From IMG/VR virus record IMGVR_UViG_3300030331_004397, positions 1-25,070 of that record: a stretch of DNA of 25,070 nt; one strand, 5' to 3'. A model generated the notes under the pieces. That model was given only the letters and a program-made list of their open reading frames with translations. It was not told the DNA's origin and did not search any database. This DNA is from a virus. This document shows, piece after piece, positions 1 through 25,070 of the stretch. A program made the translations under genes and the position numbers. The stretch's first letter is position 1, and each line of letters begins with the position of its first letter.

Positions 1-1016
1 TCATCTTTTTGTACTACTTTAAAAGTGCCATCAGGCATTTCTTTTCTTTTGTAAACGAAAGTATGTGTGGTTTTATAATTAAAATATAGTAATGTACAAG
101 TGTCTCTATAAAACAAAGAGTTTTCATAATACTGTGCATTGTTATAATAATTATACCATGACTGACTATACTTTGCAATTTCCTGCATATCTTCATTTGT
201 AATATCAGGATTTATTTTTACAAGTTCAGCCATAGGTATAGTTTTCAATTCACCCCAATAAAAACAATCTTTGAAATAAGGGTCTTCAGTATAACTATAA
301 ACTACATTAGCTGGGTCAACATAATTAATTTCTATACCTTGACCAGGCAAAAACTGATGTTTAGTCATACCCACACCAATAGTCATAATATCATAATCAA
401 CTCTTTTACGAATATCTTGATAATGATTTTGATTTAATACTGTATCTATAGCCTCTTCAGCTGCAATCTCCACAGCAGGTTTATATTTCATTTGCATGAA
501 CAATTCCAGCTCTTCATCGTTTTCTGGTAAATCATCCTCAGCGGTTTGAAATACATTGAGCTCAAAGTCCTCTTCTATTTGTTGAAATAAAGGACGAGCA
601 ATCATTTCACCTTCTACTTTCTTTTGAAACGCATCTCTTTTTTCAGCAGACATTGCGTCTTCCGCAAAAGCGTTTACTTTAAATAGTCTATCATTTAAAC
701 CATTTACAACTATGTCTACAAATTTTGGAATTATTGGAACTGGTGTCCAATCTAAATTAAGGTAAGATAAATCACCATCAATGGCAATCTCATTTTTATA
801 CTTTTGTACAGACTGCTCACCCCTTGCGTATAATCGTAATCTATTGAATTCAGCCCACTGATTTAAATACCTACAGGAGCCATTATCTTTTCTAAACCAC
901 TCGTATTGAATTGCCTGCCCAACTTGCAGTCCATACTCAGCAGTATCTTTTTGAGCATCAGTGGCAAATTCATCTGGGAATGCAGCTGCTTTTAAGTTAA
1001 TTTCTACTTGTTTCAT
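1..1016 (-). CDS. Phage portal protein, N-terminal part (truncated by window edge)
   Basis: An open frame of about 338 codons runs from an ATG at 1016 to the window edge without a stop, so only the N-terminal part is present. Portal proteins form the dodecameric ring at the capsid vertex through which DNA is packaged and ejected. The assignment rests on position directly after the terminase and on composition: an acidic, Tyr/Phe-rich protein with segments such as WTPVPIIPKFVDIVVNGL and DPANVVYSYTEDPYF, which I recall from portals of crAss-like and Cellulophaga-type phages. The start overlaps the terminase stop in an ATGA arrangement, implying translational coupling. No catalytic motif is expected. 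A minus-strand frame at 14-196 in another phase is a shadow. Confidence 0.7.
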   Translation of the reverse strand, partial: MKQVEINLKAAAFPDEFATDAQKDTAEYGLQVGQAIQYEWFRKDNGSCRYLNQWAEFNRLRLYARGEQSVQKYKNEIAIDGDLSYLNLDWTPVPIIPKFVDIVVNGLNDRLFKVNAFAEDAMSAEKRDAFQKKVEGEMIARPLFQQIEEDFELNVFQTAEDDLPENDEELELFMQMKYKPAVEIAAEEAIDTVLNQNHYQDIRKRVDYDIMTIGVGMTKHQFLPGQGIEINYVDPANVVYSYTEDPYFKDCFYWGELKTIPMAELVKINPDITNEDMQEIAKYSQSWYNYYNNAQYYENSLFYRDTCTLLYFNYKTTHTFVYKRKEMPDGTFKVVQKD

Positions 1017-3262
1017 TTATTAATAATTCGACTAACTTTTTCGCTGTTGTTATATCTTGCAAAGTTAATGCTAATTTTTGTCTTTTCTTTAGTCGGTGTA
1101 TATAAGTGTTTTTGGTTAGCCATTATAGCTAAACCAGAACTTATAGAAGCGTCAAACTTAGTTCTATTACTAATATCAAACTTAGCCCAATCTTCAAGTG
1201 TTCGTTGAAAATACATACTACCCATATCACCTTCTGTCCTATACACGCCATCCAAATCAATTCCTATATTCTTTTCAATATATGATTCAATAGCAGATGC
1301 GTGTGATTGTTTTACATCCTCTGACGTGTTTGGTATACCCCCTAACTCTCTTTCAGTTTTAGAAAGTTTATTAAACGTTTTGTCAGGTCTGTTTAAACAA
1401 AACCCTCGATATCCTCTATTTTTAAAATGATATAACAATCGAGGTTTATTATTTTCACATAATATAGGCATGCCATAAAAAACACATGCCATCAATACTT
1501 CCTCAAAAAATATTTCAGCTGTTTGTGGTCTTGCTATGTATTCCAAAAAAAAATGACTACTTGGAATTTCTTCCATACTAAACTTAGTTAAACCGTGTAA
1601 AGAGCCATTAGAACCTTTACCTACTACAACACCTGATATATCATAAGAGTCGCAACCAAATGAGCCTAAATGTTCATTGCCAGGAAAGAACCTATTATTC
1701 TTTCTAATAACGTTGTTTTGAAGAGAGCGTTTAGGAATGTAAGTTACAAAAAATCTTCCTCTTTTATTTGGAGTCCACACAACATTGGTATCTTTAATTC
1801 CATTTTCCCAACTAAAAGAACCTTGAGTTATAAAATGTTCTTTAATTATACTATCATTGTAATCAATCTGTTGATAAATTTTAGTTAGATTAAATATTGA
1901 TTGTTTACTTTCATCTCTGAAAGCATGTGACTCTGAGCGAGGAAATTGCCTGTAGTATTCATTAAGTGCATCTGGGTCATTTTTCAAAGATATTACTTCG
2001 TTTTCCCAATAATTAACTGCACCTTGGTATATAGCTTCATCATCTATGCCTACTACCTCTTGACTCGGTGTGTTGAGAACAGGCATTCCATATCTATCTA
2101 TAAAACCTTCCATGTTCCACTCCATAGGTACAAATAAAGAATACAACCCGCTTTTTGTCTGTCCATTTGCATTTCTTTTAGTACAATCAGAATCATTATA
2201 TAAGCTTTTAAAATTTCTTCCTCCTTTATCTAAAGCATTTGATGTTGAGCCCATCATACATTTACCAATAATTTTACTACCTAATCTTAAACAAGTTTTT
2301 GTAACCCTCCAGTTATTTAATATGTTTTCAGGTTTTTCCCATTTACCACTTTCATCATGTATTAATAGTTGTAACTTCTCACCATCATAACTATTATCAG
2401 AAGTATTCTTCCAATCTATAGTAGTATCCAGACCTTCTAAAACTTCTTCTTCAATATTAAACATATTTTTCTTTGTAATTTTTGAAGCTGGCACTCTATA
2501 AGCTAATTCAGTTTTTGGCTTATCCATACCATCTTGTATTGGTTTAAAAAAGAATGGATAATTGTTTGATATAGGAACTATTTTATCTGTAAACATTTTT
2601 TTTGCATCTGCTCCAGTTTTTGATAAAATTCCTATTCTGGCATTTTTAGTTATAGTGCCCGTATTTACACCTTCACAAGAACTCATAAATGAAAAACCAG
2701 AACGCCTAATTTTTAAATAACACATTCCGAAACTTCTATTGTCAGCTTTACATGCTTCCCAAAATAAATAAAATATTCTATTAGCTTCTCTATAATCAGG
2801 ATGTCCAACATCAATTTTAGTCCACTGTAAATACATATAATGAGTGCCAGTGATATATGTAGGTTTACCATTATTCATAAACCAAAATCCTTCTTCTCTT
2901 CTATTAAATTCTTCTTCAATGTAATCAACCCATTGATTTTTAAATGATGAGGGTGCTTCGTGCCATTGAAATATAGATGATATTCTTTTTAAAACAGCAG
3001 GTATTTCTGAAACCTGCCAATATTGCTCCTCCTTTTTGTCAGACCGTTTAAACACTTTCTTGGGCGTAGCAGGTAAAGCTATTCTTAAACCTGAAACATG
3101 TATAATATCTCCAATAGTTCCGTTCTTAGATATTATAATAACATCATACTTATCATTATAACCATACCTCCAAGTTCTTGCTTTGTTTTTGCGAGACAAT
3201 ATGTTAGCAGGAATTAATCCTTTACATAAATTAGAAATATTATTTTGATTTACGTTCTGCAA
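1013..3262 (-). CDS. terL: Terminase large subunit (packaging ATPase-nuclease)
   Basis: This 749-residue protein powers DNA packaging into the prohead and cuts the concatemer. The N-terminal ATPase shows a deviant Walker A at residues 185-195 (IRRSGFSFMSS) and a Walker B at about 298-305 (QLLIHDES) with the catalytic Glu after Asp. The C-terminal RNase H-like nuclease shows the first acidic residue in FGCDSYD (Asp538) and a second in ILCENN (Glu603). The length is well above the usual 450-600 residues because of a long N-terminal extension of about 130 residues, which fits crAss-like terminases. The start overlaps the upstream gene by 23 nt and the stop overlaps the portal start. The ATPase and nuclease motifs are seen directly; family placement is from memory. 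Confidence 0.9.
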   Translation of the reverse strand: MQNVNQNNISNLCKGLIPANILSRKNKARTWRYGYNDKYDVIIISKNGTIGDIIHVSGLRIALPATPKKVFKRSDKKEEQYWQVSEIPAVLKRISSIFQWHEAPSSFKNQWVDYIEEEFNRREEGFWFMNNGKPTYITGTHYMYLQWTKIDVGHPDYREANRIFYLFWEACKADNRSFGMCYLKIRRSGFSFMSSCEGVNTGTITKNARIGILSKTGADAKKMFTDKIVPISNNYPFFFKPIQDGMDKPKTELAYRVPASKITKKNMFNIEEEVLEGLDTTIDWKNTSDNSYDGEKLQLLIHDESGKWEKPENILNNWRVTKTCLRLGSKIIGKCMMGSTSNALDKGGRNFKSLYNDSDCTKRNANGQTKSGLYSLFVPMEWNMEGFIDRYGMPVLNTPSQEVVGIDDEAIYQGAVNYWENEVISLKNDPDALNEYYRQFPRSESHAFRDESKQSIFNLTKIYQQIDYNDSIIKEHFITQGSFSWENGIKDTNVVWTPNKRGRFFVTYIPKRSLQNNVIRKNNRFFPGNEHLGSFGCDSYDISGVVVGKGSNGSLHGLTKFSMEEIPSSHFFLEYIARPQTAEIFFEEVLMACVFYGMPILCENNKPRLLYHFKNRGYRGFCLNRPDKTFNKLSKTERELGGIPNTSEDVKQSHASAIESYIEKNIGIDLDGVYRTEGDMGSMYFQRTLEDWAKFDISNRTKFDASISSGLAIMANQKHLYTPTKEKTKISINFARYNNSEKVSRIINK

Positions 3263-3515
3263 AGCCTTTTGGTAAATTATTAGTTTTTATTTCTTTTCCC
3301 TCCAACTTATCTCTTTCTTCATCTATTCGTTTAAGTATTTCAAAAGCATCAAATATAGCAAGCTTTTTTGTTGCGGCAGCATTTTTAAGTCTATCTGCTG
3401 CTAACTCATCATCTGGGTCTGGCTTTATAATTTTTTCTTTTGCAACATCGATTAATTCTTTAACAGCTTTTTCTCCAGCTTGTATAATCTGTAATTTAAT
3501 TGCTTTCGTGTCCAT
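3240..3515 (-). CDS. Small helical protein before TerL, candidate small terminase subunit
   Basis: This 91-residue protein is charged and predicted to be mostly helical, with Glu/Lys-rich heptad-like stretches (residues 1-30 and 45-80) around a short segment, KPDPDDELAADRL. It lies immediately upstream of TerL and overlaps it by 23 nt, the usual place of the small terminase subunit that recognises packaging sites. No helix-turn-helix can be pointed to with certainty, so the function is inferred from position, size and helical character. The start at 3515 overlaps the upstream gene by 20 nt, in line with tight coupling across this cluster. It could equally be an unrelated small packaging or scaffold factor. 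Confidence 0.55.
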   Translation of the reverse strand: MDTKAIKLQIIQAGEKAVKELIDVAKEKIIKPDPDDELAADRLKNAAATKKLAIFDAFEILKRIDEERDKLEGKEIKTNNLPKGFAERKSK

Positions 3516-4074
3516 CTTTTAAAGTTATATTATTAGTATACATTCTGTATAGTTTTTCGTCGTCTATTTTAAATTCATACTCACTGTTAGGTTGAAATGA
3601 TATTTTATCACCAGGCAATATGTTTAAACGTTCTAATTGTTTATTGCCGTATTTTAATATGCCCCAAAGTGGTTCTTCATTTTCAGCTACATCTATGTAT
3701 TTTTTTTTGATAGGTATAGGTTTTACAAAACAATACTTGTCATGACTATACCACTTACCATTTTGTTTATACATATAAAATTGATAATCATCAACTAAAA
3801 ACAAATCATCTATAATCCAACTTCTACCACTTTTTTGTCTTCCATAAATATCGTTATAATATTTAAAAACATTATGGTGAACAACAAGAGTATCACCTTT
3901 TTTAATTTTTCCTTTGTAATTAATTGGAATATTTACTACAGTAGCAAAGCGTGTAGAAACAGTATGGTCTTCTTCAGATGTACTAATAAAAAACTTTTTT
4001 TCACCATAATATTTTATATTATCATAACGCCTATCGTTGTAGGGTTTTACAATAAAACAAAAAGGTGATTGCAT
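3496..4074 (-). CDS. GroES-fold-like protein with two half-similar regions
   Basis: This 192-residue protein does not have a classic annotation but contains two stretches resembling the C-terminal half of GroES. The second, at about residues 150-185, reads LPGDKISFQPNSEYEFKIDD followed by EKLYRMYTNNITL, close to the GroES pattern of VGD-VLF, then K-DGEEY, then the RE-DIL strand. The first, at about residues 50-75, has IPINYKGKIKKGDTLVVHHN. The protein could therefore be a tandem chaperonin-10 fold acting as a co-chaperonin or a structural protein that reuses the fold. It overlaps the preceding and following genes. A dedicated GroES is encoded elsewhere in this window, so this would be a second GroES-like protein. 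Fold-level inference only; sequence identity to GroES is low. Confidence 0.5.
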   Translation of the reverse strand: MQSPFCFIVKPYNDRRYDNIKYYGEKKFFISTSEEDHTVSTRFATVVNIPINYKGKIKKGDTLVVHHNVFKYYNDIYGRQKSGRSWIIDDLFLVDDYQFYMYKQNGKWYSHDKYCFVKPIPIKKKYIDVAENEEPLWGILKYGNKQLERLNILPGDKISFQPNSEYEFKIDDEKLYRMYTNNITLKDGHESN

Positions 4075-4298
4075 TAAAAATTAATATTATATTCCAAAGA
4101 AATAGGAAGGGTGTTTTTAAATTCTTTCCAAAGTAAAATTTCTTTTTTTTGAATAATCCAAATTTTATAGGAATCTAATTCGTGGTCGTGCTGTATTAAA
4201 TGAATTTGGTAGTTACCGCCTAAAACGTCCTGCCCTACTATGTAGTGCATTGCTCCAGACTTATAGTCTGCACCTATAGAAATCTTACGTATGTCCAT
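4074..4298 (-). CDS. Small conserved phage protein, unknown function
   Basis: A 74-residue protein starting MDIRKISIGADYKSGAMHYI, with a middle region rich in His and Trp and short beta-like strands. I recall similar short proteins upstream of terminase genes in Bacteroidota and marine phages, but no function is known to me. It abuts the next gene with a 1-nt overlap and lies 4 nt after the gene upstream, so it is part of the same late transcript. No signal peptide, membrane segment or metal site is visible. The compact beta-rich look and its place between fibre and packaging genes would fit a small head or connector protein, but this is only inferred from context. Confidence 0.7.
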   Translation of the reverse strand: MDIRKISIGADYKSGAMHYIVGQDVLGGNYQIHLIQHDHELDSYKIWIIQKKEILLWKEFKNTLPISLEYNINF

Positions 4299-4302
4299 TT
4301 AA

Positions 4303-4830
4303 TTAAAATGATGTGCCCACATTCAAGACACGGTAGAATATATTAAAATACATTGTACCATTACCTTGCGTTGGATTTGCAGCTGTTTCTAAAGTAACAG
4401 CAGTATTTTGTTCAATTACTTTTGTAGTTGCACCTGTTTCTATTTTACTAACTAAATCTGTAGCAAAATTAGCTGATTGTGCAGTTAATGTTCCAAAAGT
4501 TGTCGCACCAATCTTTACTTCTAAATTATTACCAAAATCAAATTGTGTTGTGCCTGCGTCTAAATACTGAGATATACTTATTATATCAATTACTTTGTTT
4601 GCTCCAGGAGCAGCTATCAGTGTTATTGAAGTGTTTCCTAAAGTTAATAATGAACCAGTATTTACAGTTACTTGAGCAACAAGGGTGTCTATCCCAAAAA
4701 GATTTTGTATCTGTGCAATAGTTGCAGTTTTAGTTTTTAACTCATTTTCTGCATCTGTCAGCACTAAATAATCTTCCGAATCTAAATTAGATATTGAGGG
4801 ATATGCCGCTGTGTTACTTATCTTTGCCAT
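4303..4830 (-). CDS. Small fibre- or decoration-like structural protein
   Basis: The 175-residue product starts MAKIS and has an N-terminal module with DYLVLTDAENELKTKTATIA at about residues 21-40. A related module opens the 246-residue protein further upstream (MAKIS, then DKWIGSDSQNNFQTKNFTA), so both probably share an attachment domain. The rest is Thr/Ala/Gly-rich and beta-strand-like, as in head fibres, decoration proteins or short tail fibres. There is no signal peptide. The start overlaps the upstream coiled-coil gene by 17 nt. The assignment as a virion structural protein comes from composition and the shared N-terminal module; the exact place in the particle is unknown. Confidence 0.65.
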   Translation of the reverse strand: MAKISNTAAYPSISNLDSEDYLVLTDAENELKTKTATIAQIQNLFGIDTLVAQVTVNTGSLLTLGNTSITLIAAPGANKVIDIISISQYLDAGTTQFDFGNNLEVKIGATTFGTLTAQSANFATDLVSKIETGATTKVIEQNTAVTLETAANPTQGNGTMYFNIFYRVLNVGTSF

Positions 4831-5068
4831 CTGGTGTTTCTTTTTCTGGTTCTTTTACATCTCCAGTCCTTAAATCAATTACTGCGTTCTCGCCATAAGA
4901 TTTTATAAGTTCTTTTTCTAACTCTCCAAATTGATTTTGAACTAAGTCTAAATTAGGAACTTTTTTTACTAATGCTACAAAAGCATCTGCTATCTCAATC
5001 TTAGTTTGTAAAAACTGTTGATTTAATTCTTGAACTTTTTTTAATTCTTCGTCTTTTAATTTTGCCAT
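4814..5068 (-). CDS. Small coiled-coil protein, unknown function
   Basis: An 84-residue protein whose first 60 residues form a likely coiled coil (LKDEELKKVQELNQQFLQTK and onward), followed by an acidic tail. The segment around residues 58-70 reads YGENAVIDLRTGDV, a pattern I recall from short proteins of marine phages. It is the first gene after a clear Bacteroidota-type promoter box at 5097-5104, so it may start a separate late transcript covering the terminase and portal genes. It overlaps the next gene by 17 nt. A chaperone, scaffold or tail-assembly role would suit the shape, but nothing in the sequence settles this. Confidence 0.65.
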   Translation of the reverse strand: MAKLKDEELKKVQELNQQFLQTKIEIADAFVALVKKVPNLDLVQNQFGELEKELIKSYGENAVIDLRTGDVKEPEKETPDGKDK

Positions 5069-5096
5069 TACATTTTATTTAATTATTATACATTCA

Positions 5097-5104
5097 CAAA
5101 TATA
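5097..5104 (-). promoter_or_regulatory. Bacteroidota-type -7 promoter box
   Basis: On the minus strand the sequence TATATTTG matches the Bacteroidota -7 consensus TAnnTTTG and lies about 29 nt before the start at 5068. The preceding bases (TTTAC) and following T resemble those of the box at 15403-15410. No clear -33 TTTG is present at the usual spacing, so strength is uncertain. It would allow the packaging genes to be transcribed apart from the fibre genes. Confidence 0.55.
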
Positions 5105-5111
5105 GTAAATT

Positions 5112-7319
5112 TTAACTTACTGTTATATCTACATTATTTGTAAGTCCTGCGGTTACATTCATTTGAATATATTCTATTCTAATATACCAATCCATTGTTG
5201 CATTGTTTATATTTCCATTAGTTCTAAATCTTAATGGCTTGTTGTCAAGCTTCCATCTAACATTAGGATTTTCATTTATAGTTGGTAATGGAACAGGTCT
5301 GCCCCAGAACCACGTATCAGATGCACTGCAAACACCACCCGCTATAACTGCTATATTTTTTCTTTCGCTAAGATTGCATGCTGGGTCTGATTCACAAAAA
5401 TAAAATGTTGCTCCAACATTAGTACCACTTGTCCATCCCGTTCCTGCACTACCTGGCCCTCTATATATAAAAAGTTGAGTAGGCCAAATTATATTATTAG
5501 TTCCTTGAGCAGGAATAAGTATTTTACCAGCGTTTGTAAATGAATCATTTAAAGCGGCTGCTGTTAATTTAATTGTAACTACTCGTTTTGCTTGAACCAC
5601 TTTTCCTCCATCGCCAAAAGCTGCAATAAATTTTGGTTGATTTTCAGAGCTTGTAATTCCAAAGTAATTTCCTTGAGAACCTGAACCTGACTCTCCATAA
5701 TTACCAAACTTAACAAACTGACCACCAGAACCACCGTTTACAAATAGATTTTGCTCAGACGTGTCTCCAACATTTAATTGGTTTCTAACTCTTATTGTAC
5801 CATTTACATCAAACGCAGCTCCTGGGTTTGAGGTTCTAAACCCTACTTTTCTGTTGTCTGTATCTATATAAAGTGTTTCTTGTCCTGAACCGTTACTACC
5901 TATTTTAACAAGACTTCCAGTATCAGTTATTTCAGAATTACCAATAGCTGAACTACTTGTCCATTTTGATAATGTGTTAGAAGTTCCTGTCCCTGTTACT
6001 GTTCCAGTACCTGCACCAATATCGTCTCTTACTTGTGCTACGGTTCTTGTTTTTATAGTAGTACCATCCACTGTTAAATAAGTGGAAGGTGAAGATGTCA
6101 TTGCACTTAATATACCGATGTGTATTCCAGAATCTGAAAATGCTACTACTTCTGAGCCGCCAGCAGATATATTTACTTGGTCAGAAGCTTCACTATATAT
6201 TCCAGTATTAGTGTCTCCAGCTCCAGTTCCGCTTCTCTTTCCGAAATTTAAACCTGGTTTAGTTTGTGTACCTGGTGAAATTTGTAAATTAGAAACATTT
6301 GCAGTACCAGAACCTTCAAACTCTGCAACAGTTACTCCACCATCATTTTGTATACTAAAAGGAAAACTTGCAGTGCTTTTTAGAAAAGTACCACTATTAG
6401 ATTCAAAAAATCTTCCATTTGTTAAAGAGCTTGAACCATTCCAGATTGCATTCCTCCCTGATGTTCCTGAGCCTGTAACTGTACCACCACTACTTGGTGA
6501 ACTATTTGTTATCGTAAAGTTTGGATATGTACCCGTTATTGTTATACCTGTGCCTGCTGTTAAAGCAACTGTTTGGTCGGGAGCTGAATTAGTTACCGTT
6601 ATACTTCCTGAACCTGTAATTGGTGAACCAGAAACTGATATACCTGTGCCAGGAGTAATTCCTACACTGGTAACTGTACCAGTATTTGTAGTTGCAGATG
6701 TATTTATAGTTACAGTGTTTCCAGAACGAACTGTAGTTATGTTAGTGCCACCAGCAATATCTACAGTTTCTGCATCATCAATCGTTGCTGTACCACCACT
6801 ATCGGCAGTAAGTTTCCAGGTTGACATTGTTCCTAATCCCGCTACTGCATTATCTATTGCTGTTTGTATTTGTGTTCCTGTTGCTAATTTTGATGAACCA
6901 CTGCTTACCGCAGCTGTATTAACACCAATCGTTGGGGTGGTTCCTCCTGACGAAGTTATTGGTGCTGTTGCACCTACACTGGTAACAGTACCTTGTGGAA
7001 CACCTGCAACTTGAGTATCTACATAATTTTTACTTGCGGCATCAGTGCCTGCTGTTACTGTATCTATACCTTGTATACGTCCTGTACCACTTAGTGTTAT
7101 ATCACCACCAGTAACTGTTAAATCACTTGCTATAGTTGCATTACCAGCTTCATTAACTCTAAATAAAAAACTATTACCTCCGTTTAGTACTTCAAACTTA
7201 GAACCGCTCGTGTCATTATTTGCATCAACCTTTATTATTACATCTGCATCAGATTGTATTTGACCAGTTAATTTTATGTTTTCATCAGTCGTTGTATCGG
7301 CTAAAAATCGTATTGCCAT
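5112..7319 (-). CDS. Repetitive tail fibre protein (735 aa)
   Basis: The product is rich in Thr, Ser, Gly and Val, and begins MAIRFL like the next fibre upstream. Residues about 20-110 contain DASKNY-type fibre sequence (AASKNYVDTQVAG), followed by repeated GTVTSVG and TNTGTVTSVG segments typical of elongated beta-structured fibre shafts. One copy of the MSTWKLTADSGG module, which is repeated in the neighbouring 812-residue fibre, is also present. The last 170 residues lose the repeat pattern and contain Trp, Cys and Arg, so they probably form a globular tip. There is no recognisable S74 intramolecular chaperone domain. A role in host recognition is inferred from composition and from family behaviour. 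Confidence 0.8.
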   Translation of the reverse strand: MAIRFLADTTTDENIKLTGQIQSDADVIIKVDANNDTSGSKFEVLNGGNSFLFRVNEAGNATIASDLTVTGGDITLSGTGRIQGIDTVTAGTDAASKNYVDTQVAGVPQGTVTSVGATAPITSSGGTTPTIGVNTAAVSSGSSKLATGTQIQTAIDNAVAGLGTMSTWKLTADSGGTATIDDAETVDIAGGTNITTVRSGNTVTINTSATTNTGTVTSVGITPGTGISVSGSPITGSGSITVTNSAPDQTVALTAGTGITITGTYPNFTITNSSPSSGGTVTGSGTSGRNAIWNGSSSLTNGRFFESNSGTFLKSTASFPFSIQNDGGVTVAEFEGSGTANVSNLQISPGTQTKPGLNFGKRSGTGAGDTNTGIYSEASDQVNISAGGSEVVAFSDSGIHIGILSAMTSSPSTYLTVDGTTIKTRTVAQVRDDIGAGTGTVTGTGTSNTLSKWTSSSAIGNSEITDTGSLVKIGSNGSGQETLYIDTDNRKVGFRTSNPGAAFDVNGTIRVRNQLNVGDTSEQNLFVNGGSGGQFVKFGNYGESGSGSQGNYFGITSSENQPKFIAAFGDGGKVVQAKRVVTIKLTAAALNDSFTNAGKILIPAQGTNNIIWPTQLFIYRGPGSAGTGWTSGTNVGATFYFCESDPACNLSERKNIAVIAGGVCSASDTWFWGRPVPLPTINENPNVRWKLDNKPLRFRTNGNINNATMDWYIRIEYIQMNVTAGLTNNVDITVS

Positions 7320-7330
7320 ATTAAATTAAA

Positions 7331-9769
7331 TTATGACACCTTTGTAATCAATATTCTTATTGCATCTGCAGCAGGAGCTGTAGTAAAGTCTACTGTTACC
7401 TGTCCAACTTGGTTTCTTGTTACATCTGCATAAACGGTGTCGAAAGTTGTATTATCATAAAGCTGAACCATTACATCTCTTGTACCCAGTCCATGGTTTA
7501 CTGTTATAGAAGTAGCCCCACCAATATCATCTGAATATTGCTCATTTGCCGCTATACAGGTGCTTACTGCAGTACAGAAATCACTTACCTGTGATGCTGT
7601 AATGTTAATCGCTTGGTCACTTAACGAAGTTAATAAACCTTTTGCAGTTACGGTAGCAGAAAGCGACCTATTTGCACTACCATAAGAACCCGCTGATACA
7701 CCAGTATTATCTAATGTAACAAATCCATTTGCAGTTACACCGAAGTTACCACTGTCAAATCCTGCTACACCTTTTTTGGTTACTGCATCTGATGCTCCTT
7801 CACCTGCTATGTTTTCGTCTTGAATAACTACTGTATATTTTGTTACAGCTGGGTTTGAGTTTGCTGCAATATCATCATTAGCATAAATCATATCGCCTGG
7901 CTCCAGAGTTTCTGAGAAGAATGCAGTACCTGCAACCGTTACAGCGAAGAAGTCACCTTTATCTAAAGCTATATTAGCTGCTCCATCTAAAGAACCATTC
8001 GTTGAAAGGTCTACAGTTTGACCTGTAGTCGCATTATATCCTCCTTGGAATAAACCTACTCCAGCCGCTATTGATTGAACTTGTGCTAAATTAACACCGT
8101 CTGTTGCATTAAATCCTGTTGCTACATCTAATAGTTTATTTCCTCCAAAGTCTACATCTGCTTCTGCATCACCCCATTGGTCTAAATGTATATCATCTGG
8201 AGTAATTTTAGCATTACCACTTGCGTTACTATCAAAAAATACTAATGAATCGTTATCACCATCTATTGTAGAATTTGTAGTAATTTCATTTAAATCAAGC
8301 TTTACAGTTACCGTTCTTCCTGATTCGGAAGTATCAATACCTGCGTTTACTCCTGTGCCTGAACCAGCTATTGTGACTGTTTGGCCATTAGAAACTGCAC
8401 TTGAACCAGAGTCACCTGCTATAGTCCATGATGACATTGAACCAGTACCTCCAGTATATGCTATTGTTACTTGTCCACTACCATTGTTTGTAGTAGATAT
8501 ATTTGAGCCAGCTGCTATAGTTATAGTGTCTTGGTCTGTAATTGTTGAATTACTACCAGTTGAAGCGGCTAATGTTATACTGTTAAATGGTAAAGAGTTT
8601 GTAATTGTTAAATCATCAGTTGCTGATGCAGCTGTAGTAATACCAGTGCCTCCAATAAATGTAGCTGTATCACCATCTGTAACAGTTTGAGTACCACTAT
8701 CACCTGCAAGTGTCCAAGAGCTCATTGTTCCTGCACCACCGTTAGATGCTGCAGTAATTCTACCTTGAGCATCTACAGTAATATCTGCAGATGTATATGA
8801 GCCTGCAGTTACTGCAGTGTTATCTAAAGATAATGTTACTGTTCTTGTTCCACCTACACTACCAGAAATACCTGTACCTCCTACTATATCGACAGTTTGT
8901 CCATTCGTTACACTTTGGTCGGTACCTGTTGTAGAACCAATCTTCCAGCTTGACATCGAACCAGAAGAACCGCTACTTGCGGCTGTAATTCTACCTTGCT
9001 GGTCTACTGTTATACTTGCTAATGTGTATGAACCTGGAGTTACTGCGGTGTCATCTAAGTTAATTTTTAAGGTGTCAGTGTTACTTGAGACAGTAGAAAT
9101 AGCTGTACCTCCTCCCAATGTAACATTATTACCTGAAGCAACAGTTTGTGTAGCACCTGTATCTCCCTCAAAACTCCATGAATAATTTTCTGCTGCTGGG
9201 AAAGTAATTGTTTGTAGGTCTATCGCAGTAACGTGACCTTCAGAAGAAGTTGAAACTGTGTTTACTACATCTACTGTTCCACCATAACCAGGTGAAGCTG
9301 AACTTGTAGTATCATTTCTTGAAACGGCAGCATGATTAATAGTTAAAGTATCTGTTGCACTGGCTACTGTATTAATTACATCGCCTCCAGCAAACGTAGC
9401 TGTATTACCAGAATCTATAGCTTGTGCAGAACCTGAGTCACCAGCAAGTTCCCATCCCGAATAACCACTTGCAGTTGCTGTAATTGTTACTCCACCAGAG
9501 CCATTACCAACCGTAGTTATACCAGAACCTGCAATTAGTGTTACAGTATCTCCATTGGAAATAGTTGAACTACTACCTGATGAGCCAGCTAAAGTAAAAC
9601 TACTCATTGTTCCAGCTCCTATATCACTTCTTATTTCACTTTTGGACCTTCTTTCAATTAATCCTGATGTAGAGACCAATATACCATCATAGGTGTTTGT
9701 GCCCCTTGCGTTTATTGTTGCGGTAACCGTACCGTCTATATTAAGTGCGTTTAAAAATCTTATTGCCAT
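7331..9769 (-). CDS. Repetitive tail fibre protein (812 aa)
   Basis: This fibre starts MAIRFL and carries about six copies of a 60-90-residue module headed by sequences like MSSWTLAGDSG and followed by DGDTATFIGGTGITTAASA-type strands, which suggests expansion by duplication. The middle (about residues 530-700) changes to a different fibre sequence. The C-terminal 60 residues (ITVNHGLGTRDVMVQLYD onward) match in pattern the end of the adjacent 246-residue protein, which has YIVTHSLNKFPAVSVTLVD. This shared domain is probably a tip or trimerisation unit. The gene sits 11 nt upstream of the other fibre. Receptor binding is the likely role; no enzymatic motif is seen. Confidence 0.8.
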   Translation of the reverse strand: MAIRFLNALNIDGTVTATINARGTNTYDGILVSTSGLIERRSKSEIRSDIGAGTMSSFTLAGSSGSSSTISNGDTVTLIAGSGITTVGNGSGGVTITATASGYSGWELAGDSGSAQAIDSGNTATFAGGDVINTVASATDTLTINHAAVSRNDTTSSASPGYGGTVDVVNTVSTSSEGHVTAIDLQTITFPAAENYSWSFEGDTGATQTVASGNNVTLGGGTAISTVSSNTDTLKINLDDTAVTPGSYTLASITVDQQGRITAASSGSSGSMSSWKIGSTTGTDQSVTNGQTVDIVGGTGISGSVGGTRTVTLSLDNTAVTAGSYTSADITVDAQGRITAASNGGAGTMSSWTLAGDSGTQTVTDGDTATFIGGTGITTAASATDDLTITNSLPFNSITLAASTGSNSTITDQDTITIAAGSNISTTNNGSGQVTIAYTGGTGSMSSWTIAGDSGSSAVSNGQTVTIAGSGTGVNAGIDTSESGRTVTVKLDLNEITTNSTIDGDNDSLVFFDSNASGNAKITPDDIHLDQWGDAEADVDFGGNKLLDVATGFNATDGVNLAQVQSIAAGVGLFQGGYNATTGQTVDLSTNGSLDGAANIALDKGDFFAVTVAGTAFFSETLEPGDMIYANDDIAANSNPAVTKYTVVIQDENIAGEGASDAVTKKGVAGFDSGNFGVTANGFVTLDNTGVSAGSYGSANRSLSATVTAKGLLTSLSDQAINITASQVSDFCTAVSTCIAANEQYSDDIGGATSITVNHGLGTRDVMVQLYDNTTFDTVYADVTRNQVGQVTVDFTTAPAADAIRILITKVS

Positions 9770-9785
9770 TTCTTATAAATTTTTT

Positions 9786-10526
9786 TTAATTAAAAACTGC
9801 TTTGCCCGTGAAATTACTTGTAAAGTCTAATTGTACTCGGTCAACATCTAAATATGTTACCACACATTCTACTTCTTCTGTCGGGTTATTTGACCCGTCA
9901 ACTAAAGTAACGCTCACTGCTGGGAACTTGTTTAAACTATGAGTTACAATATAACTGGAGTTTCCAGTTAGTAATGTACTTACTTCATTCTTATCTCCGC
10001 TGCTCCCAACATATTGTAGCAAAGATATAAAATAATCTTTTTTGTCTGTTAAGCCCCCATTGCCTGCTATGTATGTTAAATTAATATCATAAAATGTTCC
10101 TTGCTTCAGTGCGGCAGAATCCCATTTATATATTGCCCACTGTGTTATATCGTCTGCTTGAGTTATTAATACATCGGAACCAGTTAAGGGTGCGGTGTAC
10201 CATGTTGAAACATCTATAAGTAATCCTCCTTGATTTTCTGCATAAGCACTTAAAACAAAAGTTGAAATTCCAGAAAACGGAACATTAAAAGCTCCACCAT
10301 TAGTAAATGTAATAGATTCATCTGGTCTTGGAAAACCTATTGTAGGATTTATCATGTCGTACTGATATCTTAACAGTTGAGATTCTGAGGCTTTTTTGTT
10401 TATAAAATTAGCCACGTCTTGAGCAGTAAAATTTTTGGTTTGAAAATTATTTTGAGAATCCGAACCAATCCATTTATCTGCACCAACGACGTTAGTGTCC
10501 TTTACGTATGTGGATATTTTAGCCAT
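9786..10526 (-). CDS. Tail fibre or adaptor protein with shared N- and C-terminal modules
   Basis: The 246-residue product opens MAKISTYVKDTNVVGADKWI and continues with TKNFTAQDVANFI, a module I recall at the N-terminus of virion fibre or baseplate-associated proteins in Bacteroidota phages. The middle is beta-rich and ungapped. The C-terminal 60 residues resemble the C-terminus of the 812-residue fibre next to it. The protein thus combines an attachment module shared with the product at 4303-4830 and a tip module shared with the fibre at 7331-9769. This arrangement points to a short fibre or adaptor at the particle surface. The gene lies between holin and fibre genes with spacings of 4 and 16 nt. 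Confidence 0.7.
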   Translation of the reverse strand: MAKISTYVKDTNVVGADKWIGSDSQNNFQTKNFTAQDVANFINKKASESQLLRYQYDMINPTIGFPRPDESITFTNGGAFNVPFSGISTFVLSAYAENQGGLLIDVSTWYTAPLTGSDVLITQADDITQWAIYKWDSAALKQGTFYDINLTYIAGNGGLTDKKDYFISLLQYVGSSGDKNEVSTLLTGNSSYIVTHSLNKFPAVSVTLVDGSNNPTEEVECVVTYLDVDRVQLDFTSNFTGKAVFN

Positions 10527-10530
10527 TTAT

Positions 10531-10932
10531 CTATTTTATTGATTTACCCTTTTCGTAGGACCTGCCTCCAAAATATGCTGCTACAATAGTTATAAGCAAA
10601 AGTTGGAGTAAATCTTTCCATTTATCATCTACTGCAAAGTTAATAAATCCTGAATCAATAAAGATAAGCACAACCGTGCTGACCAATACAAAAATTAAAC
10701 TTAAAGGTCTTACTGTTTTTGACAGTTTATTATCTGAAGCCATGTCGGCTTTCCATCTCTCTGTAACATTTTTTTGTTGAGCTGCTTCTGCATCAATAAA
10801 TATTTGTGTCATCTCTTTTTCAAAAGCTGCTTTTTCATCTTTTGTTATAACAAATTTATCAACTACTGAGCTGAGTTTATCCGCTACCCCTCCCGCAGCA
10901 TTACCAAATAATTTAGCTAATATATCTTTCAT
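10531..10932 (-). CDS. Holin-like protein
   Basis: This 133-residue protein has a soluble, Ala/Lys/Glu-rich helical N-terminus and two hydrophobic segments at about residues 76-92 and 107-122, ending in a short basic tail. The sequence ERWKADMASDNKLSKTVRPL before the first segment resembles the holin families related to GTA-type three-TM holins, where a conserved Arg-Pro precedes the membrane region. Holins form the inner-membrane lesions that time lysis. The start overlaps the stop of the endolysin gene by 4 nt (ATGA), the usual lysis pairing. Assignment is from topology, motif and neighbour. Confidence 0.78.
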   Translation of the reverse strand: MKDILAKLFGNAAGGVADKLSSVVDKFVITKDEKAAFEKEMTQIFIDAEAAQQKNVTERWKADMASDNKLSKTVRPLSLIFVLVSTVVLIFIDSGFINFAVDDKWKDLLQLLLITIVAAYFGGRSYEKGKSIK

Positions 10933-11390
10933 ATTACTTTATATTTTGTTTTACCATTATCTTTATAAGCTTGTAAACATCTGTTTCTATTTTCTTGTGC
11001 ATCTACATAAGATACATGTACCCAAGACGGGTTCTTATCATCTCCAAACTCCCATATTAGTTGGTCAAAATCTAAATTTTCTTTTATATATTTATACATT
11101 TCTGCATTAGATTTATATCCATATACATCATCAATATCCATAGCTTGTCCTTTACAATGTTGACTTGTTGTACTACCACCTATAGCTTTGTTTAGTTTAG
11201 GTGACCTAAAGAAAGATGTTATTTTAATAGGACCACCAACATAACTTCTTAAAGGCTGAAATATCATTTCTGCAATACTCATCATATTAGCTATTTGTTC
11301 AGCATTAGGCTCATTTTTTATATCAAATCGTTTTGCTGTGTTTGAATGTACAGCTTCTTTATATGTAATGTTTTTACTTATCTTAATCAT
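10929..11390 (-). CDS. M15-family peptidase, endolysin
   Basis: The 153-residue enzyme belongs to the Peptidase M15 fold, zinc-dependent peptidases that cut peptide bonds of peptidoglycan. The zinc-binding motif SQHCKGQAMDID is at residues 76-87 (His78 and Asp85), and the second His is in WVHVS (His125). The upstream FRSPKLNKAIGG segment is also typical. No signal peptide is visible, so release probably depends on the adjacent holin. Length is that of a single catalytic domain with no cell-wall binding module. It overlaps both the holin and the outer-membrane barrel gene by 4 nt, forming one cassette. High confidence in family, moderate in the exact bond cut. Confidence 0.9.
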   Translation of the reverse strand: MIKISKNITYKEAVHSNTAKRFDIKNEPNAEQIANMMSIAEMIFQPLRSYVGGPIKITSFFRSPKLNKAIGGSTTSQHCKGQAMDIDDVYGYKSNAEMYKYIKENLDFDQLIWEFGDDKNPSWVHVSYVDAQENRNRCLQAYKDNGKTKYKVI

Positions 11391-12616
11391 AATCTAACGT
11401 TCAGCCCAACACTGCTGTTATATATTTCTGAATCCCAAAATTTAGTATACTCACCTTCTATAAAAATACCAAGTGTTTTTGTAATTTTCCATCCTACTAT
11501 CAACCCACCTTGATAGTCGCTCCACTGTTTACCTTTCAGTAAATTGTTGTGGCCCCCGAGCCCCCAGCTATCGCGATGTAAATAACTGAAGTCGACATTA
11601 CCCTTGAAATATTTATGGTATGGCAAAATCCAGTTAGCATAAGTGTGTAGCCAAAACTTTGATTTGTAGTGATAAAAATCAAAACCAACTATAGGAGCAT
11701 ATTCGGCAAATGCGTCGAGCTCTGCCCACCTTTCTTGATTATAACGGTTCATTAAGTCACCAAAGACCAGGTCTCTAAATTGTCTGTCTGTGTATGCAAC
11801 TATTTGTCCATTAGGGTCTGTCCAATACCAATCATAAAAATCATTACCATTTTCATCTGTCGAAGAATAGTACCAATCATCATAGCCATACTCAAATCCT
11901 AAAGTGTACCAATAGTTGGCTGGATTACCGTCTTCATCTACTTCATTCAACCATAATTCTACAGGATTATATCCAAAAGCTTTTTGATGAGTTCTTGCTA
12001 TAACACCCGCACTAATACTAAATTTTTTTCCTATAGGAAGTCGAGCTCTAATCTCAGCACTTTGATATTTAAAATCAATATTACCTACCTCTCTTTGCTC
12101 TACTTTTACTATATGATAATCACCAGTGTGTCTTAAAAAATATCTTGAATTATTAAACACATCTGACCTTTGTCTTTCTTGTTCCCAATGTAATAAGTAT
12201 TCAAACCCTTTTACTGCTGCAGTGGGAGCTGACAAAGCTTTTATGTTTTCTGTGCCATCATAATAGTTTTTACCTTTTATTTCATAATCAAATCGTGCAA
12301 GTTTGCGAATACCAAAACCTACTCTATAATCAAAAGGATGATAAACAGTCTGGTCCTCCACTCTTGGTATAGCGTATAAATCATCAGGATTAGTTCTAAT
12401 AAAGTAATCAGGATATTGTGTTTCATAAGCATTACCAATATCTCCTGCTATATATACTGTGGAATATTTAAATATATCTTTATATATATTTTCAAAAAGC
12501 TTTTTTACTTTATACTTCTTTACTATTTTGTTTTCAATCTTTTTATCTGAACTAATTACTTGTGCAGATACCTGAAAAGTTAATATTATAAATAATACTG
12601 CTATTAATTGTTTCAT
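11387..12616 (-). CDS. Phage-encoded outer-membrane beta-barrel protein
   Basis: The 409-residue product starts with a clear signal peptide, MKQLIAVLFIILTFQVSAQ, with cleavage likely after Ala18. The mature part has alternating aromatic and polar residues (for example FDFYHYKSKFWLHTYANWIL and GGLIVGWKITKTLGIFIEGE) and ends in VGLNVRL, as expected of amphipathic strands of an outer-membrane barrel. Lipid-facing Trp and Tyr are abundant. The gene sits inside the lysis cassette, overlapping the endolysin. Its role could be envelope disruption, receptor masking or superinfection exclusion; nothing in the sequence decides. Host acquisition is possible, but base composition matches the neighbouring genes. 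Confidence 0.72.
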   Translation of the reverse strand: MKQLIAVLFIILTFQVSAQVISSDKKIENKIVKKYKVKKLFENIYKDIFKYSTVYIAGDIGNAYETQYPDYFIRTNPDDLYAIPRVEDQTVYHPFDYRVGFGIRKLARFDYEIKGKNYYDGTENIKALSAPTAAVKGFEYLLHWEQERQRSDVFNNSRYFLRHTGDYHIVKVEQREVGNIDFKYQSAEIRARLPIGKKFSISAGVIARTHQKAFGYNPVELWLNEVDEDGNPANYWYTLGFEYGYDDWYYSSTDENGNDFYDWYWTDPNGQIVAYTDRQFRDLVFGDLMNRYNQERWAELDAFAEYAPIVGFDFYHYKSKFWLHTYANWILPYHKYFKGNVDFSYLHRDSWGLGGHNNLLKGKQWSDYQGGLIVGWKITKTLGIFIEGEYTKFWDSEIYNSSVGLNVRL

Positions 12617-12618
12617 GT

Positions 12619-12954
12619 CTAAAATTTACTTTCTATAATTTTTTCAATCTTCTCTTCAATTAATTCGATTGTATTTTCTGGCAGTTTTAAAGAGATACCA
12701 CTCTCCACTCTAATTACTTCATCACCATTGTGATAAAGTATTATAGTAGGAAGGTATTTGATTTTTTCATTATCAAATACTTTTTTTCTTTCTGTAATAT
12801 TAAATGTGTAAGTATTGTGTTGTTTAAACGGCTTCAGCGAAATCTCTGATTCCTTTGTAAATGGCGCACTAAATTGTACTATTGATATTTCCTCTTTGAA
12901 GTCTTGAGAAAAAATCAACGTGGGAAGTAACATTAATACTATACATAGTCTCAT
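12619..12954 (-). CDS. Secreted thioredoxin-fold protein lacking CxxC
   Basis: This 111-residue protein has a signal peptide (MRLCIVLMLLPTLIFSQ) and then a thioredoxin-like body: strand VQFSA at about residues 26-30, and IKYLPTIILYHNGDEVIR at about 65-82, with the cis-Pro of the fold in LPT and the usual hydrophobic strand pair ending in NG. Where redox thioredoxins carry WCxxC, this protein has SAPFTKE, so it cannot do disulfide exchange by the standard mechanism. It overlaps the upstream coiled-coil membrane protein gene by 4 nt and lies 2 nt before the barrel gene. A periplasmic binding or assembly role within the envelope cassette is inferred. Confidence 0.65.
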   Translation of the reverse strand: MRLCIVLMLLPTLIFSQDFKEEISIVQFSAPFTKESEISLKPFKQHNTYTFNITERKKVFDNEKIKYLPTIILYHNGDEVIRVESGISLKLPENTIELIEEKIEKIIESKF

Positions 12955-13262
12955 TTTTTTCTACTTATTTCGTAGAGTCTTTCGTCCATTTTTTCTAAAG
13001 AATTTTTTATTTCATTTACATCCTCTTTTACTGTCATGACATCTGACTCTATTTTTTCAATGGTAGACCTCACAAGCTCATCTTTATATTGAAATTCAAT
13101 AGCGTTAACTTCTGGTTTTGGAAGTTCCATTGCTGTTTGAATTTGGGCTTGGAGAGTATAATACATGCCAATGAGTGATGCGAAACCTATAGCCATAGCT
13201 ACCATTTCTTTTAGTGATAAAGTAAATTTACTTTCAGCTGATAGGTTTTTTTCTGAACTCAT
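12951..13262 (-). CDS. Membrane-anchored coiled-coil protein, spanin-like candidate
   Basis: The 103-residue protein has a short polar N-terminus, a membrane segment at about residues 19-38 (LKEMVAMAIGFASLIGMYYT) and a long charged C-terminal coiled coil (ERLYEISRKK at the end). This topology, with the coiled coil in the periplasm, matches inner-membrane spanins. Its genes follow it with 4-nt overlaps: a secreted protein and an outer-membrane barrel, which would suit a trans-envelope complex acting in the last step of lysis. No lipobox-bearing o-spanin is visible nearby, so a classic two-component spanin pair is not shown. It could also be a tail-associated or regulatory membrane protein. Confidence 0.55.
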   Translation of the reverse strand: MSSEKNLSAESKFTLSLKEMVAMAIGFASLIGMYYTLQAQIQTAMELPKPEVNAIEFQYKDELVRSTIEKIESDVMTVKEDVNEIKNSLEKMDERLYEISRKK

Positions 13263-13327
13263 TATTCTACATATATATAATTAAAAGTTATATTATTTCC
13301 CGCTGTGCTTGTTTGAGTATATTCCAT
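13262..13327 (-). CDS. Possible 21-residue microprotein
   Basis: A short frame starts with ATG at 13327, 7 nt after the stop of the basic protein gene, and ends in a TAA that overlaps the next ATG (TAATG). The product, MEYTQTSTAGNNITFNYIYVE, is short and polar. Its only support is perfect packing between two genes with a TAATG junction, which is common in this cluster. It could be a spacer with chance coding capacity. Confidence 0.35.
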   Translation of the reverse strand: MEYTQTSTAGNNITFNYIYVE

Positions 13328-13333
13328 TTTATT

Positions 13334-13873
13334 TTAAATTTTAGATAATTTTTTTTGAATTGCTTTAAGTTTTCTGTTTTGGTCTTTATTTATTCTTCTT
13401 CTTTTTCTACTGGAACCAGTCTGATGATACATTATCTCAGCATTAGTAATCATTTGTTTTTTTCTATTAATAGCTTTTTTCTTTCTGGCTACTTTCCTTT
13501 TTGAAAGCATAGGCTTTTGTACCCTTCCAACTGCTTGTAATTTTTCTTTATCAACTTTAGGTTTTTGTCTTTTAGATTTTAAACCTTTAATTCCTTGAAT
13601 AAGTCCAATAGCACTACCAGCTAAACCTAATACCCCTCCAGCTGTTCCCACAGCCTTACCAAACTTTCCTGCAGCTCCAGCTGCAGCTCCAGCTGCTGAC
13701 GCATCAGCGGCTTTTGGTTTCTTCATAGACATCTTTAGTCTATTCATTCTTGATGACTTATGAAGTTTACTCATTTTAGGTTTTATTAATTTATCAATCT
13801 TAGCTGCCTGACCTTTGTGCAAAGCAGATGCTTTTTTTAATTCGCCAGATATTTTTTTTAATTGTTTTTTCAT
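13334..13873 (-). CDS. Lys-rich basic protein with Ala/Gly hydrophobic centre
   Basis: The 179-residue protein is very basic at both ends and has a hydrophobic Ala/Gly-rich centre, about residues 57-95 (AAGAAAGAAGKFGKAVGTAG onward, then VLGLAGSAIGLIQGI). The N-terminus MKKQLKKISGELKKASALHK is amphipathic. Such a layout, basic flanks around a glycine-zipper-like hydrophobic stretch, recalls membrane-penetrating internal virion proteins or DNA-compacting proteins. It belongs to a run of Lys-rich small genes on the same strand. The KMSMKKPK segment near residue 47 resembles the repeats of the 240-residue protein upstream. Function is unknown. Confidence 0.7.
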   Translation of the reverse strand: MKKQLKKISGELKKASALHKGQAAKIDKLIKPKMSKLHKSSRMNRLKMSMKKPKAADASAAGAAAGAAGKFGKAVGTAGGVLGLAGSAIGLIQGIKGLKSKRQKPKVDKEKLQAVGRVQKPMLSKRKVARKKKAINRKKQMITNAEIMYHQTGSSRKRRRINKDQNRKLKAIQKKLSKI

Positions 13874-13874
13874 A

Positions 13875-14432
13875 CTACCAGATTGCTATACATACTTGAT
13901 TTAAAATAGAAGCACTACTTCCATTTACTCGTAATTTTTTTACTTGAACAGGTAGGTAGTTTCCTACTTTAAAATTTTTAAATGTTACAGTGTTAGGAGA
14001 TTGTACTGAACCAGTAACAGTATCTACACACACATCTACATACTCATCTGCAACTCCAGATATGGTAGCAGTGGACCCAATGTATAGTAAGCATCCTGAA
14101 GATGATTCTATTCTTTGTTCAAATATTGGTCCACCTTGAAATACTATATAAGTATCGTTGGGAGAGTTTTGAAAAATATCTGCACTAAGCTTTATTATAG
14201 TTGAGCTATTAAGTGCTGTCACTGTTGCAATAGTTCCTGTTGCTGTATTATATACAATATCACCAATAACAACATTTGAAAAGTCAGCACCTACATCGAC
14301 AAGTTCGTTAGCACTATTTGCTGTATTATTTCCTGTTAGTTGTGGACAGCCAGGATAAGGAATTGGTATTGAATCTGCGGCTATGACAGGAAGTGCCAAG
14401 CCAGTGTTTACTGTTATTTTTGGATACGCCAT
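13875..14432 (-). CDS. Beta-rich virion protein, possible head decoration
   Basis: The 185-residue product begins MAYPKITVNTGLALPVIAAD and has a Pro-rich N-terminal region with PIPYPGCPQLTG, followed by Thr/Val/Ser/Gly-rich strands to a C-terminal Trp. The composition is unlike the basic proteins on both sides and close to virion surface or fibre proteins. Four to five Cys residues are present but not in zinc-like spacing. It sits 1 nt before the next gene. I recall similar proteins annotated only as structural or hypothetical in Bacteroidota phages. A capsid decoration or head-fibre role is inferred from composition; it is not the major capsid protein by any feature I can see. Confidence 0.6.
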   Translation of the reverse strand: MAYPKITVNTGLALPVIAADSIPIPYPGCPQLTGNNTANSANELVDVGADFSNVVIGDIVYNTATGTIATVTALNSSTIIKLSADIFQNSPNDTYIVFQGGPIFEQRIESSSGCLLYIGSTATISGVADEYVDVCVDTVTGSVQSPNTVTFKNFKVGNYLPVQVKKLRVNGSSASILNQVCIAIW

Positions 14433-14461
14433 TTTTTTTTATTTTGAGGTTAAAAATCTCT

Positions 14462-14632
14462 TTATTTTTTGTAAGGAAAAACTCTATTGAGAGTATCCCT
14501 ACGCTGACCACAACCGCAATCTTCTACTCCTGCAGCTTTTGTGACCTTAGTAACTACATTTTTAATACCAGTAGCTGTGGTAAATTTCTCTATTGTGTCT
14601 CCCAAACCTCGGGATTTTTGATTTAACTTCAT
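14462..14632 (-). CDS. Small conserved phage protein with CGCGQRRD tail
   Basis: The 56-residue protein starts MKLNQKSRGLGDTIEKFTTA and ends with a Cys-containing segment, VEDCGCGQRRDTLNRVFPYK. A longer frame begins at 14680, but the internal ATG at 14632 is preferred because it lies 1 nt after the stop of the 47-residue gene upstream, which the longer form would overlap. I recall very similar short proteins in many phages, where they are unassigned. The repeated TK/VTK helix and basic character fit the surrounding group of small Lys-rich proteins. The CGCG motif could bind metal or form disulfides; this is speculative. Confidence 0.7.
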   Translation of the reverse strand: MKLNQKSRGLGDTIEKFTTATGIKNVVTKVTKAAGVEDCGCGQRRDTLNRVFPYKK

Positions 14633-14633
14633 T

Positions 14634-14777
14634 TTATTTTTTTTTACAAATACATTCTGCCACAGGGCAGTCGTTAACATTTACTATTAATTTGGATATT
14701 AACCAATTCCACTTACATAATAATTTAACCCAACTCTTCTGAATCCAATATCCTAATTTTACTAATAGTTTTCCCAT
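14634..14777 (-). CDS. Short hydrophobic/basic protein with C-terminal Cys
   Basis: This 47-residue frame fills a gap between two other small genes exactly. Its ATG at 14777 follows the stop of the preceding gene with no spacer, and its stop at 14634-14636 lies 1 nt before the next ATG. The product starts MGKLLVKLGYWIQKSW and has a Trp- and Leu-rich amphipathic helix, then DCPVAECICKKK with three Cys. The helix could bind a membrane. The match to the gap on both sides is the main evidence that it is a gene. Confidence 0.55.
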   Translation of the reverse strand: MGKLLVKLGYWIQKSWVKLLCKWNWLISKLIVNVNDCPVAECICKKK

Positions 14778-14972
14778 TTACTTTTTTAATTTATTTAAGT
14801 CAGGAGGTAGCCTGTCTATTCTTCTTGGTTTATACGGTATCTCTATATGTGATGGAGCCGCTTTTACCTCTACTGGTTTTACCTCTGCAGGTTTTACCTC
14901 AACTTTTTTTGTTACTAATTTTTTAGGCTGTACCTTTTTTTTAGGTGCAGCTTTCTTTTTTGCCTTACTCAT
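14778..14972 (-). CDS. Lys/Pro-rich protein with VKPxEVK repeats
   Basis: The 64-residue product, starting at the ATG at 14972, has a very basic first third (MSKAKKKAAPKKKVQPKKLV) and then repeats of the type VKPAEVKPVEVK before a C-terminal region PSHIEIPYKPRRIDRLPPDL. A longer reading from 15032 would overlap the neighbouring 59-residue gene in another phase, so the shorter start, 10 nt after that gene's stop, is chosen. The Lys-Pro pattern resembles nucleic-acid-binding tails such as histone H1-like proteins. Function is unknown; binding to packaged DNA is a reasonable inference. Confidence 0.7.
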   Translation of the reverse strand: MSKAKKKAAPKKKVQPKKLVTKKVEVKPAEVKPVEVKAAPSHIEIPYKPRRIDRLPPDLNKLKK

Positions 14973-14982
14973 AGATTTAATT

Positions 14983-15162
14983 TTATTTTCTTTTACAGCC
15001 AAAGTTATTAGCATAATTTGCCATTTCAACAACTTCTTTGGAATACTTTTTTGTACTCTTCATAACCGCTGATGCCGCACTACACGCATCTTTAAAACCG
15101 TTTCTTTTAGCCCACTTTGTGAACTTTCCACGATTCTGTTTTTTTATTTGTGGAAAAGCCAT
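14983..15162 (-). CDS. Small basic protein of 59 residues
   Basis: This frame, starting MAFPQIKKQNRGKFTKWAKR and ending NNFGCKRK, fills the space between two other small genes. The start at 15162 is 1 nt after the stop of the upstream gene. The segment NRGKFTKWAKRNGFKDACSA followed by an Ala/Ser-rich helix and MANYANNFG resembles part of the 123-residue protein at 17020-17391, which has GIAWAKRTFEKYPSAYANMA. The two may be distant relatives. No function can be assigned beyond membership of the basic protein group. Confidence 0.65.
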   Translation of the reverse strand: MAFPQIKKQNRGKFTKWAKRNGFKDACSAASAVMKSTKKYSKEVVEMANYANNFGCKRK

Positions 15163-15163
15163 A

Positions 15164-15373
15164 TTATTTTCTAATCAATCCACCTAACTTACCTTTCACA
15201 CTTGAAGGGTAGTGTTTTTCGTATTTCATAGAATGGTCTCCACCATAAGCATGTCCATACATTTTTTTAGACATTGCTTTTGATTCATCTCTTCTGTCTT
15301 TAAAAGACTGAGATTTTTTTCCGCGTCTTGCGCCTAAAGACTCATCGAGTCTATCGTTATAACCTTGTGCCAT
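15164..15373 (-). CDS. Small basic protein of 69 residues
   Basis: The product begins MAQGYNDRLDESLGARRGKK and is rich in Arg, Lys, Ser and His, with repeats of the type DRxDES (residues 7-12 and 26-31). It ends in a glycine-rich basic segment. I recall short proteins with the opening YNDRLDESLG in other phages, including pelagic ones, but no function. It is the first gene after a promoter box at 15403-15410, with a 30-nt leader. The internal DRLDES/DRRDES repeat suggests a tandem short motif. Confidence 0.7.
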   Translation of the reverse strand: MAQGYNDRLDESLGARRGKKSQSFKDRRDESKAMSKKMYGHAYGGDHSMKYEKHYPSSVKGKLGGLIRK

Positions 15374-15402
15374 AATTTTAGTTTTTTAAATAATTATAAA
15401 TA

Positions 15403-15410
15403 CAAATATA
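15403..15410 (-). promoter_or_regulatory. Bacteroidota-type -7 promoter box
   Basis: TATATTTG on the minus strand matches TAnnTTTG. It lies in a 50-bp non-coding gap, one of very few in the late region, about 30 nt before the start at 15373. The shared sequence TACTATATTTGT is also present at the 5097-5104 box. A -33 element is not obvious because the region lies at the end of the upstream gene. Confidence 0.55.
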
Positions 15411-15423
15411 GTAATATATTTTT

Positions 15424-15705
15424 TTAACATCTCCAGCGTCGTCTTGCTGCACATATTCTTTTTTCTGGTGTTTTAGAACAATTAATATTGTGCATTTTCA
15501 TTTGCCCAAGAGACCTTGAACAATAAGACTTTCTTCTTTTAGCCCTCATCTTGCTGGGCTTTTTTTCTGTAACAGCAGTTTTTAATTTAGAACCAGGATT
15601 TGCTCTACGATATGCAGCAACACCTTTCTCAGTCATGCCTGCACCAGCAGATGCTTTACGGAAGTTTCCTCCTTTACCTGTAGTTTTTGCTATATTTTTT
15701 GCCAT
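15424..15705 (-). CDS. Basic protein resembling the DUF6321 group
   Basis: The 93-residue protein starts MAKNIAKTTGKGGNFRKASA and continues with GAGMTEKGVAAYRRANPGSK, a pattern I recall from a domain of unknown function (DUF6321) found in phages and giant viruses. The C-terminal half is Arg/Cys-rich: SYCSRSLGQMKMHN, then CSKTPEKRICAARRRWRC, with four Cys that could bind metal. It abuts the upstream gene with a 1-nt overlap. It may bind DNA or RNA in the virion, in view of its charge; the role is unknown. Confidence 0.7.
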   Translation of the reverse strand: MAKNIAKTTGKGGNFRKASAGAGMTEKGVAAYRRANPGSKLKTAVTEKKPSKMRAKRRKSYCSRSLGQMKMHNINCSKTPEKRICAARRRWRC

Positions 15706-15971
15706 TACGAGTTTCTTACTTTTGCAGCTGGTGTATTAGAAACAAATTGTTTTCCTTTTCTGCCTGCAGCTTTTTTCTTTCGAGCTGTTTTAGCTAATTG
15801 TCTTTTTGATAAAGACCTTGCTTTTGCTAAGGGCAAACACCTATCGGGATTTTTTTTATTTTTTGACGTGCCACAGGGGCCTTTTATTTTTCCGTCACGA
15901 CCTATGCGGACCCAGTTTTGTTCACGCCATTTTTTTAATTCTCCCATTAGTGATGTGCATCTTTTTCCCAC
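15705..15971 (-). CDS. Basic protein resembling the DUF5872 group
   Basis: The 88-residue protein contains WREQNWVRIGRDGKIKGPCG at about residues 14-33, then TSKNKKNPDRCLPLAKARSL and a Lys/Arg-rich tail. This arrangement matches what I recall of DUF5872, a small domain known from viruses and phages. Two Cys bracket the central basic part. It overlaps the next gene upstream by 25 nt and the DUF6321-like gene by 1 nt; the two are often neighbours in marine phage contigs as far as I remember. Function is unknown, and binding to nucleic acid is inferred from charge. Confidence 0.72.
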   Translation of the reverse strand: MGKRCTSLMGELKKWREQNWVRIGRDGKIKGPCGTSKNKKNPDRCLPLAKARSLSKRQLAKTARKKKAAGRKGKQFVSNTPAAKVRNS

Positions 15972-16291
15972 GGTAGATTTCTATCGTGAGGATTAATTTT
16001 ACTATTAGGTATTACTTGTATTGGTGAATAAGGAGATGGTCTATAATAATAATTATTATGGTCAAACCTCATTTCTCCTCTTTTCATTTGATACAAATGG
16101 TCAACCTCATGTTTCACAGCTTTTCTTTTCAAAGCAGGAGACATGTCTTTTTCAATATCAATGACACCGTTAGGATTTATTTCTCCTAACGTAAATTTTC
16201 CAAGTTTTTTTTCTTTTACAATATAATCACCTGTCGAATACTTATCACTGAAATCTAAAACTTGCCCTAAAGTTTTAAGCTTAAATCCCAT
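15947..16291 (-). CDS. Small protein with HExxH motif
   Basis: The 114-residue protein has HEVDH at residues 61-65 within an otherwise helical segment (SPALKRKAVKHEVDHLYQMK), the hallmark of zinc metallopeptidases. A third ligand could be His78 (FDHNN) or the Asp/Glu residues after it. The N-terminus contains short strands (GDYIVKEKKLGKFTLGEINP), as in minimal ImmA/SprT-like folds. The C-terminus is Pro-rich and ends NLPWEKDAHH. It may be a protease for virion maturation or a metal-binding structural protein. It is bounded by overlaps on both sides (1 nt and 25 nt). Function is inferred from the motif only. Confidence 0.62.
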   Translation of the reverse strand: MGFKLKTLGQVLDFSDKYSTGDYIVKEKKLGKFTLGEINPNGVIDIEKDMSPALKRKAVKHEVDHLYQMKRGEMRFDHNNYYYRPSPYSPIQVIPNSKINPHDRNLPWEKDAHH

Positions 16292-17013
16292 TACTTCTTT
16301 TTCATTGACATTTTAGCTTTTTTCTTCATAGCCATTTTAGGTTTTTTATATGAAGCACTTACTTTAGCTTCTCCAGCTTTTCTTACCTTTTTAATTATAG
16401 CTTTTCTTTTTGCTAAACCTTTTTTGTTTACTGGCTTTTTCTTTACATTCTTTTTTCTTGCTTCGGTTAAAGACAGCTTAGGTTTTTTTGATTTCAAAAA
16501 TGCTCTTGCATCTTTTTCAAATCTTTTCTTTCCTTCTGGTGTGTCAGGATATTTCTTTTTATCTCTATCAGCAAAAGCTTCTTTTATAGTTACACCTAAA
16601 CCTAATTTTCTATTTTTATAGTTTTTTAATCTTTGTCCACCCAAGCCTTTTATTGCAGTCAATCCATAAGTAGCCACATCCATCATAGTATCAGTTACTT
16701 TTTTTGCTACTCTTTTTGTTTTTTTACTCACTTTAGGTTTTTTCATACCCATCATGGCTGGCTTCTTCATAGCCATCTTTGGCTCTTTGGTTTTCATAGC
16801 CATCATGGTTTTTTTCATACCACCCATTTTAGGCTTCTTCATCGCCATCTTAGGTTTCTTTTTCATAGAAAGCTTTGCTTTCTTTTTCATAATTTTTGCT
16901 TGAACTTCTTTTGGTAAAGAGTCAAACCCAGGATTCATCTTGGGATTTTTTGATTTCATTGCCATTGACATTTTTACTTTTTGAATGGCGTTTAACATAG
17001 GTTTTTTCATCAT
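16291..17013 (-). CDS. Met/Lys-rich repeat protein
   Basis: The 240-residue protein contains many copies of short motifs such as KPKMAMKKPKM, KPKMGGMKK and KAKMSMKKK, at about residues 40-95 and again at the C-terminus from 225. Met and Lys make up a very large part of these regions. The middle (about 100-200) is a more ordinary basic sequence with AYFADRDKKKYPD-like and TPEGKKRFEKDARAFL segments. The gene probably grew by slippage of short repeats. Such Lys-rich proteins often bind DNA, so a role in condensing the genome or entering the host with it is possible. No signal peptide or enzymatic motif is present. The start was taken at the first ATG. Confidence 0.7.
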   Translation of the reverse strand: MMKKPMLNAIQKVKMSMAMKSKNPKMNPGFDSLPKEVQAKIMKKKAKLSMKKKPKMAMKKPKMGGMKKTMMAMKTKEPKMAMKKPAMMGMKKPKVSKKTKRVAKKVTDTMMDVATYGLTAIKGLGGQRLKNYKNRKLGLGVTIKEAFADRDKKKYPDTPEGKKRFEKDARAFLKSKKPKLSLTEARKKNVKKKPVNKKGLAKRKAIIKKVRKAGEAKVSASYKKPKMAMKKKAKMSMKKK

Positions 17014-17019
17014 GACGTT

Positions 17020-17391
17020 TTATTTTTTACTTTTAGAACCCTTAGCGTAATTCGGGTCTTTACAATATTTACTTGCCGCCATATTTGCATACGCTGACGG
17101 GTATTTTTCAAAAGTTCTTTTTGCCCAAGCTATACCTGATGGGCATATACTTGCCTTCGGTTTTCTCATAGACATTTTACTTTTCTTTTTTGGTAGTGGA
17201 CCTCCGTCTCCTCCAAACTCTTTAAAGCCGTATTTGTCTTTTAATTGTTTTTTAGAAAGCTGACCACCATACGCTTTTTGTGTATTAAGCATTGCGCCTG
17301 CAACCCCAAGGGCACCTGCCGCTGCTTTCTTCCCAAATTTTTTTAGACCAGCTTTTAAGCCTTCTTTTATTACGTTTTTTTTTGTGCTCAT
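17020..17391 (-). CDS. Basic virion-type protein with conserved Cys C-terminus
   Basis: The 123-residue protein has a basic amphipathic N-terminus followed by an Ala/Gly helix (KFGKKAAAGALGVAGAMLNT), a middle part GGQLSKKQLKDKYGFKEFGG, then KKKSKMSMRKPKASICPSGI and AWAKRTFEKYPSAYANMAAS at about residues 80-110, ending in a Cys-containing segment. The C-terminal motif is one I recall from small phage and viral proteins. The KMSMRKPK segment resembles the repeats of the gene that follows. The gene ends 6 nt before the next start. Function is unknown; DNA or capsid binding is inferred from charge. Confidence 0.68.
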   Translation of the reverse strand: MSTKKNVIKEGLKAGLKKFGKKAAAGALGVAGAMLNTQKAYGGQLSKKQLKDKYGFKEFGGDGGPLPKKKSKMSMRKPKASICPSGIAWAKRTFEKYPSAYANMAASKYCKDPNYAKGSKSKK

Positions 17392-17394
17392 AAT

Positions 17395-17532
17395 TTATCT
17401 TCCTTGTCCTCTATATTTAGTTCCGCTATAATATTTTCCTGACTTCTGATTTGTATTTCTGTTTTTACTATGAATTCCTGGTCTTTTTTTTCGAGACCGA
17501 AACACATAGGTACTTACATTTTTACGAGCCAT
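17395..17532 (-). CDS. Short basic phage protein (45 aa), first gene of the late operon
   Basis: The 45-residue product, MARKNVSTYVFRSRKKRPGI at its start and RGQGR at its end, is a small Arg/Lys-rich protein of a type I recall in numerous phages of Bacteroidota and marine origin. The ATG at 17532 is 24 nt after the -7 box at 17556-17563 and lies inside the left arm of the dyad, so it should be the first gene transcribed leftwards. The frame is too short for most ORF filters but is supported by recall of the family and by promoter position. Function is unknown; its charge fits nucleic-acid or ribosome binding. Confidence 0.7.
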   Translation of the reverse strand: MARKNVSTYVFRSRKKRPGIHSKNRNTNQKSGKYYSGTKYRGQGR

Positions 17533-17544
17533 TTGATTTTATTA

Positions 17545-17552
17545 TATCTTTG
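17545..17552 (+). promoter_or_regulatory. Rightward -7 box for the winged-helix gene
   Basis: TATCTTTG matches TAnnTTTG and lies 34 nt before the ATG at 17587. A TTTG at 17532-17535 is too near (9 nt) to act as a normal -33 element, so the promoter may need an activator or be weak. Confidence 0.5.
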
Positions 17553-17555
17553 TAG

Positions 17556-17563
17556 CAAAGATA
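17556..17563 (-). promoter_or_regulatory. Leftward -7 box for the late operon
   Basis: On the minus strand TATCTTTG is 24 nt before the ATG at 17532. It is the mirror image of the rightward box, separated by three bases. A normally spaced -33 TTTG is missing, as in the opposite direction. Confidence 0.5.
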
Positions 17564-17586
17564 AATAATTTAATCAAATATATTTT

Positions 17587-18036
17587 ATGCCTATTATAGT
17601 ACGAAACACTTCTCGTAAACATCCCGAACATGATTATTTAAAATATTGGAAAGTAATTAAGTATTGGGCTAAAAGAAAATATAATATAACAACAGGTGAC
17701 TTAGAGCTTATGTTGTTTTTATATAGTGAACATTTATTTACAAAAACTAAATTTGAAGAATACAATGAGTTGATGTCTTGGAACACAAATAGGTTCTATG
17801 AACTTATAAAGAAAGGTTGGATTCACAAATGGAGAGCAAAAAAAGGAAATCAAGCTGCTTTGTATGAACTTACATTTACAGCAAAAAGAATGATAAGAAA
17901 TGTTTATGCTAAATTAAATGGAGATGATATTCCAGAAAACGCCACAAACAATCCTGTGTTTAAACACGATGTCAAGTATAGAGATAAGGTATATAGAAAT
18001 TACATGAAAAAAATAAACCGAGAAAATAGATTATAG
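17587..18036 (+). CDS. Winged-helix-like protein, candidate transcription regulator
   Basis: The 149-residue protein is basic and predicted to be helical with a short beta wing. Residues 35-105 fit a MarR-like winged helix: helix GDLELMLFLYSEHLF, a recognition-type helix in ELMSWNTNRFYELIKKGWIH, then a wing KWRAKKGNQAALYELTFT and a following helix TAKRMIRNVYAKLNG. It is the only plus-strand gene in the left 20 kb, read from a promoter that overlaps that of the late operon. Autoregulation and control of late genes are therefore likely inferences. The end converges on GroES, with stop codons overlapping in TTATAG. It contains one GTTTAAAC site at 17958-17965. Confidence 0.6.
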   Translation: MPIIVRNTSRKHPEHDYLKYWKVIKYWAKRKYNITTGDLELMLFLYSEHLFTKTKFEEYNELMSWNTNRFYELIKKGWIHKWRAKKGNQAALYELTFTAKRMIRNVYAKLNGDDIPENATNNPVFKHDVKYRDKVYRNYMKKINRENRL

Positions 18037-18288
18037 TACTACTACTACATCTCTTTCTTCTATAACTGTATATGTGTTGTCTTCGATAACCATAGAATGT
18101 CCAGCTGCTTTATCAAATAATATAACATCATTTTTTTTTACAGTCTCAACATTTGTTCCTGGATTAACAACTAAGGCTTTATGATATCTAAGTGAAGACA
18201 TGTCTTCATTTGATAACAAAAGTCCTGACTTTGTTTTATACTCTTCGTTTATTTTTTTTATAACTATATACTTATTTACTGCTTGCAT
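18031..18288 (-). CDS. groES: Co-chaperonin GroES
   Basis: The 85-residue protein caps the GroEL ring. The start MQAVNKYIVIKKI and mobile-loop region KTKSGLLLSNEDMS, followed by KALVVNPGTNVETVKKNDVI, LFDKAAGHSMVIEDNTYTVI and the final EERDVVVVL, follow the GroES layout in order. It is somewhat shorter than the bacterial 95-97 residues. A frame extends back to 18315, but the ATG at 18288 matches the known N-terminus and is preferred. It overlaps the small gene upstream by 17 nt. The GroEL gene lies three genes upstream in the same operon, so the phage probably supplies its own matched pair. Host origin is possible but divergent. Confidence 0.88.
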   Translation of the reverse strand: MQAVNKYIVIKKINEEYKTKSGLLLSNEDMSSLRYHKALVVNPGTNVETVKKNDVILFDKAAGHSMVIEDNTYTVIEERDVVVVL

Positions 18289-18403
18289 AAGTTTTTTCTT
18301 TTGAAGAAACAACATATCCTTTGCTTTGTAAAAACTTGATAGCTTTTTCTATCTCTCTTTGTTCTTGTCTAAACTCTTCAAATATTTGATTATATATTGC
18401 CAT
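18272..18403 (-). CDS. Small 43-residue protein between GroEL and GroES
   Basis: The frame starts with ATG at 18403 and reads MAIYNQIFEEFRQEQREIEK followed by AIKFLQSKGYVVSSKEKTYA. It is a charged helical peptide with a coiled-coil look. It overlaps the upstream 86-residue gene by 14 nt and GroES by 17 nt, in the way these phage genes are packed. A similar short helical protein with ending KGYVV is common in phages, but its role is unknown. Confidence 0.6.
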   Translation of the reverse strand: MAIYNQIFEEFRQEQREIEKAIKFLQSKGYVVSSKEKTYASSK

Positions 18404-18650
18404 AATAATGGTTTTTAGTTTCTATTAATTTAAATCTTTTTCCCTTCTCTATCCTTCGACTATCCTTAAAATAATTATTCAAGTCGATTGTATTTTTTTT
18501 AAATAGTTTATCTAAGAATACTTTTTGTTTGTATTCAGTTATAAAACTAATTGTTGAATCTTCTGAAATTGGTTTTAATGGATAACCTTTAATACCTTTC
18601 ATTGGCTTCATGCCAAAAAATTTTCTTATATCATTCTTTAACTCTGGCAT
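18390..18650 (-). CDS. Hypothetical protein in chaperonin operon
   Basis: The 86-residue product, starting MPELKNDIRKFFGMKPMKGI, is basic with no known domain that I can recognise. It contains KPMKGIKGYPLKPISEDST followed by a helical stretch. Its start overlaps the GroEL stop by 20 nt and its stop overlaps the small gene downstream, so it belongs to the GroEL-GroES transcript. A role in chaperonin function or substrate delivery would be a guess. Confidence 0.62.
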   Translation of the reverse strand: MPELKNDIRKFFGMKPMKGIKGYPLKPISEDSTISFITEYKQKVFLDKLFKKNTIDLNNYFKDSRRIEKGKRFKLIETKNHYYGNI

Positions 18651-20229
18651 GTGTTACTATTGCATTAGTTGATAATATTGTTGCCGCCACACTACTTGAA
18701 TTTATTAAAGCATTCTTTGTAACCTTCAAAGGGTCAATAACACCGAGCTTATATAAATCTCCAAACTTTTCATTTTTTACATCAAACCCATAGTTCTTTT
18801 TCTTATCATTTATTTCTGATAAAATATTTTCAGGATTGATGCCTGCATTTTCTAATATTTGTATTAGTGGTTGAACGATTGCTTCTCTTACTATATTACA
18901 TGCTGTATTATAGTCAGCATCTTTACCATTACTTACTATAGTTTTAGAAGCATTATACAAAGCAAGTCCAGCACCAGCTACGATACCCTCTTCTAATGCA
19001 GAACGTACTGCACATACCGAGTCATCGACTCGGTCAAATTTTTCTTTTTGTTCTACATCAGAGTTACCACCAACGTAGATACACCCGATAGCTCCAGCTA
19101 AGCTGGCTATTCTTTCATCTATAAACTTTCTTTCTTGTGGTGTTTCAGTATTTTGTTTCTGTATTCGTAGTTCAGCTATTCTCAATAATAATTCTTCACT
19201 TGGTTCAGTATTAGTAATGAGAACAGAATTAGATTTACCTACAATTATTTTATCAGCACTTCCTAAGTCAGCTTCTGATAATGTAGATAAATCATCTCCA
19301 GTTTTTTCTGACAGATACTTTGCGCCTAATGTCAAAGCTATGTCTTGCATCAGCTCATGTTTTTTATAACCAAAGGAAGGAGTCGGTATATTACATAGCT
19401 TCAAACCATTTCTTACGACATTGGCTGCAAGTGTATTTACCACATTCGTTCCGCAGTCAGCGATTATAAGCAAGGTCTCGCTTTTTTGAATAATAGGTTT
19501 TAGTACACTTTCTATTTGAAGTATGTTATTAATGTCTTGGTCACAGACAAGCACCCTAACATTTTCTAATATACACTCGTCCTTCTTTTGATTATTTATA
19601 AATAGGTTAGATGAATATCCTCTGTCTACTTTGATACCGTTAGTTACTTCAGCAAATGTCTCATGGTTTTGAGAACGCTCCACGGTAACTATTCCATCAT
19701 TACCAACTTTCTGATATGCGTCAAATATTAACTTACCTATCTCTGCATCATTGTTGGCTGATATCTTAGCAACATCTAATAGACTACTCTTTGTAATCTT
19801 CTTTGAATTTTTTTCTAAATATTTTACAACATCTTTTACAATGTTATTAATATGTCTAACCACTTGTGTGGTATTATTATTTGGTATCATATACTTAAGA
19901 CCCGCCTTGACAAAGGCTTCAGCCAATACGATTGCTGTTGTTGTTCCATCACCAGCTGAGTTAGCTGTACGATTGGAAGCGTCTTTCATTATTTGTATTG
20001 CTATATTTTCTACAGGGTCATCTAAAAAAATACTACGAGCTACGGTTACTCCATCTTTAGTAATGGTCATTCCGCTAAGATGCTCGGTGCTTTCTATTAT
20101 AACTGTTTGCCCGCGTGGGCCTAATGTAGATTTAACTGCGTTGGAAATCTTTTCTATTCCTGATATTAATTTTTGTCTTCCTTCAGAATCAAAATGAAGA
20201 TTCTTTGGAATGTAACCTTGCTTACTCAT
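18631..20229 (-). CDS. groEL: Phage-encoded chaperonin GroEL
   Basis: The 532-residue protein is a group I chaperonin, forming rings that fold client proteins with ATP. Equatorial ATP-site motifs are in place: TLGPRG at residues 35-40, TKDGVTVA at 57-64, AGDGTTTA at 92-99, and near the end VDDSVCAVRSALEEGIVAGA with the conserved Asp. The apical segment is divergent, and the usual Gly-Gly-Met tail is absent; the protein ends NAIVTHARVKE. The length is close to the usual 540-550. The N-terminus MSKQGYIPKNLHF also differs from host proteins. A Bacteroidota-type promoter with both elements precedes it. Phage GroELs are known, and this one probably folds virion proteins such as capsid or fibres. 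Confidence 0.93.
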   Translation of the reverse strand: MSKQGYIPKNLHFDSEGRQKLISGIEKISNAVKSTLGPRGQTVIIESTEHLSGMTITKDGVTVARSIFLDDPVENIAIQIMKDASNRTANSAGDGTTTAIVLAEAFVKAGLKYMIPNNNTTQVVRHINNIVKDVVKYLEKNSKKITKSSLLDVAKISANNDAEIGKLIFDAYQKVGNDGIVTVERSQNHETFAEVTNGIKVDRGYSSNLFINNQKKDECILENVRVLVCDQDINNILQIESVLKPIIQKSETLLIIADCGTNVVNTLAANVVRNGLKLCNIPTPSFGYKKHELMQDIALTLGAKYLSEKTGDDLSTLSEADLGSADKIIVGKSNSVLITNTEPSEELLLRIAELRIQKQNTETPQERKFIDERIASLAGAIGCIYVGGNSDVEQKEKFDRVDDSVCAVRSALEEGIVAGAGLALYNASKTIVSNGKDADYNTACNIVREAIVQPLIQILENAGINPENILSEINDKKKNYGFDVKNEKFGDLYKLGVIDPLKVTKNALINSSSVAATILSTNAIVTHARVKE

Positions 20230-20254
20230 TTTATTTAATTTAATTAGAACTTTT

Positions 20255-20285
20255 CAAATATACAAATTGTGACGAACATGACAAA
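20255..20285 (-). promoter_or_regulatory. Promoter of the groEL operon
   Basis: On the minus strand there is a -33 TTTG (20282-20285), a 19-nt spacer and a -7 TATATTTG (20255-20262), a full match to the Bacteroidota promoter TTTG-N19-TAnnTTTG. The -7 box lies 25 nt before the start at 20229. The spacer contains GTCATGTTCGTCACA, which matches the ATGAC boxes further upstream. Confidence 0.75.
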
Positions 20286-20450
20286 TCTTTTTTTACAAAT
20301 TTACATATATATATTTTTCTTTTTTATATATATTATATTTATATTATTTTATTATTTAGTTCGTCATAGTCGTCATAAAATAAATAAGTAAATGAAAATC
20401 AAGAAGTTACACAAAAGTATATTGTCATATTATTGTCATGTTTATGACAA
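20269..20450. promoter_or_regulatory. Cluster of GTCAT/ATGAC boxes upstream of groEL
   Basis: The 180 bp upstream of groEL hold several GTCAT boxes. These are an ATGAC at about 20278 (in GAACATGACA), two tandem CGTCATA copies at 20362-20379, two 11-bp tandem copies of ATTGTCATrTT at 20421-20442, and a perfect dyad TTGTCAT-GTTT-ATGACAA at 20433-20450. Between them lies a 58-bp stretch of almost pure A/T (20300-20357). This could be an operator array for groEL or part of an origin. Confidence 0.5.
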
Positions 20451-20478
20451 AAAAAAAGAGTTTCAATTAAGAAACTCT
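20449..20478 (-). terminator. Rho-independent terminator of the 65-residue gene
   Basis: On the minus strand an 8-bp stem, AGAGTTTC-TTAATT-GAAACTCT, is followed directly by a run of nine T. The hairpin occupies 20457-20478 and the T-run 20449-20457. It lies 44 nt after the stop of the gene at 20522-20719 and separates this gene from groEL. Confidence 0.82.
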
Positions 20479-20521
20479 CTTTCACTCAAATCAAAACAGA
20501 ACAAATAGGGAAATTTGTTTT

Positions 20522-20719
20522 TTAAAATTCTAACTGTCTGAAGTTCTTCTTATCTTCTGCAAGTTGAATACCTTCAGCAATTTGATTAATTTTTCTATCG
20601 TTTTTTACAGACCTTGCTATAGAAGCTGCTCTTGCAATTCCTGATTGGCTATCAGGCCTGTCGTTTATTAGCCTACCATTTCTGATGTATAGACCGTCTA
20701 CATAATTATTTGAACTCAT
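20522..20719 (-). CDS. Small basic/helical protein, own promoter and terminator
   Basis: The 65-residue product begins MSSNNYVDGLYIRNGRLIND and continues RPDSQSGIARAASIARSVKN, with a helical charged C-terminus. It is a one-gene unit with a -7 box 17 nt upstream (20736-20743) and a strong terminator downstream. No domain is recognised. The separate transcription unit next to the origin-like region suggests an early or regulatory role; a small DNA-binding protein is possible because of the Arg/Lys/Asn-rich sequence, but no helix-turn-helix can be named. Confidence 0.68.
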   Translation of the reverse strand: MSSNNYVDGLYIRNGRLINDRPDSQSGIARAASIARSVKNDRKINQIAEGIQLAEDKKNFRQLEF

Positions 20720-20735
20720 GACTTATAATTTTTAT

Positions 20736-20743
20736 CAAAGATA
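20736..20743 (-). promoter_or_regulatory. Bacteroidota-type -7 box
   Basis: TATCTTTG on the minus strand lies 16 nt before the ATG at 20719, giving a very short leader. It is identical to the boxes at 17545, 17556 and 21192. A -33 TTTG is not found at 17-21 nt. Confidence 0.5.
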
Positions 20744-20886
20744 ATAAATTTTTATTAGATATCTGGAGGTTGAGGGTAATACCCCATTATACGATTGCCA
20801 CCCCCCTAACAGAAAGTCAAAATAAAATGCACGTCAAAACAAATTTTAAAAATTTTTTGCCAGATTTTTTAGCTTTTTTGCAGGGC

Positions 20887-20978
20887 GTTTAAACGGGGTC
20901 AAGGTCGAGCGCGAAAGCGGGCGCGCTGTTTAAACATGGTGAGGGTCTGAGCGTTTAAACGGGGTGAGGGTTGGGGGA
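20887..20978 (+). repeat. Iteron-like direct repeats with GTTTAAAC
   Basis: Three direct repeats start at 20887, 20928 and 20953. Each opens with GTTTAAAC and continues with a form of GGGGTGAGGGTCTGAGC: GGGGTCAAGGTCGAGC, ATGGTGAGGGTCTGAGC and GGGGTGAGGGTTGGGG. Spacing is 41 and 25 bp. A hairpin AGCGCG-N8-CGCGCT (20908-20927) lies between the first two. This looks like iterons of a replication origin. Confidence 0.55.
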
Positions 20979-21021
20979 AGGTTTGACGTTTTTTGTTTGA
21001 AGACACAAAAAGAATTCCCCC
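20973..21021. repeat. Nested 7+7 bp inverted repeat
   Basis: GGGGGAA at 20973-20979 pairs with TTCCCCC at 21015-21021, and inside it TTTTTGT at 20990-20996 pairs with ACAAAAA at 21005-21011, leaving an 8-nt apical loop. The two stems are separated by an asymmetric internal loop. It could form a cruciform or a hairpin in RNA. Confidence 0.55.
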
Positions 21022-21169
21022 GTTATCCCCGCCCGATATTTCAAAAGACAAAACAAAACATAAAAAAAAAGATAAAGTTATCAACAGGTTAAGGCTCTGA
21101 CTATCAGCAAGTTACAAGCATTTGACATGGTGCAAGAAAATATATTTCAAAAAATAACTAAATAAATGT

Positions 21170-21199
21170 TTTGAATAGTCGATAATTATACTATCTTTG
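21170..21199 (+). promoter_or_regulatory. Promoter of the rightward (early) operon
   Basis: TTTG at 21170-21173, an 18-nt spacer and TATCTTTG at 21192-21199 match the Bacteroidota promoter. The start codon is 29 nt downstream. It is the only full promoter found for the rightward genes, so it probably reads the whole set. Confidence 0.72.
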
Positions 21200-21207
21200 C
21201 TAATATT

Positions 21208-21228
21208 ATTAACAAAATTTATACAATT
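21208..21228 (+). repeat. Common leader, first copy of four
   Basis: The sequence ATTAACAAAATTTATACAAT just before the start at 21229 recurs, with few changes, before the genes at 21910 (21888-21909), 22095 (22075-22094) and 22998 (22977-22997). The consensus is TTTAACTAAATTTATACAAT directly followed by ATG. It contains no Shine-Dalgarno sequence, as is usual in Bacteroidota, and may be the ribosome-entry signal for this operon. Confidence 0.7.
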
Positions 21229-21858
21229 ATGAGACATAAAAAGTCAAAATCTAACAGAGAAACCTACTTAGAAAATGCTACGGATATACTAAGAAAGGGT
21301 CTGTTTAAACAGAAGGGATATAAGGTCCCGAAAGTTCAATTATCTGTATCATGGGCCACAAGTGGCAACAGGTCCAGACACGGCGAAGGCGTTAAGGTAT
21401 TGGGCCAATGCTTTCCAACGGGTCTTTGTGATAGCGGAATTAATCAAGTAAATATTACACCTTATTTAGACGGGTCAACGTTGAAGGGTACGCTTAGAAT
21501 TTTAGGCGTTCTGGTTCATGAATTAGTTCACGCCGTTGATGATTGCGTAAGCGGTCACGGGACGCCGTTTAAACGTTGCGCGGAAGCGGTAGGGTTGACG
21601 GGTAAAATGACAGCTACAACGGAAACAGAATGGTTGGAAGATTATCTAAAAGAAAACGTTATAAAGCCGTTAGGTTTATTTCCTCATGCTAAAGTAGTAT
21701 CGGGCAAGCGTAAAGACAGCGTAAGGAATTTAAAAGTAAGTTGTAATTGTTGCGGGTTCAGTTTTAGAACGTCCAGAATGAACATTAATAAACTTGAGGA
21801 CCACATTGATTGCCCAACGGGTTGCGGTGGACAAATGGACAACGAACAAGATTACTAA
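21229..21858 (+). CDS. SprT-like zinc metalloprotein
   Basis: The 209-residue protein has the SprT-type motif HELVHAVDD (residues 97-105) with a probable third ligand His110 in SGHGTPF, preceded by a beta region and an amphipathic helix. The C-terminal 40 residues form a zinc ribbon: CNCCGFSF at about 172-179 and CPTGCGG at about 195-201. SprT and Spartan proteins act on DNA-protein crosslinks or as predicted metallopeptidases, and SprT-like genes are frequent in phages. It is the first gene of the rightward operon, with the common leader. It contains GTTTAAAC twice in coding (21303, 21567). Confidence in family is high; substrate is unknown. Confidence 0.88.
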   Translation: MRHKKSKSNRETYLENATDILRKGLFKQKGYKVPKVQLSVSWATSGNRSRHGEGVKVLGQCFPTGLCDSGINQVNITPYLDGSTLKGTLRILGVLVHELVHAVDDCVSGHGTPFKRCAEAVGLTGKMTATTETEWLEDYLKENVIKPLGLFPHAKVVSGKRKDSVRNLKVSCNCCGFSFRTSRMNINKLEDHIDCPTGCGGQMDNEQDY

Positions 21859-21865
21859 TTAACAC

Positions 21866-21889
21866 GGGGCGTTTAAACGCGCCCCTTTT
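21866..21889 (+). terminator. Hairpin after the SprT-like gene, P3-like or terminator
   Basis: GGGGCG (21866-21871) pairs with CGCCCC (21880-21885) around a TTTAAACG loop and is followed by TTTTATT. It looks like an intrinsic terminator but also like the P3 hairpin of the ribozymes downstream, followed by the same leader. No P1 or pseudoknot strand lies upstream of it. It could be an attenuator, or a ribozyme reduced to its last stem. Confidence 0.55.
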
Positions 21890-21909
21890 ATTAACTAAAT
21901 TTATACAAT

Positions 21910-22038
21910 ATGATATTAAAAATCTCAAAGCCAAACAGACAAACGAAGGCACGTAAGCGCGCCAAATCAACGCGCAAAGAATGGCGTCAATTCGTTAGAG
22001 GTTTGGGGACGTTAGGGCGTCTGGAAATAGTACATTAA
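21910..22038 (+). CDS. Short basic protein whose 3' end overlaps a ribozyme
   Basis: The 42-residue product, MILKISKPNRQTKARKRAKS at the start and GTLGRLEIVH at the end, is strongly basic and may bind nucleic acid. It starts at the common leader (TTTATACAAT then ATG) and is too short for most gene finders. Its last 10 codons are also the P1 stem, pseudoknot loop and most of the linker of the first ribozyme, so the gene is under double constraint. No homologous domain is recognised. The leader makes the start convincing. Confidence 0.65.
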   Translation: MILKISKPNRQTKARKRAKSTRKEWRQFVRGLGTLGRLEIVH

Positions 22039-22075
22039 GCCCTAAGCGTTGGGTCGTTTAAACGGCCCAGGTTGT
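22008..22075 (+). ncRNA. Pistol-type self-cleaving ribozyme, copy 1
   Basis: P1 is GACG/CGTC (22008-22011 with 22018-22021) with loop TTAGGG (22012-22017). An 18-nt linker, TGGAAATAGTACATTAAG (22022-22039), precedes CCCTAA (22040-22045), which pairs with the loop. Then come GCG (22046-22048) and P3, TGGGTCG/CGGCCCA around TTTAAA (22050-22069), then GG and the predicted cleavage between 22071 and 22072 (G|T). The linker has AAG before CCC and GCG after, the places of the catalytic A32, G33 and G40 of the known Env25 pistol ribozyme. Sequence and spacing match Env25 closely (GTTAGGGC, TTAAGCCCTAAGCGTTG, CAGG|T). Confidence 0.85.
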
Positions 22076-22094
22076 TTAACTAAATTTATACAAT

Positions 22095-22658
22095 ATGATA
22101 TTTAAAAACTTTGAAATTAAAAACAAAAGCCGAAGCAGGCGCAACGGATTTAGCCATGATTCGACGTTATTTTTTAATGACGTGAAGATAGGCAAGGCGT
22201 CTGTTCATTGGTACAATAGAACATGGGAAACTTATAGATTCCAGACCTCAATGCGAAGGGTTGTACAAGAAATGATTGATTACAACAAGAACCAAGTTCG
22301 AAAAGTTGTGTTCCGTGACTGGAAGCGTTTAAACGATACCAGAAAAGAAGAGTTACATAATTACTTTAAACGTTGTGATTTTGGCGGATACTTTGGTCAA
22401 GACCTTCTGGACCTGCTGGAAGTAATTAAGACCAGTAACGGCGAGCCAGACCCCTTATTAAATTCAATGAAAGCTTTTATGTTAATGGGCGATTTAATGG
22501 GCGACAAGCAAAGCATAGCAGACGCGGTCAAGTACAAAGAAAGGATAGTTTTTGCGACGATGAAAAACGCGATTCCAGATTGGCAACAGCCAGATAATTG
22601 GGAGCGTTTAAACGACACGGAAAAATTAGAAGTATTAAATAAAATTCAAGAACAATGA
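22095..22658 (+). CDS. Conserved phage protein of 187 residues, internal RLNDT repeat
   Basis: The N-terminal half has SRSRRNGFSHDSTLFFNDVK and VHWYNRTWETYRFQTSMRRV (about residues 12-57), a conserved phage pattern I recall, rich in aromatic and basic residues. The C-terminal half is helical. Two segments match each other: DWKRLNDTRKEELHN at about 75-89 and NWERLNDTEKLEVLN at about 168-182, and both are encoded with GTTTAAAC (22327, 22606). No enzyme motif is present. The gene is read from the new 5' end that the first ribozyme would create. It overlaps the following gene by 4 nt (ATGA). Confidence 0.72.
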   Translation: MIFKNFEIKNKSRSRRNGFSHDSTLFFNDVKIGKASVHWYNRTWETYRFQTSMRRVVQEMIDYNKNQVRKVVFRDWKRLNDTRKEELHNYFKRCDFGGYFGQDLLDLLEVIKTSNGEPDPLLNSMKAFMLMGDLMGDKQSIADAVKYKERIVFATMKNAIPDWQQPDNWERLNDTEKLEVLNKIQEQ

Positions 22659-22909
22659 GAAGTATAATAGTAGATAAAATATTAGATAAAAAAAGAAATT
22701 CTAAAGCAGAAGCTGAAGGGATTTCAGAATTCAAAGATAAAATTAAAATCGGGAAAACTATTCATTTTAACTGGTGGTCATTTTACGGGAGCGGGTCTAA
22801 CGTCAAGCGTAAAATTGTAGACGTAACGCATGAAGGTAAACCATGCGTAAGGTTCCAAGGTTACGGGTCATGGGTGATAGAGTTTCACGAAATTGAAGAT
22901 ATCTATTAA
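22655..22909 (+). CDS. Hypothetical 84-residue protein
   Basis: The protein starts MRSIIVDKILDKKRNSKAEA and contains HFNWWSFYGSGSNVKRKIVD and PCVRFQGYGSWVIEFHEIED, a beta-barrel-like Trp/Gly-rich part following a helical, charged N-terminus. No domain is recognised. It is coupled to the previous gene by ATGA. Its stop codon at 22907-22909 is followed with no spacer by the P1 stem of the second ribozyme. Confidence 0.68.
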   Translation: MRSIIVDKILDKKRNSKAEAEGISEFKDKIKIGKTIHFNWWSFYGSGSNVKRKIVDVTHEGKPCVRFQGYGSWVIEFHEIEDIY

Positions 22910-22977
22910 GTCGTTTGGGCGACGTAAAAAAGAACATTAGGCCCAAAGCGGGACAGCGTTTAAACGTTGTCCGTTGT
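22910..22977 (+). ncRNA. Pistol-type self-cleaving ribozyme, copy 2
   Basis: P1 is GTCG/CGAC (22910-22913, 22920-22923) with loop TTTGGG. The 18-nt linker is A-rich (22924-22941), followed by CCCAAA (22942-22947) pairing with the loop, GCG (22948-22950), and P3, GGACAGCG/CGTTGTCC around TTTAAA (22951-22972). Cleavage is predicted between G22973 and T22974. Compared with copy 1, P1 and the pseudoknot have compensating changes. The base matching catalytic A32 is G here, a possible effect on rate. The RNA starts right after a stop codon. Confidence 0.82.
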
Positions 22978-22997
22978 TTAACAAAAATTTATACTAT

Positions 22998-23525
22998 ATG
23001 AAAAACACGATTGAAAAACCACAAATGAAAACCACACCAAAGGGCAAAAGCTATTGGGGTGAAGGTGGAGCGTACGGCAAGGAGTACAGCGAATATAACG
23101 AAAAGCTGGTACCTTCAAGCGGTGACGCGCCAACGATTCACGGCGAGCTTATAAGGTGCGTTGGACGTCTTGCTTATGATTTCTATAACAATGGAAATTG
23201 TAACGTTCAAACTTACGATAGTTGGGATTGTGACGATTACGGCAACCCTACAGACGATACAGAAATATATATTCAACCTTATTATCAAAGAATGATTGAT
23301 TTCATTTATCAATATTCAGACGCGCGAAAGGAGTTAAGAAGATTAGAAAATTTCTTGACCGATTTTATACACTATAGCGAACGTTGGGTATATGAGGAAA
23401 AGACACCGCTTTATAATGACCTTATTGATAAGGTAATGTATCAAGTGATTACTGAAGGGAAAGACGGGGACAAACCAAATCCAGAGTTTGGAATGGAAAC
23501 GCAATACTACAAGGACAACGTTTAA
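22998..23525 (+). CDS. Hypothetical acidic/aromatic protein of 175 residues
   Basis: The ATG at 22998 follows the common leader (AACAAAAATTTATACTAT), so it is preferred over 22974, which would start inside the predicted cleavage site. The product begins MKNTIEKPQMKTTPKGKSYW and has many Tyr, Asp, Gly and Asn residues (YGKEYSEYNEKLVPSSGDAP; FYNNGNCNVQTYDSWDCDDY), with a helical stretch RKELRRLENFLTDFI. I recall this pattern in marine phage proteins, without function. The stop codon lies inside a GTTTAAAC site at 23520. Confidence 0.72.
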   Translation: MKNTIEKPQMKTTPKGKSYWGEGGAYGKEYSEYNEKLVPSSGDAPTIHGELIRCVGRLAYDFYNNGNCNVQTYDSWDCDDYGNPTDDTEIYIQPYYQRMIDFIYQYSDARKELRRLENFLTDFIHYSERWVYEEKTPLYNDLIDKVMYQVITEGKDGDKPNPEFGMETQYYKDNV

Positions 23526-23551
23526 ACGAAGTTTAATTTAATACTATATAT
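23519..23551 (+). repeat. Second-type junction repeat, copy 1
   Basis: CGTTTAAACGAAGTTTAATT at 23519-23538 spans the stop codon of the previous gene (GTT TAA) and leads into the start at 23552. It contains a small hairpin TTAAAC-GAA-GTTTAA. The same sequence occurs at 24223-24242. There is no ribozyme core here. Confidence 0.6.
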
Positions 23552-23761
23552 ATGAAAAAAATACAAGCAATAATTTTAGCAGTTTCGTGGGTAGGTTTAC
23601 TTACGTCTGCGGGTAGAGTTTTAATTCACATGACCGAGAGCGTCAAGACATTTGAGCAAGGCCTCACAATGTTCGCCTTCATCATGTTGATTGGAGTACT
23701 TATGTACGGAAGTTACGTGTTAATTTACCAGCTATTGAAGGAGTCGTTTGGGCGACAATAA
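23552..23761 (+). CDS. Small membrane protein with two hydrophobic segments
   Basis: The 69-residue product has hydrophobic segments at about residues 3-22 (KIQAIILAVSWVGLLTSAGR) and 38-60 (LTMFAFIMLIGVLMYGSYVL), with a short polar loop between. It may be an early inner-membrane protein, for example in host takeover or superinfection exclusion; nothing specific is seen. Its last codons (ESFGRQ then stop) encode the P1 stem and pseudoknot loop of the third ribozyme, so the C-terminus is constrained by RNA structure. Confidence 0.7.
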   Translation: MKKIQAIILAVSWVGLLTSAGRVLIHMTESVKTFEQGLTMFAFIMLIGVLMYGSYVLIYQLLKESFGRQ

Positions 23762-23812
23762 AGAGAACGATAAGCCCAAAGCGTTGCGCCGTTTAAACGC
23801 GGTGCAGGAGTT
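23743..23812 (+). ncRNA. Pistol-type self-cleaving ribozyme, copy 3
   Basis: P1 is GTCG/CGAC (23743-23746, 23753-23756) with loop TTTGGG. The linker of 18 nt (23757-23774) ends AAG, followed by CCCAAA (23775-23780), GCG (23781-23783), and P3, TGCGCCG/CGGTGCA (23785-23791 with 23800-23806), closed over TTTAAAC. After P3 comes GG, then A at 23809 where U is usual, so the cleavage site would be G|A and activity is less certain. All other conserved positions match copy 1. Confidence 0.75.
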
Positions 23813-23833
23813 ATTAATTTAAATAAAATTTAT

Positions 23834-24229
23834 ATGAAAGTAAAAGACCTAAAAAAAATTCTTGCTGAGTTGGAGCAAGAGCATGGAAATATAGACGATT
23901 GCGACGTCAATTATAGACGTTGCGATGATTCTGAAGTGTTCAGAATAAATCATCTTGAGGAAGATTTATTTGACGCTGAGACCAACAACGTTTTAGATAG
24001 TGTTGTCTTCACAAGCAACACCGCCAGCTTGATATGGAGTCAAGATTATGTTTTGTACGATAGGGCAAACGATAGTTTGGTGAAGTTTAGTAGTGGAGAT
24101 ATAGTACTCTATGGAGATAAAAAAGAAGCAGAGGAAGATTGTTACGGGAACGAGGAAGTATTACATTTCGAACAATTACCAGAAACTAAACAAAAAGAAA
24201 TTATCCACCAATTAGGGGGTAGCGTTTAA
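23834..24229 (+). CDS. Hypothetical acidic protein of 131 residues
   Basis: The protein begins MKVKDLKKILAELEQEHGNI and has two regions: an N-terminal part of about 60 residues with many Asp and Glu, and a C-terminal part with QDYVLYDRANDSLVKFSSGD and IVLYGDKKEAEEDCYGNEEV. The second part resembles a short recurrent phage module of unknown function (a beta hairpin followed by GDKEEAE and a helix). The start lies 25 nt after the predicted third cleavage point. The stop lies in a GTTTAAAC site (GTT TAA at 24224-24229). Confidence 0.7.
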   Translation: MKVKDLKKILAELEQEHGNIDDCDVNYRRCDDSEVFRINHLEEDLFDAETNNVLDSVVFTSNTASLIWSQDYVLYDRANDSLVKFSSGDIVLYGDKKEAEEDCYGNEEVLHFEQLPETKQKEIIHQLGGSV

Positions 24230-24256
24230 ACGAAGTTTAATTTAAAATTTATAATT
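24223..24256 (+). repeat. Second-type junction repeat, copy 2
   Basis: CGTTTAAACGAAGTTTAATT at 24223-24242 is identical to the copy at 23519 and again overlaps the stop of the previous gene, followed by AT-rich leader into the ATG at 24257. The match includes the stop codon position and the TTAAAC-GAA-GTTTAA hairpin. Confidence 0.6.
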
Positions 24257-24469
24257 ATGGCAGATATTCAAAAACCATTAACAACAGAAGAAAGATTCGA
24301 GCAAGTATCTTATTGGTATAATCAAGTTGATAGTTGTTCGCTCAGCAGTGTAGTAGACGCTTTATTTGAAGAGATTAACGAACAGATGAAAGAAGCTGAA
24401 GTTCCTGAAGAATATTATCAAGAGGTCTTCAGTTTAGTGAATGAAGATTATACTATAAGGCGTAGCTAA
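24257..24469 (+). CDS. Small acidic protein
   Basis: The 70-residue product, starting MADIQKPLTTEERFEQVSYW, is acidic (Glu-rich) and helical, with YNQVDSCSLSSVVDALFEEI in the middle. I know no domain for it. It ends in TAATG, where the last A of the stop is the first base of the next ATG, so the genes are translationally coupled. Confidence 0.68.
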   Translation: MADIQKPLTTEERFEQVSYWYNQVDSCSLSSVVDALFEEINEQMKEAEVPEEYYQEVFSLVNEDYTIRRS

Positions 24470-24600
24470 TGCACAGAATTGAAAGACAAATAATGCACGC
24501 GGTTTATAAGGCAAGAGAGCAAAGGCGTTTAAACAGGCTCATTGCAGAAAAAAAGTCGCGTGCGTTTAAACAAGGTGAACAAATAAAAATAATATTTTAA
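24469..24600 (+). CDS. Short basic protein carrying two GTTTAAAC sites
   Basis: The 43-residue product, MHRIERQIMHAVYKAREQRR at the start, is basic and helical and ends FKQGEQIKIIF. It is coupled to the previous gene by TAATG. It contains GTTTAAAC in two different frames (24527 as CGT TTA AAC, 24564 as GCG TTT AAA C), so the DNA motif, not one peptide, is what is kept. No function is known. Confidence 0.62.
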   Translation: MHRIERQIMHAVYKAREQRRLNRLIAEKKSRAFKQGEQIKIIF

Positions 24601-24610
24601 TGTACAAAGC

Positions 24611-24640
24611 TTGCACAATTAAAAAACATTTTGTATATTG
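24611..24640 (+). promoter_or_regulatory. Weak candidate promoter
   Basis: TTG at 24611-24613, a 20-nt spacer and TATATTGC from 24634 resemble the Bacteroidota promoter, with one mismatch in the -7 box. It lies 26 nt before the preferred start at 24666. Confidence 0.35.
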
Positions 24641-24665
24641 CACCCGAATCTTAAAATTAAAAATT

Positions 24666-24944
24666 ATGTATAGTGAAACTAAAACAAAATTATTGCAGAC
24701 GAGCCCAACGTTCAGTATATCAGACGTGTTCTTTAATTACGGAGCGACAAGCTTTAGTCGATTTAATTTTTTAGAAAATGGTAAAGTCAAAACCATGAGT
24801 GCGGACCAGCGTAAACGTTGGCGAACCGATGACCAAATATTTGAAGGCGTATATGAAGACGCTGAAAAGTTCATCGAGTTCTGGGCACTTGAAGATGTTA
24901 CAAATCCAATGGAGTTAGCACAAGACTTCATGGATAGATTGTAG
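24666..24944 (+). CDS. Hypothetical protein of 92 residues
   Basis: The frame is open from 24600, but the ATG at 24666 is preferred: it follows an AT-rich leader (TTAAAATTAAAAATT) and a candidate promoter, and the extra N-terminus would look artificial. The product starts MYSETKTKLLQTSPTFSISD and continues with VFFNYGATSFSRFNFLENGK, then an acidic, helical C-terminus with FIEFWALEDVTNPMELAQDF. It is not recognised. A GTTTAAAC site follows the stop within 6 nt. Confidence 0.62.
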   Translation: MYSETKTKLLQTSPTFSISDVFFNYGATSFSRFNFLENGKVKTMSADQRKRWRTDDQIFEGVYEDAEKFIEFWALEDVTNPMELAQDFMDRL

Positions 24945-25070
24945 AAGACGTTTAAACGGGCTGGTTTTGTGTATAAATTTTGTCAGTCCGTTGGTGGGTA
25001 AAAGACCTCACGAGATTAGTAGAGATTTATCTCGAACGATAGTGAGTAGGCTTTATAGGGGGTTCGAGTC
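24945..25070 (+). other. Non-coding end, possible structured RNA with T-arm-like sequence
   Basis: About 125 bases hold no gene. They contain GTTTAAAC (24950), a stem GGGCTG/CAGTCC (24958-24963 with 24984-24989), CTCAC/GTGAG (25007-25011 with 25042-25046) and CGAGAT/ATCTCG (25011-25016 with 25029-25034). The last bases, GGGGGTTCGAGTC, look like the T-arm of a tRNA. I could not fit a full cloverleaf, so the end may be a split or partial tRNA or another RNA cut by the window edge. Confidence 0.3.

Follow-up and report, generated by a model that had tools for sequence, protein, structure and literature searches.

The role of small self-cleaving ribozymes in bacteria and phages has been a long-standing question since their discovery there. 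Elements that lie at gene junctions and accompany gene shuffling are familiar from T4-type phages, in which PeSL elements, each made of an early promoter and a plain stem-loop, occupy repeated junctions of the hyperplastic early region. Pistol ribozymes near phage genes are already known (PMC4604425). Their cleavage products carry a 2',3'-cyclic phosphate and a 5'-OH, and the cut is held by the P3/P2 junction, usually G-U, which is fixed in length and variable in its letters (PMC4604425). The catalytic residues of the Env25 pistol are purine 32, G33, G40, C41 and G42 (PMC6154101). Perreault et al. (2011; PMC3088659) described clustered prophage hammerheads that flank single genes or short blocks, proposed that they process transcripts into operon- or gene-length mRNAs, and reported that they cut long native RNAs in vitro, one tandem set being active in E. 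coli as well.

The window, that is, the whole stretch of 25,070 nt analysed here, is a viral contig coding for a terminase (phrog_6681), an endolysin, a holin, a GroES-like protein and GroEL. Its terminase is 72% identical to that of MW202828, a complete 60.9-kb podovirus, and 46% identical to those of Flavobacterium elemo phages, with further matches in Cellulophaga, Tenacibaculum and Maribacter phages; from these matches the host is probably a flavobacterium. In three closer relatives, G014 (62.5 kb), G044 (62.8 kb) and G020 (34.9 kb), the pistols have the same loop as those of the window and the terminases are 93-95% identical to the window's; together with the window they are referred to as the four sister phages. 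Long DNA blocks shared by the window with G014 and G044 are mostly 80-92% identical. No pistol was found in the closest TerL relatives that a scan returned (50 records), an absence that is meaningful only for the long records, many of the others being fragments without the early operon. Since near-complete relatives with a TerL 72-78% identical have none, the tandem array described below is a trait of a small lineage. Elsewhere in the window, the phage GroEL (PF00118) and the GroES-like protein (phrog_13932) lie at 18631-20229 and 3496-4074, and two large repetitive structural proteins at 5112-9769 have segments that match the sisters in scrambled order.

Three pistol ribozymes, all full-length matches to RF02679 on the + strand, were found in the window by cmscan against Rfam, with scores of 52-58 bits against a gathering score of 34.5 bits. 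Relaxing the search to E <= 2 revealed neither a fourth ribozyme nor any other RNA in the window. The initial annotation, made from the letters alone, had named the three elements as pistols and proposed a run of the pistol covariance model over the window; the three matches above the gathering score bear this identification out, and the positions it gave (22008-22075, 22910-22977 and 23743-23812) are the Rfam ends trimmed by one base on each side. The features of the region are the following:

21866-21885, + strand: terminator-like hairpin between the SprT-like gene and the 42-codon frame, with GTTTAAAC in its loop and TTTT behind it
21910-22038, + strand: small basic 42-codon frame upstream of Rz1, kept in all four sister phages
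22007-22076, + strand: Rz1, pistol ribozyme (RF02679, 54.7 bits, E 1.3e-7)
22008-22011/22018-22021, + strand: P1 of Rz1
22012-22017/22040-22045, + strand: pseudoknot of Rz1
22046-22048, + strand: GCG of Rz1
22049-22070, + strand: P3 hairpin of Rz1; predicted cut G22071^U22072
22056-22063: GTTTAAAC in the P3 loop of Rz1
22095-22909, + strand: cassette A, between Rz1 and Rz2, with frames of 187 aa (22095-22658) and 84 aa (22655-22909)
22909-22978, + strand: Rz2, pistol ribozyme (RF02679, 58.4 bits, E 1.9e-8)
22951-22972, + strand: P3 hairpin of Rz2; predicted cut G22973^U22974
22958-22965: GTTTAAAC in the P3 loop of Rz2
22998-23761, + strand: cassette B, between Rz2 and Rz3, with frames of 175 aa (22998-23525) and 69 aa (23552-23761)
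23520-23542 and 24224-24246: ribozyme-free junction repeat CGTTTAAACGAAGTTTAATTTAA
23742-23813, + strand: Rz3, pistol ribozyme (RF02679, 52.1 bits, E 5.1e-7)
23784-23807, + strand: P3 hairpin of Rz3; predicted cut G23808^A23809
23791-23798: GTTTAAAC in the P3 loop of Rz3
23834-24229, + strand: 131-aa frame directly 3' of Rz3

In each of the three copies, P1 (GACG/CGTC or GTCG/CGAC) forms 4/4 pairs and the pseudoknot (TTAGGG/CCCTAA or TTTGGG/CCCAAA) forms 6/6. The P1 loop holds the 6-nt pseudoknot strand and the partner strand sits before GCG; the 18-nt linker, GCG and a P3 hairpin folding with 9 bp are common to all, which confirms the order of parts read at first sight (P1, pseudoknot strand, 18-nt linker, GCG, P3). 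As had also been remarked, the P3 stems differ in sequence and still pair, yet every loop is filled by the same palindrome, GTTTAAAC. The P2 stem has 4 bp in Rz2 and 3 bp in Rz1 and Rz3, where the outermost position is a non-standard pair. The predicted cuts lie 23 (Rz1), 24 (Rz2) and 25 nt (Rz3) before an ATG, the downstream start codons being at 22095, 22998 and 23834.

That P1 and the pseudoknot covary, as proposed from the three copies, holds for a much larger set. In a set of 45 distinct pistols, all taken from tandem arrays, P1 forms 180/180 pairs (shuffled mean 148, maximum 159) and the pseudoknot 262/270 (shuffled mean 192, maximum 213). Within the sister phages, P1 of Rz1 changes from GACG/CGTC to GTCG/CGAC (A-T to T-A), one G-C pair in its P3 becomes A-T, and the pseudoknot of Rz3 changes from TTTGGG/CCCAAA to TTTGAG/CTCAAA, pairing being kept each time. 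The equivalents of purine 32, G33 and G40-C41-G42 are present in Rz1, Rz2 and Rz3: (A/G)G precedes the pseudoknot strand and GCG follows it in all three. The P3/P2 junction is two nucleotides long in each, and reads G-U in Rz1 and Rz2 and G-A in Rz3. A G-A cleavage step occurs in 4 of 44 pistols, all of them Rz3 of the sister phages, window included; because G-A replaces G-U at the cut in all sisters, cleavage of Rz3 could be slow. This step, together with the terminator-like scores of P3 in Rz1 and Rz2, would suit an explanation in which the elements are stable 3' hairpins or weak terminators that protect mRNA ends, self-cleavage being weak or absent, above all in Rz3. We consider it very unlikely: P3 has no T-run behind it, and the catalytic core, P1 and the pseudoknot, superfluous for a terminator, are kept in all copies.

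The sister phages offer a clean natural comparison. Three pistols are present in each of G014 and G044 and two in G020; in every case they belong to the operon that follows the SprT-like gene. Ribozyme identity in the four phages is 89-99% at the same position and 60-79% across positions, the exception being Rz1 of G020, the most diverged, at 73-79% within its position; by position, Rz1, Rz2 and Rz3 are orthologous. The genes between them are exchanged. In slot 1, the window and G020 have the 187-aa and 84-aa genes, G014 has a homologue of the 175-aa gene that occupies slot 2 of the window, and G044 has a 125-aa gene together with a homologue of the 69-aa gene found in slot 2 of the window. 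Slot 2, behind Rz2, is occupied in the window by the 175-aa and 69-aa genes; G014 has a homologue of the 187-aa gene there and G044 only the C-terminal part of it, and G020 lacks both Rz2 and the second cassette (B). No homologue of the 131-aa frame is present in the sisters' slots. Mis-assembly as the source of the permuted cassettes was set aside, as the four contigs are separate and the repeats of about 70 bp only 60-79% alike. Because the ribozymes hold their positions and the genes between them are reordered, substituted or lost, they are the fixed borders of exchangeable gene cassettes, whatever their activity.

Such swapping among ribozyme-bounded slots could also mean that the elements persist chiefly as joints for cassette exchange at the DNA level, where they would serve as 70-bp repeats with a common core, RNA cutting being secondary. 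The same operon does contain junction repeats that are not ribozymes: CGTTTAAACGAAGTTTAATTTAA recurs without change over 23 bp at two gene borders, and the sisters have near-identical copies. Rz1-Rz3 at 60-79% identity offer poor homology for exchange, however, the double changes keep pairing, for which DNA homology has no need, and the arrays of other phages consist of dissimilar ribozymes. We judge this alternative unlikely.

Exactly one two-gene cassette separates each adjacent pair of ribozymes, all on one strand. The initial description of the pistols as lying between genes has to be refined, since the upstream frames stop within the ribozymes. The last 32 nt of the 42-codon frame are inside Rz1, with an identical overlap in 4/4 phages; the stop codon of the 84-aa frame reaches 1 nt into Rz2, and that of the 69-aa frame 20 nt into Rz3. 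Synonymous and non-synonymous changes in the part of the 42-codon frame that precedes Rz1 number 11/6 against G020 and 5/2 against G014, and the compensating P1 changes read in it as one synonymous (CGT to CGA) and one conservative (Thr to Ser) replacement. A ribosome that has reached the stop codon within Rz1 or Rz3 would sit on P1 or on the pseudoknot strand, and translation should therefore compete with folding at these two sites. Searches of Pfam and PHROGs gave no function for the cassette genes; a scan returned no relatives of the 187-aa protein, whose named matches are weak and confined to Flavobacterium elemo phages. The leader 3' of the hairpin at 21866-21885 is a 34-nt near-copy of the leader 3' of Rz1.

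The palindrome forms a second pattern. The window has 22 copies of GTTTAAAC where about 1 would be expected; the palindrome is about 20-fold over-represented in these genomes and reaches 46 copies in G014, 42 in G044 and 29 in G020, with 0 to 3 in other relatives. Twelve of the window's 22 copies read CGTTTAAACG, within 4 kb (20887-24950). All 11 pistols of the four sister phages have it in the P3 loop, and so does the terminator-like hairpin in its own loop. At gene ends the stop codon comes from the palindrome (GTT TAA), and within genes it is read in two frames, as RLN or as FK. Because it spans loops, hairpin, gene ends and two coding frames, GTTTAAAC is selected as nucleic acid, and is probably a regulator site that overlies the junctions and is distinct from ribozyme function. 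MW202828 has no GTTTAAAC but carries another palindrome, GTGTCGTTAACGACAC, in 14 copies (43749-55158) that mostly stand directly in front of early genes, and each lineage may have its own junction palindrome. At 20880-20980, between the leftward GroEL and rightward SprT operons, three GTTTAAAC sites form a cluster with spacings of 41 and 25 bp; the cluster is kept in G014 and G044 and looks like a divergent operator. A conserved 149-aa protein, encoded beside the GroES/GroEL genes (17587-18036, + strand), is a candidate for binding the palindrome; MW202828 has, at a similar location, a gene with a repressor annotation.

This abundance, up to 42-46 copies in the larger sister genomes, the spread of GTTTAAAC over loops, hairpin, gene ends and coding frames, and the presence of GTGTCGTTAACGACAC at like junctions of a relative might suggest that a DNA operator of a phage regulator is the selected border feature, the ribozymes being mere carriers in their tolerant P3 loops. 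We give this hardly any credence: it accounts for the loop alone and leaves the conserved ribozyme core unexplained. As GTTTAAAC also occurs far from ribozymes, palindrome and ribozyme are probably separate layers.

The observed sequences, structures, covariation, positions, conserved slots and gene exchange are consistent with ribozymes that would be active, would cut in infected cells, would give the resulting mRNAs separate fates and would be coupled to ribosomes. We put at roughly three in four the probability that the pistols cut a polycistronic early mRNA co-transcriptionally into cassette-sized mRNAs, at the borders of exchangeable cassettes. Each pistol would fold as RNA polymerase passes and then cut itself at the P3/P2 junction. 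The 3' end of the upstream mRNA would consist of the compact body of the ribozyme and carry a 2',3'-cyclic phosphate; the mRNA downstream would begin with a 5'-hydroxyl and an AU-rich leader of 23-25 nt before the start codon. The long message would thereby be split into cassette-sized mRNAs with independent decay and translation, and genes could then be exchanged between borders without upsetting their neighbours. A ribosome translating the upstream frame into the ribozyme should delay folding and cutting until it departs. Cutting of an early polycistronic transcript, as the initial annotation proposed, is thus the favoured reading, in which co-transcription itself has to be inferred: promoter-like matches in the region are no more frequent than chance would give, and Rz1 is preceded by a terminator-like hairpin. 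Against co-transcriptional cutting stands the fact that the operon works without pistols in more distant near-complete relatives, as those with 72-78% TerL identity have none. More tentatively, and with some doubt, the tandem ribozymes can be read as insulators that would define slots for cassettes in any order, because cutting would free each cassette from the transcript context of its neighbours; the overlap with upstream frames would tie cutting to the end of translation. The comparison suggests that the ribozymes allow the virus to exchange the genes carried on a single long message.

Tandem pistols are also present in other phages. The exact pistol pattern matched 65 stretches in 63 viral records, 62 of which are above the Rfam cut-off. 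Two to five pistols each are found in 18/63 of these pistol-bearing records, which is not a frequency among phages, because the records were picked by the pistol pattern and include near-duplicates (G001/G008; G034/G038/G063; the sisters). For 40 tandem pistols in 15 sets, reading frames cover a mean of 8% of the ribozyme, against 68% for random stretches; 37 of the 40 are covered to 35% or less, as are 28% of random stretches, and neighbouring pistols mostly enclose one or two genes. One record (G010) has five pistols in a row, with four successive single genes each between two of them; another with five pistols is G043. The ribozymes within the arrays of other phages are dissimilar to one another. 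Cultured phages surfacing with one pistol each are Gundel_1, Troll, MaeS, DS1, GMA2 and GMA7; in Tenacibaculum phage Gundel_1 the pistol (2564-2642 of locus L274) stands between gp5 and gp6, 5 nt from the former and about 20 nt from the latter. The same pattern matched five contigs among bacterial genomes, and in one Lachnospiraceae genome two pistols lie about 0.5 kb from each other. A pattern that required GTTTAAAC in the pistol loop gave pistols only in two sister loci (L017 and L049), the 25 other stretches being in pistol-free records. Given how often uncultured phages prove to have tandem pistols, operons cut by ribozymes may be a general form of organisation for phage early genes.

Like PeSL elements, the ribozymes of the window are junction elements that accompany gene shuffling; they differ in being self-cleaving and in that no promoter was detected. 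Theta ribozymes of gut phages resemble the pistols described here in being small, self-cleaving and active on phage transcripts, but have an HDV-like fold, take part in tRNA-based recoding and do not lie between coding cassettes (PMC10879173). The hammerhead clusters of prophages share with the window several self-cleaving ribozymes around phage genes and the same idea of transcript processing; they belong to another ribozyme class, and the available text of that report holds no comparison of sister phages in which ribozymes stay fixed and genes are exchanged (PMC3088659). Since that text describes hammerheads flanking single prophage genes in 2011, tandem ribozymes at phage gene borders as such are already known, and the initial view that such a series had not been described stands for pistols in the literature examined and fails for ribozymes at large. 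With the pistol class (RF02679; Weinberg 2015; Harris 2015, PMC4604425), Rz1-Rz3 share fold, core and a location near phage genes. They depart from it in numbering three per operon at successive cassette borders, in their GTTTAAAC P3 loops, in the G-A cleavage step of Rz3 and in the overlap with coding frames, whereas the cultured phages Tenacibaculum Gundel_1, Bacillus Troll and Gordonia GMA2 and GMA7 have a single pistol each. As far as the literature examined shows, the frequent occurrence of tandem pistols at successive borders (Weinberg 2015 may mention tandem pistols) and the conserved overlap of ribozyme and coding sequence are new, as is the strongest new result, ribozymes that remain fixed while the cassettes between them are exchanged.
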